Below are positions 1-64,000 of a stretch of 64,000 nucleotides of DNA, piece after piece. Every line of letters begins with the position of its first letter. Within the stretch, counting starts at the first letter, position 1. The position numbers and the translations under genes are program-made. The notes beneath the pieces were generated by a model. The model had not been told where the DNA came from, ran no database searches, and saw nothing but the letters and a program-made list of their open reading frames with translations. The DNA lies in assembly GCF_030656345.1 (NCBI RefSeq), contig NZ_JAUSNR010000010.1, positions 372,001-436,000 of the forward strand, given 5' to 3'. The DNA is from Pseudotabrizicola sp. Its GTDB lineage: Bacteria; Pseudomonadota; Alphaproteobacteria; Rhodobacterales; Rhodobacteraceae.

Positions 1-76
1 CCACTGCGCCGGAAAACGGGTTGCGAATGTCAAAGCAGTCTGCCTTCACGCTGCGCAGAGGGGTGGCAAGGGTCAT
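1..76 (-). CDS. Aldehyde dehydrogenase-like protein, N-terminal fragment (runs off window)
   Basis: Only the first 25 codons are visible. The ATG at 76-74 overlaps the stop codon of the upstream flavoprotein gene in an ATGA arrangement, and a CAGGAG ribosome binding site lies seven bases upstream, so the start is well supported and translation is probably coupled. The visible end of the peptide reads DIRNPFSGAVV, which resembles the opening strand of NAD(P)-dependent aldehyde dehydrogenases, where a similar NP-x-G-x-VV stretch is common. An aldehyde dehydrogenase would fit next to an amine-oxidising flavoenzyme that releases an aldehyde or semialdehyde, but 25 residues cannot settle the family. 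Confidence 0.5.
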   Translation of the reverse strand, partial: MTLATPLRSVKADCFDIRNPFSGAV

Positions 77-1350
77 CGGTCATCTCCTGATGTCTGGTCG
101 GTTGCGGCCAGAATGTCCGCAACGGCAATGGGTCGGGCGGGCCATCGCGGCGCGCCGATCCCGGATGAAACGGCTTGCGGATCAATCATCCGCGCAACCC
201 AGTCGGCGCAGAACCGGCCCTGACACGGCCCCATGGCAAAGCGCCCGTCGAGCCGGAGTTGTCTTGCCCGTGGTGCCGGTCCAAGGGCGCGCAGATCATC
301 GACGGTGCGCCCTTCGCAGCGACACAGCACGGTGTCGCCCGGCAAGTCCGACAGGCGCGCCAGGCTGTCGCTGGCATAGATCCGCGCAAGCCGGGTCTGG
401 GCCGCGCGCTGCCGGCCGATCTCTGGGTCCTCTGCGGGCTCCGGTCGGCCCAGCAGTTTTGCCGCCAGAGCCCGCCCCTGCCCCCGTCCGTCCGCGACTG
501 CAGCCTGCGCCCCCAGCGCCTCCCGGCAATCACCGACACGGATCACCGGCAGCATTGCACAGGGCGGCAGGCCAATGTCATTGGACCGTATCCCGTCGTG
601 CAGCCCGACACGATCTGCGGTGAACTGCCTGGGGCCGCGCCGGCTGTCGACGCTGATCTGCAACGCCCCATCCTGAACGCAGATCTGGCTGACATGCGCC
701 CCCGTCAGGACCGGCACCCCGGAACGCCAAAGCCGGGACAGATAGCGGCACGCTTCGGCCAGATAGCCGGGCGGCAGGCAAAGCGACTGCAGCGGGTGCG
801 CAAACGGCGATGCGGCCTCGATGACGGCAACGGGCGGATTGCCCAGCCTTGTCATCTCTGCCGCCAAAGCCAGCAGCAGCGGCCCTGATCCGGCCAGCAG
901 AACCCGGCCTTCCGGCGGTTTTCCCTCGATTTTCATGCGGATCTGAAGACTGCCCACCGTTTCCACACCCGCAAGGGTCCAGCCGGGTCGGGGCTGAACC
1001 GACTCGCGCGCGCCAAGGGCAAGAACAAGCGCACGGGGGCGGAGAAGACAGGTTTTCTCTCCGCTGAGAAAAACCGTTCCGGTGTGATCAAGCCCGCCGA
1101 ATTTGGTGGACGTGCTGATTGTTATCCGGCCCTTTTGTGCATTGAACGCCGTCATGACGGTCTGCCAACGTTTCTTAGGGGCACCCACAGCGATGGATTC
1201 GACGCCCGGCATCGGCTGACGAAACACCGCGCCGCCCAGTGTCGGGGCCTGATCGACCACCAGAACAGACACTCCGGCACGGGCCAGTTCGGTGGCCGCT
1301 GTCAGACCTGCGGGCCCCGCCCCGACAACAAGCACTGGAGAGTCAGACAT
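73..1350 (-). CDS. HcnB/opine-oxidase subunit A-type FAD oxidoreductase with C-terminal [2Fe-2S] domain
   Basis: This 425-residue protein is the large FAD/NAD(P)-type subunit of an HcnABC-like amine or amino-acid dehydrogenase. A dinucleotide-binding GAGPAG motif sits at residues 10-15. A BFD-like iron-sulfur domain at the C-terminus carries cysteines 343, 345, 376 and 381 (CRC, then CQGRFC). Family members include hydrogen cyanide synthase HcnB, octopine/nopaline oxidase subunit A and D-hydroxyproline dehydrogenase subunits. It overlaps the small [2Fe-2S] subunit gene by 8 bases and the following aldehyde dehydrogenase start by 4, so all are one operon. Neighbouring amino-acid transport genes argue for catabolism of a D-amino acid, imino acid or opine rather than cyanide formation. 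The substrate cannot be read from the sequence. Confidence 0.82.
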   Translation of the reverse strand: MSDSPVLVVGAGPAGLTAATELARAGVSVLVVDQAPTLGGAVFRQPMPGVESIAVGAPKKRWQTVMTAFNAQKGRITISTSTKFGGLDHTGTVFLSGEKTCLLRPRALVLALGARESVQPRPGWTLAGVETVGSLQIRMKIEGKPPEGRVLLAGSGPLLLALAAEMTRLGNPPVAVIEAASPFAHPLQSLCLPPGYLAEACRYLSRLWRSGVPVLTGAHVSQICVQDGALQISVDSRRGPRQFTADRVGLHDGIRSNDIGLPPCAMLPVIRVGDCREALGAQAAVADGRGQGRALAAKLLGRPEPAEDPEIGRQRAAQTRLARIYASDSLARLSDLPGDTVLCRCEGRTVDDLRALGPAPRARQLRLDGRFAMGPCQGRFCADWVARMIDPQAVSSGIGAPRWPARPIAVADILAATDQTSGDDR

Positions 1351-1597
1351 CTGTCGCTCCGGTCTCTGAGGTCAGGTTCAGGCCAGCGCGGGCTGGCAAA
1401 AGACAGGCCTCGGTCAGGTGCCCGTTGGCGCGGATCAGGCAGCTCTGACACAGACCGATGCCACAAAAAACCGATCTGCTCTGCCCCGTGGGTCCGGTGC
1501 CAAAAGAGACGATACCGTGCCGCATCAAGGCATTGGCAACCGAGTCGCCTGCAAGAAAGGGAACCGGAACGCCATTCCACACCATCGCACCCTTCAT
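1343..1597 (-). CDS. Small [2Fe-2S] ferredoxin-like subunit (HcnA-like)
   Basis: This 84-residue protein has a plant-type ferredoxin cysteine pattern, C45-x4-C50-x2-C53-x11-C65, and no signal peptide. Proteins of this size and pattern form the gamma or A subunit of HcnABC-like dehydrogenases and pass electrons between the two flavoprotein subunits. Its start overlaps the stop of the upstream flavoprotein gene (ATGA at 1594-1597), and its end overlaps the start of the large subunit by 8 bases, consistent with production of the three proteins in fixed proportion. Confidence 0.8.
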   Translation of the reverse strand: MKGAMVWNGVPVPFLAGDSVANALMRHGIVSFGTGPTGQSRSVFCGIGLCQSCLIRANGHLTEACLLPARAGLNLTSETGATDV

Positions 1598-2754
1598 GCC
1601 CGCACCTCTCTGGCAATCGAGAAGAATCTGTCGGGCGACAGCATGGCCAGATCGGCGGCAAGCGCCTCGGTCGGGGCAAGACCGCGGACCATACGGGCCA
1701 CTTCATGACCAACCAGCGCCGACAGACAAATGCCGTCACCTTCAAACCCCGTAGCAAAGGTGATCCGCGGATCACCCGAACGGCAGCCGACGATGGGCAG
1801 GTTGTCAGAAACCGCGGCGCGGACCCCGGCAAAGGCCCGGATCACCCGACGCTCGGACAAGGCCGGAAAAGCCCCTGCCGCCCGGCGCATGAGCTGACAC
1901 AAGGTGGCGAAATCGACCCGGTGCGGATCGGCATGGTTTTCACGGCTTGACCCGACCAGAAACTGCCCGGTGCGCAACGGGTCTATGACCACCGGCGGCA
2001 GGTCCAGATTGCCGCAAGTTTCTGTCTTGGCCACCAGATAGGCGGCCGCAGTCAGCGACCCCGGCAAGGCATCGACCGGCCCGCGATCTGTCACGAACAA
2101 CTGCCCCGCCCGGGGCGAGATCGGCAAAAACGGAAACAGGGTTGAGGTGGAAACCCCCAAGGCAACCACCAGCTGCCCGACGCGCAAGCGCCTGTTGCCC
2201 AGATCGATGGTGACGCCGGCATCATCGGAACCGATCTCGACGATCTTTGCAGGCCAGATCGGGGTGATCGCCGGATGGTCCAGATAGGCGCGCACCGCCT
2301 TGTGGCCGGGCATATGCCCCTCTCCCGTCATTGTCACCAGACGCTCTACCTCGGGGCCAAGACCCGGAAGCGCGGCCGCCGTGCCATCGCCTGTCACACG
2401 AACCGGCCCGGCGATCTGGCGGAGTTTGTCGATCAGGGTGTCGAGTGCGGCAAGTTCTGCGGTCCCCCGGCCAAAGACAAAAGAGGGACGTGCATGAAAC
2501 GCTTCGGCCAACAGGCCTTGTGCCGCGAGATCACGGGTGTAAAGCAAAGAGGCCGAGGCCAGCCGCGCGAGCGGGCCGGGTTTCTTGGATGCCACAGAAA
2601 CGGCACCATCCGAGGCCCCCGACGCCGCCGCCGCCGGGCCTTCGGCGTCAATCACCGCAACGCGGAGCCCGGCTTTTGCCAGATGCCACGCCACCGAAGC
2701 ACCGACTATTCCGGCACCCGCAATCGCGACATCATGGTGCAATGGGTTGGACAA
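1594..2754 (-). CDS. HcnC/DadA-like FAD-dependent amino-acid oxidoreductase subunit
   Basis: A D-amino-acid-oxidase-fold flavoprotein with a GAGIVGASVAWHLA Rossmann motif close to the N-terminus and the typical C-terminal FAD segment ending in GFEGDGICLSALVG. It is the catalytic (HcnC, OoxB) type of subunit and is first in the operon with the ferredoxin-like and HcnB-like genes. There is no ATG near the Rossmann motif. I prefer a TTG start at 2754, which follows a GCGGAG ribosome binding site by six bases and places the FAD motif near residue 11. The frame stays open to a further TTG at 2814. The predicted product is 386 residues. Likely reaction: oxidative deamination of a secondary or D-amino acid, with electrons leaving through the [2Fe-2S] subunits. 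Confidence 0.78.
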   Translation of the reverse strand: MSNPLHHDVAIAGAGIVGASVAWHLAKAGLRVAVIDAEGPAAAASGASDGAVSVASKKPGPLARLASASLLYTRDLAAQGLLAEAFHARPSFVFGRGTAELAALDTLIDKLRQIAGPVRVTGDGTAAALPGLGPEVERLVTMTGEGHMPGHKAVRAYLDHPAITPIWPAKIVEIGSDDAGVTIDLGNRRLRVGQLVVALGVSTSTLFPFLPISPRAGQLFVTDRGPVDALPGSLTAAAYLVAKTETCGNLDLPPVVIDPLRTGQFLVGSSRENHADPHRVDFATLCQLMRRAAGAFPALSERRVIRAFAGVRAAVSDNLPIVGCRSGDPRITFATGFEGDGICLSALVGHEVARMVRGLAPTEALAADLAMLSPDRFFSIAREVRA

Positions 2755-3089
2755 GGCGGACTCCGCTTTCAGATCGGGTGGGCACCAAAGCGGTGACGCA
2801 GGCACCCGTTTCAAAAAGGCTAGCCCGGTTTGTCAGCACGCACGATGCAAAATCACGCAGCGTAGTTACAAATTAAATTGGATCAATGCAGGTATAGCTT
2901 CGGGTATGGCGAGTAAATTACGGCGCTCTGCAAAATAATTTATATGATGACCCGGCAATCTTGTATTGATCGGCGACCGGAAACACGGTGGTCTGTTCCT
3001 CACGGTCCAATACAAAACAAAAGACCGCGCGGCATCTGCGGCGTTCCGGATCGGAACCACGCATCGCGCCAACAAGGAGGATGATGACA
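2755..3089. promoter_or_regulatory. Divergent promoter region between oxidase operon and amino-acid transporter operon
   Basis: About 330 bases separate two divergently read catabolic operons. The segment from roughly 2860 to 2975 is markedly richer in A and T than its surroundings, as expected for back-to-back promoters. I see no convincing sigma-70 hexamer pair or palindrome. The LysR gene at 6562 closes the plus-strand operon and is the obvious candidate regulator of both directions. Confidence 0.5.
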
Positions 3090-3935
3090 ATGACGGCTTT
3101 CCTGAAACGACTGGCGACGGGGGTCGCCGCCACGGCGATCGCACTGGGTGCCAGCTTTGGCACCGCACAGGCGCAGCAAGCATCCAAGGTCGATGAAATC
3201 CGCGACCGGGGTGTGCTGCGTATTGCGGGTATCCTGAACGAAGACCCCTATTTCTCGAAAGATCCGCGCACCGGCGAATGGCGTGGGTTTGTGGTGGAAA
3301 TGGGCAATGACATGGCAGCAGAGCTGGGTGTCACGCTGGAGGTTGTCGAATCCAGCTGGGCGAATTCCATCCTTGATGTGCAGTCGAACAAGGTCGATCT
3401 GGCCTTTGCCCTGACCGCGCTGCCCAAACGCGCCCTGTCGGTGGAGTTTTCGGCCCCGACCTATTACAACAGCTTTGTCATCATCTCGCCGAATGCCGAG
3501 CTGAAAGGCAAGACCTGGGCAGAATTGAACGATCCGGCTGTCACCATTGCCGTGGATATGGGGTCGTCTCAGGACCAGATCACCAAGGCCTATCTGGCCA
3601 GGGCGAACATCCTGCGCTTCAAGACCCGCGACGAGGCGGTTCTGGCGGTCACCACCGGCAAGGCGGACGCGATCATCAACACCGTCTTCAACGGTATGGT
3701 GATGACCAAGAAAAACGCGCAGATCGGTGCGGTCTATGTGCCGACCCCGATCCTGTCCTCGCCCTCGGTCATCGGCATGAGCCATGAGACGGACGATGTG
3801 TTCCGGGGCTTTGTTTCGGCCTGGGCCGATTACAACCGCCGGGTGGGGAACAATCAGACCTGGATTCTCAAAGGCCTTGAGCCCTTTGACATCACGATAG
3901 ACGACCTGCCCGAAGGCTTTGACATCAACGGCTGA
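3090..3935 (+). CDS. Amino-acid ABC transporter periplasmic binding protein
   Basis: A family 3 solute-binding protein of 281 residues with a clear Sec signal peptide ending near AQAQQ. The mature part has the fold-typical opening DEIRDRGVLRIAGI and a late DEAVLAVTTGKADAII segment, as in polar amino-acid binding proteins. Three ATGs lie close together at 3081, 3084 and 3090. The strong AAGGAGG at 3074-3080 is nine bases before 3090 but abuts the other two, so 3090 is preferred. It is the first gene of the plus-strand operon, followed by one permease gene and one ATPase gene, and should deliver the amino acid or opine to the permease. Confidence 0.88.
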   Translation: MTAFLKRLATGVAATAIALGASFGTAQAQQASKVDEIRDRGVLRIAGILNEDPYFSKDPRTGEWRGFVVEMGNDMAAELGVTLEVVESSWANSILDVQSNKVDLAFALTALPKRALSVEFSAPTYYNSFVIISPNAELKGKTWAELNDPAVTIAVDMGSSQDQITKAYLARANILRFKTRDEAVLAVTTGKADAIINTVFNGMVMTKKNAQIGAVYVPTPILSSPSVIGMSHETDDVFRGFVSAWADYNRRVGNNQTWILKGLEPFDITIDDLPEGFDING

Positions 3936-3945
3936 GCAGGGCTGT

Positions 3946-3963
3946 GCGGGCCGCAAGGCCCGC
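3946..3963 (+). other. Intercistronic stem-loop after binding-protein gene
   Basis: A perfect 7-bp stem closed by a GCAA tetraloop (GCGGGCC-GCAA-GGCCCGC) lies between the binding-protein and permease genes. There is no U-run after it, so it is more likely an mRNA-stabilising element that favours the binding-protein message than a terminator. Confidence 0.5.
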
Positions 3964-3994
3964 GCCCACCGAAAACAGGGAGGAGACAGGCCGA

Positions 3995-4657
3995 ATGTAC
4001 AACTGGGATTTCTATACGGTCCTGCAATCCTTTGATCTTTTCGTCCACGGGATCTGGATCACGTTCCTTTATACGGTGGGCTCGGTTGCACTGGGTGTGA
4101 TCATTGGCCTTGCGGCCTGTTTCGCGCGCCTGTCCCGCTTTGCGCTGCTGCGCATAACCGCGCGCAGCTATCAGGAACTGTTTCGCTGCACACCGCTGCT
4201 GGTGCAGATCCTGTGGGCCTATTACGCGCTGCCGATGCTGCTGGGGGTCAGCATCTCGAACACCACCGCCGGATTGCTGACTTTGTCGCTGTATGTCGGG
4301 TCGTTTTATGCCGAAATCTTTCGCGGCGGCATCAATGCCATCGACAAGGGCCAACGCGAAGCCGCTGCGGCAATCGGCATGTCCGGCGCGCAGGCCATGC
4401 GCCGGATCGTTCTGCCACAGGCGGTCAAGAAAATGCTGCCTGCGTTCATCAACCAGTCCGTGATCCAGGTAAAGAACACCTCGCTGCTCTATGCGATTTC
4501 GGTTGCCGAACTGACCTATATGACTGCGGTGGTGAACTCTGAGACCTACCGCCCGCTGGAGGCCTATTCGCTGGCGGCAATCATGTATTTCGTGATGCTG
4601 TTCCCGCTGACGCAGATTGCAGACCATTTCGAACGCCGTATGCGGCGCAGCGACTGA
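3995..4657 (+). CDS. Amino-acid ABC transporter permease
   Basis: A 220-residue inner-membrane protein of the HisMQ/GlnP type with several hydrophobic segments. It carries the cytoplasmic loop that contacts the ATPase (EAAAAIGMSGAQAMRRIVLP), the conserved EAA motif of ABC importers. The ATG at 3995 follows a GGGAGGAG site. Only one permease gene is present, so the channel is presumably a homodimer. It lies between the binding-protein and ATPase genes. Confidence 0.9.
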   Translation: MYNWDFYTVLQSFDLFVHGIWITFLYTVGSVALGVIIGLAACFARLSRFALLRITARSYQELFRCTPLLVQILWAYYALPMLLGVSISNTTAGLLTLSLYVGSFYAEIFRGGINAIDKGQREAAAAIGMSGAQAMRRIVLPQAVKKMLPAFINQSVIQVKNTSLLYAISVAELTYMTAVVNSETYRPLEAYSLAAIMYFVMLFPLTQIADHFERRMRRSD

Positions 4658-4672
4658 CACGGGAGAACACAG

Positions 4673-5434
4673 ATGACAGATACCGTCCCCGCAATCGCCA
4701 CACGCGGCCTGACCAAATCCTTTGGCACACTCGAAGTGCTCAAGGGCATCAACCTGACCCTGATGCCCGGCGAAGTGCTGGGCCTGATCGGCCCGTCCGG
4801 ATCTGGAAAATCCACGCTGATCCGCTGTCTGAACATGATGGAAACGCCGACCACGGGCAGCGTTCTGTTCCGGGGCCGCGAGGTCACCGGCCGGTTTCGC
4901 GGAACCGGCAGCAAGATCGGCATGGGCGAGTTGCGCCGCAATGTCGGCATGGTGTTCCAGCATTTCAACCTGTTTCCGCATCTGAGCGTGATCGACAACA
5001 TCACCGAGGGCCCGCGCACCGTGCTGCGGCAATCGCGGCCAGAGGCCGAGGCAGTGGGCATGGATCTGCTGGAGCAGGTGGGACTGGCGGATAAGGCAAA
5101 GGCCTATCCGGCGCATCTGTCTGGCGGGCAAAAACAACGCGTCGCCATCGCCCGCGCCCTTGCCATGAAACCGGCCGTTCTGCTGCTCGACGAAGTCACC
5201 TCTGCGCTTGACCCCGAACTGGTGGGTGAGGTTCTGACGGTCATCAGGCGCCTTGCCGATACAGGGATGACAATGGTTCTGGTCACCCATGAAATGGGCT
5301 TTGCTGCCGATATTGCCAGCCGGGTCATTTTCATGGAGCAAGGCAGCATCGCAGAAGAGGGCAGCCCCGAAGACATTCTGCGCAACCCGAAATCCGACCG
5401 GCTGCGTGGCTTTCTTTCGCGCTTTCATGGATGA
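4673..5434 (+). CDS. Amino-acid ABC transporter ATP-binding protein
   Basis: A 253-residue ATPase of the polar amino-acid transport family. Visible motifs are Walker [10 protein letters not shown], signature LSGGQKQR and Walker [14 protein letters not shown], where the D-loop has the V-T-S-A variant usual in HisP/GlnQ relatives. It starts 15 bases after the permease gene and completes a three-component importer. Its stop codon overlaps the start region of the following dehydrogenase gene, which ties transport and catabolism into one transcript. Confidence 0.92.
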
Positions 5435-6623
5435 AGCCGACCCAATGAACACTCCTTTTCCGGTGCTGATCCTCGGTGCGGGCCGCATGGCAAACCGCAT
5501 CGGGCACATGCTTGCGCAAAGCACACGATTTGCCCCGGTCATCGGGACGCGTGGGGGCGATGCCGCGCCAGCAGATGACACGCTGCCACGACTGCCCCCG
5601 CTGACCGGCACGTTGCCTGACCTCCTCACAAGCGCGCTGCGGGGACAGCGCGCGGTCATTCTGGCAGATCCGTCACTGCCAGCCTCTGACGTCGCGCGCG
5701 CGGCCATCAGTGCCGGGTGCCACTACCTTGATATTTCCGAAAATGCAGCCTCGGGCGCAGGCGTGGCCGCCCTTGGGGACGCCGCGCGCGCGGCCGGGGT
5801 GACGCTCGCGCCCGGGTGCGGACTTGCACCGGGGTTCGTGACCGCCCTGGCCGCCGAGGCGCTGGAGTCCGCGGCGCCGGATGAAGACATCACGGTGTTT
5901 GTCGGCGTCTTGCCCGCCCGCCCGGAAAACCGTCTGGGCTATGCCAACATCTGGGGCATCGAAGGCCTGATCAGCGAATACTCCACGCCCTGTCTTGCCC
6001 TGCGCAACGGCCGCCTGATCGAAGTGAGGCCGCTTTGTGAACCCGAGGCGATTTCCCTCGACGGCACGGCATTCGAAGCCTTCACCACAGCCGGAAGTCT
6101 GGACGCACTGGCACGATCGCATCAGGGCCGTGTTGGTGGTCTTGTCTTCAAGACATTGCGCTATCCCGGCCATCTCGACTATGTCCGCTTTTTGCTGGAG
6201 GATATGGGACTGGCAAAACGGCTTTATCTGTTTCGCAGCCTGCTCTCGACCGCGATGCCGCATGTTGAAGATGACCGGGTACTGATTTGCATCCGCCGCC
6301 GTTCAGGCAATACTGAAAGCTCCCGCACGTTGACACTTGCCGCCCGGCCTGATGCCAAAGGCACGCTTGTCAGCGCGGTATCGACTGCGACGGCAGCGCA
6401 TGTCTGCGCCACGCTGGATCTGATCGCTCAGGGCCGGACCGGAGGCGGCTTTGTCGCCCCCGGCGCAATTGCGCTAAAGGCCTTGCAGATGTCGGCTTTC
6501 CTCGATCACTTGGACCCTGTGAATGCGGCAGTCCAGCCCGATGACCTGCACAGAGGACGACATGGAGCGAAACAGCCGGAGAACCAGCAAAACGCCGAAA
6601 AGTGCAACAGTCCCATCCGATGA
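5427..6623 (+). CDS. Saccharopine dehydrogenase family protein
   Basis: The N-terminus has an NAD(P)-binding [13 protein letters not shown] motif. A later [17 protein letters not shown] and [14 protein letters not shown] stretch is characteristic of saccharopine-dehydrogenase-family (Lys9/LYS1-like) oxidoreductases. The family makes or breaks secondary amines formed between an amino acid and an oxo-acid. Two starts are possible: the ATG at 5427, which overlaps the ATPase stop by eight bases, and the ATG at 5445. Neither has a strong ribosome binding site, so translational coupling is likely; about 398 residues from the first. The 3' end overlaps the LysR gene by about 60 bases. Context suggests processing of an opine-like or lysine-derived substrate; the exact substrate is inference. 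Confidence 0.72.
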
Positions 6624-7521
6624 GAAGCGGCCAAAGATCGATATTTCGCTGCTTCAGACGTTTCACCTTGTGGCGCGCACCGGATCATTCTCGGCGGCCT
6701 CACGTGAGCTGAATATCTCTTACCAGTCAGCGGCCAACCATGTGCGCCGACTGGAACAGATTTATGGTGCGCGCCTGATCGAAGCCGAAAAAGGTTCGCG
6801 CCAGATCACACTGACGCCTCAGGGCCGCGCTCTGCATGCATCGCTTGGCGAGGAACTGGAAACCATTCTTTCCCGGATATCCGTGCTGTTGCATGACGTC
6901 AGATCCGTTCTGCGCGTCGGGGTGCCCCAGGCATTGTTCCATCATTTTTTCCCCGGCATCCTGCAGGATTTCCGTGCCGTATCGTCCGAAATTGAGCTGG
7001 CCTTTTTCGAGCGCGATACAACTCTGGAAAAGATGATGATGGAAGGTGCGCTTGATGCAGCGGTCAGCGAGCGGAGCTTCAGCCATCCTGCGATCACACA
7101 ACATCTTCTGGGCACGTACAGACTGGCTCTTGTGTGGCCAAAAGCATGGGACATTCCCGAAACCGCCCCCGAACTGAGCGCGTTCCGAGAACGGCCCTTT
7201 ATTTCCTACGAAAGCGGGCAGATCGTCAGAGAGCGCGCGTTCGACCACCTGACGCGGGAAATGGGCGCCCCGCCAAGACTGGCGACTTCAGCGTCCGGAA
7301 CCACCAGTGTCATGCGGCTGATCGAGGCAGGACTTGGGTTTGGGGTCGTTCCGGAATGGGCAGCCTCTGATGAGGCGCTTGGCGTCAGTCGATGCGTGCT
7401 CAACGGAATTGCGCCGATGAAACTCTGGTTCGCCCACACGGCTTTTCTGGGAAACAACTCTTACGTCCGCGCGCTGCACAAGTGTTGCCACAAAGCATTC
7501 GAGACCATGCCGGAAAGTTAA
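6562..7521 (+). CDS. LysR-family transcriptional regulator
   Basis: A 319-residue LysR-type protein. The N-terminal winged helix-turn-helix spans roughly residues 25-85 (LLQTFHLVARTGSFSAASRE, then SYQSAANHVRRLE). It is followed by a linker helix and a co-inducer binding domain beginning near LRVGVPQAL. A basic, polar extension of about 25 residues precedes the DNA-binding domain, which is longer than usual. The ATG at 6562 has a nearby GAGGA; an ATG at 6541 is an alternative. As last gene of the transporter operon it probably controls the divergent region near 2.9 kb. Confidence 0.85.
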   Translation: MERNSRRTSKTPKSATVPSDEKRPKIDISLLQTFHLVARTGSFSAASRELNISYQSAANHVRRLEQIYGARLIEAEKGSRQITLTPQGRALHASLGEELETILSRISVLLHDVRSVLRVGVPQALFHHFFPGILQDFRAVSSEIELAFFERDTTLEKMMMEGALDAAVSERSFSHPAITQHLLGTYRLALVWPKAWDIPETAPELSAFRERPFISYESGQIVRERAFDHLTREMGAPPRLATSASGTTSVMRLIEAGLGFGVVPEWAASDEALGVSRCVLNGIAPMKLWFAHTAFLGNNSYVRALHKCCHKAFETMPES

Positions 7522-7579
7522 TGGGTGTGCCCGCAAGAGGCGGAAGGCGCCATCTTGGCAGCTGCGCTGTCGGAAAACC

Positions 7580-7611
7580 GCCAAACCCGTGCCTCCCTAT
7601 GCCGGTTTGGC
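7580..7611. terminator. Putative bidirectional hairpin between LysR gene and tRNA-Arg
   Basis: GCCAAACC at 7580-7587 pairs with GGTTTGGC at 7604-7611 across a 16-base loop. It sits between two convergent transcripts, the LysR gene and the minus-strand tRNA. There is no strong U-run on either side, so termination efficiency is uncertain. Confidence 0.4.
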
Positions 7612-7626
7612 AGCGGGCGAAAGGAC

Positions 7627-7703
7627 TGGCGATCCCGGAGGGACTCGAACCCCCGACCCGCTGCTTAGAAGGCAGCTGCTCTATCCAGCTGAGCTACGGG
7701 ACC
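7627..7703 (-). tRNA. tRNA-Arg, anticodon TCT
   Basis: Read on the minus strand, a complete 77-base cloverleaf is present. The acceptor stem is GGTCCCG with CGGGATC (one G-U pair), the D arm contains GCTCAGCTGGATAGAGC, the anticodon stem GCTGC/GCAGC encloses loop CTTCTAA, and the T arm has GGTTCGAGTCC. The anticodon is TCT, which reads AGA (and AGG) arginine codons, rare ones in this GC-rich genome. The discriminator base is G and the 3' CCA is encoded. No integrase gene or duplicated 3' end lies next to it, so it is not visibly used as an integration site here. Confidence 0.96.
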
Positions 7704-7733
7704 GACGCGCCCTTTTTGCGGCAAGCGCGGGCG

Positions 7734-8198
7734 TTAGACAAGGCTGCGCGTCATGAAAACCGAGTTCGGATCGTCGGTATAGCCTTCAAACGGCGGGCAT
7801 TCGGTGAAGCCTGCGTTGGAATAGAGCGCGCGGGCGGCGACAAAGGTGGGCTGCACCCCGGTTTCCAGCGACAGGCGGGCAAAGCCTTCGGCGCGGGCGG
7901 CATCGACCAGATGTTCCAGCATCCGGCGCGACAGGCCCCTGCCCCGCACCTCGGACAGGATGTGCATCGACTTGATCTCGGCATGGCCTGCGTCGATCCG
8001 CTTGAAGGCACCCATGCCGATGGGGTCACCCTCTTCACGCATGACGAAAAACCAGATGCCGGGGCTGGCAAGCTGGCTGGCATCCATCATGTGGATGCTT
8101 TCAGGCGGCGTATCGGCGTGCATTTCAAGCGTGTGGCGGTGCATCAGCACGGCAAGGTCGCTGCCAAGTGGCGATTCCAGCGCGATTGTGGGGCTCAT
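7734..8198 (-). CDS. GNAT-family N-acetyltransferase
   Basis: A 154-residue single-domain acetyltransferase. The acetyl-CoA binding motif A appears as IKSMHILSEVRGRGLSRRML, containing the R-G-x-G-L/x signature, followed by LSLETGVQPTFVAARALY and a typical YSNAGF ending. Such proteins acetylate small amines, antibiotics or protein N-termini, and the substrate cannot be inferred. It is a single gene upstream of the tRNA on the same strand. Confidence 0.82.
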   Translation of the reverse strand: MSPTIALESPLGSDLAVLMHRHTLEMHADTPPESIHMMDASQLASPGIWFFVMREEGDPIGMGAFKRIDAGHAEIKSMHILSEVRGRGLSRRMLEHLVDAARAEGFARLSLETGVQPTFVAARALYSNAGFTECPPFEGYTDDPNSVFMTRSLV

Positions 8199-8313
8199 GG
8201 TAAAAACTCGGTTCTGGCGTTGCGCCTACAGAGACCGAATTTGTTAACACAATCAATATGGCATCGGCATCCCGGCAGCGATTAGTGCGTTTATGGTGAA
8301 TCACGCGGGTATG

Positions 8314-8346
8314 TTAAATCAGCCGGGCTTGGTAAATCAGCCGGGG
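8314..8346. repeat. Short direct repeat spanning a stop codon
   Basis: Two near-identical copies of TAAATCAGCCGGG (within 8314-8327 and 8332-8346) straddle the end of the dihydroxyacetone-kinase-family gene. The second copy includes the stop codon of that gene. This looks like a small local duplication rather than a regulatory element. Confidence 0.5.
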
Positions 8347-9962
8347 CGGGCCAGATCCTCCAGCAGGCGCGCCACCGCCTCTGCCCCCGGATCGTTGTGA
8401 CCGGCCAGCTTGTCAGCCGACAGATAGCTGGACCGCCCGGCCTTGGCCCGGGTCATCGTGCCGGTGCTGTCAGCCCCGACGCGCGCGGCGGCGGCGGCGG
8501 CGGCCACGCCCTGCGGCAGGGCCGCCAGCGCCGGGGCGAGTGCGTCGATCATCGTGCGGTCGCCCGGCTGCGCGCCCCCCACCTGCCGCACCCGGTCCAG
8601 CCCGGCGGACAGCGCGCCGATCCAGTTCCTGCCGCTTGCCGCCGCATCGCCCGCGGCGGTGAAAAAAATTGCCAGCAGCACACCCGAAGACCCGCCCATG
8701 GTCTGGCTGAGCGCCGATCCGATGGCGCGGTACAGCTGCGTGGTGTCGGCCAGCGGCATCCGGTCCAGCGCGCCCGCCAAGGCGCGGGCGGCCCCGGCAA
8801 GCGTCGACCCGGTGTCGCCATCGCCCGATTTGGCATCCAGCGCGTTCAGATCCGCCTCGGCCGCGATCAGCGCCTGACAGCAGCGCGCGATCAGCGCGGC
8901 GCGCGCCGGATGGCCCGAAGGCTCGGGCTTAATCGGGGTCAGCCCGTCGGGCAAGGGGCGCAGGCCGGGCTTGCCCAGCCGGTGCAGCCCCGGCCATGCC
9001 GCCGGCCCGACCGGGGCGGCCAGCGCCTGTTCCTGCTCCGGCGTCACCGGCAGCAGTGACAGCGAAAACCCATGCATATCGAGCGAGGTCATCAGAGCCG
9101 CCGGCCCAATGATCCACCTGATCCGGGGGGCGAGCGACGACCGGCACAGCTCCTGCGCCAGCACGCTCATTTCCAGCGGCGTGGTGGAGCCTAGGTTGTT
9201 GAGCAGCGCCACATGGTCGGCGCTGCCCAGATGCGGGGCCAGACGGTCTGCCACCTGTGTCATCGCCGATGCGGCCCCGGCAAAGGCCACCTGTTCCACC
9301 CCAGCCTCACCATGGATGCCAAGGCCAAGCTCGGCCTTGCCGGGGTCAATCCGCTGTTCCTTGGGGCTGCCCGGCACCGTGCAGGTGTCCAGCGACATGC
9401 CGATCGACAGGGCCGATCCGATCACCGCCTGCGCGGCGGTGGCAATGGCATCCAGCCCGGCCCCGGCTTCGGCCATCGCGCCCGCAATCTTGTGCACGAA
9501 CAGCGTTCCCGCCAGCCCGCGCGCCTGTGGCAGGTCGGGAAGGGCTATGTCGTCATCGACGATCACCATTTCCACCTTCAGCCCGAAGGCGCGGGCGCGC
9601 TCTGCCGCAAGGCCGAAGTTCAGCCGGTCGCCGGTGTAGTTCTTGACGATCAGCAGGCACCCGGCGGGACCCGTCACCGCCAGAATACCCGCCAGCACCG
9701 CATCCACCGACGGGCTGGCAAACACATCGCCGCAAACCGCCGCCGTCAGCATCCCCCGCCCGACAAAGCCCGCATGGCTGGGTTCATGGCCAGACCCGCC
9801 ACCAGACACCAGCGCGACCTTCGATCTGTCCCAGTCGGCGCGCAGCACCACGCGGATATGCGGGTAGCCATCCAGGCGCACCAAGGCCCCGCCCGAGGCA
9901 CAGATCAGCCCGTCAATGGCATCGGTGACCAGGCTTTCGCGGGAATTCATGAACTGTTTCAT
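8337..9962 (-). CDS. Dihydroxyacetone kinase family protein, fused DhaK-DhaL type
   Basis: A 541-residue protein joining a DAK1 (DhaK) domain, about residues 5-330, to a DAK2 (DhaL) domain, about 350-541. This is the ATP-dependent, single-chain architecture rather than the PTS-dependent one. DAK1 shows VSGGGSGHEPSHAGFVG and a later GLGIHGEAG segment that should hold the histidine forming a hemiaminal with the substrate. DAK2 shows DAKSGDGDTGSTLAGAA, the Mg-ATP-binding acidic motif. The start at 9962 has AAGGA nine bases upstream and overlaps the ATPase stop (ATGA). As last gene of a sugar-type ABC transporter operon it likely phosphorylates the imported compound: dihydroxyacetone, or a related ketose such as erythrulose. 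Confidence 0.88.
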   Translation of the reverse strand: MKQFMNSRESLVTDAIDGLICASGGALVRLDGYPHIRVVLRADWDRSKVALVSGGGSGHEPSHAGFVGRGMLTAAVCGDVFASPSVDAVLAGILAVTGPAGCLLIVKNYTGDRLNFGLAAERARAFGLKVEMVIVDDDIALPDLPQARGLAGTLFVHKIAGAMAEAGAGLDAIATAAQAVIGSALSIGMSLDTCTVPGSPKEQRIDPGKAELGLGIHGEAGVEQVAFAGAASAMTQVADRLAPHLGSADHVALLNNLGSTTPLEMSVLAQELCRSSLAPRIRWIIGPAALMTSLDMHGFSLSLLPVTPEQEQALAAPVGPAAWPGLHRLGKPGLRPLPDGLTPIKPEPSGHPARAALIARCCQALIAAEADLNALDAKSGDGDTGSTLAGAARALAGALDRMPLADTTQLYRAIGSALSQTMGGSSGVLLAIFFTAAGDAAASGRNWIGALSAGLDRVRQVGGAQPGDRTMIDALAPALAALPQGVAAAAAAARVGADSTGTMTRAKAGRSSYLSADKLAGHNDPGAEAVARLLEDLARPG

Positions 9963-10969
9963 GGGCGTGATCCTTGAAGTCGGTTGCCGCTGGCGTCAAA
10001 CCACAGCGGGGTCTGCGGGCGGATGGCGATGCTGTCCCCCGGCCCCAGCGGGGTGTGGGGATCGGCCAGTGTGACAATCTCATGCGGGCCAAGGCCAAGG
10101 TGCAGCCGGGTCTGATCGCCCAGCCGTTCTACCCGACGCACCGTTGCGGGCTGACCCTCACCGATTACAATATGTTCGGGGCGCAGGCCCATCTGCGTGG
10201 CCCCTGCGGGCGCACCGGGGCCAAAGGTACCTGCGGGCAGCAGGGTGATGCGCGGCTGGCCCAGACGGCTGGCAACATAGGTGCTGACCGGGTCCTCGTA
10301 AATCTCACGCGGGGTGCCGAACTGCACCAGACGGCCCTGATCCAGCACGCCGACATGGGTGGCCATGGTCATCGCCTCGATCTGGTCATGGGTGACATAG
10401 AGGAAGGTCGCGTCCAGCTCGGCATGAATGCGCTTCAGCTCGACCCGCAGATCGGCGCGCAACTTGGCATCCAGACTGCTGAGCGGCTCGTCCATCAGAT
10501 AGATCCGGGGCTGGCGCACCAAAGCGCGCCCGATGGACACCCGCTGCATCTCGCCCCCCGACAGCGCGGTCGCCTTGTTGTCCAGCTTGTGCGCGATCCG
10601 CAGCGACTCGGCCACCGCCTGCACGCGGATAGCGACATCCGGCTCGGGCATGTTGATGACCGGGCTGCGCAGCGGAAAGGCCAGATTGTCGCGCACCGAC
10701 AGATGCGGATACAGCGAGTACTGCTGGAACACCATCGCCACATCGCGCTGTGCCGGCATGTCGGGCAGCACCGAGGCCCCGCCGATGGCAATATCGCCGC
10801 TGTCAGGCCGGTCCAGCCCGGCAATCAGCCGCAGGGTGGTGGTCTTGCCCGCCCCGGTCGGCCCCAGCAGCACCACGAAAGCCCCGTCGGGAATGGTCAG
10901 CGACACATCCATCAGGGCGCGGGTCGCGCCAAACGACTTGGATACGTTGGACAGCACAACCTCAGCCAT
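9959..10969 (-). CDS. Carbohydrate ABC transporter ATP-binding protein (second ATPase)
   Basis: A 336-residue MalK/UgpC-type ATPase with Walker A GPTGAGKTT, signature LSGGEMQRVSIGRAL and Walker B YLMDEPLSSLDAKL. A C-terminal TOBE-like region contains MGLRPEHIVIG. The ATG at 10969 overlaps the upstream ATPase gene by eight bases. Two different ATPase genes serve one pair of permeases, as in glycerol-type (GlpST) importers, suggesting a heterodimeric motor. The kinase gene follows with a 4-base overlap. Confidence 0.9.
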   Translation of the reverse strand: MAEVVLSNVSKSFGATRALMDVSLTIPDGAFVVLLGPTGAGKTTTLRLIAGLDRPDSGDIAIGGASVLPDMPAQRDVAMVFQQYSLYPHLSVRDNLAFPLRSPVINMPEPDVAIRVQAVAESLRIAHKLDNKATALSGGEMQRVSIGRALVRQPRIYLMDEPLSSLDAKLRADLRVELKRIHAELDATFLYVTHDQIEAMTMATHVGVLDQGRLVQFGTPREIYEDPVSTYVASRLGQPRITLLPAGTFGPGAPAGATQMGLRPEHIVIGEGQPATVRRVERLGDQTRLHLGLGPHEIVTLADPHTPLGPGDSIAIRPQTPLWFDASGNRLQGSRP

Positions 10970-12059
10970 GGAACACCCCCGCATTGGCCGCCGTGCGCAA
11001 GGCCCGCCCGGTGCCCGCATCAAACAGCGACAGCGTATCCGCCCGGAACGCCAGCCCCACGGTATCGCCGCTGCGCACCGCCTGAGCGGAGGGCGCGCGG
11101 GCCTTGACCACGCCATGCGCAGTGTCCAGCGTGATGATCTGCGAGGTGCCCAGATATTCGCTGGCCAGAATGCACCCACGATAGGCCGCATCATCGGCCA
11201 GCGTCACATGCTCGGGCCTGACCCCCAGCACCAGATCGCGGCCTGCCGGGTCCTGTTGCAGCTGCGGCAGGGTCAGCACCACATCGCCCAGACGGACAGA
11301 AGTGTCACCGGCCTGCGCAGCCCCCTGAAACCGCAGCACATTCATCGACGGGCTGCCGATGAAATCAGCGACGAACAGCGTGGCGGGGTGGTCATAGATG
11401 TCCTGCGGCGTGCCGAACTGTTCAACCACGCCGTGGTTCATCACCACAATCTTGTCGCCCATCTGCATCGCCTCCAGCTGGTCATGGGTGACATAGACCG
11501 TTGTTGCCCCCATCCGGTCATGCAGGGCCCGCAATTCCTCGGCCATATGCTCGCGGAACTCGGCGTCCAATGCGCCCAAGGGTTCATCCATCATGAACGC
11601 CTTTGGGTTGCGCACAATGGCGCGACCCAGCGCCACCCGCTGCCGGTCGCCGCCCGACAGGCCCCCGACAGGCTTGTCGAGAATATCGGTGATGCCCAAG
11701 ATCCGCGCCACCTCGGCCACCTTGGCCTGCACCTGCGCGCGCGGCACGCCCTGACTGACCAGCGGATAACTGATGTTGCGGCGCACGTTCATATGCGGGT
11801 AAAGCGCGAACATCTGGAACACCATCGCGATATCACGCTTTGAGGCCGGCCGCTGCGACACATCCTCGCCATCGATCAGGATCTTGCCACTGGTCGGCAG
11901 CTCCAGCCCGGCAATCATCCGCAGCGTTGTGGTCTTGCCGCAACCCGACGGCCCCAGCAGCATGAAGAATTCGCCGTCAGCAATGGTGAAGGACGACCCC
12001 TGCACCGCCGTAAAGGCCCCGAATTCCTTGCGCAGATTGCGGATCACGATTTCGGCCAA
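10962..12059 (-). CDS. Carbohydrate ABC transporter ATP-binding protein (first ATPase)
   Basis: A 365-residue MalK/UgpC-type ATPase with GPSGCGKTT, LSGGDRQRVALGRAI and FMMDEPLGALDAEF motifs and a TOBE-type C-terminus (LGVRPEHVTL). The start is a TTG at 12059, preceded by CCGGAG with seven-base spacing; no ATG fits in front of the conserved N-terminus. Its signature motif differs from that of the second ATPase, so the two are diverged paralogues and not a recent tandem copy. Confidence 0.88.
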   Translation of the reverse strand: MAEIVIRNLRKEFGAFTAVQGSSFTIADGEFFMLLGPSGCGKTTTLRMIAGLELPTSGKILIDGEDVSQRPASKRDIAMVFQMFALYPHMNVRRNISYPLVSQGVPRAQVQAKVAEVARILGITDILDKPVGGLSGGDRQRVALGRAIVRNPKAFMMDEPLGALDAEFREHMAEELRALHDRMGATTVYVTHDQLEAMQMGDKIVVMNHGVVEQFGTPQDIYDHPATLFVADFIGSPSMNVLRFQGAAQAGDTSVRLGDVVLTLPQLQQDPAGRDLVLGVRPEHVTLADDAAYRGCILASEYLGTSQIITLDTAHGVVKARAPSAQAVRSGDTVGLAFRADTLSLFDAGTGRALRTAANAGVFHG

Positions 12060-12063
12060 GGGA

Positions 12064-12252
12064 TTACTCCGGGAAATGGCTGGTGATGATGAACATCACG
12101 GTGCCAACAAGGGTCACGATGAAACTGTAGGTGAACGCCCACAGAAAGAACGGCTGCATCAGCATCACCACGCCCAGCGCGATCAGAACCGTCGACAGGT
12201 TCTCCCACGGCCCGCGCCGCAACCGCATAAGCCCGGATACAAATGTGCTCAT
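12064..12252 (-). CDS. Small integral membrane protein of a sugar/polyol ABC transporter operon (62 aa)
   Basis: I do not recognise a named family. The 62-residue protein has two predicted membrane helices, roughly residues 18-37 (LSTVLIALGVVMLMQPFFLW) and 40-58, joined by a very short turn, with a basic N-terminus (LMRLRRGPW). It ends four bases before the first ATPase gene and follows the second permease gene across a palindromic repeat, so it is transcribed with the importer. Glycerol-type importers with two ATPases often have a small membrane protein of unknown role at this position (DUF2160-like), but this one is shorter and similarity is not evident. A subunit or assembly factor role is inference. 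Confidence 0.6.
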   Translation of the reverse strand: MSTFVSGLMRLRRGPWENLSTVLIALGVVMLMQPFFLWAFTYSFIVTLVGTVMFIITSHFPE

Positions 12253-12275
12253 GTCCCTGCCCCTTCATCTGTTCT

Positions 12276-12340
12276 CAAATATCCCCGCCGGAGGCTCCTA
12301 AAGCAGGCCACAGGTGCCTCCGGCGGGAGTATTTTTATCA
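12276..12340. repeat. REP-like palindromic element, copy 1
   Basis: Arms CGCCGGAGGC (within 12277-12295) and GCCTCCGGCGGGAGTATTT (12316-12334) form a long inverted repeat followed by a TTATCAAGATGAA tail. It fills the gap between the permease gene and the small membrane protein gene. Related elements lie at 23236-23280 and 29999-30120. It may act as an mRNA stability or attenuation element within the operon. Confidence 0.7.
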
Positions 12341-12397
12341 AGATGAATGCGGAAGCAGCAGATCCGGGCGGGCCGGATTTTTCGCAGAAAAATCGTG

Positions 12398-13339
12398 TCA
12401 TTTGCGCACCGCGCCAAAGGTGATCCCGCGGAGCAGGTGCTTGCGCAGCAAGATGGTGAAGATCATCACCGGCAGCAGGAACAAGGTCGCCCCGGCGGCC
12501 ACCGCCGGCCAGTCCTGACCACCGACGCCGATGATGGTGGGGATGAACGGCGGGGCGGTCTGCGCCTTGCCAGAGGTCAGCAGCACGGCAAAGGCGTATT
12601 CGTTCCATGCAAAGATCAGGCAAAAGATTGCGGTGCTGGCAATGCCGGTGGCGGCTTGCGGCAGCACCACCTTGCGGAAGGCCTGAAACCGGGTGTAGCC
12701 GTCGATCAGCGCCGCTTCTTCGTATTCGCGCGGAATCTCGTCGATGAAGCCTTTGAGCAGCCAGACCGCAAGACTGATGTTCACCGCCGTATAAAGCAGG
12801 ATCATCCCCAGATGGGTGTCTGACAGGCCCAGCTCGCGGTACATCAGGTAGATCGGGATGGCGACGGCGATGGGCGGCATCATCCGGGTCGACAGGATGA
12901 AGAACAGCAGATCATCCTTGAACGGCACCCGGAAGCGCGAAAACGCATAGGCCGCCAGCGTGCCCAGAAAGATCGACAGCGCGGTCGAGCCAAAACCAAT
13001 GATCACCGAATTCATGAACCGCTCGCCGAACCGGCTTTTCCCGGCAATCACAGTGCCGCTTTGCCGCACGATCTCATCATACCAGGTCTCGGGCGGTGGC
13101 AGGGCGGCGAACTGTTCAGCCCCGATGCGGGTGCGGGTCGTGAACAGGTTAACGTAGCCTTCGAGGGTCGGCTCGAACAGAACCTTTGGCGGATAGCTGA
13201 TGCTGTCGGGGCCGGATTTGAACCCGGTGGAGATGATCCACAACAGCGGCAGCAGGGTGATGATGGCATAGACCACCACCAGCACGGCGGCGATGGATTT
13301 GGACGCGCGCGAGGGTTCGGTGACGGAATAAGCGCTCAT
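12398..13339 (-). CDS. Carbohydrate ABC transporter permease (MalG type)
   Basis: A 313-residue inner-membrane permease with an N-terminal helix (IAAVLVVVYAIITLLPLLWI), a long periplasmic loop, and the EAA motif EYEEAALIDGYTRFQAFRKV that docks on the ATPase. The periplasmic loop between the first two helices (about residues 40-100) is longer than in most MalG-type permeases. The start overlaps the stop of the first permease gene (ATGA at 13336-13339). It pairs with that permease to form the channel. Confidence 0.9.
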   Translation of the reverse strand: MSAYSVTEPSRASKSIAAVLVVVYAIITLLPLLWIISTGFKSGPDSISYPPKVLFEPTLEGYVNLFTTRTRIGAEQFAALPPPETWYDEIVRQSGTVIAGKSRFGERFMNSVIIGFGSTALSIFLGTLAAYAFSRFRVPFKDDLLFFILSTRMMPPIAVAIPIYLMYRELGLSDTHLGMILLYTAVNISLAVWLLKGFIDEIPREYEEAALIDGYTRFQAFRKVVLPQAATGIASTAIFCLIFAWNEYAFAVLLTSGKAQTAPPFIPTIIGVGGQDWPAVAAGATLFLLPVMIFTILLRKHLLRGITFGAVRK

Positions 13340-14283
13340 CTTTCCTTCACCTTATTCAGGGCTTTGACGTAGATTGAGGCCAGACCAAACACGGTCACGA
13401 ACAGGATGATTGCATAGGCGCTTGAATAGCCGGTGCGCCATTTCTCGAAGGCCTCGCGCTTCAGGTCGATCGATGCCAGCAGCGTTTCATTGCCCGGCCC
13501 GCCCCCCGTGAGCAGCACCACCATGTCGAACATCTTGAAATTCTCGATCCCGCGGAACAGCACAGCCAGCATCAGGAAGGGCAGCACCATCGGCACGGTG
13601 ATGGTCCAGAACTGCCGCCATTTGCTGGCGCGGTCGACCTCGGCGGCCTCATAAATATAATCCGGGATTGACCGCAGCCCGGCCAGACAGATCAGCATCA
13701 CAAACGGTGTCCACATCCAGGTGTCGACGATGATGATCGACCATTTCGCCAGCCCCCCCGCGCCCAGCATGGAAAACGAACTGGCGGGGATGCCGGTGAA
13801 CAGCTCGACCATGTAATTGAACAACCCGATCTGCGGCTGGTACAGAAAGGTCCAGAAATTGCCAACCACCGCCGGCGACAGCATCATCGGCAGCACGATC
13901 AGCGTGGTCAGAAGGTCATTGCCCCTGAATTTGCGGTTGATCAGCCAGGCGAGGGTAAAGCCGATCAGCACCTGCAGCGTGATGGTCCAGATCAGGAAAT
14001 GCGCCGTGGTCTGCATATTGGCCCAGATGCCTTCACTGGTCAGAATGCGTTCGTAATTGCGCAGGCCGACCCATTCCACCTCGCGCCCCGGGCGGTTGGC
14101 GGCGAAATTGGTGAAGGACAGCCGCACCGTCCAGATCAGCGGAAAGATGTTGATCGCCAGCAGCAGGAAAATCGTGGGGGCCACGAACAGCCAGGCAATG
14201 GCGCGGTCAGACAGCCCGCGCACGCGGCGTGCCAGAGGGGCGGGCGTTGCGCGCGCCATTCGGTCGATCGGCGTATCGGTCAT
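13336..14283 (-). CDS. Carbohydrate ABC transporter permease (MalF type)
   Basis: A 315-residue permease with about six membrane helices, the first at residues 28-50 (AIAWLFVAPTIFLLLAINIF), and an EAA loop reading EAAEVDRASKWRQFWTITVP. The ATG at 14283 is preceded by AGGACC at suitable spacing. The frame stays open further upstream but runs into the stem-loop behind the binding-protein gene, so the longer start is unlikely. It lies between the binding-protein gene and its partner permease. Confidence 0.9.
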   Translation of the reverse strand: MTDTPIDRMARATPAPLARRVRGLSDRAIAWLFVAPTIFLLLAINIFPLIWTVRLSFTNFAANRPGREVEWVGLRNYERILTSEGIWANMQTTAHFLIWTITLQVLIGFTLAWLINRKFRGNDLLTTLIVLPMMLSPAVVGNFWTFLYQPQIGLFNYMVELFTGIPASSFSMLGAGGLAKWSIIIVDTWMWTPFVMLICLAGLRSIPDYIYEAAEVDRASKWRQFWTITVPMVLPFLMLAVLFRGIENFKMFDMVVLLTGGGPGNETLLASIDLKREAFEKWRTGYSSAYAIILFVTVFGLASIYVKALNKVKER

Positions 14284-14313
14284 GGGGATGGTCCTGCGGG
14301 GGACATGAGGGGT

Positions 14314-14340
14314 GGGTGCGCCGATGGCCTCGGCGCACCC
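14314..14340 (-). other. Strong intercistronic stem-loop after binding-protein gene
   Basis: A perfect 11-bp stem (GGGTGCGCCGA and TCGGCGCACCC) with a 5-base loop lies between the binding-protein stop at 14351 and the permease start at 14283. No U-run follows. Such hairpins commonly protect the upstream binding-protein message and reduce read-through into permease genes, giving an excess of binding protein. Confidence 0.65.
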
Positions 14341-14350
14341 GGAAGGCGGC

Positions 14351-15682
14351 TTACAACTTGCCTTCGTCTTCAAACACTTCGGTCCAGTCGGCGATCAGAC
14401 CGTCCAGCGCCTCTTGTGCGGTGCCCTGATCGGCCACCACATAATTGTGCAGCCGGTCCTGCATTGCCAGCAGCAAGGACGCATAGGCCGGTTCCTGCCA
14501 GAAGTCATAGACGTTATCCATCGCCGCCAGGAAGTCGGCGGCAAAGGGGGCAGAGTTGACGAAATCAGGATCGTTCAGCACCGCAAGGTGGCAGGAATAG
14601 CCACCCATCGACCACCACTTCTTCTGCACATCCGGCTGGGCGAACCATTTGATATACTCCAGCGCGCCGTCGATGTTGTCGGAATAGCTGACGACCGAGA
14701 TGCCCTGCCCACCAAGGGTCGACGCGGGCTGGTTCTGGGCAGGATTGACGAAGAAGTCGATCTTGTCGCCCCCCACGGTCGGATCTGCGGCAAGGCCGGG
14801 GAAGAAGGCGAACCAGTTCATCGCCATCGCCACCTGGCCGGATTTGAACGCATCCAGCGACTGTTCCATATAGGCGTTGTCATAGCCGGGGGGCGTCGCG
14901 GTCTTGTACAGCTCCTTGTAGAATTCCAGCGCCTCGACCTGCTCGGGTGAGTTTACCGCGCCTTCCATGTCATAGGCACCGGGGGTGTTTTCATACTTGA
15001 ACCCCCAGGCATACAGCGCCCCGGTGGCCCCCATGGTAATGCCCTCGGACCCGCGTTCGGTGAAGATCGACGCGCCATAGACGGTCTGGCCGTCAATCTC
15101 GCGGCCTTGGAAGAACTGGGCGATTTCCAGCAGCTCTTTCTGGGTCTGCGGCTCGCCCAGTTCGCGCCCCGTGGCCTCCATGAAGGCGGCCTTGATGTCT
15201 TCGCGCTCAAACCAGTCCTTGCGGTAGAACCAGCCGTTCGCATCACCCATCGCGGGCAGCGCGTAATAGTTCGGCTCGCCCTTGGGCCAGGTCGAATAGG
15301 CGTAAACCGTGGCGGGGGCGAAATCATCCATGCTGATCGATTCAGCTTCGAAGAAATCGTTCAGCTTGATGTAATGGCCGTTTTCCGCGCCGCCGCCGAT
15401 CCACTGGCTGTCGCCGATCAGCAGATCGCACAGCTGCCCGCCCGAATTCAGCTCGTTCAGCATGCGGTCGGCATAGTTGGGCCATGGCACGAATTCGAAG
15501 GTCATCTTGGTGCCGGACTGTGCCTCGAAATCCTTGGACAGTTCCACCAGCGCGTTGGCCGGGTCCCATGCGGCCCAGCACAAGGTCAGTTCATTGGATT
15601 GGGCCGAGGCGACGCTGGCCGTCAGCACGGCGGCAGACAGCACAGCGCCGACCGCGGTTGCGGTCAAAAATCTTGCCTTCAT
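14351..15682 (-). CDS. Carbohydrate ABC transporter substrate-binding protein
   Basis: A 443-residue family 1 extracellular solute-binding protein with a Sec signal peptide (cleavage near ASVASAQS). The mature protein opens with ELTLCWAAWDPANALVELSK and contains an IGDSQWIGGG segment and aromatic-rich positions suited to sugar or polyol binding. It is the first gene of the importer operon, with GGAGG upstream of the ATG, and is separated from the permease genes by a stem-loop. The kinase at the operon end suggests a small polyol or ketose ligand. Confidence 0.9.
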   Translation of the reverse strand: MKARFLTATAVGAVLSAAVLTASVASAQSNELTLCWAAWDPANALVELSKDFEAQSGTKMTFEFVPWPNYADRMLNELNSGGQLCDLLIGDSQWIGGGAENGHYIKLNDFFEAESISMDDFAPATVYAYSTWPKGEPNYYALPAMGDANGWFYRKDWFEREDIKAAFMEATGRELGEPQTQKELLEIAQFFQGREIDGQTVYGASIFTERGSEGITMGATGALYAWGFKYENTPGAYDMEGAVNSPEQVEALEFYKELYKTATPPGYDNAYMEQSLDAFKSGQVAMAMNWFAFFPGLAADPTVGGDKIDFFVNPAQNQPASTLGGQGISVVSYSDNIDGALEYIKWFAQPDVQKKWWSMGGYSCHLAVLNDPDFVNSAPFAADFLAAMDNVYDFWQEPAYASLLLAMQDRLHNYVVADQGTAQEALDGLIADWTEVFEDEGKL

Positions 15683-15846
15683 TGGTTATCCTCCCTGAAT
15701 GCAAACGCGCAAGGCGCCCCTCCTCTGGCCGCCATCGTGAGTGCTGAACCAGACGATAGGCACTCAAATCCGCCCTGTCCATCATTTTTGAGGTACGCAC
15801 ATCATTTTGACGCGACGGGCGGATCAAACCGCTTTGATTCTGCGGA
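15683..15846 (-). promoter_or_regulatory. Promoter/operator region of the LacI-linked transporter operon
   Basis: Between the LacI gene and the binding-protein gene lie two direct repeats, CATCATTTTTGA at 15780-15791 and CATCATTTTGA at 15800-15810, whose starts are 20 bases (two helical turns) apart. An inverted repeat ATCAAA-CCGC-TTTGAT lies at 15823-15838 with a central CG, as in many LacI-family operators. Another imperfect repeat, GAGTGC/GCACTC, lies around 15738-15767. The adjacent LacI gene is the likely binding protein for these sites. Confidence 0.5.
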
Positions 15847-16884
15847 TCACACCGCCTGAGGCAGGTTTTCGCGCAGGATGATCTCCAACCGCAGGCGTTC
15901 CTGCGATTCGTTAATGGGCTGATGATCGGCCTTCGCCTGCAACACCCGCAGGGTGCTGCGCGCCACATGGCCGACATTCTGCGCAATCACCGCATCCAGC
16001 CAGCCCGATTGCAGCGCCGCAATGGTGTGCGGCGTCAGCTCATGCCCGATGGTGACGACGCGGCCCAGCAGTCCCAGTTCCGACAGCACCTGCGCCAGGG
16101 CACGGTGGCCGCTGCCGAGCAGATAAATGCCGCCGACCGGCCCGTCAGAGCGCAGCGATTCGCGCATCACCTGACGCAGGGTGTCGGCCTCGCCGTGCGT
16201 TTCCAGCGTCTGGCCCACTGTGACGCCGGGAAAATCGGCCAGCATCACCGCATCAAACCCGCGCCGCCGTTCAATACTGTCGCGCAGCAGCATGGATTGG
16301 GCGATCACCATCACACGCGGCATTTTCGCCCCCAGAAACCGCCCCATCAGCACCCCTGCCGTGCGCCCGGCGGTGTGGCTGTCGATTCCGACATAATGCG
16401 CGGCCCCACAATTGGGCAGGTCAGCCACCATCGCCACCACCGGGATTGCAGCGACATGCAGGGCGCGCAGCGCATCGCGTACCACCGGGGTTTCCGGGGC
16501 CATCAGTGCCACGCCCGAGATGCCCGCCGCCGCCAGATCGGTCAGCATCGCGGCCAGCCGGTGCAGGTCTGCCGCCGGATAGCGCAGCAGATCCACCTGC
16601 ATCCGCGCGGATGTCGACAATGCGGCGGCTTCGGTCAGTGCATCCTCCAGCGTCTGGATGAACTGGCTTTCGGTATCGGGCAACAGCACCGCTACCCGGG
16701 TGTTGCGCCCGCGCGCGAGGTTCGCCGCCGCCATGTCACGCACATAGCCCAGCCGGGAAATCGCCTCCTGCACCGCCGCAATGGTCTTGGCGCGCACGCC
16801 GGGACGGGCGTTCAGCACCCGGTCCACCGTGGCAAGGCTGACCCCGGCTTCGCGTGCGATATCTGTAACGGTTGGCCTGCCCAT
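15847..16884 (-). CDS. LacI-family transcriptional regulator
   Basis: A 345-residue regulator with the classic N-terminal helix-turn-helix (VTDIAREAGVSLATVDRVLN) and hinge helix. The periplasmic-binding-protein-like effector domain begins near residue 60 (NTRVAVLLPDTES). It is read in the same direction as the transporter operon and lies directly upstream of it. The expected role is sugar- or polyol-responsive control of the operon that starts at 15682. Confidence 0.88.
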   Translation of the reverse strand: MGRPTVTDIAREAGVSLATVDRVLNARPGVRAKTIAAVQEAISRLGYVRDMAAANLARGRNTRVAVLLPDTESQFIQTLEDALTEAAALSTSARMQVDLLRYPAADLHRLAAMLTDLAAAGISGVALMAPETPVVRDALRALHVAAIPVVAMVADLPNCGAAHYVGIDSHTAGRTAGVLMGRFLGAKMPRVMVIAQSMLLRDSIERRRGFDAVMLADFPGVTVGQTLETHGEADTLRQVMRESLRSDGPVGGIYLLGSGHRALAQVLSELGLLGRVVTIGHELTPHTIAALQSGWLDAVIAQNVGHVARSTLRVLQAKADHQPINESQERLRLEIILRENLPQAV

Positions 16885-16940
16885 TTCTTACGCATATCGC
16901 CAAAGGCTGAGGTACGTCAATCAGGCGCGGCTGTGGTTGG

Positions 16941-18200
16941 TCAGGGCGTGATCAGGATGGCGCGGAAATCGTTGACATTGGTCAGCGTCGGGCCGGTGAC
17001 CACCTGCCCGTCGATGGCGCCGAAAAAGCTGTGGGCGTCGTTGCGGGCCAAGGCGGTGGCGGGGTCAACGCCTGCGGCCTGCGCGCGGGCAAGGGTTCCG
17101 GGGCCGATCAGTGCGCCCGCCACCTCGGCCGCGCCGTCTACGCCATCGGTGTCGCAGGCAATGGCATGGATGCCGGGCGCGGCATCCAGCGCGATGGCCA
17201 GCGCCAGCGCAAATTCTGCATTCGGTCCGCCGATCCCGTCACCACGCCGCGTCACCGTCAGCTCGCCCCCCGACAGAAGCAGAACCGGCGCGTCGCCGGG
17301 GCGCAGTCTGGCCTTAACCGCCAGCGCCTCGGCCGCCTGCACGGCAGCCACCTCGCGCGCCTCACCTTCCAGCGCATCGCCCAGCAGGCGCACGTCGCAG
17401 CCCACCTCGCGTGCGATGGTGGCGGCGGCCTCCAGCGACTGGATGGGCGCGGCATAGATCCGGTTGGTCACCTGTGACAGGCGGGCATCCCCCGGCGGCA
17501 CCACGCCCGACCCGGCCTGCAACGCCGCCTGCACCGATGGCGGCACGGCGATCTGCCAGCGATCCAGTATCGCCTGCGCATCAGCGGGGGTGCTGGCATC
17601 GCCCACCGTGGGGCCGGACCCGATAAAGGCCGGATCATCCCCCGGCACGTCGGAAATCATCAGCGCCATCATCTGCGCCGGATGCGCGGCGGCCGCCAAC
17701 TGCCCGCCCTTGACCCGGCTCAGGTGCTTGCGCACCGTGTTCATCCGGTCAATCGGCGCGCCAGAGGCGAGCAACGCCGCATTCACCGCCTGTTTCTCCG
17801 CCAGCGTTACCGCATGGCTGGGGGCCACCAGCAAAGCCGAGGCACCGCCCGAGATCAGCGCCAGCACAAAATCCCCCTCGCCCAGCCCGCCCAGCAGATC
17901 CAGCATCCGCGTGGTGCCCACCTGCCCGGCGGCATCGGGCACCGGGTGTGCGGCCTCAACAATCTCTATTCCCCGGCAGGGGCGGCCATAACCATAGCGG
18001 GTGATCACCAGCCCCTCACACGGGCCCCATTCCGCCTCCACCGCCTCGGCCATGCGCGCACTGGCCTTGCCCGCGCCGACCACCACAACGCGGCCCGCAG
18101 GGCGCGGCGGCAGATGCCCGGCCAGCGAACGCATCGGATCGGCCACCTCGACCGCGCGGTCGAGCAGGCGGCGCAGAAGGCTGGGCGGGTTGGTGATCAT
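16941..18200 (-). CDS. Glycerate kinase, MOFRL type (GckA/TtuD-like)
   Basis: A 419-residue protein of the type-2 glycerate kinase family. Visible features are an N-terminal VVVVGAGKASARMAEAVE nucleotide-binding stretch, an LALISGGASALL motif, an NTVRKHLSRVKGGQLA segment and a C-terminal MOFRL domain (LLLSGGELTVT to DTDGVDGAAE). The enzyme phosphorylates D-glycerate to 2-phosphoglycerate. The ATG at 18200 is preceded by GAGGA. It is upstream of and co-directional with the LacI gene, so it may serve the same C3-C4 polyol pathway, though it may have its own promoter. Confidence 0.87.
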   Translation of the reverse strand: MITNPPSLLRRLLDRAVEVADPMRSLAGHLPPRPAGRVVVVGAGKASARMAEAVEAEWGPCEGLVITRYGYGRPCRGIEIVEAAHPVPDAAGQVGTTRMLDLLGGLGEGDFVLALISGGASALLVAPSHAVTLAEKQAVNAALLASGAPIDRMNTVRKHLSRVKGGQLAAAAHPAQMMALMISDVPGDDPAFIGSGPTVGDASTPADAQAILDRWQIAVPPSVQAALQAGSGVVPPGDARLSQVTNRIYAAPIQSLEAAATIAREVGCDVRLLGDALEGEAREVAAVQAAEALAVKARLRPGDAPVLLLSGGELTVTRRGDGIGGPNAEFALALAIALDAAPGIHAIACDTDGVDGAAEVAGALIGPGTLARAQAAGVDPATALARNDAHSFFGAIDGQVVTGPTLTNVNDFRAILITP

Positions 18201-18284
18201 CTGGCATCCTCGGCTTTGGCTGCCGTCTGTATAGGGCGGGCCGGACCGGGCGGGCAAGGATGTCATGCCAGCCATGGGCGCTGT

Positions 18285-18572
18285 TCAGCAGCGCAGCCGC
18301 CCCCGCATTTCGCCACTGTCGCCCTGCAGGGTCGATGCGATCAGCGCACAGCCAGTCACCTCGGGGATCAGCGCGATCATCGTGGCGCGGATGCCCTGAT
18401 GCTCCCCCCGCCGCGCATAGCCCAGACGGATCACCTCCACCGCAGTGCCCTTTTGGTAAACCGTATACTTGCGACCGTCGCGGACCACATCGGTGCGATC
18501 CGCGCCAAAGAACTGTGGCGCGGGCTGCGGCCCGCAGGCGGAGAGAAAAAGGACAAGGGCAAGGGCACGCAT
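18285..18572 (-). CDS. Small lipoprotein of unknown function
   Basis: A 95-residue protein with a lipoprotein signal peptide: hydrophobic LALVLFLSACGP with the lipobox cysteine near residue 13. The mature part is short, contains a GADRTDVVRDGRKYTVYQKG stretch and ends with cysteines that could form a disulfide. I do not recognise a functional family. A CtrA-type box lies 26-40 bases upstream of the start codon. Confidence 0.7.
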   Translation of the reverse strand: MRALALVLFLSACGPQPAPQFFGADRTDVVRDGRKYTVYQKGTAVEVIRLGYARRGEHQGIRATMIALIPEVTGCALIASTLQGDSGEMRGRLRC

Positions 18573-18597
18573 ACCGGGCAGTTTGCGCGCAGGATGG

Positions 18598-18612
18598 TTA
18601 ACCGCCCGTTAA
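18598..18612. promoter_or_regulatory. CtrA-type box TTAA-N7-TTAA
   Basis: TTAACCGCCCGTTAA is an exact match to the TTAA-N7-TTAA consensus of the cell-cycle regulator CtrA. It sits in the divergent region between the lipoprotein gene starting at 18572 and the entericidin-like gene starting at 18721, and at 26-40 bases from the first of these it would overlap its promoter. The consensus is short, so chance occurrence is possible. Confidence 0.5.
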
Positions 18613-18720
18613 AGCCCGGCTGAACCGACAAACAGCGAAATAATTCTGCCAAGCCGCCCCATGCGTGGAACCAAAGTCCCGCCCGCGCGTTGGCCCGCGA
18701 AATCACCGAGAGGATACCCG

Positions 18721-18858
18721 ATGAAAAGCCGCCTGACCCTTCTGTCCCTGCTCGCCGCCCTGACCCTTTCCGCCTGCGGCACTGTCGCCGGGGCCGGCCG
18801 CGACCTTCAGGTCGCCGGTGCGACGATCACGCAGGAAGCGCGTCAAGCGGCGAACTGA
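18721..18858 (+). CDS. Entericidin-like small lipoprotein
   Basis: A 45-residue peptide with a lipobox (LTLSACGTVAG) and a short mature part containing the GAGRDLQVAG segment typical of entericidin A/B family lipoproteins. GAGAGGA lies six bases upstream of the ATG, supporting this start over an in-frame one at 18661. Entericidins are envelope lipoproteins linked to stress and lysis. The gene is monocistronic, with a terminator directly behind it. Confidence 0.85.
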   Translation: MKSRLTLLSLLAALTLSACGTVAGAGRDLQVAGATITQEARQAAN

Positions 18859-18880
18859 TCCGGGCCTTCGCGGCCTGTGG

Positions 18881-18907
18881 AAAGGCGGGACAATGGCCCC
18901 GCCTTTT
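18881..18907 (+). terminator. Intrinsic terminator of the entericidin-like gene
   Basis: AAAGGCGGG at 18881-18889 pairs with CCCGCCTTT at 18898-18906 around an 8-base loop, and the run TTTTT follows on the plus strand. This is a canonical Rho-independent terminator 22 bases after the stop codon. Confidence 0.85.
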
Positions 18908-19005
18908 TGGTTTGGCGGGCAAGACCGGCACCCGACGATCCGTCAGGCGGTTGGCACCGTCGCGAAGAGCCGGAGCCATGCAGCAACTGGCGGACACGGA
19001 CCCGT

Positions 19006-19566
19006 TCAATCCAATCGTGCAGCAAGAAATGCGCGCCAGCCACCATAGCTGGTTGTGTCTTCGGATTGGTCCAGCCCTGCCTGCTCGACCACAAAGCCCA
19101 CCACATTCCGACCATCGGCAAGCGCGACGCGCCCCAGCCCGAGCGGAGACGGTATCTGCACGAGGAGCGCACCGAGCATCGGCGTCGACACGGACCAGAG
19201 TTCAAGAGCAACCGACGCGCCCTGTGCCGCCACCCGGAAAAGCCCGGGACGCGCAGGTGGTCCCCCGGCCAGAGCGAAAAGCCGGTAGCAGGGCGCGGTT
19301 TCGGTCGCTTCCAGAAACCGCCCGCCAAGGCTTGTGATCTGGGGGTTGAGCGGCAGGCCCGCCATATGTGCCCCGACAGGCGCGATGGCCGTCTCGCCCG
19401 GCAGGGGCGCGGGTTGTGGCAGGGCAGTGGCGGGCAGTGGCTTGCCGGTCGCCCCCATCGGCACCTGCGCATCGGCCTGCAGCGCCTGCGCCAGCCCTTC
19501 CGTCAGCGCATCCTGACCCGACCGTGCCAGAAGCGTCACGTTTCCGGGCCCGCCATCGCTGCGCGC
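19006..19566 (-). pseudogene. Allophanate hydrolase remnant (C-terminal part only)
   Basis: The translated segment begins at the end of the amidase domain (GGPGNVTLLARSGQDAL) and runs through a complete AtzF-type C-terminal domain, including PLNPQITSLGGRFLEATETA and YRLFALAGGPPARPGLFRV. An intact allophanate hydrolase is about 600 residues; the first 400 or so, including the Ser-Ser-Lys amidase catalytic residues, are missing. Its 5' side is fused out of frame to a cupin gene remnant. Allophanate hydrolase converts allophanate to ammonia and CO2 in urea and biuret breakdown. It is the last member of a decayed operon. Confidence 0.85.
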
Positions 19567-19846
19567 CGCTATGGGTTCGGTGCGTGGTGCCCGCAGGATT
19601 GAGAACAAGTGCGCCCGCGCGATAAGTGCCCCGCTCGTCCGATTGCGCGCCGCTCAGGACAAGGATCGTCTCAAGACCCGGGTGAAAATAGGCCGGTATG
19701 CTCGCGCCCGGAGCATAGCGTAACAACGCGACATCTGGCGGGCCATCATAAATCTTCGCAATCTCGACCCCGTCGCGGAAGGGCTTGAACGCGGCGTTGG
19801 TCCAGTCTTCCGGCAGGAATCCGGGAAAGTGTAGTGGCTCAGACAT
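19567..19846 (-). pseudogene. Cupin-domain protein remnant, truncated at 3' end
   Basis: The start is intact: an ATG at 19846 with AGGAGG upstream. About 90 residues follow with a single cupin barrel signature (YHPGLETILVLSGAQSDERG, then NPAGTTHRTHS). The sequence then runs out of frame into the allophanate hydrolase remnant, so the last strands of the barrel are lost. Small cupins often accompany urea- and biuret-type hydrolase genes; the role is unknown. A read-through product would be about 214 residues with a nonsense tail. Confidence 0.7.
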
Positions 19847-20204
19847 TCAGCGCCCTCCTGTCCTGATCGGTCGTGGCGGTCCATCCCACGATTGCGCCTT
19901 ACGCGCGGATCATCGCCAGCGCCGCTGCCTTGAATTCGGGGAAGTAGCTTTCTGTCGCATCCTCGACCAACAGCGCGTCAAAGCCCCGGTCTTTGGCTTC
20001 GCGCATGGTCGTCTGCACGCAGACCTCTGTCGTCACACCGGCGAAAAACAGCGTGGTGATGCCAAGGCCGGTCAGCACCTCCATCAACAGGGTGGCGTAG
20101 AATGCGCCCTTTCCCGGCTTGTCGATCACGACCTCTCCGGGCAAAGGGGCAAGGGCGGGTATGATGTCGGCACCGGGCTCCCCCGCGATCAGGATGCGGC
20201 CCAT
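19839..20204 (-). pseudogene. Isochorismatase-like cysteine hydrolase remnant (biuret hydrolase-like)
   Basis: About 120 residues of an isochorismatase-fold amidohydrolase are preserved: [14 protein letters not shown], then [20 protein letters not shown], with the nucleophile cysteine in TEVCV. This GVTTEVCV pattern is found in biuret hydrolase and ureidoacrylate/N-carbamoyl-type enzymes. The N-terminal half with the catalytic aspartate is missing. An in-frame TAA at 19899-19901 interrupts the normal C-terminus, which continues beyond it (GAIVGWTATTDQ) to a natural TGA at 19839. The TAA stands where a CAA glutamine is expected, a single C-to-T change. Confidence 0.8.
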
Positions 20205-20220
20205 GGCAACTTCGTCGCCT

Positions 20221-20328
20221 GCGCATGTCGCGGCCTGACAGCCAGAAGCGGCGGCCCGTCCCGTTCCGGTCAAAACTGCGGAAGGCGATGTTTTCGGCCA
20301 TGCTCATCCGGGCCGCGCAGGCGTTGCG
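20221..20328 (-). pseudogene. ABC transporter ATPase remnant (short internal fragment)
   Basis: A 36-residue reading-frame fragment, including [17 protein letters not shown] and FWLSGRDM, matches the start of the second nucleotide-binding domain of the two-domain ATPases that work with BMP-type binding proteins. Walker motifs are absent. It is joined directly to a permease fragment on its 5' side and to the hydrolase remnant on its 3' side, so at least two internal deletions occurred here. Confidence 0.6.
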
Positions 20329-20844
20329 CACCAGATGGTTCATCAGCGCAATGGCGATATAGGCCAGCAGCGGGGAAGAGATCGTCTCGTTCACGCCCCG
20401 GTAGTGGCGCAATCCCCCGGCAAGGCCGATCCACAGGCCCCCCACCAGCATTGCCCCCGCAGCCATGACCGGCAGCGCAACCACAGGCGCGGTTCCGGTC
20501 AGCGCCCCCCCAAGGCCCCGGCGGCCACCCCGCCCAGCACGATCGCACCTTCGCCGCCAATGACGACAAGGCCAAGCCGCGGAGGCAAAGCCACGCACAG
20601 GACGGCAAACAGCAGGGGGCAGTCCGTGACAGCGTGTTCTGCCACGAAAAAGCCGATCCATATCCACCACGCCAGACCAGCGTGAAATACTGGACCGGCG
20701 ACTTGCCTTGCGTCAGCAGAAACAGGCTGAACACGGCAAAGCCCGCCATCAGCGCAAGGAGCGGGATGGCCACAGGCTCTGCCCTGCGGGCAAGAGTGGG
20801 AAGGACGGCAGCCCCCCTGATTCGATGATTGCCTGATCTGCCAT
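20329..20844 (-). pseudogene. BMP-type ABC transporter permease remnant with three frameshifts
   Basis: The start (ATG at 20844) and about 170 codons of a nucleoside/BMP-type permease can be rebuilt. It opens with MADQAIIES and the first membrane helix IPLLALMAGFAVFSLFLL, then YFTLVWRGGYGSAFSWQNTL, then ALPPRLGLVVIGGEGAIVLG and LRHYRGVNETISS. The segments lie in three different frames. The shifts fall at runs of G or C near 20808, 20615 and 20508. The rest of the permease, roughly half, is deleted. Intact relatives are about 350 residues. Confidence 0.8.
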
Positions 20845-20871
20845 GCCGCCCCCCCGGTTCCCAAGCCCGCC

Positions 20872-21435
20872 CTACGACGTTGACCCGACAACGCCTTCAA
20901 CAAGATAATCCATGCTTTCCAGTGCGATGTCGGTCTCGACCAAAGCCTCGCCTGCGGCCAGCAGGGGCTTGCCGGTATTGTCGTTCAAAGGTCCCTTCAG
21001 GGCCGCGAATCCGCCCGCCATGATTTCGGCCTTCACCGCTTCGAACTGCGCGCGGGCGGCGTCGCTGACGGAGGCACCAGGCGAAGACATCTTGATGAAC
21101 CCCTCCGCCGGCCCGCCGCGCACGAAATTGTCGATGGTCCCGCCGTCCAGCACGGTCTGAACCATGCCGGTATAGACGCCCGCCCAGTTCCATTCGGCCC
21201 CGGTCAAATACTTCTCGGGGGCAAGCGCGGACTGGTCGGCGTGGTAGCCACAGATGAACGCGCCACGCCGCGCGGCCGTTTCCATCACCACTTTCGGCCC
21301 GTCGACATGGCAGGTGATGACATCGCAGCCCGCATCCGCCAGCGCATTCGTGGCTTCGGCCTCTTTCACGGCCAGTGACCATTCCCCGGTAAAGATCACC
21401 TGGCAGGTGATCGACGGATCGACCGCCCTCGCCCC
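20872..21435 (-). pseudogene. BMP-family ABC transporter substrate-binding protein remnant (C-terminal half)
   Basis: About 185 residues of a basic-membrane-protein-family binding protein are preserved in one frame, from LGARAVDPSITCQV through FTGEWSLAVKEAEATNALAD and CDVITCHVDGPKVV to a normal stop at 20872. The signal peptide and N-terminal lobe are missing. The break lies at about 21435, where the sequence continues straight into a LysR gene fragment on the opposite strand, so one deletion removed both 5' ends and the shared promoter region. Confidence 0.82.
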
Positions 21436-22128
21436 CAGAAGGCAGGCAGCGGATTACGAAAAGCTCAAGGGCCAGATCGCCGATCTGCGGGGCGAGCGGC
21501 GCGGCCATGTTGCCATCGCCTGTTCGCAGGCCTTCGTTCCCTATTTCCTGCCCGCCACTGCATCGGGACTTACCGCCGCGATCACCCTGGCGTCAGCTTC
21601 AGCGTGCGGGTCCGTGACCGGGCGGCGGCGGAAACCGCGCTCGCCGATCACAGCGCCGACATTGCCCTGATCTTCGAGCCTGTCCGTCTGTCCGAGGTGC
21701 AGGTGCTTGCCAGCGTTCGGCAACCGTTCCATGCCGTGATGGCGGCGGACCATCTGCTTGCCAGCAAGGCCGTGGTCCGGCTGCGCGATTGCGCCCTGTT
21801 CCCCGTGGCACTTCCCACGGCGGTCTATGGCGTGCGCCACCTGATCGACGTCGCGCTGGTCCGGTTGTCCATCGAGCTGCCCTCGATGATAGAAACTGAC
21901 AGCTTCGATTTCATGCGGCATTATCCAGAACAGGAATGGATCATCAGCTTTCAGATGCAGGTTGGTCTTCCAGACTCCTACCCCTCTGTCGTCACGCGCC
22001 CGATTGACCCCCGGGATGTGCCTTCCGGGCGGCTCTATCTGTGCCAGTTGCGCAGCCGCACCCTTCCCGTCGCGGCGGCGAAATTTGCGGCCCTTCTCGA
22101 GCGGGAAATCGACCTGCTGGAAACATAA
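21436..22128 (+). pseudogene. LysR-family regulator remnant (no DNA-binding domain, frameshifted)
   Basis: The linker and effector domain of a LysR regulator remain: YEKLKGQIADLRGERRGHVA, then the effector-domain start (HVAIACSQAFVPYFLPA). After a one-base frameshift near 21557 come HPGVSFSVRVRDRAAAETAL and the rest to a natural TAA at 22126. The N-terminal winged helix is deleted together with the 5' end of the divergent binding-protein gene. In the ancestral locus it was probably the divergent activator of the operon. Confidence 0.82.
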
Positions 22129-22192
22129 GCCGCAGCGCGGTCGGCACCTTGCCCGGCATCGCGGGAGATGTGGCCTCTGCCGTTTATAGCAA

Positions 22193-22218
22193 GCTTTGGC
22201 CCACGAAGGGCCAAAAGC
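22193..22218 (-). terminator. Putative terminator downstream of argF
   Basis: GCTTTGGCCC at 22193-22202 pairs with GGGCCAAAAGC at 22208-22218 around a 5-base loop, 64 bases beyond the argF stop on the minus strand. The stem is strong but only a short T-rich stretch follows. Confidence 0.5.
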
Positions 22219-22281
22219 CAGAGGATGCGGGTGCCAACCCGGTGCGCAACGGATTGCAAAAGCGTGCCGTGCGCAAAGCGC

Positions 22282-23208
22282 CTATTTCCCCAGACACCAG
22301 CGCATGATTGCCTTTTGCGCGTGCAGCCGGTTTTCCGCCTCGTCAAAGATCACCGAATGCGGGCCGTCCATCACGGCGCTGCTCGCCTCATCGTTGCGAT
22401 GCGCGGGCAGGCAATGCATGAACAGGCTGTCTGGCTTGGCCTTTGCCATCAAAGCCTCATTCACCTGATAGCCGCGCAGCTGATTGTGGCGGCGCTCTTT
22501 CGCCGACTCCGGGTCGTGCATGCTGACCCATGTATCGGTCACCACCAGATCGGCCCCGATGATGGCGGTATGCGGATCGCGTTCGATCTGCACATCCGAG
22601 CCCTTGGCGCGGGCGAACTGGACGAACTTCGGCTCCGGGTCCAGCGTTTCCGGTCCTGTAAAGGTAAAATCGAAACCGAACTGTCCGGCGGCATGCAGGA
22701 AGGACGCGCAGACATTGTTGCCATCGCCGGCCCAGACCACCTTTTTCCCGGCAATCGGGCCGCGAAATTCCTCATAGGTCATCACATCGGCCATGATCTG
22801 GCACGGATGGGTGCGGTTGGTCAGGCCGTTGATCACCGGCACGGTGGCGTGTTCGGCCATTTCCAGCAGCGTCGCCTCTTCAAAGGTGCGGATCATGATC
22901 AGATCGACATAGCGCGACAGCACGCGGGCGGTGTCGGCGATGGTCTCACCATGCCCCAGCTGCATTTCCTTGCCAGACAGCACCATGGTCTGGCCGCCCA
23001 TCTGCCGCACGCCGACATCAAACGACACGCGGGTGCGGGTCGAGGGTTTTTCAAAGATCAGCGCAACCATGTGACCGGCCAGCGGCTGGTCATCATCCGG
23101 CGCACCGCGCGGGCGGCCCAGACGGGCCGTTTTCATGGCATGGGCCGAGTCGATCATGGATCTGAGCTCGGTGGCGTCGGTGGTGTGGATATCAAGGAAG
23201 TGTTTCAT
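22282..23208 (-). CDS. argF: Ornithine carbamoyltransferase
   Basis: A 308-residue anabolic ornithine carbamoyltransferase that makes citrulline from ornithine and carbamoyl phosphate. The carbamoyl-phosphate loop [20 protein letters not shown] holds the STRTR signature, an HPCQ motif follows near the middle, and the ornithine-site FMHCLPAHR motif lies near the C-terminus. The ATG at 23208 gives the conserved opening MKHFLDIHT. It lies 82 bases downstream of argD in the same direction, a common alphaproteobacterial argDF operon, with a palindromic repeat in the gap. Confidence 0.96.
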
Positions 23209-23235
23209 GTCATTTCGTTTCTTTGGCGGCAAGCG

Positions 23236-23280
23236 CCGGGGGCTGTCTGCCCCCGGACCCCCGAGAGTATTTATCAAAGG
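23236..23280. repeat. Palindromic intergenic element, copy 2 (argD-argF gap)
   Basis: CCGGGGGC at 23236-23243 pairs with GCCCCCGG at 23249-23256 around loop TGTCT, followed by ACCCCCGAGAGTATTTATCAAAG. The stem sequence differs from the elements at 12276 and 29999, but the GAGTATTT-ATCAA tail is shared. It lies within the argDF transcript. Confidence 0.65.
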
Positions 23281-23290
23281 TGCAAGCGGA

Positions 23291-24469
23291 TCAGAGGGCG
23301 GCTTCCAGATCAGTGGCGGTGGCGTCGAGGCGGGAGAGAGCTTCGGTGATATCCGTCTCGGGGATGTTGAGGGCAGGCAGCAGGCGCAGCACGTTGTCGG
23401 CGGCGGCGACGGTGAGGATGTGTTGTGCGTAGCCCGCTTTGACCACGTCGGTATTGGGCACCACGCATTTCAGGCCAAGGATCAGGCCCTGCCCGCGCAC
23501 CGCCTCGAACACCTTGGGGTGGCTGGCGACCAGACCTTCAAGGCCTTGGCGGAACTGCGCCGCCTTTTGGCTGACGGCATCGAGGAAGGCAGGATCGCTG
23601 ACAATCTCGGTGACCTTTGCCCCCACAGCACAACCCAGCGGGTTGCCGCCGTAGGTGGAACCGTGGCTGCCCGCAACCATGCCCGACGCGGCATGTTCGG
23701 TGGCCAGCACCGCGCCCAAAGGAAAGCCGCCGCCGATGCCCTTGGCGACCATCATGATATCGGGGGTGACCCCGGCCCATTCATGGGCGAACAGCCGCCC
23801 CGTGCGGCCCATGCCGCATTGCACCTCGTCAAAGATCAGCAGCGTGCCGGTGCTGTCGCACAGGTCGCGCAAACCCTTGAGGCACTGATCAGGGACCACA
23901 CGGATGCCACCTTCTCCCTGAATCGGTTCGATGATCACGGCGCAGGTCTGGTCTGTGATCGCGGCACGGATCGCATCGTGATCGGCCCATTTCACCTGCG
24001 TAAAGCCCGGCATCAAGGGGCCGTAGCCCTTGACCATCTTTTCCGACCCGGCGGCGGCAATCGCCCCGGTAGACCGGCCATGGAACGCACCTTCGAACGC
24101 GATGATCTGCGTGCGCTCGGGGTGGCCCGCGTCATAATGGTGCTTGCGCGCCATCTTGATGGCCAGCTCTGCCGCTTCGGTCCCCGAATTGGTGAAGAAC
24201 ACCGTATCGGCAAAGGTCCGGTCCACCAGCAGTTCGGCCAGATGCTCCTGTTCCGGGATGCGGTAGATGTTGGACACATGCCACAGCTTTTGCGCCTGCG
24301 CCGTCAGGGTTTCCACCAATGCCGGATGGGCATGGCCAAGCGCGTTCACGGCGATGCCCGCCCCCAGATCAAGGTATCGGCTACCATCTTCGGACGTAAG
24401 CCAGCTGCCCTCCCCCGTCACAAAGGCAAGGGGGGCGCGGTTATAGGTGGGCAGGACGGCGGAAATCAT
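23291..24469 (-). CDS. argD: Acetylornithine aminotransferase (class III PLP enzyme)
   Basis: A 392-residue class III aminotransferase converting N-acetylglutamate semialdehyde to N-acetylornithine. Visible features are the opening [16 protein letters not shown], the [17 protein letters not shown] loop that binds the phosphate of PLP, the [15 protein letters not shown] aspartate segment and the [14 protein letters not shown] lysine that forms the Schiff base. The ATG at 24469 fits the family start. It is the first gene of the argDF operon and divergent from gcrA. Confidence 0.94.
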
Positions 24470-24816
24470 GGCACATGCCTTTCGGGGTCTGGCGGAACCG
24501 GAACGATGGGTCTTCCCTGAACAACGGCGGGAAGCCAAGGCGTAGCGGGTGGCCGCAGGGGGTGTCAATCTGGGGATGGCCCTGTGCGCCGGGCCAGGCG
24601 TAACCATTCGCTCAGAAGCGTCGGGGACGTCGGATAAGGGCGTGCCGTCTGGTCATATCCTGTCGATAGGCGAAGATCGGCCGTCTGTAAACGGAAATCT
24701 GGCAGGCTGTTTCGCCCGCCAGCGCTTGATCTTCGCCCCGCCTGCTTGTATCCCGTGCCGTCGCGGTTAGAATGCGCGGCACATGACCATTGCACAGCCC
24801 AACAGCGGAGATCACC
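24470..24816. promoter_or_regulatory. Divergent region between argD and gcrA
   Basis: About 350 bases without a gene. For gcrA, a sigma-70-like promoter is visible: TTGTAT at 24746-24751 and TAGAAT at 24768-24773 with a 16-base spacer, placing transcription start near 24780. No clear promoter for argD and no riboswitch-like folding is evident in the remainder. Confidence 0.5.
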
Positions 24817-25422
24817 ATGTCCTGGACGGATGAGCGGGTTGAAACGCTCAAGAAGATGTGGGCCGAAGGCCAGTCGGCCAGCCAGATCGCCAAGGAACTT
24901 GGGGGTGTTACCCGCAATGCGGTGATTGGCAAGGTGCACCGTCTGGGCCTGTCGAACCGTGTCGGCGGCGGCAAGGATGAGGCAGAGGAAGAGGCACCCG
25001 TGGTGGCGGCCAAGCCCGAACCGGCGTCCCGACCCGCGCCGGAACCGCGCCCCGAGCCTGTTGCCACAGCCCCGCGCCCGGCCCCTGAACGCCCGGCTGC
25101 CGCCCCCGTGGCCCCGTCGAACGTGACGCCGCTGCCGGTGCGCAAGGCGATCATTCCTGCCGGTCAGCCGCTGCCGCCGCAGCCGTCGGCCAATGAGATC
25201 AGCCCCGAAGCCCTGGCCTCGGTGCGTGAGGTGGAAAAGCACGCCAAACGCCTGACGCTGATGGAACTGACCGAACGCACCTGCAAATGGCCGATCGGCG
25301 ACCCGGCAACCGATGACTTCTGGTTCTGCGGCTTGCCCAGCCTGCCCGGCAAACCCTATTGCGAGGCGCATGTCGGCGTGGCCTTCCAGCCGATGAGCGC
25401 GCGACGCGACCGCCGCCGCTGA
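24817..25422 (+). CDS. gcrA: Cell-cycle regulator GcrA
   Basis: A 201-residue GcrA protein. The N-terminal helix-turn-helix is conserved (WTDERVETLKKMWAEGQSAS and NAVIGKVHRLGLSNR). A long Pro/Ala/Glu-rich linker follows at about residues 55-125. The C-terminal sigma-70-interacting domain contains TCKWPIGDP and FCGLP with conserved cysteines and histidine. GcrA binds RNA polymerase sigma-70 and activates promoters with methylated GANTC sites. The ATG at 24817 follows AGCGGAG. It is restricted to alphaproteobacteria and is a strong taxonomic marker. Confidence 0.95.
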   Translation: MSWTDERVETLKKMWAEGQSASQIAKELGGVTRNAVIGKVHRLGLSNRVGGGKDEAEEEAPVVAAKPEPASRPAPEPRPEPVATAPRPAPERPAAAPVAPSNVTPLPVRKAIIPAGQPLPPQPSANEISPEALASVREVEKHAKRLTLMELTERTCKWPIGDPATDDFWFCGLPSLPGKPYCEAHVGVAFQPMSARRDRRR

Positions 25423-25438
25423 TCCATACAACTGGCGC

Positions 25439-25493
25439 AGAGCGGGCATGGCCCGCTCTGGCGCAGCCTGAAGGACCATAGCGGTCCTTTCAG
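25439..25493 (+). terminator. Tandem hairpins after gcrA
   Basis: AGAGCGGGC-ATG-GCCCGCTCT at 25439-25459 is a perfect 9-bp stem. A second stem, CTGAAGGACC with GGTCCTTTCAG (one bulge), lies at 25468-25493. Neither has a long U-run, but the pair directly after gcrA is consistent with transcript end formation. Confidence 0.55.
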
Positions 25494-25637
25494 ACCTGCG
25501 GTGCGCAGTGGCCGCGTCTGACCTGCCCCCCCGCCAAAACTTTCGCCGCTCTCGGCGTATCGCGCCAAAGCCCAAGGGCTGCAGCCGTGCCCGTCCAACG
25601 GGTCACCAAACGACACATTCAAAATCAATGATTTAAC

Positions 25638-25651
25638 TTGATCCAGATCAC
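25638..25651 (+). promoter_or_regulatory. FNR/FnrL box of the cytochrome c peroxidase gene
   Basis: TTGATCCAGATCAC matches the FNR consensus TTGAT-N4-ATCAA at nine of ten positions. A -10-like TAATAC lies at 25674-25679, which predicts a start near 25686 and puts the box centre (25644.5) at about -41.5, the class II activator position. The peroxidase gene would thus be induced at low oxygen. Confidence 0.72.
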
Positions 25652-25713
25652 GGTGCCGTGTCTGGAACGATTCTAATACTCGCGGAGCGATATCAACAAC
25701 ACGGAGATATGCC

Positions 25714-26751
25714 ATGCGACATACCTTATTTCTTGCCCTGATAACCTCGGCCCTTGCCGGGCCGGTCATGGCCGACGACCTGCGCGACCGGGCGGCGGCA
25801 GAGTTCAAGCCCCTGCCCTCGACCATCCCGGCGGTCAAAGACAACCCGGTCACGCCCGAGAAAATCGAGCTGGGCAAGGCCCTGTTCTTTGACCCGCGCC
25901 TGTCGGCCTCGGGTGTGTTTTCCTGTGCGTCGTGCCACAACCTTGCGACCGGCGGCGATGACAACATGGAAACCAGTGTCGGCCATGGCTGGCAAAAGGG
26001 GCCGCGCAATTCGCCCACCGTGCTGAACGCGGTGCTGAACGAGGCGCAGTTCTGGGATGGCCGCGCCGATGACCTTGCCGCACAGGCCAAGGGCCCAATT
26101 CAGGCCGGGGTCGAAATGGCGAACACGCCCGAGCAGGTGGAAGTCACCCTGAAATCCATGCCGCAATACGTGACATGGTTCACCGATGCCTTCCCGGCAG
26201 AGGAAAACCCGGTCAACTTCGACAACATGGCCAAGGCGATCGAGGCGTTTGAGGCCACGCTGATCACCCCGGCCCCCTTTGATGCCTGGCTGAACGGCGA
26301 TGACAATGCCATGACCGAAGAGGCCAAGGCCGGGCTGAACCTGTTCATGGACAAGGGCTGTTCGTCCTGCCATTCGGGCGTCAATGTCGGTGGCCACGGC
26401 TATTACCCCTTTGGCCTGATTGAGAAACCCGGCGCAGAAATCCTGCCCCCGGGTGACAAGGGCCGCTTTGCCGTGACCGAAACCGTGGATGATGAATACG
26501 TGTTCCGGGCCTCACCTCTGCGCAACATCGCGCTGACCGCGCCCTATTTCCATTCGGGCAAGGTCTGGGATCTGTCGGTTGCGATTGAGGTCATGGCCGA
26601 AAGCCAGCTGGGCGAAAAGCTCGCGCCAGAAGAGACTGTGCAACTGGTGGCGTTTTTGGAAAGCCTGACGGGCACGTTGCCGCCTGTCACTCTGCCGGTG
26701 CTGCCGGCGGAAACGGCCACCACGCCGCGCCCGTCGTCCGAAGTGAAGTAA
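25714..26751 (+). CDS. Di-heme cytochrome c peroxidase (CcpA/MauG family)
   Basis: A 345-residue periplasmic protein with a Sec signal peptide of about 20 residues and two heme c sites: CASCH at 71-75 and CSSCH at 216-220. The FFDPRLSASGVFSCASCHNL segment, an FWDGRADDLAAQAKGPIQ stretch and a PLRNIALTAPYFHSG motif are typical of bacterial di-heme peroxidases, which reduce hydrogen peroxide with electrons from cytochrome c. The ATG follows CGGAG. A FNR box upstream suggests microaerobic induction. A Pro/Thr-rich tail of about 25 residues extends beyond the usual end. It is monocistronic. Confidence 0.9.
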   Translation: MRHTLFLALITSALAGPVMADDLRDRAAAEFKPLPSTIPAVKDNPVTPEKIELGKALFFDPRLSASGVFSCASCHNLATGGDDNMETSVGHGWQKGPRNSPTVLNAVLNEAQFWDGRADDLAAQAKGPIQAGVEMANTPEQVEVTLKSMPQYVTWFTDAFPAEENPVNFDNMAKAIEAFEATLITPAPFDAWLNGDDNAMTEEAKAGLNLFMDKGCSSCHSGVNVGGHGYYPFGLIEKPGAEILPPGDKGRFAVTETVDDEYVFRASPLRNIALTAPYFHSGKVWDLSVAIEVMAESQLGEKLAPEETVQLVAFLESLTGTLPPVTLPVLPAETATTPRPSSEVK

Positions 26752-26772
26752 CCCTCGCAGCACTCAAACCAG

Positions 26773-26794
26773 CGGGCGGCCTTCGTGCCGCCCG
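26773..26794. terminator. Bidirectional hairpin between convergent peroxidase and AsmA genes
   Basis: CGGGCGGC at 26773-26780 pairs with GCCGCCCG at 26787-26794 across loop CTTCGT. It occupies the 63-base gap between two convergent genes and probably ends both transcripts. Confidence 0.65.
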
Positions 26795-26814
26795 TTCCGT
26801 CTGCTGCAAACGCG

Positions 26815-28809
26815 TCAGTTCCCGCCCAGAAGCCGCTGGAACAACCGCCCGGCCTCGGCGTCAATCGCCTCTTGCGCGCGGCGGCGGGCGGCGTCTTCCA
26901 GACGTTCCCCGTCCTCGCGCACGATGCCCAGCTCTTGCTCGGCCCGGCGTGCCAGCTCTGCCCTGGCCCGCGCTTCGGCCTCTTTGGCCTGCTCTTCAAA
27001 ACGCTCCCGCGCCAAAGCCTCCAGATCCAGCCGGAACCGGGGGCTGGCCCATGGGCCGGTGATCAGCAAGGGCACCATCACCCCGCCGGTGCCATCGACC
27101 GCCGCAAGTGCCACCGGGCGCAGGCGGTAATCCAGCGTGCGCGCGCCAAGATTGACCGCGCCGTCGCCGGTGGCGGTGACATATGGCGCGCGGAACGCCA
27201 GATCGGAGTTCGACAACACCCCGGCGTCGATCAGAAAACTGCCGGTGACCGCTTCGAAAATCGTGCGCTGCCCGTCGCCGACATAGCCCGCATCCAGCGT
27301 GCGCAGCATGCCTGCGACATCCAGGCCGCGCAGCTCGCCCTTGCCAAGGCTGAGGCTGCCCGAACCGGACAGGCTGCGCATGATCGCATCCACCGACCCG
27401 CCGACGCCCAGAAACTTCAGCCGCAGATCGCCGGTGCCGATCAGCCGGTCATAATCGCCAAGATCCGACAGCATCGGCTGCATCGCCAGACCGGCCAGCA
27501 CCAGATCGCCGCCGACCGACAGGCCAGAGCGGCCGTTCACCACAAACTGCCCGCTGACATTGCCCTGATAGGCCGCGATCTGGCGCAGATCAAACACCGC
27601 GCGGGAGCGGTCAATCGTGGTCACCACCCGCGTGGTGCCCAGCCGCAGCCTGCCCAGATCGACGCTGTCCGCCGTCAGGGCAATCGACGCATCCATCAGA
27701 TCCAGCGCCGAGACATCAATGGTCGCGGTGGACCATCCATCCGCCGCCGCCCCGCCGCCGTTGCCGCCACCGCCACCGCCGCCCGTACCGCCGCCCAAGG
27801 CACCCGCCAGCGACAAGGCCCCGGCCGAAACCTGCGCCGACAGGTTGGGCCGGTCGCCTGCGGTGGTCAGATCCGCATCCAGCCGCAGCTGGTTGTCATC
27901 CAGCCGCACCGCGCCACCGCGCAGATGCACCGACGCGGCGTCCGTCAGCGTCAGCTGCCCGCTCACATCCACCCGCCGCGCACCCAGACCCTGCGGCAGG
28001 GCGGGCCGGCCCACACCCGCCAGCCGGGTGATGGCCGACAGATCGGCCAGGCTGGCGGTCAGCTTGCCCTCAACTGCCAGGGGCTTCCAGCCGCCCCTCC
28101 CCGCCAGATGCAGATCCGCGTCACCGGCCTTCAGCGTCAGATCAAGCCCGACCGGCCGCCCATCCATGAAAGGTGCAAATTCTGCAATCTGCAGGCTGGA
28201 ACGGAAGGGTTGACCGTTCAGAATGGCCTCAAAATCGAAAGTGGCCGGTCCCTGCGACGTGCCGATCCGTGCCTCGCCGGTGATGGATGTCATCACCACC
28301 CTGCGCCCCGTGCCGTGATCGACAAAGCTAAAGCGACCATCCGTCACTTCGGCCAGATCCAGCGTGACGGGGGTATCCGTCCGGACTGTCTGTGCCCCGG
28401 ACCCGCCGCCGCTGCCACCGTCTGCCCCCCCGAACACCCAGTTTTCACGCCCGTCCCGCGCGCGTTCCAGCACCAGCTGCGGGGCCTGCGCCGTGATGCC
28501 GGTGATCTTCACCTCGCCGCCGATCAGCGCTGCCATGTCCAGCGCGATGCTTAAGCCCTCGGCGCGCAACATGTCGCCTTCAACGCCCCAGTCGGCATTC
28601 GACACCGTGACCGGCCCGGTCTGCACCCCCAGCGTGGGAAACACCGTGGGCCGCACCGCGCCCTCAATCACCAGCCGGCGCCCGGTCAGTTCGAAAAAGC
28701 GCTCGGTCGCAAGCGCCGCAATCCGCTCGGACGGGATCATCACCACGGCGGCAACGCCCAGAAACACCAGCAAAGACAAGGCCAGAACAGAGCGGATCAT
28801 CCAACGCAT
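26815..28809 (-). CDS. AsmA-family envelope protein
   Basis: A large protein of about 664 residues with one N-terminal membrane anchor (MIRSVLALSLLVFLGVAAVV) and long AsmA-type beta-rich regions before and after a glycine-rich linker near residues 370-390. AsmA proteins are thought to act in lipid transport or outer-membrane biogenesis. The C-terminal AsmA_2 region includes GSLSLGKGELRGLDVAGML. The tail is a charged coiled-coil-like helix rich in Ala, Arg and Glu. Two ATGs are possible, 28833 and 28809; the latter has GGGAAGG eight bases upstream. Monocistronic and convergent with the peroxidase gene. Confidence 0.87.
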   Translation of the reverse strand: MRWMIRSVLALSLLVFLGVAAVVMIPSERIAALATERFFELTGRRLVIEGAVRPTVFPTLGVQTGPVTVSNADWGVEGDMLRAEGLSIALDMAALIGGEVKITGITAQAPQLVLERARDGRENWVFGGADGGSGGGSGAQTVRTDTPVTLDLAEVTDGRFSFVDHGTGRRVVMTSITGEARIGTSQGPATFDFEAILNGQPFRSSLQIAEFAPFMDGRPVGLDLTLKAGDADLHLAGRGGWKPLAVEGKLTASLADLSAITRLAGVGRPALPQGLGARRVDVSGQLTLTDAASVHLRGGAVRLDDNQLRLDADLTTAGDRPNLSAQVSAGALSLAGALGGGTGGGGGGGNGGGAAADGWSTATIDVSALDLMDASIALTADSVDLGRLRLGTTRVVTTIDRSRAVFDLRQIAAYQGNVSGQFVVNGRSGLSVGGDLVLAGLAMQPMLSDLGDYDRLIGTGDLRLKFLGVGGSVDAIMRSLSGSGSLSLGKGELRGLDVAGMLRTLDAGYVGDGQRTIFEAVTGSFLIDAGVLSNSDLAFRAPYVTATGDGAVNLGARTLDYRLRPVALAAVDGTGGVMVPLLITGPWASPRFRLDLEALARERFEEQAKEAEARARAELARRAEQELGIVREDGERLEDAARRRAQEAIDAEAGRLFQRLLGGN

Positions 28810-28892
28810 GACAACGGCCTTCCCCAGAGACATTCCCCGAGTCTACGCGCGCCTGCCCCCGCCTTGCAACCAGATCAGGGCCACGGGCCGGC

Positions 28893-29924
28893 TCAGTTCA
28901 CGCGCACCGGGCGTGATCGCATCCGGGCCACGGTTTCCCGCTCTGCCCGCTTGCACAGATTGGGCGGCAGGCCCCGGTCAAGCAGCGCCATATCCTGCCA
29001 GACCATCTCGCCCATCCGCTGAAACGCCACGTCCAGCGCCCCCGCCCGGTGCGCCGACAACAGCAGGCCCGGCAAGCGGCGCACCGGATCACCCGCAGCG
29101 GGGGGTTCCTCGGGAAACACATCCGACGCCGCCCGGATGTGGCCCGACCCGACCGCCGCCATCAGCGCCGGAAAATCCACCACATCGGCCCGGCTCAGCA
29201 AAACAAACGCCGCCCCCTTGCGCATCGACGCAAAGGCATCGGCCCCCAGAAAGCCCCGGTTTTCCGATGTCACCGCCGCCGTGACAAACACCACATCCGA
29301 CCCCGCCATCAACTGGTCCAGTGTGGCAGGCTCTGCCCCCGCCTCCACGATCCGCGCCTCCGGCAGCCAGGGGTCGTGGATGCGCAACCGGGGGCGAAAG
29401 CCCTGCAGCACCCGCGCCACCGCCCGGCCCAGATCGCCAAAGCCGATGATCCCGACATCGGCCCCGGTCAGCAACCGCGCCCCCGTATTGCCCGCCCCGC
29501 CCCAAAGCTCCTGCCCGGCCCGGAAGTCGGCATCGGCCCCGTGGATGTTGCGCAGCAAAGACAGCGCGAAGCCCAGGCCGATCTCGGCCACCGGCTCGGC
29601 AAACACCGCGCCGGTGGTCACCACATGAATGCCGCGCGCAAACACCTGATCATAGGGCATGTTGTTGATCAGGTTGGATTCGACATTGAAGATGCAGCGC
29701 AACCCGCTCAGCCGCGCCAGCGTGGCCGGGTCCAGCGGCGGCTGCCCGATGATATAGCGCGCCTGCGCCAGCACCGCATCGTCCAGCCCCGGCAAACCTT
29801 CATCCGTGGTCTCGACCAGCCGGTAGCGCGCCCGCAGCTCTGCCAGACGGGCCGGCGTGAAGATCAGCTCCAACGTACGCGGCAACGGGCAGCACAGCAC
29901 AAGTGGCCGTTCGATATCCTGCAT
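28893..29924 (-). CDS. D-isomer-specific 2-hydroxyacid dehydrogenase family protein
   Basis: A 343-residue NAD-binding dehydrogenase. The nucleotide motif is [17 protein letters not shown] near the middle. The catalytic region shows the conserved arginine replaced by LSRADVVD, then a DVFPEEPP glutamate motif and a late SAHRAGA histidine motif. Family members reduce or oxidise 2-oxo/2-hydroxy acids such as glyoxylate or hydroxypyruvate. The ATG at 29924 has AGGGGTGAGG directly upstream. Only a short distance separates it from the divergent rimO, with a palindromic repeat between. The substrate is unknown. Confidence 0.82.
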
Positions 29925-29998
29925 CCTCACCCCTCCCTTTTGCCCCACCCTTCCGCGCCCCACCGCAAAGCGCAAGCCCCAGCCTTTGCAGCTTTCCC

Positions 29999-30120
29999 AA
30001 ATACTCCCGCCGGAGGCTTGCGCCGCTGGCCGCACACCCCACCGAAGAGAGAACCGCGCCCAAAGACCCACCTCAGGCGCGCCGGGGTGGGCGGGTGGCA
30101 GGTGCCTGAGGCGGGTATTC
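29999..30120. repeat. REP-like palindromic element, copy 3
   Basis: The outer arms AAATACTCCCGCCGGAGGC (29999-30017) and GTGCCTGAGGCGGGTATTC (30102-30120) form an imperfect inverted repeat. Its arms match those of the element at 12276-12340. The interior of about 85 bases carries further GC-rich self-complementary stretches such as ACCTCAGGCGCGCC. It lies between the divergent dehydrogenase and rimO genes. Confidence 0.65.
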
Positions 30121-30161
30121 CCCCCTATCCGCCTGCGCGAAACACTTGTATAGACCGCGCC

Positions 30162-31547
30162 ATGTCGCACAATCCGCCCAACCTCCGCCCCGATCTGGCC
30201 CCGCGCGCCACGTTCACCGAGGCCCCGCGCCCCGGTCAGCCGACCATTGGCATGGTCAGCCTTGGCTGCCCCAAGGCGCTGGTCGATTCCGAACGTATCC
30301 TGACCCGGCTGCGCGCCGAAGGCTATGCGATCAGCCCAGATTACAAGGGCGCGGATGCGGTGATCGTCAACACCTGCGGCTTTCTCGACAGTGCCAAGGC
30401 CGAAAGCCTTGACGCCATCGGCGAGGCGCTCGCTGAGAATGGCCGGGTGATCGTCACCGGCTGTCTGGGGGCGGAACCCGAATACATCACCGGTGCCCAT
30501 CCGAAAGTGCTGGCCGTCACCGGCCCGCATCAGTACGAGGCGGTTCTGGATGCGGTCCACATCGCGGTGCCGCCGTCGCCCGACCCGTTCATCGACCTGC
30601 TGCCCGCCCGCAGTGTCAGCCTGACGCCACGGCACTACAGCTATCTGAAAATCTCGGAAGGCTGCAATCACAAGTGCAAGTTCTGCATCATCCCCGACAT
30701 GCGCGGCCGATTGGTCAGCCGCCCGGCCCATGCCGTGCTGCGCGAAGCGGAAAAGCTGGTCGAGGCCGGGGTGCGCGAACTGCTGGTGATTTCACAGGAT
30801 ACCAGCGCCTACGGCGTCGACCGCAAGCACGATCAGTCCCCCTGGAAGGGTGGCGAGGTGCGGGCGCATATCACCGACCTTGCGCGCGAAATGGGCAAGT
30901 TGGGGGCCTGGGTGCGGCTGCATTACGTCTACCCCTACCCGCATGTGCGCGACCTGATCCCGCTGATGGCAGACGGGCTGATCCTGCCCTATCTCGATAT
31001 CCCGTTCCAGCACGCCCACCCGGACGTGTTGCGCCGGATGGCGCGCCCCGCAGCGGCGGCAAAGACGCTGGACGAAATCGCCGCATGGCGCGCCGCCTGC
31101 CCCGACATCACCCTGCGGTCGACCTTCATCGTCGGCTACCCAGGCGAGACCGAGGCCGAGTTCCAGACCCTGCTGGACTGGATGGACGAGGCGCAACTGG
31201 ACCGTGTGGGCTGTTTTCAATATGAAAACGTCGCCGGTGCCCGCAGCAATGACCAGCCGGATCATGTGCCTGCCGAAGAAAAGCAGGACCGCTGGGATCG
31301 TTTCATGGCAAAAGCCCAAGGTATTTCCGAGGCGAAGCTGGCTGCCAAGGTCGGCCGCACCCTGCAAGTGATCGTCGATGAGGTAGATGCCGATGGTGCC
31401 ACCTGCCGCACTATGGCAGATGCGCCGGAAATCGACGGCAACCTGTTCATTGACGAAGGGTTCGAAGGTCTGACCCCCGGCGACATCATCCCGGTCACTG
31501 TGGACGAGGCGGGGGAGTATGATCTGTGGGGGCGGCGCGTGGGGTGA
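30162..31547 (+). CDS. rimO: Ribosomal protein S12 methylthiotransferase
   Basis: A 461-residue radical-SAM methylthiotransferase that modifies an aspartate of ribosomal protein S12. It has the N-terminal MTTase domain with cysteines in [16 protein letters not shown] and VTGCLGAEP for one [4Fe-4S] cluster, the radical-SAM CNHKCKFC motif near residue 170 for the second, and a C-terminal TRAM domain starting near [13 protein letters not shown]. The ATG at 30162 gives a family-typical length. It is a housekeeping gene, divergent from the hydroxyacid dehydrogenase gene. Confidence 0.96.
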
Positions 31548-31909
31548 AAGACCGCCCGCCGCACTGCCCGGAAATCCTGCGGCGCCTGTGTTGACACCAA
31601 AGCCTGTTTCTTTTTTGATCACTTTCGGCGCGGAACTGCAATCCACCCCAATTTGAGCATCTTTTTACCATTTCTTCACGCTTTCGACGTCTGACCAGAT
31701 AAAGTGACCCCCAATATGTGTGAACAAGTGAATGTCGGGCACAAACGGCCCCGCCCCTGCCCGCGGAGAAACAAGATGACGGTCGCCACAACAGGCATTG
31801 CGCCGGGCGCAAGCTGCGCTGCGGGGACAGCCTTTCATACCATCTGTAACCACGCCGCGACCCGCCTGCCGGGCCACGCGGCCCATAAGACTCTGGGGCA
31901 ATAACCTTT
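31548..31909. other. Intergenic region between rimO and the rhamnose operon
   Basis: This 362-base gap is A/T-richer between about 31600 and 31740 and likely carries the promoter of the rhamnose operon. A short frame from an ATG at 31776 (42 codons) has no ribosome binding site and no recognisable product. I see no RNA gene, repeat or clear terminator. Confidence 0.4.
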
Positions 31910-32476
31910 ATGCTTGATGTCAAACCCACCTCGTTGCCGGGGGTCATGCTGCTGACAGCCCGGCGCTTTGGCGATGCCCGTGGCTGGTTCACCGAAAGCT
32001 GGAACGCCGAGCGGATGGCGGCGGCGGGGCTGGACCTGCATTTCGTGCAGGACAACCATTCGTTTTCGGCGGAGCCGGGCACCTTGCGCGGCCTACATTA
32101 CCAAAAGCCACCCCGCGCGCAGGACAAGCTGGTGCGCTGCACGCGCGGCGCGATCTTTGATGTGGCGGTAGATATCCGCCGGGGCTCGCCCACCTACGGC
32201 CAGTGGACCGGGGCAGAGCTGACCGCCGACAATGGCCATCAGCTTCTGTTGCCCAAGGGATTTCTGCACGGCTTTGTCACGCTGGTGGCGGATACCGAGG
32301 TGCAGTACAAATGCACCGACGGCTATGCGCCTGACTGTGACGGCGCAGTGCTGTGGGACAGCTGCGGCATCGACTGGCCCCTGCCGGTGGCGCAGCCGGT
32401 CCTGTCCGACAAGGACCGCGCGGCGCAGCGCTTTGCAGATTTCGACACTCCTTTCGCTACAGGAACACAGCCATGA
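31910..32476 (+). CDS. rfbC: dTDP-4-dehydrorhamnose 3,5-epimerase
   Basis: A 188-residue RmlC-type cupin enzyme catalysing the third step of dTDP-L-rhamnose synthesis. Conserved features are [11 protein letters not shown], the [10 protein letters not shown] loop with the catalytic histidine, [18 protein letters not shown], and the GFLHGFVTL segment. It is the first gene of the rfbCBDA operon; the next start codon lies four bases inside its 3' end. It converts dTDP-4-keto-6-deoxyglucose to the L-lyxo form. Confidence 0.96.
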
Positions 32477-33513
32477 AAATACTGATCACCGGCGGCGCAG
32501 GCTTCATCGGGTCGGCCGTGGTGCGGCAGGCGGTGGCGCTTGGGCATCATGTGGTCAATCTGGATGCGCTGACCTATGCGGCCAATCTGGACAATGTGGC
32601 CTCGGTCGGCAATTCGCCGCTGTACCAGTTCGAACAGGCCGATATCCGCGACCGCGCCGCGCTGTCCCGGATTTTCACAACCCATGCCCCCGATGCCGTG
32701 ATGCATCTGGCCGCGGAAAGCCATGTCGATCGCTCGATCGACGGGCCGGGCGATTTCATAGACACCAATATCACCGGCACCTTCAACATGCTGGAGGCCG
32801 CCCGCGCCTATTGGCAGGCCGCCGGTCGGCCCGACACGTTCCGCTTTCACCACATCTCGACAGATGAGGTGTTCGGCAGCCTTGGTCCCACCGGCCAGTT
32901 CGACGAGACCACGCCCTATGATCCGCGCAGCCCCTATTCGGCGTCAAAGGCGGCGAGTGACCATCTGGTACGGGCCTGGCACGAAACCTACGGCCTGCCG
33001 GTGGTGCTGACCAATTGCTCCAATAATTACGGCCCGTTCCACTTTCCCGAAAAGCTGATCCCGGTGGTCATCCTGAACGCTCTGCATGGCCGCCCGATCC
33101 CGGTTTATGGGGCGGGCGAGAATGTGCGCGACTGGCTTTATGTCGAAGATCACGCCACCGCCCTGCTGATTGCGCTGGAAAAGGGCGTGCCGGGCCGCAG
33201 CTATGCCATCGGCGGCGAGAATGAGCGGCGCAACATCGATCTGGTGCGCACGATCTGCGAGCTGCTGGACGAGATGCGCCCGGCAGGCGCGCCGCATGAC
33301 CGGCTGATCAGCTTTGTCACCGACCGTCCCGGCCATGACGCGCGCTATGCCATCGACCCCAGCCGGATGCGCGAAGAACTGGGCTGGCGGCCTTCGGTGA
33401 CGGTCGAGGAGGGGCTGCGCCGCACCGTGCGCTGGTATCTGGACAATGAAAGCTGGTGGCGCCCGTTGCTTGACCGGCAGGGCGTGGGCGAACGTCTGGG
33501 GAAAACCGCATGA
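32473..33513 (+). CDS. rfbB: dTDP-glucose 4,6-dehydratase
   Basis: A 346-residue extended short-chain dehydrogenase. NAD-binding [15 protein letters not shown] opens the protein, [12 protein letters not shown] follows, and the catalytic [11 protein letters not shown] and [14 protein letters not shown] motifs are present, with Y and K of the YxxxK pair. It converts dTDP-glucose to dTDP-4-keto-6-deoxyglucose, the second step of dTDP-rhamnose synthesis. Its start overlaps rfbC by four bases and its stop overlaps rfbD (ATGA at 33510-33513). Confidence 0.97.
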
Positions 33514-34364
33514 AGCTGCTGGTCTTTGGCCAGACCGGACAGGTGGCGCGCGCCTTGGCGCGGCTGATGCCGGAGGCCACGTTTCTGGGCCGCGACCGCG
33601 CCGATCTGACCGATCCCGCCGCCTGCGCCGCTGCCATTGCGCAGGCCCGCCCCGATGCCGTGATCAACGCCGCCGCCTATACGGCGGTGGACAAGGCCGA
33701 GAGCGACGAAGCGGTGGCACGCACGGTCAATGCGCTGGCGGTTGAGGCGATGGGCCGCGCCTGTGCAGACCTGCAGGTGCCGCTGGTCCATATCTCGACC
33801 GATTATGTCTTTGATGGCACGGGCACAGCACCGTTTCTGCCGAATGACCCGGTGGCCCCGCTGGGGGCCTATGGCCGCACTAAGGCCGAAGGCGAGGCGC
33901 TGTTGCGTGCCACCGGCGCAGTGCATGGCATTCTGCGCACATCCTGGGTGTTTTCGGCCGATGGCGCGAACTTTGTGAAAACCATGCTGCGCCTGTCGGA
34001 AACCCGCGACCGGCTGACGGTTGTCGGCGATCAGGTCGGCGGCCCGACCCCGGCGGCGGCGATTGCAAGCGCCTGCCTGACCATGGCACATGCACTGCGC
34101 GCCGACCCCGCCCTGTCGGGCAGCTATCACTTTTCCGGCGCACCCGACACCACATGGTCCGGGTTTGCCCGCGCGATCTTTGCGCTGTCGGGCCGCACGG
34201 TCGAAGTGGCGGATATCCCCACATCAGACTACCCCACCCCGGCACAGCGACCGTTGAATTCGCGGATGGACTGTTCCACCACCCACTCCGCTTTCGGACT
34301 GGCGCGGCCTGACTGGCACGCGGGTCTGCGTGATGTTCTTACAGATTTGAAGGTTTTGGCATGA
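33510..34364 (+). CDS. rfbD: dTDP-4-dehydrorhamnose reductase
   Basis: A 284-residue RmlD-type reductase carrying out the last step to dTDP-L-rhamnose with NADPH. Features are [31 protein letters not shown], the STDYVFDG motif and the YGRTKAEGE catalytic tyrosine-lysine pair. Overlaps of four bases with rfbB and rfbA indicate coupled translation. Confidence 0.96.
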
Positions 34365-35239
34365 CACAACGCAAAGGGATCATTCTGGCAGGCGGCTCGG
34401 GCACGCGGCTTTGGCCCATCACCATGGGTGTGTCAAAGCAGCTGTTGCCGGTCTATGACAAGCCGATGATCTATTATCCGCTGTCGACGCTGATGCTGGC
34501 AGGCATCCGTGAGATTGCAATTGTGACCACGCCGGAAGATCAGGCGCAGTTTCAGCGGCTGATGGGAGACGGGTCGCAATGGGGGCTGCGGTTTGAATGG
34601 ATCCTCCAGCCTTCGCCAGACGGTCTGGCGCAGGCCTATCTGCTGGCCGAGGCGTTTCTGGACGGCGCGCCATCGGCCATGGTGCTGGGCGACAACATCT
34701 TTTTCGGCCACGGCCTGCCGGAACTGCTGAAAGCCGCAGATGACCGCGCGACTGGCGGCACGGTCTTTGGCTACCGCGTCACCGATCCGGAACGCTATGG
34801 CGTGGTGGCCTTTGACGGCAACGGCACGGTGAAGGAGATCATCGAAAAGCCCGCCGTGCCGCCATCAAACTACGCGGTGACGGGCCTGTATTTCCTTGAT
34901 GGCCGCGCCCCGGAATTTGCCCGCCAGATCAAACCCTCACCAAGGGGTGAGCTGGAGATTGTCGATCTGTTGTCGGTCTACCTGACCGAGGGCAGCCTGC
35001 AAGTACAGCAGATGGGCCGCGGCTATGCCTGGCTGGATACCGGAACCCATGAAAGCCTGCTGGATGCGGGCAATTTCGTGCGCACCCTGACCGGGCGGCA
35101 GGGGTTGCAGGTCGGCTGCCCGGATGAGATCGCCTTTGTGTTGGGCTGGATCACCGCAGATGACCTGATGCGGCGGGCCGAGGTGTTCAGAAAGAACGAC
35201 TACGGCAAATACCTGCTGACGGTTGCGCAGCAAGGCTGA
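34361..35239 (+). CDS. rfbA: Glucose-1-phosphate thymidylyltransferase
   Basis: A 292-residue nucleotidyltransferase making dTDP-glucose from dTTP and glucose-1-phosphate. Conserved parts are the IILAGGSGTRLWPIT nucleotide loop, SKQLLPVYDKPMIYYPLSTL, LGDNIFFGHGL and an EIIEKPAVPPSNYAVTGLYF stretch. It is the committing enzyme of the rhamnose pathway and the last gene of the overlapping rfbCBDA set. The exporter gene begins about 200 bases further on. Confidence 0.97.
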   Translation: MTQRKGIILAGGSGTRLWPITMGVSKQLLPVYDKPMIYYPLSTLMLAGIREIAIVTTPEDQAQFQRLMGDGSQWGLRFEWILQPSPDGLAQAYLLAEAFLDGAPSAMVLGDNIFFGHGLPELLKAADDRATGGTVFGYRVTDPERYGVVAFDGNGTVKEIIEKPAVPPSNYAVTGLYFLDGRAPEFARQIKPSPRGELEIVDLLSVYLTEGSLQVQQMGRGYAWLDTGTHESLLDAGNFVRTLTGRQGLQVGCPDEIAFVLGWITADDLMRRAEVFRKNDYGKYLLTVAQQG

Positions 35240-35435
35240 GATCTGGCCGGGTCGCGCGTGCCGTTGACGTTTCGGATTTCTGGAAACCATTTGTTAACCA
35301 ATTTGCTGCACGCAGTCCTGTGTGGGGGCTGCGTCAGCTTGGGCTGTCGCAGCACGGAACACCGGTGAACAGGGGGTAGTCTTGCTGTTCGGTCCGTCAG
35401 GACAACAGGAAGATGGTTCGCTAGGCGTGGCAAGA
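35240..35435 (+). promoter_or_regulatory. Promoter-like gap between rfbA and export lipoprotein gene
   Basis: About 196 bases with an A/T-rich patch around 35278-35305 that contains TTTGTTAACCAATTTG. It could carry a separate promoter for the export and sulfotransferase-like genes. No terminator hairpin is evident after rfbA. Confidence 0.35.
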
Positions 35436-36566
35436 ATGGGCAAGCAAAAGACACTGACCGGACCCGTCTTCCGGTTGGCTGCGGCCTTGCTGGTCCTGTC
35501 CGTTCTGGCCGGATGCTCCGCCCCCCGCGGTGCCGCGCTGCAAAGCGAGGTTTTGCGCGGCCAGAACAGTGCAAACGCAGAGTTTCAGGTGATAGAGGTC
35601 ACGCGCGATTCGGTCAGTCAGGTTGCGCATTGGCCCACGACCGGATGGGCGGGGTCATACCACTGGCTGCCCAACGGGTCGGGCGCGAACAGCCCGCTGA
35701 TCGCAGCCGGGGACCGGATTTCGCTGGTGATCTGGGACCCGCAAAGCAATTCGCTGATCGCTGCAGCGGGTGAGCGGTCGGTCGCGCTGCCCAATCTGAC
35801 GGTATCGCCCGAAGGCTCGCTGTTTGTGCCCTATGTCGGCGATATCATGGTGCGCGGCAAAACCCCGTCGCAGGTGCGGCAAGAAATTGAAACCGCGCTG
35901 GCCCCCACCGTGCCCTCAGCGCAGGTGCAGCTGACGGTCGAGGTGGGGCGGCTGAACTCGGTCGATATTGTCACCGGCGTCGGTCGCGCCGGGGCCTATC
36001 CGCTGATGGACCGCAACACCACCATCCTGTCGCTGATTGCGCAGGCCGGCGGCATCTCCTCCACCCTGCGCAACCCGCTGGTGCGGATGATCCGCGACGG
36101 GCGGACCTATGAGATCCGGGCGGAAAGCCTGTTTTCCGACGGGTCGAAGAATGTGCTGATGAAGGGCGGCGACAAGGTGTTTGTCGAAGAAGACCGCCGC
36201 TATTTCACCGCCATCGGGGCGGCCGGGCGCGAAGAGCTGCTGTATTTCGAACGCGATAACATCAGCGCGATGGAAGCGCTGTCGCATATCGGCGGTCTGG
36301 TCGATTCGCGTGCCGACCCGAAGGGCATTCTGATCTTGCGCAACTATGCCGCAAAAGACCTGCGCACAGACGGGTCGGGGCCGGGCAAAACGCAGGTGGT
36401 GTTCACGATTGATCTGACCAGTGCGGCAGGCCTGTTCGCCGCCCGGTCGTTCGAGATCAATCCCAAAGACACCATTCTGGTGACGGAATCGCCGATTGTG
36501 GCCGCCACGTCGATCATGGGGCTGTTCGGTGCAGCGTTCGGGTTGCGCAATGCCGCATCCGACTGA
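35436..36566 (+). CDS. Polysaccharide export lipoprotein (Wza-type, Poly_export family)
   Basis: About 376 residues from the ATG at 35436, which directly precedes a lipoprotein signal peptide with lipobox VLAGCSAP. The Poly_export (PES) domain is visible as IAAGDRISLVIWDPQSN with PEGSLFVPYVGDIMVRGKTP. SLBB-type domains follow (VGRAGAYPLMDRNTTIL and ALSHIGGLVDSRADP). Such proteins form the outer-membrane channel for capsular or exopolysaccharide. The ribosome binding site is weak. No Wzc-type kinase, Wzx, Wzy or glycosyltransferase gene is next to it. Confidence 0.87.
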   Translation: MGKQKTLTGPVFRLAAALLVLSVLAGCSAPRGAALQSEVLRGQNSANAEFQVIEVTRDSVSQVAHWPTTGWAGSYHWLPNGSGANSPLIAAGDRISLVIWDPQSNSLIAAAGERSVALPNLTVSPEGSLFVPYVGDIMVRGKTPSQVRQEIETALAPTVPSAQVQLTVEVGRLNSVDIVTGVGRAGAYPLMDRNTTILSLIAQAGGISSTLRNPLVRMIRDGRTYEIRAESLFSDGSKNVLMKGGDKVFVEEDRRYFTAIGAAGREELLYFERDNISAMEALSHIGGLVDSRADPKGILILRNYAAKDLRTDGSGPGKTQVVFTIDLTSAAGLFAARSFEINPKDTILVTESPIVAATSIMGLFGAAFGLRNAASD

Positions 36567-36614
36567 CCGCTGGCCTGACGTCACCCCCGGACCTGGCACT
36601 CCGGACAACAACTG

Positions 36615-37796
36615 ATGGTGGGCAACTCGATGTCACAAGTCCATACCTCTGCCAACGGGCACCCGGTGCCGGAAGCCACCTTGCTGATGATCTGCCTGCA
36701 TGGCTCTGCCGCGAGGGGTCTCGGCCCGATCAACGCCGCGCAGATCCTGCTGTTTTCGCCAGACCCGCCAGAGGCCGGCACGCCGTTGAAATCCGCCCCC
36801 GATTTCCGCCATATCCCCGCTATCCCCGGCCCGGCCACGACGGAGGCAGAGGCGCTGCGGTTCAATATGCCCGGGCTGGCAAGCCTTGGCGAACCCACCG
36901 CCGCGCTGCGGGAGCTGCTGCCGGGGCTGAAGATCACCGGGCGAGTGCCTGTTCACCGGCTGGGGCCGCAGGATCTGGCCCCCCTGCTGCCTGCCCAAGG
37001 CAACATTGCCGTCGCGATGGACTGTCCGGGGGCCGAGGCCGGGGTGCTGGACGCGCTGTGGCGCTGTATCGGTCCGGACCGGATCACCCGGATCACCCTG
37101 CGCTGCGGCGCGCAGGCGTTCTTCCACGGTGCCAGCGGGCGGACCGGGGTCGCGCAGATGCTGCAGGCGCAGGGCTTTGGGCGGACAGGATCTGACACCA
37201 GTGATCCGGACTGGCCCGTCCTCAGCTTTCAGCCTGACCCGAAGGTCAGGCAGATCGCCGACTTGCAGGTGAAGCTGAACGACCTGTCGCAAACCGTGGC
37301 CGATCTGACCGCCGCGCAAACCCGGTCTGATGCGCGCGAAGCGCAGCTGGTAGCGCAGGTCCAGTCCTTGCAGGCGGCGAAAGACGCGGTCGATCAGGCC
37401 TTTGCCAGCTTTCGCACAGAGACCGAGGCGGCGCGCCAGTCGCTTGCCACCCAACAGACCGCCGCGGCCGAAGCGATCCGCAAGCGGGATCAGTGTCTGG
37501 CCGATCAGGCCCTGTCAGCGCGGGTTCAGGCGATGCAGGCGCTTGACCTGCGCGACCTGCGCACGCAACTGGACCACAGCGAGCGTGAGCGGCAGCGTCA
37601 GGAAGACCTGCTGCGCAAGCTGACACCCAGACTGGCGCAGGCCGCAGCGCATCTGCAGGCTTTGCAGATTGGCCAGACCAACGCCCCCGGGCAGCCACAG
37701 TCCGGCAAGGGAATTGCGAAACCAAAACCCGGCAAGCTGCCAAAACCCGCCAAGGACCCCAAGCATCGCAAAGCAAAGGCGGGACCGGCGCTATGA
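36615..37796 (+). CDS. Unrecognised protein: FkbM-like N-terminal region, coiled coil and Lys/Pro-rich tail
   Basis: I do not recognise a named family. Of 393 residues, about 80-215 recall the C-terminal half of FkbM-type methyltransferases (FNMPGLASLGEPTAALRELL, MDCPGAEAGVLDAL, then CGAQAFFHGASGRTG), but no SAM-binding glycine motif is visible, so it may be catalytically inactive. Residues about 218-350 form a long Gln/Ala/Arg-rich coiled coil. The last 40 are rich in Lys and Pro. No signal peptide or membrane helix is evident. The stop overlaps the sulfotransferase-like start (ATGA), so the two are translationally coupled. A scaffold or modifying partner in polysaccharide assembly is inference. 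Confidence 0.6.
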   Translation: MVGNSMSQVHTSANGHPVPEATLLMICLHGSAARGLGPINAAQILLFSPDPPEAGTPLKSAPDFRHIPAIPGPATTEAEALRFNMPGLASLGEPTAALRELLPGLKITGRVPVHRLGPQDLAPLLPAQGNIAVAMDCPGAEAGVLDALWRCIGPDRITRITLRCGAQAFFHGASGRTGVAQMLQAQGFGRTGSDTSDPDWPVLSFQPDPKVRQIADLQVKLNDLSQTVADLTAAQTRSDAREAQLVAQVQSLQAAKDAVDQAFASFRTETEAARQSLATQQTAAAEAIRKRDQCLADQALSARVQAMQALDLRDLRTQLDHSERERQRQEDLLRKLTPRLAQAAAHLQALQIGQTNAPGQPQSGKGIAKPKPGKLPKPAKDPKHRKAKAGPAL

Positions 37797-38719
37797 CCCT
37801 GACGCCAAGCGCGCGCAGCGTGGCAGCCGATCTGGAGGCCGCGCTGGATCTGCTGGCCGACTATCGCGGCCGCGATGACGGCGACGCGGGGGCAGAGCCG
37901 CTGCCCAGCCTGCTGGCGCAATGTGTAGCGATGCGCGACGGGTTCCCTGAACCGCAGCCGATGCGCAGCATCCACCACTTTGCCTGCACCGGCGGCACCT
38001 TGCTGTCACGCTGCGTGGCGGCGCTGCCCAACACCGTGCTGCTGAGCGAGATTGATCCGCTCAGCCGCGCCAAGCTGGAGCCGACGTATCCGAAAACCGA
38101 ATTCGCCCCACATGATATTCTGTTGCACTTGCTGCGGGCCGACCATCGTGTGGATCAGGCCGTGGTGGTCGAGGCATTTCAGGCCGCCATCACGACGACG
38201 CTGACGGCGCTGGCCCGGCGGGGCCAGCGACTGGTGCTGCGTGATCATCCGCATTCGCAGTTCTGCACCGGAGTGGACGCGGCTTCGCGCCAGACCGTGC
38301 ACGAGATGCTGGTCCAGTGCTGCCGGGTAAAAGCGCTGGTCACCGTGCGCCACCCGCTGGACAGCTTTGCCTCGCTCGACGCGCTGGGGTGGCGGCAGTT
38401 CTCACCCTTCACGCTGGAAGCCTACGGCCAACGCTATCTTGCCTTCCTGACGCGGCATGCCAGTCTGCCGGTGCTGCGCTACGAAGACTTTGTGGCAGAG
38501 CCGCAGGCTGGGCTGGAACGGATTTGCGGCCATCTGGATCTGCCCTATGAACCGCTTTCGATCGACCTGATCGGGGCCGTCGCCATCAGCGGCGACAGCG
38601 GGCGGTCGGGCAGCAACATCACCCCCCGCCCCCGGCGCGCGGTGCCGCCCGCCATTGAGGCGCAGCGGGGCGACCCGGCCTATCTGCGGCTGTGCGCGCA
38701 GCTTGGCTACGACCCATGA
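37793..38719 (+). CDS. Sulfotransferase-like protein
   Basis: A 308-residue protein with features of PAPS-dependent sulfotransferases. There is a P-loop-like 5' phosphosulfate region (HFACTGGTLLSRCVAALPN), an LVLRDHPHSQF segment, a VTVRHPLDSFASL motif resembling the 3' phosphate-binding RxxxxSxxS stretch, and YEDFVAEPQAGLERICGHLDL near the C-terminus. It is coupled to the preceding coiled-coil protein and follows a polysaccharide export gene, so a sulfated surface sugar is plausible. It could also act on a lipid or protein. Its 3' end faces rsgA nine bases away. Confidence 0.72.
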   Translation: MTLTPSARSVAADLEAALDLLADYRGRDDGDAGAEPLPSLLAQCVAMRDGFPEPQPMRSIHHFACTGGTLLSRCVAALPNTVLLSEIDPLSRAKLEPTYPKTEFAPHDILLHLLRADHRVDQAVVVEAFQAAITTTLTALARRGQRLVLRDHPHSQFCTGVDAASRQTVHEMLVQCCRVKALVTVRHPLDSFASLDALGWRQFSPFTLEAYGQRYLAFLTRHASLPVLRYEDFVAEPQAGLERICGHLDLPYEPLSIDLIGAVAISGDSGRSGSNITPRPRRAVPPAIEAQRGDPAYLRLCAQLGYDP

Positions 38720-38727
38720 CCGGCAGG

Positions 38728-39774
38728 CTACCAGCGTTTTGACGGCAGTTTTGTCGTCCGGTTGCCGCGCGGGCCGGATTGAACCGGGGTGTTGGCGCGG
38801 TTCTCATCGTGCAGTTTGCGCCAGCGGTCCAGCCGCGCCGGGTCCAGCGTGCCGGCCGCAATCGCAGCCTGCACAGCGCAGCCGGGTTCATGGGCATGGG
38901 TGCAGTCGCGAAAACGGCAGGCCGGGGCCAGTTCGGTGATTTCGGCAAACAGCTGGTCCAGCCCGAAGGCGGTGTCGCTGATATGCAGCGTGCGCATGCC
39001 CGGCGTGTCGATCACCCAGCCGCCTCCGGTGATCGGGTGCAGCGACCGCGCGGTGGTGGTGTGCCGCCCCTTGGCATCGGCCTCGCGGATGCTGCCGGTT
39101 TCCTGCGCCTCTGCCCCGGTTTTTCCGGCCAGCGTGTTCAGCAACGATGACTTGCCCACCCCGGATGAGCCGACAAGCGCCACGGTCTGCCCCGGCGCGC
39201 ACCATTGCGCCAGCTGACCTGCGGCCTGCGCAGAGGTTGCATCCAGTGCCACCACCGCAAGCCCGCGCTGCAATCCCGCCACCTGCGCGATATAAGGGGC
39301 CGGATCAGGCACCTGATCCACCTTGGTCAGCACGATCACCGGGTTGGTCCCGGCTTCATTGGCAAAGGCCAGATAGCGTTCCAGCCGGGCCGGGTTCAGA
39401 TCGTCATTGCAAGAGGTGACGATGAACAGCGTGTCGACATTCGCGGCAATCAGCTGCGGCACGCGCGCGCCTTCGGTATGGCGCTGCAGCACCGATCTGC
39501 GGTCCAGCCGCCGCAGCAGAAGCCGGGTCTGCGGGTCCACCAGCACCCAGTCGCCGACCGCGTAATCGGCAGTGCTGGCCTGCGGCGACAGCGTCAGGCG
39601 GACTGGATCGCCGCCCGCCACGGCGGTCAGCCGGGCACGGTGCACCGTGGCAATGCGCATCCGGTCGAGGGACTGTTCCTCTGGCCCCAGCTGATCGTCA
39701 AAAAAGGCGGACCAGCCAAGGGCGGGTTGGGACGTGGCGTCTAGGTCTGTGTTCTGGGTCATGTCTGACTGCAT
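38728..39774 (-). CDS. rsgA: Ribosome small subunit-dependent GTPase A
   Basis: A 348-residue circularly permuted GTPase that assists 30S maturation. Order of motifs: OB-fold region, G4 LTKVDQVPD, then G1 GSSGVGKSSLLNTLAGK, G2 region GRHTTTARSL, G3 DTPGMRTL, and a C-terminal zinc knuckle CRFRDCTHAHEPGC. Starts at 39774 and 39762 are both possible, with weak ribosome binding sites. It is convergent with the sulfotransferase-like gene and follows an amidohydrolase gene in the same direction. Confidence 0.95.
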   Translation of the reverse strand: MQSDMTQNTDLDATSQPALGWSAFFDDQLGPEEQSLDRMRIATVHRARLTAVAGGDPVRLTLSPQASTADYAVGDWVLVDPQTRLLLRRLDRRSVLQRHTEGARVPQLIAANVDTLFIVTSCNDDLNPARLERYLAFANEAGTNPVIVLTKVDQVPDPAPYIAQVAGLQRGLAVVALDATSAQAAGQLAQWCAPGQTVALVGSSGVGKSSLLNTLAGKTGAEAQETGSIREADAKGRHTTTARSLHPITGGGWVIDTPGMRTLHISDTAFGLDQLFAEITELAPACRFRDCTHAHEPGCAVQAAIAAGTLDPARLDRWRKLHDENRANTPVQSGPRGNRTTKLPSKRW

Positions 39775-39844
39775 GATCGTGACACCGGCGCAATGCAAGC
39801 TGAACTCACCGGCGCGGCAGCCGCCCGGCAGGCTTTCGCAGCCA

Positions 39845-40699
39845 TCAGGCCGACCGCCGGTCCGGCACCGCGATATCCCACAGCCTGCAGGCATTGGCGT
39901 GCAGGATCGCGCCGCGCTCACTGACCGACAGGTCGGCCAGCAGGGCCTGACTGGTCGCGACCCATTCGGGCAGGCTGGACTGCAATGTGCAGACCGGACT
40001 GTCAGAGCCCCAGACCATGCGGTCGGCCCCGAACTGCTCCAGCACATGGGTGACCCATGGCCGCAGCGTGTCCAGTGTCCAGTCGCCGCCGGTATAGGCG
40101 GTGATGCCCGACAGTTTCAGGATCACATTCGGGCGGCGGGCCAGATCGGTGATCCTGGCGGCCCAAGGCTCAAACGCGCCGCCCGCGATGTCTGGCACGC
40201 CGCAATGATCCAGCACGAAAACGGTGTCAGGGCAGGCATCGGCCAGTTCAATGGCCAGCGGCAGTTGCCGCGCCAGCATCACGATATCAAACGGCAGCCC
40301 CACGGTGCCCAGACGCGCGATGTTGTCGCGAAACAGCTCAGATTGCGACACCGCATCGGGCACAACATGCAAAACACGCCGCAAGCCCTTGACCACGCTG
40401 CGATCTACCCGCTCAAGCCAAGCGGCAAAGCCAGGGGATTCGGGGCGGGCCGCGGCGATGGCCCCGCGGATCAGACTGCCGGGCCGTTGCATCAGGTCCG
40501 CGATAAAGGCGGTTTCCGCCTCGATATCGGCCTCGGCCACATCCACCTCCATATGCAGCACATCGGTGATGCCGATGCGGCGGGCGGTGGATTCGTACTC
40601 TTCATAGCTCCAGTCGCGGTTCAGCGCCGGGGCACCCTCCAGCCACGGATAGGACAGCCGGCTGCGGTTCACCAGATGCAGATGGGTGTCAAAAATCAT
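39845..40699 (-). CDS. Amidohydrolase family protein (fuconolactonase/PDC hydrolase type)
   Basis: A 284-residue TIM-barrel hydrolase of the amidohydrolase_2 family. It begins with the metal-site MIFDTHLHLVN, has a VFVLDHCGVPDIAGG strand, an LKLSGITAYTGGDW strand, and ends with RMVWGSDSPVC, which carries the last catalytic aspartate. Close relatives hydrolyse sugar lactones or 2-pyrone-4,6-dicarboxylate. No sugar dehydrogenase or aromatic gene is nearby to narrow the substrate. Lies 70 bases upstream of rsgA. Confidence 0.85.
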   Translation of the reverse strand: MIFDTHLHLVNRSRLSYPWLEGAPALNRDWSYEEYESTARRIGITDVLHMEVDVAEADIEAETAFIADLMQRPGSLIRGAIAAARPESPGFAAWLERVDRSVVKGLRRVLHVVPDAVSQSELFRDNIARLGTVGLPFDIVMLARQLPLAIELADACPDTVFVLDHCGVPDIAGGAFEPWAARITDLARRPNVILKLSGITAYTGGDWTLDTLRPWVTHVLEQFGADRMVWGSDSPVCTLQSSLPEWVATSQALLADLSVSERGAILHANACRLWDIAVPDRRSA

Positions 40700-40820
40700 C
40701 GGCCAGTCCCTTTATTGCGCAACAGCATGGGGCAGCGGCAGGGCCTGCGCTGTGCAAGCTGATCTGGCGCATCTTGCCCCTGTCGCAGTAAAGCGATGTT
40801 GCGCCTGCAAATCCAGCCCC

Positions 40821-40865
40821 GCCTCAGCCTGCCCCGCCTCAGTCTGTTGTGCCTCAGTCTGTTGT
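40821..40865. repeat. Three 15-bp tandem repeats over a stop codon
   Basis: GCCTCAGCCTGCCCC, GCCTCAGTCTGTTGT and GCCTCAGTCTGTTGT lie head to tail at 40821-40835, 40836-40850 and 40851-40865. The last two are identical. The third contains the stop codon of the DUF2218 gene, read on the minus strand, so earlier copies provide back-up stop codons in the same frame. Confidence 0.85.
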
Positions 40866-41156
40866 GCCGCGTTCAAGCTGCCAGTTCAGCCCGGAAAACC
40901 CCTCACGATGGGCAAAGGTCACCAGATGCACGTCGATGGCAAAGCGGGCCTGAATCAACCCCTTCATGTCGTCCGCCGTGACGCGGACCGTCAGCGCCTC
41001 ATTATCAGCGGCAAGATCTGCCGGGCCCGACAGCAGCGCGGCGGTGCCCTGCCGGTCATCGAAGTCCACAGCGACCTTGTGGGCAAAGTGCTTGCACAGT
41101 TGTTGCAGGTATTTTGACGCGTGCGGCGTCGGATAACGGGCTGTTGATACGAGCAT
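40854..41156 (-). CDS. DUF2218 domain-containing protein
   Basis: A 100-residue protein that appears to be a DUF2218 member: TARYPTPHASKYLQQLCKHF and KVAVDFDDRQGTAALLSG in the first half, LVTFAHREGFSGLNWQL in the second. No signal peptide or membrane helix is seen. DUF2218 genes are often found beside siderophore uptake genes and a role in intracellular iron release or siderophore handling has been suggested, but none is established. Here it is divergent from a siderophore ABC transporter, sharing the 126-base intergenic region. Confidence 0.75.
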   Translation of the reverse strand: MLVSTARYPTPHASKYLQQLCKHFAHKVAVDFDDRQGTAALLSGPADLAADNEALTVRVTADDMKGLIQARFAIDVHLVTFAHREGFSGLNWQLERGTTD

Positions 41157-41282
41157 GCGGCATTCCCAACTGTTTTACATGGAATATCCTCTGGAACTGC
41201 GCGGGGCAAGACGGTAAGGAACCGGCATCCCCCTCGCGTGAAGCCAGATCATCAGCCACACGCCACCCTGCAGGAGCCGCTG
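41157..41282. promoter_or_regulatory. Divergent promoter region of DUF2218 and siderophore transporter genes
   Basis: The 126-base gap should contain both promoters. A relatively A/T-rich stretch lies at 41164-41190 (CAACTGTTTTACATGG). I cannot identify a convincing Fur, RirA or Irr site here. Confidence 0.35.
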
Positions 41283-42173
41283 ATGATCCGTGCCCCCCTT
41301 TCCGGCCTGCTGGCCGCGTTGATGCTTGCCGCCCCCACCGCACAGGCCGAACCGCTCACCGTGCTGACCGCTCAGGGCGCGGTGACGGTGCCCGCCACCC
41401 CGGCAAAGATCGCCGTGTTCGACATCGCGGCCATCGACACCCTGACAGCCCTTGGCGTCATCCCCGATGGCACGCCGGACAAGCTGTACCTCGACTATCT
41501 GTCGGCTGTGCCCGTGACCCCGATGGGCACCCTGTTCGAGCCGGATCTGGAAGCGCTGGCCGGGCTGACCCCCGATCTGATCATCGTCGGCGGTCGGTCC
41601 TCAACACAGGTAGGCGCGCTGTCCCCCATCGCGCAGACCATCGACATGACCATCTGGGAAGACATTCCCGGTGAAGCGCGGCAGCGGATCGAGGCCTATG
41701 GCACCCTGTTCGGCAAACCGGAACAGGCCGCAGACCTGCTGGCAGAATTCGACGCGGCCCTGACCGCCGCCCGCGCCGCCGTGGCGGGCAAAGGCACCGC
41801 ACTGATCGTGCAGACCAACGGGCCAAAGGTTTCCGCCTATGGCAAGGGATCGCGCTTTGGCTGGCTGCACTCTGCGCTGGATCTGCCAGAGGCCTACGCC
41901 AACCTGACCCCCGACACCCATGGCGATGCGGTGTCCTTCGAGTTCATCGCGCAGGCCAATCCCGACTGGCTGATCGTGGTCGACCGTGCGGCGGCGATTG
42001 GCGAGACGGCTTCGGCGCAGGCCACGCTGGACAACCCGCTGGTGGCAGGCACCACCGCCGGGCAAAAGGGGCAGATCCTTTATCTGTCGTCGGGCCCGGT
42101 CTATATTGCGGGGGGCGGCTATACCTCGATCACCACCACGCTGGCAGAGCTGACCGCCGCGTTTTCCAAGTAA
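41283..42173 (+). CDS. Iron-siderophore ABC transporter substrate-binding protein
   Basis: A 296-residue class III binding protein of the FatB/CeuE type. The signal peptide ends near TAQAEPL and has no lipobox, so it is soluble in the periplasm. The family segments KIAVFDIAAIDTLTALGV, EALAGLTPDLIIVGGRSS and VSAYGKGSRFGWLH are present. The ATG at 41283 follows CAGGAG by about six bases. It is the first of four genes for a complete ferric-siderophore importer. Relatives bind catecholate or carboxylate siderophores; the ligand cannot be assigned from sequence. Confidence 0.88.
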   Translation: MIRAPLSGLLAALMLAAPTAQAEPLTVLTAQGAVTVPATPAKIAVFDIAAIDTLTALGVIPDGTPDKLYLDYLSAVPVTPMGTLFEPDLEALAGLTPDLIIVGGRSSTQVGALSPIAQTIDMTIWEDIPGEARQRIEAYGTLFGKPEQAADLLAEFDAALTAARAAVAGKGTALIVQTNGPKVSAYGKGSRFGWLHSALDLPEAYANLTPDTHGDAVSFEFIAQANPDWLIVVDRAAAIGETASAQATLDNPLVAGTTAGQKGQILYLSSGPVYIAGGGYTSITTTLAELTAAFSK

Positions 42174-42192
42174 CGCGCAGACCTGCCCAGCC

Positions 42193-43146
42193 ATGCGCCC
42201 GGCCCTTGCCCTGACCCTACTGCTCGTGCCGCTCTCTGCCGCCAGCCTGCTGATCGGGGCGGCGGATATGGATCTGGCCAGCCTTGGCCATGACCCGCAG
42301 GCGGCGCTGATCCTGACCGTATCGCGCGTGCCGCGCACGGCGGCGGTGATCCTGACCGGCGCGGCGCTCGCGATTGCCGGGGTGGTGATGCAGCAACTGG
42401 TGCGCAACCGCTTTGTCGAACCGGGCACCACCGGCACGGCGGAAAGTGCGGCCCTAGGCCTGCTGGCGGTGACACTGATCGCGCCCGCTGCGCCGATCTG
42501 GGTCAAAATGGTGGTGGCCAGCCTTGCCGCCATGGCGGGCACCGCGCTGTTCTTGCGGCTGATCCGCCGCCTGCCCCCGCGTGAGGTGTTGCTGGTGCCG
42601 CTGGTCGGCATCGTGCTGGCGTCGATCCTTGGGGCCATGGTCACCTTTATCGGCTGGCAGACTGACCTTCTGCAGATGATCGGCATCTGGCTGTTCACCG
42701 GGGAGTTTTCCGGCGTGATCGCCGGACGCTATGAGCTGCTGTGGATCGCCGCCGCCGCCGCCGCACTGGCATGGTTTGCCGCCGACCGCTTTGCCATTCT
42801 GGGCTTGGGGCAAGAGACGGCAACCGGGCTGGGCCTGAACCCCGATGCGGTGATGCGGCTGGGGCTGGTGGTGGTGGCGGTGGTGACAGCACTGGTGATC
42901 GTGACCGTGGGGATGATCCCTTTCATCGGGCTGGTGGTGCCCAACATCGTGGCCCGCCGCATGGGCGACAACCTGCGCGCCACCCTGCCGGTCACCGCTG
43001 CGGGGGGGGCTGCGCTGGTGCTGGCCTGCGACATCACCGGGCGGCTGGTGCGCTACCCCTACGAGGTGCCGGTGGGCACTGTGCTGGGCGTGGTCGGCAG
43101 CCTGCTGTTCCTGTGGCTGCTGTACCGGGAACCCGCCCGTGGATAG
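42193..43146 (+). CDS. Iron-siderophore ABC transporter permease (FatD/CeuB type)
   Basis: A 317-residue FecCD-family permease with about nine membrane helices. Characteristic parts are ALAIAGVVMQQLVRNRFVEP near the N-terminus, GTTGTAESAALG, and the ATPase-docking IPFIGLVVPNIVARRMGDN segment. It begins 19 bases after the binding-protein gene and overlaps the second permease gene by eight bases. Confidence 0.92.
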   Translation: MRPALALTLLLVPLSAASLLIGAADMDLASLGHDPQAALILTVSRVPRTAAVILTGAALAIAGVVMQQLVRNRFVEPGTTGTAESAALGLLAVTLIAPAAPIWVKMVVASLAAMAGTALFLRLIRRLPPREVLLVPLVGIVLASILGAMVTFIGWQTDLLQMIGIWLFTGEFSGVIAGRYELLWIAAAAAALAWFAADRFAILGLGQETATGLGLNPDAVMRLGLVVVAVVTALVIVTVGMIPFIGLVVPNIVARRMGDNLRATLPVTAAGGAALVLACDITGRLVRYPYEVPVGTVLGVVGSLLFLWLLYREPARG

Positions 43147-44080
43147 GCGCGCCACCTTTCTGACGCTGGCGCTGACCGTGGCCTGCGCCGCCTATCTGCT
43201 GTGGGGGCTGGGGCCGAAGTGGCCGTTTGTGCTGTCGCTGCGCGCAGGCAAGCTGGCGGGGATGCTGCTGGTGGGGGCTGCCGTGGCGGTGGCGACGGTG
43301 CTGTTTCAGACCGTCAGCCGCAACCGGATTCTGACGCCGCAGATCATGGGGTTTGATGCGCTGTATATCCTGATGCAGACAGCCCTTGTTGCCGGTCTGG
43401 GCCTGACCGGCTTTGCCAGTCTGCCGGTGCCCGCCAAATTCGGGGTCGAGGTGGCGATCATGATCGCGGCCTCCTTGCTGCTGTTCGGCACCCTGCTGGG
43501 CCGCGCCGGGCAGGATGTGGCGCGGCTGATCCTGACCGGGGTGATTCTGGGGGTGCTGTTCCGGTCTGCCGCCGGGTTTCTGGCACGCGTGCTGGACCCG
43601 AATGCCTTTGCCGTGGTGCAATACGCCAGCTTCGCCAGCTTTGCCCGGGTGAACACCGACCTGCTGCCCTATGCCCCCACGCTGACCTGCGCGGCCATCG
43701 GGCTGGCGCTGTGGCTGGCCCCGCGGCTGGATGTGCTGGCGCTTGGCCGCCCCATTGCGGTGTCGCTGGGGCTGAAGCATGACCGGCTGCTGCTGCTGGC
43801 ACTGGGAATCGTCGCGGTGCTGGTGTCGGTCGCCACCGCGCTGGTCGGGCCGATGGCCTTCTTTGGCCTGATCGTCGCCGGACTGGCGCATGAGGCGGCG
43901 GGCACCGCCCGCCATGCCCGGCTGTTGCCGATGGCGATGCTGATCGCCGGCCTGCTGCTGGTCGGCGGACAGACGGTGTTCGAACGCGCGCTTGGCCTGC
44001 AATCCACCCTGTCGGTGGTGATCGAATTTGCCGGCGGGCTGTTTTTCCTGTGGTTGCTGCTGAAGGGACGCATCAGATGA
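43139..44080 (+). CDS. Iron-siderophore ABC transporter permease (FatC/CeuC type)
   Basis: A 313-residue FecCD-family permease, the partner of the preceding one. It starts with GTG at 43139. Family features are VATVLFQTVSRNRILTPQIM, FDALYILMQTALVAGL and the docking loop GPMAFFGLIVAGLAHEAAGT. Its stop overlaps the ATPase start (ATGA at 44077-44080). Confidence 0.92.
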   Translation: MDRRATFLTLALTVACAAYLLWGLGPKWPFVLSLRAGKLAGMLLVGAAVAVATVLFQTVSRNRILTPQIMGFDALYILMQTALVAGLGLTGFASLPVPAKFGVEVAIMIAASLLLFGTLLGRAGQDVARLILTGVILGVLFRSAAGFLARVLDPNAFAVVQYASFASFARVNTDLLPYAPTLTCAAIGLALWLAPRLDVLALGRPIAVSLGLKHDRLLLLALGIVAVLVSVATALVGPMAFFGLIVAGLAHEAAGTARHARLLPMAMLIAGLLLVGGQTVFERALGLQSTLSVVIEFAGGLFFLWLLLKGRIR

Positions 44081-44832
44081 TCGAGGTTCAGGGCGTCAGC
44101 CACCGGATCGGCCAGACCCCGATCCTGTCAGACATCAGCCTGCGCCTGCCCAAGGGCAGGCTGACCGCGCTGATCGGGCCGAATGGCGCGGGCAAATCCA
44201 CCCTGCTGTCGCTGATGGGGCGGCTGATGCCGCTGCAGGCCGGGCAGATAACGGTCGACGGGTCCGACATTGCCCGCACCGACACCCGCCAGCTGGCGAA
44301 ACAGATGGCGATCCTGTCGCAATCCAACCCGCTGGGCAGCCGCCTGCGGGTGCGCGAGCTGGTGAGCTTTGGCCGCTGGCCGCATCATCAGGGCCGCCCC
44401 GGCCCGCAGGATGCGGCACAGGTAAGCCGGGCGCTGGACGATATGGACCTGACCCAGCTCGGTGACCGCTTTGTCGATGCGCTGTCGGGTGGTCAGCGCC
44501 AGCGGGCGTTTATCGCGATGACGCTGGCGCAGGGCGCAGACTGGCTGCTGCTGGATGAACCGCTTGCGGCGCTTGATATGGCCCATGCGCGCGGCGTGAT
44601 GGCGCGGCTGGCGGGGTTGCGCGATGCGGGTCGCAGCGTGGTCGTGGTGCTGCATGACATCAACCATGCGGCGGTCTGGGCAGACCATATCGTCGCCATG
44701 AAGGACGGGCGCATTGTGGCCGAGGGTCCGCCGTCCCAGGTCTGCACCGCCCCCACGCTGGGCGCGATCTATGATATGGACCTGCGGGTGATGCAGGTCG
44801 ATGGCAAGCCGCTGGTGCTGCATCACCTGTAA
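44077..44832 (+). CDS. Iron-siderophore ABC transporter ATP-binding protein
   Basis: A 251-residue FepC/CeuD-type ATPase with GPNGAGKSTLLSLMGR (Walker A), LSGGQRQRAFIAMTLAQ (signature), WLLLDEPLAALDMAHAR (Walker B) and VLHDINHA (switch). It completes the importer. The MarR gene follows after 62 bases in the same direction and may be cotranscribed. Confidence 0.93.
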   Translation: MIEVQGVSHRIGQTPILSDISLRLPKGRLTALIGPNGAGKSTLLSLMGRLMPLQAGQITVDGSDIARTDTRQLAKQMAILSQSNPLGSRLRVRELVSFGRWPHHQGRPGPQDAAQVSRALDDMDLTQLGDRFVDALSGGQRQRAFIAMTLAQGADWLLLDEPLAALDMAHARGVMARLAGLRDAGRSVVVVLHDINHAAVWADHIVAMKDGRIVAEGPPSQVCTAPTLGAIYDMDLRVMQVDGKPLVLHHL

Positions 44833-44893
44833 TCCCGCCGCAAGGCTGACAAACCGATGGCAGGCAGCCTATGCTGCCCCATCCCCTGCCCCG

Positions 44894-45382
44894 ATGGACC
44901 TGCCAGTGATATCCAGCGACGCCCTGCCCCCCGCCCCTGATTTCGGTGATGACGATCCGCGCATCGCCTATAACCGGGTGTGGTTCAACCTGCTGCGCAT
45001 CCAGCGCACCGCTTTTCCCCGCATCGCGCGCGCGCTGCGCCGCCATGGCATGGAAGACCCCATCTGGCACGAGATCATGCTGGAGATTGACCGGAGTGCC
45101 GCCGAGGGGATGCAGATGGCCGAACTGGAACGCAGGCTGCATGTCGCGCAATACACGCTGTCGCGCCATGTGACCCGCATGGTCAGCTCGGGCCTTGTGC
45201 GCCGCGAGCGCAGCCCGGGGGCCGGGCGCGGGCAACGTTTGTTCCTGACCGAGGCCGGGCGGCTGGCAAATGATGCGATCTGGCCCGCCTATATGGACGC
45301 GATCCAGTCCGAATTCGCCCATAGGGTCAGCACGGATGAGGCTTACGCGCTGTGCCGCGTGCTGATCCGGCTGTATCCATAG
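44894..45382 (+). CDS. MarR-family transcriptional regulator
   Basis: A 162-residue winged-helix regulator with the MarR layout: an N-terminal helix bundle from YNRVWFNLLRIQRTAFPRIA, recognition region AELERRLHVAQYTLSRHVTR and wing VRRERSPGAGRGQRLFLTEAG, then C-terminal dimerisation helices. The ATG at 44894 is preferred. Located at the end of a siderophore importer operon and facing the receptor gene, it may regulate this island. MarR control of iron uptake is unusual, since Fur, RirA, Irr or IscR proteins normally do this. Confidence 0.85.
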   Translation: MDLPVISSDALPPAPDFGDDDPRIAYNRVWFNLLRIQRTAFPRIARALRRHGMEDPIWHEIMLEIDRSAAEGMQMAELERRLHVAQYTLSRHVTRMVSSGLVRRERSPGAGRGQRLFLTEAGRLANDAIWPAYMDAIQSEFAHRVSTDEAYALCRVLIRLYP

Positions 45383-45385
45383 TGG

Positions 45386-45416
45386 CTGAAGGCGGGAGCA
45401 GCGCCCCCGCCTTCAG
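45386..45416. terminator. Bidirectional terminator between MarR and receptor genes
   Basis: CTGAAGGCGGG at 45386-45396 pairs with CCCGCCTTCAG at 45406-45416 around a 9-base loop. It sits four bases after one stop codon and seven before the other and can end both convergent transcripts. Confidence 0.8.
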
Positions 45417-45422
45417 AAGGTT

Positions 45423-47351
45423 TCAGAACTTCGACACCAGTGACAGGGTCACGGTGCGGCCCGGTTCACGCAGCGGAGTGACCGAATTGAAATCCGCCCC
45501 ATAAGAAGCGCGGTCGGCGAAATCGGTGTCAAACAGGTTCGTCACCTCGGCCCGCAGACGCAGATTCTGCATGCTGGGCGGCACGTATTCTGCGAAGACG
45601 TTCACCACCTCATAGCCTTTGAGCGTGTTCTGAGCATCGGCTGGCAGGTCATTGTAATCAAACGCAACATCCAGACTGCCGCCCAGCTTCCAGCCGGTGG
45701 CCCCGATCTCTTGCTGCACCTCAAACGCCAGAACCTGACCCAATGGCGCGCCGAAGTCCTGCGCCTCATAGCTGCTGGACACCGCGCCGTTCACCCGGAC
45801 CTTGCTGTTGGAATAGGTCAGCCGCGCAAAGCCGCCGTCCCAGCCATAGGTGCCGCCAAGGTTGAAGCCCCGGCTTTCGAAGTCAAAGTTCTCTTCTGCG
45901 CCGCGGGCCTTGTTGATTTTGGTCTGGAACACCTCACCGCCAAGGGTCAGGGTGCCATCGGTCCAGTCCACGCCTGCCACGATGTTTTCCGACCGCGATG
46001 GTTGCAGCCCCGTGTAGCTCCACAGCGGCGAACGCTCATAGATGTAGTTGTCTTCAATGTCGATGCCACCGAACACCGATGACACACCGGCGCGCAGGGT
46101 CAGCGCCTCTGTCAGGCCATAAGACACCGATGCATTGCCTGACAGGCCGGAATTCGTATCCTGCCAGCCGTTCACCCCGGTAAAGCGCTGCCGGTCGGCG
46201 CGCAGGCCAAAGGACAGTTTCAGCCGGTCCACCGGCTCCAGCCGCGCCTGCGCAAAGATGCCGATGTTGCGCGCGGTTTCCTCCAGCCGCACCCCCGGTG
46301 CCTCATACAGCCCGTTGCGGTCATAGGCATCAAGGCCCACCGTCACTGTATCGCGTTCGCTCAGGTTGAAGGTGTTCTGCGCGGTCAGCGACCAGGTGGC
46401 CGAGGTGCCTTCGCTTTGCCAGGGGTTTGGCACGTTCACCAGACTTTCGGAAAAGCCGACCACCAGCTTGGGGTCCCACATGCCAGCGGCCATGGTGTTT
46501 TCATAGCTGACCGAGACGCTGGTGCGGGTGGTGTCATACAGCCGGTCATGCCGCACCGGGCCGGCAACACCCCCCATATTGGCGCGGAACGGGCGGAAGG
46601 CGGCGTCGCGCAACCGCTGGGCCGAAAACTCGATCCGGTCACCGGAGTCGCTTTCATAGGCCAGCTTGACCAGACCGCTTTGCAGATCGGCGCCGGTGCC
46701 GGAAACCTTGTCACCCGCCCCTGCGGTATAATCCTTGCCCTGCGCGGATTTCAGATAGCCCAGCCATTCAAAGCCATTGTGCTGCCCGGCCACTGTCAGC
46801 GCCCCGGTAAAGGTGTTGCCATTGTCGCCGTAGGCCAGCCGCAGGTTGCCGCCGATGGGCTGCCCGTCCTCCAGAATATCGCCCGCATCGACGGTTTCAA
46901 ATACCACCGACCCCGCCATCGCGTGTGGCCCGGCATCTGCCGCGGCCACACCGGCATCGGCCCGCACCGCCTTCAGCAGACCGGGGTCGATCGCGTTGGC
47001 AGAGACATGATGAAAAGCGCGGTTGTTCTGCGCCACGCCGTCAATCGTCACCCGAAGGTTCAGCATATCGACGCCGTTGACAAAGATCTTCTGCGCAACC
47101 GGCATCGCGCCCCCGACAGAGACCGACGCGATCCCGGCGAACAGGTCTTTCAGATCGCCGGTGCGGGCGCGTTCAAGCTCGGCCTGCGACACGTATTGCG
47201 TGGTGGCCCGGTCGGCCGCCCCGGCCTGTTCATCCTGCTGTGCGACAAGGATCGGATCAAGGCTGATGTCCTGCGCCATCACCGGCAGGGCAAGAAGGCT
47301 GACGCTTGCGAACAACAGCCCGCGCGCACCCGTGAGTTTCAAACTGGTCAT
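45423..47351 (-). CDS. TonB-dependent outer-membrane receptor
   Basis: A 642-residue receptor. The signal peptide is residues 1-26 (LLFASVSLLALPVMAQD). A plug domain follows with YVSQAELERARTGDLKDLFA and the DPGLLKAVRADAGVAAADAG region. The rest is a beta-barrel ending in a terminal phenylalanine (LSLVSKF), the signal for outer-membrane insertion; a VTNLFDTDFADRASYG segment near the end is typical. It is convergent with the siderophore importer and should carry the ferric siderophore or a heme-like ligand across the outer membrane. Its promoter region carries two palindromes. Confidence 0.9.
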   Translation of the reverse strand: MTSLKLTGARGLLFASVSLLALPVMAQDISLDPILVAQQDEQAGAADRATTQYVSQAELERARTGDLKDLFAGIASVSVGGAMPVAQKIFVNGVDMLNLRVTIDGVAQNNRAFHHVSANAIDPGLLKAVRADAGVAAADAGPHAMAGSVVFETVDAGDILEDGQPIGGNLRLAYGDNGNTFTGALTVAGQHNGFEWLGYLKSAQGKDYTAGAGDKVSGTGADLQSGLVKLAYESDSGDRIEFSAQRLRDAAFRPFRANMGGVAGPVRHDRLYDTTRTSVSVSYENTMAAGMWDPKLVVGFSESLVNVPNPWQSEGTSATWSLTAQNTFNLSERDTVTVGLDAYDRNGLYEAPGVRLEETARNIGIFAQARLEPVDRLKLSFGLRADRQRFTGVNGWQDTNSGLSGNASVSYGLTEALTLRAGVSSVFGGIDIEDNYIYERSPLWSYTGLQPSRSENIVAGVDWTDGTLTLGGEVFQTKINKARGAEENFDFESRGFNLGGTYGWDGGFARLTYSNSKVRVNGAVSSSYEAQDFGAPLGQVLAFEVQQEIGATGWKLGGSLDVAFDYNDLPADAQNTLKGYEVVNVFAEYVPPSMQNLRLRAEVTNLFDTDFADRASYGADFNSVTPLREPGRTVTLSLVSKF

Positions 47352-47438
47352 GGACCGCTCCGTTGCATTCTGTGGGGATGCGTGGCTGCGGAGGACCGTG
47401 GCTGCGTTCTGCGCCTGCGGCTAGCGCGCCGCAGCGAT

Positions 47439-47489
47439 ACATGCAAGTGCATGTTCAGCAGGAATGGTATTGTTGACTAAATTAGTTCA
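47439..47489 (-). promoter_or_regulatory. Two palindromes upstream of the TonB receptor gene
   Basis: ACATGCA-AG-TGCATGT at 47439-47454 has perfect 7-bp arms. TTGACTAAATTAGTTCA at 47473-47489 is a near-perfect 17-bp palindrome whose last bases include the stop codon of the upstream phosphatase gene. They lie about 90-140 bases before the receptor start codon. Either could be an operator; the second resembles the TGAC/TAA-rich iron-responsive palindromes described for Rhodobacterales, but I cannot confirm the consensus from memory. Confidence 0.5.
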
Positions 47490-48284
47490 CGACTGCGGCT
47501 TTGATGCCCCGGATCGTATCGCCGGAGCGCCAAGCGAGGCAATCGCGGCAACCAGAGCGGGCTTGCCGATGACATAGCGCAGCTTTGCATCCAGCGGGGT
47601 TTGCGGCCAGTCCAGCGTGGAAACGGCACCAAGCGCCACCAGGACCGGCCAGGCGGCCATGACATCCCAGGCACTTTCGCCATAGCCGACATGGCCGTCC
47701 ACCTCTCCGGTCGCCAGTTCCAGCAGGGCGATGGTCGATGCGTTGCAACAGCGGAACAGCACGCCTGCGTCCTCGGCCAGATAGCGCAGCGCCTCGATGC
47801 GCTCGGCCAGCGGCAGGGCGCGGCCAAGCGCCACCCCCACCACTGCGCGGTCCGGCTGAAAGGCGCTCAGCGGTGGCAGAACCCGGCCATTCAGCGTCGG
47901 CGCATGGGTGGTGCCGCCCGCCAGCGTCAGGCCCAGTGCCGGGGCATGGATGATGCCCGCCACCGGCACCCCGGCCTGCCACAGCCCGATTGACACCGCC
48001 CATTGCCGGCCGCCCCGGACAAAGTTGAAGGTGCCATCAATCGGGTCAATGACCCATACGCGGTCTGACGTGCCCGGCAGCATTCCGCCCTCTTCGCCCA
48101 GAATGCCATCCTGCGGAAAGGCGGCGCGCAGGCGGGCGACGATCAGCGCCTCGACCGCGCGGTCAGCTTCGGTGACCAGATCCAGCGGCCCCTTGGCGCT
48201 GATGTCGCCTTGCGACAGGCTGCCGAAATGGCTCAGGGCAAGATCACCCGCCGCATGGGCCAAGGGGGTCAGAACATCGAACAT
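47487..48284 (-). CDS. Inositol monophosphatase family protein
   Basis: A 265-residue Mg-dependent, Li-sensitive-type phosphatase. Metal-site motifs are GEEGG in the first third, WVIDPIDGTFNFVRG (the DPxDGT motif) and GYGESAWDVMAAW near the C-terminus. Family members hydrolyse inositol phosphates, 3'(2'),5'-adenosine bisphosphate (CysQ) or fructose bisphosphate. If it acts on 3'-phosphoadenosine phosphate it would connect with the sulfotransferase-like protein, but that is only inference. It is followed by the receptor gene with a separate promoter region between. Confidence 0.85.
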   Translation of the reverse strand: MFDVLTPLAHAAGDLALSHFGSLSQGDISAKGPLDLVTEADRAVEALIVARLRAAFPQDGILGEEGGMLPGTSDRVWVIDPIDGTFNFVRGGRQWAVSIGLWQAGVPVAGIIHAPALGLTLAGGTTHAPTLNGRVLPPLSAFQPDRAVVGVALGRALPLAERIEALRYLAEDAGVLFRCCNASTIALLELATGEVDGHVGYGESAWDVMAAWPVLVALGAVSTLDWPQTPLDAKLRYVIGKPALVAAIASLGAPAIRSGASKPQS

Positions 48285-48372
48285 GTGAACCGATCCGTGG
48301 CTGAAGGGTTGGAAAAGGCATCGGGCAGGGCGATGGCAGGGGTCTGGCGGTTCATCCCGCCAGCACCGGCCC

Positions 48373-48999
48373 CTACCCCACCCGCAGCCCGAGCGTGTTC
48401 AGCACCCAGCCCGACAGGTCTTTCAGCATGATCTGCGTCGCCGCGTTGAAACCTTCGACCAGAACAATCGTGTCGGTGCTGGCGACCGGATAGGTCACGT
48501 TGAAGGTGCGGGTCGACAGGACCGAGGCATCGCTTTCGCGCACCAGCCGCGCCGTCAGGCGCACGCGGATATTGGCGCCCTGCCCCGCAGGGGCCGCTTC
48601 GGCCTGCATGTCTGTCAGTTCAGAGATCAGCACGTAATCACCAAAGCTGCCCAAGGGGCGGCGCCCGACATAGCGAAGGCCGTTGCTGTCTTCCAGCGTA
48701 CGCACGATCAGCGTCTGCATCATCTCGGGCGTTTCTGCCGACCATTGGCCATCGGTCAGATATTGCGCCTGCAACGGGCGCGGGCGGATCATGATCCGGT
48801 CGGTCATCAGCCCGCCGGGGGCCGAGGGCACCTCGACCACCAGCTGCCGCGCAAGGCTGCTGCGCGCCACCGGCCCGTCGGCGGGGGCCTGCAGGTCATA
48901 GCTTTCCAGCGGTGTCGCCGCCCCGCTCAGCGCCGAAATCGCCGCACAACCGGACAGGAACGCTGTTGCGGCAAGGATAGTCAGGATCGGCCGAAGCAT
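48373..48999 (-). CDS. ABC-type transport auxiliary lipoprotein (PqiC/MlaX-like)
   Basis: A 208-residue lipoprotein: signal peptide with lipobox FLSGCAAI, then the ABC_trans_aux domain (YDLQAPADGPVARSS, VEVPSAPGGLMTDRIMIRP, TDGQWSAETPEMMQTLIV). These outer-membrane-anchored lipoproteins are partners of MCE-family lipid transporters, like PqiC with PqiB. It is the last gene of the mlaE-mlaF-MCE operon, 31 bases after the MCE gene. Confidence 0.88.
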   Translation of the reverse strand: MLRPILTILAATAFLSGCAAISALSGAATPLESYDLQAPADGPVARSSLARQLVVEVPSAPGGLMTDRIMIRPRPLQAQYLTDGQWSAETPEMMQTLIVRTLEDSNGLRYVGRRPLGSFGDYVLISELTDMQAEAAPAGQGANIRVRLTARLVRESDASVLSTRTFNVTYPVASTDTIVLVEGFNAATQIMLKDLSGWVLNTLGLRVG

Positions 49000-49030
49000 G
49001 GCAGTGCTCTTTCGTTAAGGGCGACAGACG

Positions 49031-50752
49031 TTACTGGCGGTAAGCGGGGGTATTGGTCCCGCCAAGGAAGAACCGTGCCGGATCGCGCTGGATCTGGCGG
49101 GTCAGCTGGTCAAGATTGGTGATCAGGCCGCGCATTTCACGGCCCAGCAGGGTAAACTGCGGCAGGGCATTGGCCGAAAAGTCGCGTACCGGCCCGCCCG
49201 AGGCCGCCACCGTGCGCGCCACCTCGTCAAAGGCCTGCCGCGCCGATTCACTCGCCGCCTTCAGATCGGCGGTCACGCCGGGAATATCGGCTGAGACTTG
49301 CGCAATCGCCTGATCCAGCGCGTCAATCGTGCGGCGCAGATCGGTGGTGATCGCCGCCACATCGTTGTTGATCACCCGGTCCGCCCCGTCAAACGTGCGC
49401 TCTGCGGCAGACAGTGTGCGCTCCCCCACCTCCAGCGCCGAGTTGATCGCGCCCAAGGTCACATTGGCGTTGGCAAAGGTCTCTGTCACCGATGCCATGG
49501 CGGTGCCGGCCCTGTCGACCAGACCATCCACCTTGCCGCTGGCATCGGTCAGGCTTTGCCCCACCTCGGCAATCGTCAGGTTGGCGGTTTTCACGGCGGC
49601 GCGGATATCGGCGACCACTGCCGGCAGATCGGCATTGGCCGCTTCGGAAATCGGGCGGATCGCGGCGCGCGCCTCGGCCACCAGGGCCGCACCATCCACG
49701 GTGATCAGCGTGTCGAAATTGTCGGCAGCCGTACTGACCGACTCGAGCGTCGAGGTCAGATCGGCGATCATCGCATCGGTGGCACGGATTGTGGCTTCGG
49801 CTTCGGTCAGGCGGGCGGTCGCGGCCTCGCCGGTGCGGCGGAATTCGGCCACGGTTTCGCGCGCTTCCCTGCCGATCTGGTCAATCTGCGCGCGGATCTC
49901 GGCGATTCCGGTCTGCAGGTCTTCGGTGGTGCGGCGCAGCTCGTCCTGAATATAGCTGTCGGCAGACGACAGGGTGGTGGTGGCCTGATCCAATGTGGCG
50001 GTGCCGCTGTTCACAGTGGTGCGCGTGTCGGCCATCAGCGCATCAAGATTGGTCAGCGTGTTTTCCGCCGTGGCAAACAGGCTTTCCGCCTGCCCGGTCA
50101 GCCCTTCCACCGTGGTGCTGAAGGATGAGATGTTGTCGGCAAAATCGGCCACCGCCGCGGCCACCACCGAAAAATCCTCCAGCGCCTTGGACAGGCCGGC
50201 AGAGGCCGTTTCGGCATTGTCGAGAATGTTGTTGATGTGTTGGATATTCTCGGCACTGGCAAGCTCGGTCAGGTCCCGCATCACCTGCAACGCCTGTTCC
50301 ACCAGCTGCGGCGCATCTTCCGACAGGCTTTGCAGAATCGACCGCCCCGCCTCGATCTCGGGCACATCACCGGCGTCCGAGACGCGCAGCAGCGCATCTG
50401 CCGGATCACCCGGGCTGATGCCGACAAACGACACGCCGGTTACGCCCTGCGATTCAATCGTGGCAACCGAACTGGTGCGCACCGGCACTTCGGCCCCGAT
50501 TTCCAGCCGGACCAGCACCGTGCCATTGCCATCGGGCGACAGCCGCACATCCACCACCTGCCCCACCGGCAGACCGGCAAAGCGCACATCCGACGCGCCC
50601 GACAGGCCGGAAACCGAGGTGAAGCGCACCTCGTAATAACTGAACTGCCGGTCCAGCTGCACCTGCGCGAACCACAAAAAGAAGCCCAGAATGCCCAGCA
50701 GTCCGGCCAGCGTGAAGGCACCGATCAGAATATAGTTTGCCTTGGTTTCCAA
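49031..50752 (-). CDS. MCE/MlaD-family lipid transport protein with long helical extension
   Basis: A 573-residue protein with one N-terminal membrane anchor (residues 6-28) and one MCE domain (about 40-118: YYEVRFTSVSGLSGASDVRF and VGQVVDVRL). A very long helical, Thr/Ala-rich region of about 400 residues follows. This layout resembles MCE proteins whose helices form a needle or tunnel across the periplasm, longer than E. coli MlaD at about 180 residues. The start appears to be a TTG at 50752, four bases after the ATPase stop. It ends in FFLGGTNTPAYRQ. It should link the inner-membrane MlaFE complex to the lipoprotein partner. Confidence 0.88.
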   Translation of the reverse strand: METKANYILIGAFTLAGLLGILGFFLWFAQVQLDRQFSYYEVRFTSVSGLSGASDVRFAGLPVGQVVDVRLSPDGNGTVLVRLEIGAEVPVRTSSVATIESQGVTGVSFVGISPGDPADALLRVSDAGDVPEIEAGRSILQSLSEDAPQLVEQALQVMRDLTELASAENIQHINNILDNAETASAGLSKALEDFSVVAAAVADFADNISSFSTTVEGLTGQAESLFATAENTLTNLDALMADTRTTVNSGTATLDQATTTLSSADSYIQDELRRTTEDLQTGIAEIRAQIDQIGREARETVAEFRRTGEAATARLTEAEATIRATDAMIADLTSTLESVSTAADNFDTLITVDGAALVAEARAAIRPISEAANADLPAVVADIRAAVKTANLTIAEVGQSLTDASGKVDGLVDRAGTAMASVTETFANANVTLGAINSALEVGERTLSAAERTFDGADRVINNDVAAITTDLRRTIDALDQAIAQVSADIPGVTADLKAASESARQAFDEVARTVAASGGPVRDFSANALPQFTLLGREMRGLITNLDQLTRQIQRDPARFFLGGTNTPAYRQ

Positions 50753-50756
50753 CGGA

Positions 50757-51554
50757 TCAACTGCCTTTCTGGGCGTCTTTTGCAGCCAGTGCCGCGCGGG
50801 CGCGCGGCCCGTGGAAATAATCGTGAACCCAAGGGTGATCGACTTTCAGCATCTCGTCCATTGTTCCTGTTACCAGAACCTTCTTTTCGGCAAGGACCGC
50901 AATCCGGTCGCAGATTGCGTGCAGCGTGTCCAGATCATGCGTCACCAGAAACACCGTCAGCCCCATCGTATCGCTCAAGCGCCGGATCAGCGTGTCGAAA
51001 TCGGCAGCACCTATGGGGTCAAGCCCCGCTGTCGGCTCGTCCAGAAACACGATCTCGGGGTCCAGCGCCAGTGCCCGCGCCAGACCGGCGCGCTTGCGCA
51101 TGCCGCCCGACAGCTCTGACGGATATTTGTCGCCCGCCAGATAAGGCAAGCCCGACATCGAGATTTTCAGATCCGCCATCGCCCGGCGCAAGGCAGGGTC
51201 AAGCCCTGCAACCGCGCGCATCGGCACTTCGACATTCTCACGCACGTTCAGCGAGGAAAACAGCGCGCCATCCTGAAACATCACGCCCCAGCGCCGTTCC
51301 AGCGCGGCGCGGTCTTCTTCACTGGCCTCACGCACATTGGTGCCCAGCACCTCGATCTCGCCCTCCGCCGGGCGCAGCAACCCGGCAATCGCGCGCAGCA
51401 GCACCGATTTGCCGGTGCCAGATCCGCCGACCACGCCCAGGATTTCGCCGCGATACACATCCAGATTCAGCCCGTCATGCACCACATGGCTGCCGAACTG
51501 GGTGCGGATGCCCCGCAACCTGATCACCGGATCGTGCGCGTCCGCCACCGTCAT
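50757..51554 (-). CDS. MlaF-type lipid ABC transporter ATP-binding protein
   Basis: A 265-residue ATPase with GGSGTGKSVLLRAIAG (Walker A), LSGGMRKRAGLARALALDPE (signature) and VFLDEPTAGLDPIGAADFD (Walker B). The LSGGMRKR signature and the D-P-I-G-A-A stretch are typical of MlaF and Mkl proteins. Its start overlaps the MlaE stop by four bases. It powers lipid transfer with the MlaE permease and MCE protein. Confidence 0.93.
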   Translation of the reverse strand: MTVADAHDPVIRLRGIRTQFGSHVVHDGLNLDVYRGEILGVVGGSGTGKSVLLRAIAGLLRPAEGEIEVLGTNVREASEEDRAALERRWGVMFQDGALFSSLNVRENVEVPMRAVAGLDPALRRAMADLKISMSGLPYLAGDKYPSELSGGMRKRAGLARALALDPEIVFLDEPTAGLDPIGAADFDTLIRRLSDTMGLTVFLVTHDLDTLHAICDRIAVLAEKKVLVTGTMDEMLKVDHPWVHDYFHGPRARAALAAKDAQKGS

Positions 51555-52666
51555 AGCCCCACCTGCGCGAAGAAAATGGAAAACAACGCGTCGATCACGA
51601 TCACCGAAAAGATCGCCGTCACCACCGAGGATGAGGTTTTCTGCCCCAGCGATTCGGCGTTGTTGCCGACCTGCATCCCGGCGTGGCAGCCGACGATTCC
51701 GATGACGATGGCAAAGAAAGGTGCCTTGATCATGCCCACCATCAGATGCGACACCCCGGTGTTTTCGATCAGCCGCGACACAAACAGCGCCGGCGAAATC
51801 CCAAGCTCGACCCAGCTCATCAGCCCGCCACCCAAAAGGCCCGCCGCATTGGCGATCATCCCCAGAATGGGCAGCATCAGCAGCAGCGCCAGCACGCGCG
51901 GCACGATCAGCGCCGCCGCCGGGTCAATGCCCAGCGTGCGCATGGCATCAATCTCTTCGCGCATTTTCATCGACCCGATGGCGGCGGTAAAGGCCGAGGC
52001 CGTCCGCCCTGCCACGATGATGGCGGTCAGCAGAATGCCCAGCTCGCGCAGGATCGACACCGCGATCAGATCGACCACAAACACCTCTGCCCCGAACTGG
52101 CGCAGCTGTGCCGCACCCTGAAACGCAAGCACCACGCCGATCAGAAACGCCATCAGCGCCACGATCGGCACGGCTTTCAGCCCGACCTCCTGACAATGAT
52201 GGACAAGCGATGTCAGGCGGAATTCGGATGGATGGATCACAGACCGGCCCAGCCGCGCGATGAACACCCCCAGAAAGCCCAGAAGTTGCCCCAGAAACAC
52301 CGCGCCCGCCGCAACCGACCGGCCAAAGCCGTCGAGCCAGACCATCAGGGAAAATGGTGGTTTGGCTTGGATATCCGGGTCTGGCAGCGCCTTGCGCACG
52401 GTGTCGATCAGGGCGGTGGCGTGGTCACTGGCACCGACAAGGCGCAGCCTGTGCCCGGCGGCTTGCGCCGCCTGTTCCGCCTCGACAATCGCCCAGGCCG
52501 CCGCCGTATCCAGCCGCGTCACCTCGGTCAGATCCACACTCACCGGCCCCGCCGCCGCCTGCGTCAACTGACCATGCAGCCCGGTCAGATCGGCCAGCGA
52601 AAAACTGCCCGCAAGACGCAGGGACGTGCCGGCATCGGCCTGATCGATGGTGACAGTTGCTGGCAT
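51551..52666 (-). CDS. MlaE-type permease fused to an N-terminal STAS domain
   Basis: A 371-residue protein. Residues 1-100 form a STAS domain (LAGSFSLADLTGLHGQL, VSVDLTEVTRLDTAAAWAIV), the fold that is a separate MlaB protein in E. coli. The MlaE permease domain follows, with FRLTSLVHHCQEVGLKAVPI, the MKMREEIDAMRTLGIDP docking motif and late helices. The ATG at 52666 directly precedes the STAS domain. It is the first gene of the lipid-transport operon. Fusion of MlaB and MlaE functions is common in alphaproteobacteria. Confidence 0.92.
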   Translation of the reverse strand: MPATVTIDQADAGTSLRLAGSFSLADLTGLHGQLTQAAAGPVSVDLTEVTRLDTAAAWAIVEAEQAAQAAGHRLRLVGASDHATALIDTVRKALPDPDIQAKPPFSLMVWLDGFGRSVAAGAVFLGQLLGFLGVFIARLGRSVIHPSEFRLTSLVHHCQEVGLKAVPIVALMAFLIGVVLAFQGAAQLRQFGAEVFVVDLIAVSILRELGILLTAIIVAGRTASAFTAAIGSMKMREEIDAMRTLGIDPAAALIVPRVLALLLMLPILGMIANAAGLLGGGLMSWVELGISPALFVSRLIENTGVSHLMVGMIKAPFFAIVIGIVGCHAGMQVGNNAESLGQKTSSSVVTAIFSVIVIDALFSIFFAQVGL

Positions 52667-52867
52667 GTTCCGGCGATCCAAGACCCTGACTGACCCTTGC
52701 GGTTGACCGTGCAGGGCTATCATCATCATCGGGGCAAGGAAAGCATGGCGTAAGGGGCAGATCACCCCCCCGGCAATGGTGCCGCTCCAACACCGTCGGG
52801 CCGCACAGCGCCCTGAGAGAACGCCCCGGCACCGCCCGGGGGCAAAGCTGCGGCTGACCGGGGCATG

Positions 52868-52879
52868 TGATCTGGATCA
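52868..52879 (+). promoter_or_regulatory. Weak FNR-like half-palindrome upstream of YeeE/YedE gene
   Basis: TGATCTGGATCA shares the inner eight bases of the FNR consensus but lacks the outer T and A. It lies 50-61 bases before the YeeE/YedE start codon. It may be functional or a chance match. Confidence 0.25.
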
Positions 52880-52928
52880 TGGCACTTGCGGACATTGCCG
52901 TCAGAATAGCGCAAAACGAGGGTGCGCC

Positions 52929-53990
52929 ATGCAGATCAGTTTTCTTCTTGACCATGTGGACGAACCGACGCTGGCCGCGCTGTTCGGGCTGCTGGTCGGG
53001 TCTGTTTTCGGCATCGCGGCGCAACGGTCTTCGTTCTGCCTGCGGGCCGCGACGGTCGAGTTTGCGCGCGGGCAGTTGGGGCCAAGGGTGGCAGTCTGGC
53101 TGCTGGCGTTTTCGACGGCGGTGATTTGGGTTCAGGCGGCGCAGATGCTGGGGCTGTTCCGGGCCAGTGACGCGCGGATGATGGCGGTGACGGGGTCGTG
53201 GTCTGGCGCGGTGATCGGCGGGCTGATGTTCGGTGTGGGCATGGTTCTGGCGCGCGGCTGTTCGGGGCGGCTTCTGGTGCTGGCGGCGACGGGCAACCTG
53301 CGGTCGGTGGTGTCGGGGCTGATCTTTGCGGTGGTGGCCCAGATGGCACTGCAGGGCTGGCTGGCCCCGCTGCGTCAGGCGCTGGCAGGGCTGTGGGTAA
53401 CGCCGGGCGGGAGGAATGTCGATCTGCCGGCCGCGCTGTCGCTGCCATCATGGTCGGGGCTGGTGATTGGCTTGGTCACGGCAGGGCTGGCCTTGGGGCT
53501 GGCGTATCGCAACCGGATCGGCGCGCGGGTGCTGGTCTTTGCCTCGGGCGTCGGGTTTGCGGTGGCTTTGGGGTGGGTGCTGACCTTTGCCCTGTCGCAG
53601 CAGGCGTTCGAGCCGGTGGCTGTCACCTCGGCCACGTTTTCGGGGCCGTCGGCGGCGACGCTGATGTTTTTCCTGACCCCCGACCGGGGCTTGGGCTTTG
53701 ATGTCGGGCTGGTGCCGGGGGTGTTTCTGGGGGCCTTGCTTGCCGCCGCATGGGCGGGGGAGCTGAAGCTGCAGGGCTTTGAAGGGGAAGGCCAGATGCG
53801 GCGGTCGATGGCGGGGGCGGCGCTGATGGGGTTCGGGGCGATGCTGGCCGGGGGCTGTGCCATCGGGGCCGGGGTGACCGGCGGGTCGGTCTTTGTGGCG
53901 ACGGCCTGGCTGGCGCTGCTGTCGATGTGGGTGGGGGCTGTCCTGACCGACTTTCTGGTGGATCAGGCTGGGGCACGGGTGCGGCAATAG
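52929..53990 (+). CDS. YeeE/YedE family sulfur-compound transporter
   Basis: A 353-residue inner-membrane protein with roughly nine hydrophobic helices. Two repeated halves each carry a conserved cysteine motif: QRSSFCLRAATVEF and ARGCSGRLLVLA in the first, AGGCAIGAGVTGGS in the second. YeeE (TsuA) imports thiosulfate through such cysteine-containing constrictions, and other members carry sulfur for the Sox system or tellurite-like relatives. The ATG at 52929 gives a natural N-terminus. It converges on the sox cluster, suggesting a part in thiosulfate or sulfur exchange. Confidence 0.87.
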   Translation: MQISFLLDHVDEPTLAALFGLLVGSVFGIAAQRSSFCLRAATVEFARGQLGPRVAVWLLAFSTAVIWVQAAQMLGLFRASDARMMAVTGSWSGAVIGGLMFGVGMVLARGCSGRLLVLAATGNLRSVVSGLIFAVVAQMALQGWLAPLRQALAGLWVTPGGRNVDLPAALSLPSWSGLVIGLVTAGLALGLAYRNRIGARVLVFASGVGFAVALGWVLTFALSQQAFEPVAVTSATFSGPSAATLMFFLTPDRGLGFDVGLVPGVFLGALLAAAWAGELKLQGFEGEGQMRRSMAGAALMGFGAMLAGGCAIGAGVTGGSVFVATAWLALLSMWVGAVLTDFLVDQAGARVRQ

Positions 53991-53995
53991 GGCTG

Positions 53996-54014
53996 CCTCT
54001 TATGTTACAAGAGG
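53996..54014. terminator. Weak hairpin between YeeE/YedE gene and soxH
   Basis: CCTCTT at 53996-54001 pairs with AAGAGG at 54009-54014 around a 7-base loop in the gap between convergent genes. The stem is short and no U-run follows. Confidence 0.3.
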
Positions 54015-54084
54015 ATCGGCCCTTTGCTATCAAGCACTAGGCTTTTGCGCTTCAACAGATTTTTAACCTCGCCTGCGGTTGCGC

Positions 54085-55029
54085 CTATTCGAATTCCATC
54101 TCGGCAAACACGACGCCAGCATTTTTGGTGGCCAGTTCTTCGAAAGTATCAAGGTGCTGCCACCGGGACTGGTCAACGTAATACGCCCCTGCCAGATCGC
54201 CGCCGTCTTCCAGATGGGCCCCGATCTTGCTCCGCAGATCCACCAGATAGTCGCGGGTATAGCGGGTGACCTGCGCAAGGTTGGTCGGGTGGCCATGGCC
54301 GGGGATCACATAGGTGGGGTTCAGCGGCATCAGCGCGCTGTCCCATGTCTCGATCCAGCAGGCGGTGCAGGTGCCCTCGAATATCGGCGGCATGCGTTCG
54401 TGAAAGGCGATGTCGCCTGCGATCATCATGCCCCAAGCTGGAATCCACACCTGCGTGTCGCCGGGGGAATGCGCGGGGCCAAGGTGCATCACCTGTAGCG
54501 TGACATCACCCATGGTGATGGTTTTCGCCTCGGCAAAGGTTTCGGTTGGCAGGGCGATCACGGTGCCTTCGGCATTTTCGCGGGCATAGCGGTGCAGGCT
54601 GGCCAGATCCTGCGCGCTGCCATCTTCGAACTCGGCCGCAGCCTCGACATGGGCCAGGATGGGCACCCCCTGCCCCGCCCAATAGCCATTGCCCAGCATG
54701 GCATGGCCCTGACCGTTCTCGACGATCACCAGTTTCACCGGCTGATCGGTCACCGCCCGGATTTCATCATGCAACGCCTGCGCCAGTTTGAAGCTGGCCC
54801 CGGAGTTGACCACGATCACCCCGTCGCCGGTGACGATGAAGGACAGGTTGTTGTTATGGCCCGCGTTTTCGTAAGTGGGTGGTGCGGTGGCCCCGATGGC
54901 AGAAAACACATGCGGGATCACCTCGACCGGTTTGGAATACAGCACCGATTGCGGATACTGGTCGGGGATATCCTCGGACCCAAAGGCGGGCGTGCCGAGC
55001 AGCAGGGCGAAAATGGCGGCGCGGGTCAT
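54085..55029 (-). CDS. soxH: SoxH-like metallo-beta-lactamase-fold protein
   Basis: A 314-residue periplasmic protein with a Sec signal peptide (AIFALLLGTPAFGSE) and a metallo-beta-lactamase fold: GDGVIVVNSGASFKLAQAL, HLGPAHSPGDTQVW, IPGHGHPTN. At the place of the usual HxHxDH motif it reads ENGQGHAMLGN, so several zinc ligands are missing. The position, size and pairing with the preceding metallohydrolase match soxH of Paracoccus sox clusters, where the function is not established. The start overlaps the soxG stop (ATGA). It is the last gene of the cluster. Confidence 0.78.
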   Translation of the reverse strand: MTRAAIFALLLGTPAFGSEDIPDQYPQSVLYSKPVEVIPHVFSAIGATAPPTYENAGHNNNLSFIVTGDGVIVVNSGASFKLAQALHDEIRAVTDQPVKLVIVENGQGHAMLGNGYWAGQGVPILAHVEAAAEFEDGSAQDLASLHRYARENAEGTVIALPTETFAEAKTITMGDVTLQVMHLGPAHSPGDTQVWIPAWGMMIAGDIAFHERMPPIFEGTCTACWIETWDSALMPLNPTYVIPGHGHPTNLAQVTRYTRDYLVDLRSKIGAHLEDGGDLAGAYYVDQSRWQHLDTFEELATKNAGVVFAEMEFE

Positions 55030-55937
55030 TCTGCAACAAACCTGTAGCCAGAGCCCGATTTTTCGGCGCGGCCGATGCCGCCACCAGGCAGGTGAAAACC
55101 GACCAGCCGCATCTGCGCGGCGGTGATCTGATCCAGCAGGGCAAGCCGGGTCTGCGCCGCCAGATCCTTGTCCTGATCCGAGCCGGAGGCCCAGTCGGGG
55201 CGTTCAAAAGCCACGTGATGATTGCCCAAGGCATCGCCCACGACCATGGCAGCGTCGGACCCCGCGCGCAGTTCATAGGCCATATGCCCCGGCGTGTGGC
55301 CGGGGGTCAGGCGGGCCGCGATGCCGGGCAGGATTTCTTCGCCATCCGAGACAAAGCGCAAGGTTTCGGCAATCGCCATCAGCCGGCGTTGGGCCCCGAT
55401 GGCAAAGGTGGTGCGGGCCTCGCCAATAGTGGAAACCGTGTCCGGGTCGGTCCAGTAGTCGAATTCGGCCTGTCCCATCAGGTATTCCGCATTGGCAAAA
55501 ACCGGCTCGTCAAAATCATCCAGCAGGCCCCAGAGGTGATCGGGGTGGGCGTGGGTAAACACGACATGGGTGATGTCTTCGGGCGACAGCCCGGCGGCGT
55601 CCAGCGCCTGTGTCAGCTTTCCCGCCGAGGGTTGGAAATCGGGGCCAGCCCCGACATCGAACAGCACAGTGTTGGTGCCGTCGCGCATCAGGGTGACATT
55701 GCAGGGCGGTGTCAGCTGGTCGGTCGGCAGGCCGTAAGAGGTGATGATCTGCGCCATTTCCGCCTGCGGCATGCCGCCAAGGATGAAGTCGCCCGGCAGC
55801 ACCAGATGGCCATCGGACAGGGTGTCGATCTGCATCTGCCCCATGGTCAGGGTGGATGCAGCCCAGAGCGTACGGGGCGCAAACGGCAGCGCGAGGCTGG
55901 CAGCGGCAGAGGTAAGGATGTGACGACGGGTCAGCAT
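55026..55937 (-). CDS. soxG: SoxG-like metallo-beta-lactamase-fold hydrolase
   Basis: A 303-residue metallohydrolase with a twin-arginine-like signal (LTRRHILTSAAASLALPFAP) and an intact HxHxDH motif (VVFTHAHPDHLWGLL), followed by LTPGHTPGHMAYEL and VVGDALGNHHV, which carry the remaining metal ligands. It matches the soxG position between soxF and soxH. A terminator lies in the gap upstream, so its expression may be partial read-through. The substrate is unknown; thiol or persulfide hydrolysis is a fair guess. Confidence 0.8.
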   Translation of the reverse strand: MLTRRHILTSAAASLALPFAPRTLWAASTLTMGQMQIDTLSDGHLVLPGDFILGGMPQAEMAQIITSYGLPTDQLTPPCNVTLMRDGTNTVLFDVGAGPDFQPSAGKLTQALDAAGLSPEDITHVVFTHAHPDHLWGLLDDFDEPVFANAEYLMGQAEFDYWTDPDTVSTIGEARTTFAIGAQRRLMAIAETLRFVSDGEEILPGIAARLTPGHTPGHMAYELRAGSDAAMVVGDALGNHHVAFERPDWASGSDQDKDLAAQTRLALLDQITAAQMRLVGFHLPGGGIGRAEKSGSGYRFVAE

Positions 55938-55959
55938 GGTGATGCTTTCATTGGAAAAA

Positions 55960-55984
55960 CGGCGGGCACCCAGATATGCCCGCC
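55960..55984 (-). terminator. Intrinsic terminator between soxF and soxG
   Basis: Read on the minus strand, GGCGGGCA (55984-55977) pairs with TGCCCGCC (55968-55961), loop of 8 bases, and GTTTTTCC follows. This is a regular Rho-independent terminator structure inside the sox cluster, 15 bases after the soxF stop. Confidence 0.72.
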
Positions 55985-55999
55985 CGTCGGGAATGATGT

Positions 56000-57265
56000 T
56001 CAGCCGAACATGTCGGCGGTGATGCCGGAGTACCAGCCGATGCTTTCCTCGTACGTGACCTTGCGCAGGGCCGCATCTTCGCCGGTGGCGCTGATGAAGC
56101 TTTCGACCGAGGCAATCTTTTCCGGGTTGGGCTCATAGGACGCCCCGACCTTGACCCCATCATCCGGCGCGATCAGCGACCAGCAGGTGTTTGAATATTT
56201 CGCCGGAAAGACCTTGGTGCCCAGAAGCTCGCCCCGGATGGTCATCGCCGCGACCTTGGCCTGCGAATTGGCCGAAAAGCCGGATTTCGGCATGTCGCCC
56301 TGCGCGCTGGAATCGCCCAGCACATAAACGTTTTCATCGGCCTTTGACGTCATGCTGTCGGGGTGGACGGGGGCCCAGCCAGACTCGTCGGTGACACCGG
56401 CGATGGCAGCGATCTTGCCTGCGATCTGGCCGGGGATGACGTTGCAGACATCGACTTTCTGCGCCTCACCCTCGACCACGATTTCCATGCTGTCGGGCCG
56501 CACCTCGACCGCAGCGCCGCCGAATTCGGGGCCGATCCAGTCGATCATGCCGTCGTAATGCCTGCCCCAGCCTTCCTCGAACAGGGCTTTCTTGGAGAAG
56601 TTATCCTTCGGATCAAGGATCAGGATCTTGGCGGTCGGGTTGGTCTGCTTCAGCAGATGCGCGACCATGCTGATCCGCTCATAGGGCCCGGGCGGGCAGC
56701 GGTAAGGGTTGGGCGGCGCGATCATGGCGAAGGTGCCGCCCTGCGGCATCGACTCGACCATGGATTTCAGCAGTTGGGTCTGCGGACCGGCCTTGTAGGC
56801 GTGCGGCATGATCTCGGCATGCGCGTCAGCCGACCAGCCGGGCACGGAACCGTCACGGAAATCGATGCCGGGCGACAGGATCAGCCGGTCGTAGGGCACG
56901 GTCTGCCCCCCCGCAAGCTTGACGTTTCGGGCCGCGCGGTCAACGCCGGTGGCCATGTCGTTGATGACGGTGACGCCGCCTGCGGCAATGCCGTCATAGC
57001 CATGTTGCAGCGACTCGAACTCGCGGAAGCCGCCGATGTAAAGGTTCGAGAAAAAGCAGGTGGTATAGACCGGGTTGGCCTCGATCAGGGTGACCTCAAG
57101 GCCGCCCGCGCTGTCCTTGGCCAGATAGCGCGCGGCGGTGGCCCCGCCTGCCCCCCCGCCGATGACGACGACGCGCGGTTTGCTCTGCCCCCAGACCATG
57201 GGGGCCGACAGGATCGAGGCAGCGGCAAGGCCGGTGCCGAGGAATTGGCGTCTGTTCAGGCTCAT
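56000..57265 (-). CDS. soxF: SoxF, flavoprotein of the sulfide dehydrogenase (FCSD) type
   Basis: A 421-residue flavoprotein exported by the Tat route (LNRRQFLGTGLAAASILSAP). The FAD-binding motif is VVVIGGGAGGATAARYL near residue 32. The redox-active cysteines of flavocytochrome c sulfide dehydrogenases appear as C70 (TTCFFSN) and C361 (NTCWSLI), plus the segment APPNPYRCPPGPYERIS. It oxidises sulfide or sustains Sox activity with its cytochrome partner SoxE, encoded directly upstream. GGAGG precedes the ATG. Confidence 0.92.
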   Translation of the reverse strand: MSLNRRQFLGTGLAAASILSAPMVWGQSKPRVVVIGGGAGGATAARYLAKDSAGGLEVTLIEANPVYTTCFFSNLYIGGFREFESLQHGYDGIAAGGVTVINDMATGVDRAARNVKLAGGQTVPYDRLILSPGIDFRDGSVPGWSADAHAEIMPHAYKAGPQTQLLKSMVESMPQGGTFAMIAPPNPYRCPPGPYERISMVAHLLKQTNPTAKILILDPKDNFSKKALFEEGWGRHYDGMIDWIGPEFGGAAVEVRPDSMEIVVEGEAQKVDVCNVIPGQIAGKIAAIAGVTDESGWAPVHPDSMTSKADENVYVLGDSSAQGDMPKSGFSANSQAKVAAMTIRGELLGTKVFPAKYSNTCWSLIAPDDGVKVGASYEPNPEKIASVESFISATGEDAALRKVTYEESIGWYSGITADMFG

Positions 57266-57291
57266 CTTGGGTTCCTCCCTTCGGATGTGAA

Positions 57292-57312
57292 GGGGGCGGT
57301 TCAGCCGCCCCT
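57292..57312 (-). other. Intercistronic hairpin between soxE and soxF
   Basis: GGGGCGG pairs with CCGCCCC around a 5-base loop in the 51-base gap. No U-run follows on the minus strand, so a processing or stabilising hairpin is more likely than a terminator. Confidence 0.5.
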
Positions 57313-57316
57313 CGGG

Positions 57317-58021
57317 TCATTCAAGCGTGGCAAAATAGGCGGCGAGGGCTGCAATCTCGTCATTCGACAGACGGCCGGCCATCATCTGCATCACCGGATG
57401 CGGGCGCAGTCTGGATTTATAGGCGTGCATGGCGACGACGAAATCTTCGGGCGGCCACCGGGTGATCGACGGTATGCCCGCGTCGGTGCCGTCTGTGCGG
57501 TGGCAGGTCGAGCATTCGGACGACAGGTATGCGCCGTACTCGGGGTCACCCTCAATGGCGAGGATGGCGGGGTCGAGCCCCGGTTCGGTCTTGCGGGCCG
57601 TGGGTTCGGCTTCGGGGATGTCGCGCGGTTTGTCGGAGTAATCGCGCAAAAACGCCATCAGGTCGGCGCGGGCGGCGGGATCGGCCATGCCGCGGTAGTT
57701 CATCCGGGTGCCCGAGACCAGCGCCTTGGGGTTTTCGATATAGGCGTCAAGGGTTTGCAGCGTCCACGTCAGGCCATCATTGCCCATGCGGGTCATCGGT
57801 TTCGAATAGGTGAACCCAGCCACCCCCCCTGCCCTGCGCCCGAACAGGCCGGTGAGGACAGGGCCGACCCGGTTCACGGCCCCCGCGCCGATCTGGTGGC
57901 AGGCCTTGCACTGACGGTCAAAGAGCGAGGCCCCGCGCGCCGGGTCGCCGATGCTTTCGGCGGCGACCGGCGGTGCGGCCAGCCCACTGACCGCGAGGGC
58001 AAGGAGCAGCGCGCGGGACAT
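57317..58021 (-). CDS. soxE: SoxE, periplasmic di-heme cytochrome c
   Basis: A 234-residue cytochrome with a signal peptide of about 21 residues and two CxxCH sites, CKACH at 38-42 and CSTCH at 170-174. The first domain is a class I cytochrome with GPVLTGLFGRRAGGVAGFTY and is clearly related to the C-terminal domain of SoxD. SoxE is the electron-accepting partner of the flavoprotein SoxF and passes electrons to the respiratory chain. It lies between soxD (6-base gap) and soxF. Confidence 0.9.
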   Translation of the reverse strand: MSRALLLALAVSGLAAPPVAAESIGDPARGASLFDRQCKACHQIGAGAVNRVGPVLTGLFGRRAGGVAGFTYSKPMTRMGNDGLTWTLQTLDAYIENPKALVSGTRMNYRGMADPAARADLMAFLRDYSDKPRDIPEAEPTARKTEPGLDPAILAIEGDPEYGAYLSSECSTCHRTDGTDAGIPSITRWPPEDFVVAMHAYKSRLRPHPVMQMMAGRLSNDEIAALAAYFATLE

Positions 58022-58027
58022 TCCCGG

Positions 58028-59425
58028 TCAGCCGCCAAGGCTGGCCAGATAGGCAATCACGGCGTTGCGCTCGTCTGCCGATTTCAACCCGGCAAAGGCC
58101 ATCTTGGTGCCCTTCATGAAGCTGCGGGGGTTTTCGAGGAAGGCCTGGAGGTTCTCTGCATCCCAGACCAGTCCGCCTTCGGCCATGCTCAGCAGGGGTT
58201 TGGAGTAGTTGAAGCCTGCAACCGCCCCTGCCGCATTACCCACAATGCCGTTAAGCGTCGGGCCAACCGCATTTTTTGCGCCTTCGCCGACCTTGTGGCA
58301 GGCGGAGCATTTCTTGAACACCGCCTCGCCCGCCGCGATGAGCGCCTGATCGGCGGCGGCAGAGAGGATCGGCTCTGGCGCGACGGCGGGTTGCGCGGCC
58401 TGTGCCGCAGCCTCTGCTTCGGGTTCAGCAGCAGGTGCCTCGGCAATGGCCCCGGCGGGCGCTTCCGATGTCGCGGGCGTCACCGCTGCGTCACCGGCAT
58501 CGGCCCCCAGCACCGGCAGGGTTCCCGCCGGTTTGCCATCTTCGCCCGTGGGCGTCACCTTCAGGTCAATGGCGCGTTTGGTCACCTGTGGGGCGGCGGG
58601 CAGGCAGTTTTCCATGCAGGGCGCGCCGGTGAACAGCGGATATTCGGTCTGGGGCCGGTCATCTTCGTAAAAGCCATCAACGTTGGGCATCACGATCGAG
58701 GTGAAATTCTCATGCGTCAGAACGAAGTCATCTTCGACGATCCCATTCGAATAGAGCAGAAACGCGGTGATCGCATAGGTGTCATCCGGCGTCAGCGTCT
58801 GCGCCCCGCCAAAGGGCATCGAGCGGTGAACATAGTCGAACACGGTTGACAGATAGGGCCAGTAGCTGCCCACGGTCTTGACCGGGCGGGGGTCGGTCAG
58901 GGAATTGTCGCCCCCGGCCAGCACCGGCCAGCTGTCCAGCCCTTCGGCAAAGTCACCGTGACACGAGGCACAATTTGCGGCAAACACCTCATCCCCGGTT
59001 TCAACATCGCCAGACCCTACGGGCAGGCCGGTGCCATCGGGCAGCACGGTGACATCCCAGGCTGAGATCTCTTCGGTCAGGGCGGTGCGGCCAAGGCCAA
59101 GCGGGGTGGACGGAGCGGCGGCAAGCTGCGGTTCCGCAGCGACGGGGGCCGGAATGGGATCAGTGACGGCGGCCGCCTGCGCGAGGATGATTTCAGCCGT
59201 AATGGGTTCGGGCGTGGCTTTTGCCGGGGCCGCATCACTCTCGGCCTCTGCGATTACTTCTGCCGCAGGAGCCGCCGGAGTTTCGGCCCTCACAGCGGCC
59301 ATTGGCACACCGACAGGTTCCCCCGGCCTGTGGCCGGTGGTGACGATGACAAAGGCGGCGACTGTGGCGGCGGTGGCCCAGCCGGTGACAAGCAGGATTG
59401 TCGGGAACTCAGGCGATTTCGACAT
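58028..59425 (-). CDS. soxD: SoxD, cytochrome subunit of sulfane dehydrogenase, with long Ala/Pro-rich linkers
   Basis: A 465-residue di-heme cytochrome c. An N-terminal membrane-spanning helix or uncleaved signal (residues 8-30) is followed by an Ala/Pro/Glu-rich stretch (about 42-108). The first heme domain has CASCH at 152-156, then a FTGAPCMENCLP cysteine pair at 270 and 274. A second Ala/Glu/Pro-rich linker spans 310-352, and the second heme domain has CSACH at 373-377. SoxD transfers electrons from SoxC during oxidation of the sulfane sulfur bound to SoxY. It overlaps soxC by 17 bases. The length exceeds that of the Paracoccus protein, mainly because of the linkers. Confidence 0.9.
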   Translation of the reverse strand: MSKSPEFPTILLVTGWATAATVAAFVIVTTGHRPGEPVGVPMAAVRAETPAAPAAEVIAEAESDAAPAKATPEPITAEIILAQAAAVTDPIPAPVAAEPQLAAAPSTPLGLGRTALTEEISAWDVTVLPDGTGLPVGSGDVETGDEVFAANCASCHGDFAEGLDSWPVLAGGDNSLTDPRPVKTVGSYWPYLSTVFDYVHRSMPFGGAQTLTPDDTYAITAFLLYSNGIVEDDFVLTHENFTSIVMPNVDGFYEDDRPQTEYPLFTGAPCMENCLPAAPQVTKRAIDLKVTPTGEDGKPAGTLPVLGADAGDAAVTPATSEAPAGAIAEAPAAEPEAEAAAQAAQPAVAPEPILSAAADQALIAAGEAVFKKCSACHKVGEGAKNAVGPTLNGIVGNAAGAVAGFNYSKPLLSMAEGGLVWDAENLQAFLENPRSFMKGTKMAFAGLKSADERNAVIAYLASLGG

Positions 59426-60674
59426 TCTCGACCTCTCCGTCAGCGCGCACCCACCAGACCTGGATGGCGTTGTTGTGGTAAACACTATTGGTGCCACGGA
59501 TATCGCGCAGCGCCTGCTTGGTGGGCTGGACGTAGCCGGTTTCATCCACCGCACGCGACAGGATGAACATCTCAGACCCGTCCCATGTCATGTCATAGTG
59601 AAACCGGGTCAGCGCCTTTGATTTCGCGTCACCGGAAATGCGGGCAGGCACCCATGTGTTGCCGCCATCGGTGGACACATCCACGCGGGTGATGCGGCCA
59701 TTGCCGCTCCATGCCAGACCCGTCACGACCAGAGGGCCTGCGCCGTGGCGGATCGGGGCCTGCGGGCTGGGCGAGGTGATGACGGATTTCGCATCCATCA
59801 CCCATGTCCATTTGCGCGCGCGACCATCGGGCATCAGGTCGGTGTATTTCGAGGTTTCTTCGCGGCTTTGCACCGCCTGATCATAGACGGCGATGCGGCG
59901 GATCCATTTGACCCACATGTTGCCTTCCCAGCCCGGCACGACCAGACGGACGGGGTAGCCGTGTTCCTTGCGCAGCGCCTCGCCATTGGCGAAAAAGGCG
60001 ACCATCACATCATCGAGCGCCTTTTCCAGCGGAATCGAGCGGCCATTGGAGCTTGCATCGTGGCCTTCGACATAGACCCATTTGCCGGCGGTCTGCACGC
60101 CTGCTTCGGCCAGCAGGTCACGCAGCATGACGCCGGTGTATTCCATGTTGTGGATCATGCCTTGGGTGAACTGGCAGCCCTCCAGCTGTGCGCCGCCCCA
60201 TTCCATACCGCCATTGGCCGCGCATTCGCAGAACGCGGTGGTGATGTGGCGGGGAAAGCGCATCAGGTCTTCGAAGGTGAAGACCAGGGGCGTGTCGACC
60301 AGCCCGTTGATCATCAGGCGATAGTCCTGCTTGGTCAGGTCGATCGCGCCGGAATGGTGACGCTCGAACGCGCAGCCCTGCGGGGTGATCGTGCCTTCCA
60401 GCGCGTGGATCGGGGTGAAGTTGATGGAGCTGACCGGGCTTTCGGTCAGCCATTCCACGTTGCGGCGCACGACATGCGCCTCGTGTGAAATTGGCGTGCC
60501 ATAGGGTGCCGCATCGACCGGGTCGCCGAAGGCCGACGCGTAGTCCTGCACTTCGGTGATCAGCGGATCGGCGGTCTGGGCATGTGCGCTGGTGGCCATC
60601 AGCCCGGCCCCGGCGGCGGCAGTGCTGCGCAGGAAGCTGCGGCGCGAGGGGTGGTTTTGTGGTTCGTCGGTCAT
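59409..60674 (-). CDS. soxC: SoxC, molybdoprotein subunit of sulfane dehydrogenase
   Basis: A 421-residue sulfite-oxidase-family molybdoprotein with a Tat signal (SRRSFLRSTAAAGAGLM). The molybdenum cofactor region is FCECAANGGMEWGGAQLEGC, where the first cysteines include the Mo ligand, and the dimerisation domain spans the C-terminal third (VSTDGGNTWVPARI). With SoxD it oxidises the cysteine-bound sulfane sulfur on SoxY. Presence of soxCD predicts complete oxidation of thiosulfate to sulfate without sulfur globules. Confidence 0.95.
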   Translation of the reverse strand: MTDEPQNHPSRRSFLRSTAAAGAGLMATSAHAQTADPLITEVQDYASAFGDPVDAAPYGTPISHEAHVVRRNVEWLTESPVSSINFTPIHALEGTITPQGCAFERHHSGAIDLTKQDYRLMINGLVDTPLVFTFEDLMRFPRHITTAFCECAANGGMEWGGAQLEGCQFTQGMIHNMEYTGVMLRDLLAEAGVQTAGKWVYVEGHDASSNGRSIPLEKALDDVMVAFFANGEALRKEHGYPVRLVVPGWEGNMWVKWIRRIAVYDQAVQSREETSKYTDLMPDGRARKWTWVMDAKSVITSPSPQAPIRHGAGPLVVTGLAWSGNGRITRVDVSTDGGNTWVPARISGDAKSKALTRFHYDMTWDGSEMFILSRAVDETGYVQPTKQALRDIRGTNSVYHNNAIQVWWVRADGEVENVEIA

Positions 60675-60694
60675 GTGGCGAACGCTCCTGTTGC

Positions 60695-62386
60695 TTAAAG
60701 TCCGGTCACGGTGACCGAGGTGTTGGGGTCCAGCCTGACGGTGCCGAGCTTGCGGATATGGGCTTCGACCACATCCCAGATCTGCGGGCCATCGGTGCCT
60801 TCGTTCACGCTCGCCCAGCCGGCGACGGTGTAGGATTTGCCAGCGTCAATTGCCTCGCCCGTATCGGTCAGGGTCAGGCCGGTGATGCGGCTGCCGATGG
60901 GTTTTGCGATGTCGATGGCAAAGCCCATACCGCCCACCCGCACCATATCGCCGCCCTGCTGGTAATAGGGGTCGGTGTTGAACAGGTTGTCGGCCACGTC
61001 TTCCAGCACCATGTGCAGCGTCTCGCCGGTCATTTCGGTGCGGTAGACCTGACCATAGGTCATCGAGGTGGCGTTGTGGATATGCTCGCGGGTGATGTCG
61101 TCGCCGGGCATCAGCGACGGCCCCCAGCGCACGCCGGGGGACAGGGCGATTTGCGCATCGCGCTCGCTGCGCACCGCGTCGCAGATCAGATCGTCCCAGG
61201 TGCCCTGAAAATTGCCGCGGCGGTACAGCAGGCTTTCGGTGGTGCCGATCTTTTCCTCCAGCTGGTCCTTGTAGGGTGCGCGTTCGGCGTCGATCAGTGC
61301 TGCCATCTCGGGATCGGGGGTGATCACGTCCGAAAACACCGGGATCAGCTTGTGGCGGTAGCCCATCATCTGCCCGCCCTGCACGTCGAGATCGACGCGG
61401 GAGACGAATTTGCCGTTGGAGCCAGAGGCGATCAGGATGGTCTGGCCGACCAGAACCGGCTCGGGAATGGCGTCATGGGTGTGGCCGGTCAGGATCACAT
61501 CAATGCCCTGCACGCGGCTGGCCATTTTCTGATCGACGTCAAAGCCGTTGTGCGACAGGCAAACCACCAGATCGACGCCCTGTGCGCGGACCTCGTTCAC
61601 CACCGTCTGCATACGCTCTTCGCGGATGCCGAAGGAGTATTCCGGGAACATCCAGCCGGGGTTAGCGATCGGCATATAGGGGAAGGCCTGACCGATGACG
61701 GCGATGCGGGTTCCGGCACGTTCGAAGATCTTGTAGGGCTCAAACGCGGGTTCGTCCCATTCGGCATCGAAGATATTGGCGCCAAGGAAGGCAAAGGGCA
61801 GGGTCTCAACAATTTCCTGCACGCGCTCGGTGCCAAAGGTCCATTCCCAATGGCTGGTCATCGCGTCCGGGGTCAGGGCGTTCATCACGTTGACCATATC
61901 CTGACCGCGTGTCAGCAGGCTGGTCATCGACCCGTGCCAGGTGTCGCCGCCATCCAGCAGCAGCGCCTCGGGCCGGGCGGCGCGGATGGATTTGATGACC
62001 GTTGCCACACGGTCCATGCCGCCCATCTTGCCGTAGGTCTTGCCAAGTGCGGTGAAATCCTCATGCGTCAGCGCATAGGCTTCCGGCGTGCCGGGGGTGA
62101 TGTTGAACATGTCCAGAAACGCGCGGCCCACCACATGCGGCGGCTTGCCCTTGGCCTGTCCCACACCGATGTTCCATTCCGGTTCGCGGAACCAGATCGG
62201 TTTAAGCTGGGCGTGGATATCGGTGATGTGGATCAGGGTGACATTGCCGAAATCGTCGAACTGCAACAGCTGATCTTCGGTCAGCGCCTGCTGGGCTGCC
62301 AGCCGCGACCAGTTGCCAAAGCCGGAGACGCCGACGATGGCGGTGGCGGCCAGTGAGGCTTGCAGAAATTCGCGGCGGCTGATCAT
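60695..62386 (-). CDS. soxB: SoxB, SoxY-bound sulfate thiohydrolase
   Basis: A 563-residue di-manganese hydrolase of the 5'-nucleotidase-like fold with a Tat signal (ISRREFLQASLAATAIVG). Metal-site motifs are ITDIHAQLKP, LLLDGGDTWHGS, LSHNGFDVD and LTGHTHDA, and the DAMTSHWEWTFG loop holds the position of the family's GxHEFxxG motif. SoxB releases sulfate from the SoxY thiosulfonate. I choose the ATG at 62386 because AAGGA lies seven bases upstream; ATGs at 62392 and 62410 are in frame but less well placed. Confidence 0.96.
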   Translation of the reverse strand: MISRREFLQASLAATAIVGVSGFGNWSRLAAQQALTEDQLLQFDDFGNVTLIHITDIHAQLKPIWFREPEWNIGVGQAKGKPPHVVGRAFLDMFNITPGTPEAYALTHEDFTALGKTYGKMGGMDRVATVIKSIRAARPEALLLDGGDTWHGSMTSLLTRGQDMVNVMNALTPDAMTSHWEWTFGTERVQEIVETLPFAFLGANIFDAEWDEPAFEPYKIFERAGTRIAVIGQAFPYMPIANPGWMFPEYSFGIREERMQTVVNEVRAQGVDLVVCLSHNGFDVDQKMASRVQGIDVILTGHTHDAIPEPVLVGQTILIASGSNGKFVSRVDLDVQGGQMMGYRHKLIPVFSDVITPDPEMAALIDAERAPYKDQLEEKIGTTESLLYRRGNFQGTWDDLICDAVRSERDAQIALSPGVRWGPSLMPGDDITREHIHNATSMTYGQVYRTEMTGETLHMVLEDVADNLFNTDPYYQQGGDMVRVGGMGFAIDIAKPIGSRITGLTLTDTGEAIDAGKSYTVAGWASVNEGTDGPQIWDVVEAHIRKLGTVRLDPNTSVTVTGL

Positions 62387-62498
62387 CGGCATGTCCTTGT
62401 GTTTCGGCATGACGGGGGCGGCCGCGCGGGCGCGGTGGCCTTTGGCCCGTCTATCATGAGGTGGATGCGCCCCCCGCCATGGACGGAGGGCCGGGTGT

Positions 62499-63365
62499 TC
62501 AGTGGCGGACCGAGACGCCTTCGACCGACAGCCCGTTGCCGCGCGAGGCGACATAGAGCTCCAGCGCCTTGAACTCGGCCGAGTCCGGCTTGAAGGTTTC
62601 GGCCCGGGTGTCGCGGACGCAGCCGACAAAGCGCTGCTGGGCCGACAGGATGCCCGCGTCTTTCAGACGATAGACCGGGAAGCCGTTGACCTGACCCTGG
62701 CTGAGGTGGTCAGCGCGGATGTAGCGGCCCTGATTGTCTTCGTGGCAATTGGCACAAGACATTTCGAGCTGCCCGAACCGGGTGTAGTAGATTTCCTTGC
62801 CCGCTTCCCAGAACGGTGCCGCCGCGCCGTCGATGGCAACATTCACCACCGCGCCGCGCGACTGCATCGAGATCAGCGCCAGCATGTCCTTCATCTTGTC
62901 GCCGGTCATGCCCCAGGGGTCCAGCGCCATGCGGTCGGTCACGCATCGGTTGACGTAGTTTTCAACCGTCATCAGTTCGCCGGTTTCCGCATCGACCCGA
63001 GGGGTGACCGCGCGCAGGCCCGTCATGCTCTCGGGGCCGTTGTGGCACCCGGCGCAGCTTTCGCCTTTTGCGCCCTGCGCCGCGTTCCAGCTGTCGAGCG
63101 CCCGGTCGACATAGACCATGCCGGGATTGTCGAAATCATCGCGTTGCAGGTCGCGGGTTTCGTCTTCGCGGAAGTGCCAGCCGGAATAGATGGTATCCAT
63201 CGTGTCCGACAAATGCGCCGGAGCGGCGGTTGTGGTCACAATGTCCAGCATACCTTCTTCGGTTTCGATGCTGAGGCTGTCTTCCACCGGATCAGCATAG
63301 GCTGCGCCCGTCAGGGCAAGAGCCAGGGCCAGCGTGGTGGCCAGACGCACGGTATGTCGCTGCAT
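62499..63365 (-). CDS. soxA: SoxA, di-heme cytochrome subunit of the SoxAX c-type complex
   Basis: A 288-residue cytochrome with a Sec signal peptide ending near AAYAD. Two heme sites are CAGCH (104-108) and CANCH (204-208). Cysteine 249 in FVGCVRDTR is the position of the active-site cysteine, modified to cysteine persulfide in the family, and ligating a heme. SoxAX joins thiosulfate to SoxYZ. The ATG at 63365 has GGGAGGAG upstream. SoxX would be encoded upstream of soxY, outside the window. Confidence 0.95.
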   Translation of the reverse strand: MQRHTVRLATTLALALALTGAAYADPVEDSLSIETEEGMLDIVTTTAAPAHLSDTMDTIYSGWHFREDETRDLQRDDFDNPGMVYVDRALDSWNAAQGAKGESCAGCHNGPESMTGLRAVTPRVDAETGELMTVENYVNRCVTDRMALDPWGMTGDKMKDMLALISMQSRGAVVNVAIDGAAAPFWEAGKEIYYTRFGQLEMSCANCHEDNQGRYIRADHLSQGQVNGFPVYRLKDAGILSAQQRFVGCVRDTRAETFKPDSAEFKALELYVASRGNGLSVEGVSVRH

Positions 63366-63395
63366 GATGTCTCCTCCCTTAAACATCTGTGGCGA

Positions 63396-63725
63396 TCAGG
63401 CGCGTTCGATGGTTTTGACGTCTTCGTAGACAGAGCCGTCATCGTCATACCAGGTGAACTTGATCTCGCCGGAGTCTGCCATTACGGCATCGAATTCGAA
63501 GTAGGGATTGGTGGAAACGGCGGGCTCGACCGTGATGTCGATCACATTCACGCCGCCCAGATCGCAGGTGAAACGGTTGATGATCGAGCGCGGGATCAGC
63601 TCGCCCGCGGCATCCTTGCGCTGACCGGATTCCATCTTGTGGCTGATCAGGGCCTTGATCGTGAACACCTCACCAGCCTTGGCTGATTTCGGAACTTTCA
63701 CGCGGGGTTTTGCGTCTTCTGCCAT
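63396..63725 (-). CDS. soxZ: SoxZ, partner of the sulfur carrier SoxY
   Basis: A 109-residue protein without signal peptide, as usual for SoxZ, which is exported with SoxY by the Tat route. Family features are RVKVPKSAKAGEVFTIKALI at the start, an MESGQRKDAAGELIPR loop and FTWYDDDGSVYEDVKTI at the end. It forms the SoxYZ heterodimer. It lies 22 bases after soxY and 30 bases before soxA. Confidence 0.96.
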   Translation of the reverse strand: MAEDAKPRVKVPKSAKAGEVFTIKALISHKMESGQRKDAAGELIPRSIINRFTCDLGGVNVIDITVEPAVSTNPYFEFDAVMADSGEIKFTWYDDDGSVYEDVKTIERA

Positions 63726-63747
63726 GGTATTTCTCCTGTTCCTGAGC

Positions 63748-64000
63748 TCAGCCGCCGCAGCCGCCGATGGTGACTTTGACGGTGGTCGACGCCTGAACGA
63801 TGCTGCCGTCAGCCATCTTGGCCAAAGCGATCACGTCCTGCGTGGTGGCAAGCCGGATGCGGGTGGCCCCCATCTGGCTGCCGGCACCGGGGCCGAAGGT
63901 GAAGGTGGCCACTGCCGGCGTCGGGTTGCCTGCGGCCAGCAGCATGATGGCCACGGCGCCGGGGGCATCGACCGACACCGGAACGGTGTTGCCGTTTTCG
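63748..64000 (-). CDS. soxY: SoxY, sulfur carrier protein (C-terminal part; runs off window)
   Basis: The last 83 codons are visible. The protein ends in TVKVTIGGCGG, the flexible GGCGG swinging arm whose cysteine carries the sulfur intermediates. The preceding TRIRLATTQDVIALAKMADG is typical. The 5' part with the Tat signal lies beyond the window edge. It is upstream of soxZ, 22 bases apart. Confidence 0.96.
   Translation of the reverse strand, partial: ENGNTVPVSVDAPGAVAIMLLAAGNPTPAVATFTFGPGAGSQMGATRIRLATTQDVIALAKMADGSIVQASTTVKVTIGGCGG

Follow-up and report, generated by a model that had tools for sequence, protein, structure and literature searches.

What do the remnant gene fragments between positions 19006 and 22128 of the window, the 64,000-nucleotide stretch of Pseudotabrizicola sp. 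DNA analysed here, represent, and is any of them still functional? The fragments derive from a LysR regulator, a BMP-type binding protein, a permease, an ATPase, an isochorismatase-like hydrolase, a cupin and the allophanate hydrolase AtzF, an array far beyond chance. An earlier note, made from the letters alone, had read them as a collapsed biuret-type operon that kept the order and strands of a functional locus, whose ancestor used biuret or a related compound and which was lost recently. Our analysis makes it highly probable that the locus is a dead operon, ancestrally a LysR gene followed by BMP-perm1-perm2-BiuH-ATPase-TrtA-cupin-AtzF, that was broken by four large deletions and small lesions (Table 1).

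Table 1. Features of the relic, in window coordinates; J2 to J4 are deletion junctions described in the text.
Feature	Position	Strand	Remarks
Gap in collinearity with same-genus genome G009	18920-22277		lepA-hrpB-meaB-MFS-like block here in G009
AtzF (allophanate hydrolase) C-terminal relic	19006-19575	-	residues 412-597 of 600, mainly AH_C; PF21986 E 2.9e-43, tblastn
Cupin (Cupin_7) relic	19565-19846	-	residues 1-94 of 110; out-of-frame join to AtzF at J4
TrtA (triuret hydrolase) relic	19845-20219	-	residues 96-220 of 221; residues 1-95 including catalytic Asp24 absent
In-frame TAA at TrtA Q202 codon	19899-19901	-	numbering by structure alignment
ABC ATPase relic (36 residues)	20221-20331	-	residues 353-388 of 512; bounded by J3 and J2
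Permease 1 relic	20326-20791	-	residues ~23-178 of 369, three tblastn pieces; C-terminal half deleted
BMP-family substrate-binding protein relic	20872-21441	-	residues 186-374 of 374; N-terminal half deleted
LysR regulator relic	21437-22128	+	tblastn 70-109 and 111-291 of 302; helix-turn-helix part deleted

The fragments were identified with Pfam and with tblastn, using as queries the nine proteins of the annotated operon of Agrobacterium sp. MA01. Besides AH_C, the Pfam families Isochorismatase (E 3.4e-28), LysR_substrate (5.4e-17), Bmp (1.8e-11) and Cupin_7 (1.1e-13 for positions 19568-19846, 3.4e-5 for a shorter piece) were recovered, and no Pfam family was matched by the two permease frames. 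With the Agrobacterium queries, tblastn found no match in the locus for the second permease (perm2), nor for the biuret hydrolase BiuH except the 52% likeness of the TrtA piece itself. Summed from tblastn, about 992 of 3,020 residues are kept, roughly one third of the coding sequence, and the locus measures 3,123 bp versus 9,289 bp in Gemmobacter aquatilis (L013:1251-10539). Both of its ends are stop codons, apparently those with which AtzF and LysR originally terminated.

The intact syntenic locus that the earlier note had proposed to look for was found in Rhodobacteraceae and on an Agrobacterium plasmid. All nine genes are intact, with the same order and relative strands, in Gemmobacter aquatilis (L013), Tabrizicola sp. 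TH137 (L014) and on the plasmid of Agrobacterium sp. MA01 (L093), whose annotation reads LysR, BMP-family binding protein, two permeases, cysteine hydrolase, ATPase, cysteine hydrolase, cupin and atzF. The seven surviving genes of the relic keep the order and strands of this triuret/biuret operon, with perm2 and BiuH missing; the Pfam and tblastn matches and the intact operons thus confirm the first reading of the array.

The hydrolase piece was then used to survey named genomes, loci cut by contig or fetch ends being scored as lacking a gene. Among the best 80 of at least 564 confirmed relatives, BMP-perm1-perm2-BiuH-ATPase-TrtA occurs in this order at 65 of the 80 trtA loci; cupin-AtzF continues the order in 18 of these 65, six of which have the divergent LysR too. 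Over all 80 loci, a cupin was found in 37 (in two loci the sequence downstream of TrtA is too short to tell) and AtzF in only 27, so that AtzF cannot count as a constant member of the operon. A further 22 loci were chosen among family genomes and named records, some of them at contig ends; 9 of these have all nine genes in order with the divergent LysR. A formamidase-type CN_hydrolase gene lies between perm2 and BiuH in one locus (L094:7441-8457); it was rejected as a constant part of the operon, as L013, L014 and L098 leave no room for one. A DUF3830 protein after TrtA in Variovorax (L027), tried as a counterpart of the cupin, occurs in 1 of the 80 loci only. Two genomes of the same genus, G004 and G014, carry variant triuret operons (L095 and L096, respectively) with no cupin match and with an amidase 30-33% like AtzF beside TrtA, and a fuller AtzF (49%) stands at the start of L096.

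Alignment to relatives, the closest being only about 81% alike in DNA, bore out the truncations, frameshifts and interruptions claimed for the fragments: the relic has four large deletions, at least three frameshifts and one nonsense codon. At J1 (positions 21437-21447), BMP residue 186 is joined to LysR residue 70, with the loss of both 5' gene ends and the intervening region. J2 (position 20330) joins perm1 residue ~178 to ATPase residue 353, and BiuH and the second permease fell within this largest deletion. J3 (positions 20204-20222, with some 16 bases unassigned) joins ATPase residue 388 to TrtA residue 96, and J4 (positions 19565-19580) joins cupin residue 94 to AtzF residue 412. AtzF residues 1-411, the amidase part, are deleted, and the AtzF relic is an AH_C without the amidase domain, where the intact relative L013 has both. 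The perm1 frame is broken by two 1-base deletions, near positions 20514 and 20618, and LysR carries a 2-base insertion near positions 21555-21561; these lesions were seen against three relatives, and small gaps differing from relative to relative were excluded from the count. Repeats were rejected as the cause of the deletions, since only short two- or three-copy matches occur around the junctions.

A DNA search of 394 family genomes, the strain's own included and two candidates scored per genome, gave matches at E <= 1e-20 in 40 of them, again counting its own. In the other 39, the matches listed are pieces that stop at a junction or no more than about 30 bases away from one, and a junction-spanning match was found in none of the 393 other family genomes. 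The junction arrangement was likewise not found in 15 other genomes of the genus. Conservation of the fragments across species, which the earlier note had named as the sign that would speak against decay, was therefore not observed; disabling mutations together with an arrangement not conserved in relatives mark the genes as pseudogenes.

The timing of the decay was addressed by comparing, for five pieces, how long the window's terminal branch is at codon positions 1+2 and how long at position 3. The ratio for the window, followed in brackets by that of the other lineages pooled, was 0.064 (0.071) for BMP, 0.116 (0.183) for TrtA, 0.271 (0.326) for AtzF, 0.314 (0.243) for the cupin and 0.162 (0.277) for LysR; one row of the TrtA pool was misplaced, being the BiuH of G157, from a contig that starts within the ATPase gene. 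Relaxed constraint, the usual mark of a pseudogene, was not seen in this low-power test, all five pieces falling inside the range that the intact lineages span. Saturation is nearly reached at third positions, and the decay is probably younger than most of the terminal branch. The lack of relaxed constraint in the remaining codons makes the collapse look recent and late on its branch, as had been proposed, and the low power of the test leaves a late loss compatible with these ratios but not dated.

Long open frames and unrelaxed codons would also be expected if the locus were partly alive, with the C-terminal lobe of BMP or the AH_C domain still expressed for a use of its own. The AH_C piece retains a 200-aa open frame, and stand-alone AH_C frames of ~142 aa occur in two genomes of the same genus, G009 (L144:4099-4527) and G011 (L145 near 4213-4599, with one TAA inside), so that the AH_C piece alone could still be made. 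The neighbour of the G009 frame is presumably a NitT/TauT-type ABC transporter. Residual activity nevertheless seems very unlikely to us: the LysR-BMP interval, the expected promoter site, is deleted along with both 5' ends, BMP has lost the N-terminal half, the AH_C frame opens within what is left of the amidase, and no match in the 393 other family genomes spans the junctions.

Within the dead operon, the identity of the surviving hydrolase required a correction. The biuret/allophanate kind of operon stands, but the isochorismatase-like piece is, judged by its sequence, the triuret hydrolase TrtA, a paralogue of BiuH, and not the biuret hydrolase. In the intact operon, sequence and structure matches assign the first hydrolase to BiuH and the second to TrtA. 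The best structure matches of the first were 6azo and near-identical kin, including the sequence common to 6azn and 6azq (6AZQ is named as BiuH in PMC7948467), and that of L013 passes the NCBIfam BiuH equivalog cut-off (421 vs 370 bits). The second hydrolase of L094 stays below this cut-off (247 vs 370 bits), and its best structure match is 6xix, the structure of TrtA (PMC7948467).

For the piece from the window, 6xix was likewise the best solved structure and outranked 6xjm and 6azo, both biuret hydrolases. In a tree of 51 rows (the piece, 25 TrtA and 25 BiuH), whose bootstrap was not fully settled, it falls on the TrtA side of a 100/100 branch, apart from BiuH. Residues 134, 160 and 187, which are among the positions where TrtA and BiuH differ (PMC7948467), are A134, E160 and Y187 in the piece. 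Among the 25 TrtA rows, position 134 is A in 23 and M in 2, 160 is E and 187 is Y, versus S134, D160 and T187 in all 25 BiuH rows. A biuret operon with BiuH as the surviving hydrolase could be argued from the presence of BiuH in the intact operon, its shared fold and its 52% match in Agrobacterium. Identity to TrtA is higher, however, reaching 73% for the Agrobacterium protein and 82% for the second hydrolase of Gemmobacter aquatilis, and with the tree, the three residues and the structure ranking this reading becomes highly improbable. Of the catalytic triad, K129 and C162 are kept and D24 is deleted. The TAA replaces Q202, a residue that Gemmobacter aquatilis retains and with which the other subunit reaches across and holds the substrate (PMC7948467). 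On these residues, the piece is best described as a relic of TrtA, not an enzyme.

No replacement for TrtA, BiuH or the AH_C part of AtzF was detected in the strain's own genome record, a draft of 56 contigs that is 99.9% complete with a contamination estimate of 7.8%. The locus DNA had no second copy on any contig, and the AH_C family no match beyond the relic. The TrtA piece retrieved itself and three proteins at 27-30% identity, whereas the same query in G001, G004 and G014 found BiuH-type copies at 50-55%; no BiuH or TrtA is therefore in sight. G001, G004 and G014 are also the 3 of the 15 other genus genomes with TrtA-grade matches. Their TrtA does not stand beside the piece in the tree, where the latter joins 14 rows from other genera in a set of 15 (support 93/95, which is under the starred level). 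It is possible that the strain's lineage acquired the operon separately.

The chromosomal site has been rearranged as well. Collinearity with G009 runs up to position 18919 and resumes at position 22278, with flanks 87-89% identical. The gene series beside argF, which we take to be an MFS permease, meaB, hrpB and lepA, is conserved in G009, G011, G002 and G001. The block lies between both flanks on one contig in G009; a single contig also carries both flank genes in G002 and G001, about 11.5-12 kb apart, and the flanks of G011 are split between two contigs. In the strain itself the block is displaced to another contig (C24:55251-67335) and the relic occupies its old place, and thus fills a breakpoint. 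A tblastn search with the nine operon proteins over 15 kb on each side of the displaced block gave no match. When an empty target site was sought, the flanks of the new place matched scattered places in four relatives; the block may have moved either by transposition or by a larger rearrangement. That assembly or sequencing errors chopped up an intact operon, as the draft state and contamination estimate might suggest, is scarcely credible given four separate large deletions and small indels within 3.1 kb, flanks collinear with G009, and the lack of locus DNA, AH_C and TrtA/BiuH on any other contig. Beyond what the earlier note had described, the analysis adds the TAA at Q202, the lack of further copies in the genome and the rearrangement breakpoint.

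In the pathway concerned, TrtA converts triuret into carboxybiuret, decarboxylation gives biuret, BiuH forms allophanate and AtzF releases ammonia (PMC7948467). Because the TrtA piece survives and the intact operon has both TrtA and BiuH, the ancestral substrates were most likely triuret and biuret, which retains the biuret first proposed and extends it. The ancestor would have carried the full operon, TrtA, BiuH and AtzF degrading triuret and biuret stepwise and AtzF releasing the last ammonia; to judge from gene order, the BMP-type ABC transporter most likely imported these compounds. Four deletions would have taken the LysR-BMP interval with both 5' ends, perm2, BiuH and most of the ATPase, TrtA residues 1-95 and the AtzF amidase part, accompanied by the two frameshifts in perm1, the one in LysR and the stop in TrtA, and no working pathway product would be expected. 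As no intact enzyme copy was found elsewhere in the genome, the strain has most likely lost the ability to use triuret and biuret.

TrtA, BiuH and AtzF are encoded in one operon in Herbaspirillum sp. BH-1 and Rhizobium leguminosarum/johnstonii 3841 (PMC7948467). The locus on plasmid pRL10 of strain 3841 (L059) shows the same BMP-perm1-perm2-BiuH-ATPase-TrtA-cupin order with no AtzF in the 16.3 kb examined, whereas in the window every gene is truncated or gone. Clusters of bmpA-nupABC, biuH, trtA and atzF in ammonia-oxidising bacteria and comammox place a nucleoside-type BMP ABC transporter beside the same enzymes (PMC12625717); they are described as complete, and a trtB annotation is given for the ammonia oxidiser and none for comammox. 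Unlike these clusters as described there, the operon studied here has a cupin and no identified trtB. This cupin after TrtA is small and ChrR-like (e.g. L013:8374, L059:8395). It might have a working role in the pathway that has gone unrecognised, perhaps as the carboxybiuret decarboxylase (TrtB or a stand-in) in these alphaproteobacteria, a tentative idea that we consider rather unlikely. The literature searched, openly licensed papers without supplements, yielded nothing on this relic or on a role of the cupin, and titles and abstract openings nothing on biuret pseudogenes.

The locus is a new relic of a known kind of operon, and no long-standing question turns on it. It warns that an isochorismatase-like piece at such loci should not be called BiuH until residues 134, 160 and 187 have been checked. 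It is a documented case of a triuret/biuret operon lost from one Rhodobacteraceae lineage and kept by relatives, with the remains lying at a chromosomal breakpoint. The relic would further mean that two thirds of a catabolic operon can disappear before relaxed constraint becomes visible in the codons that remain.
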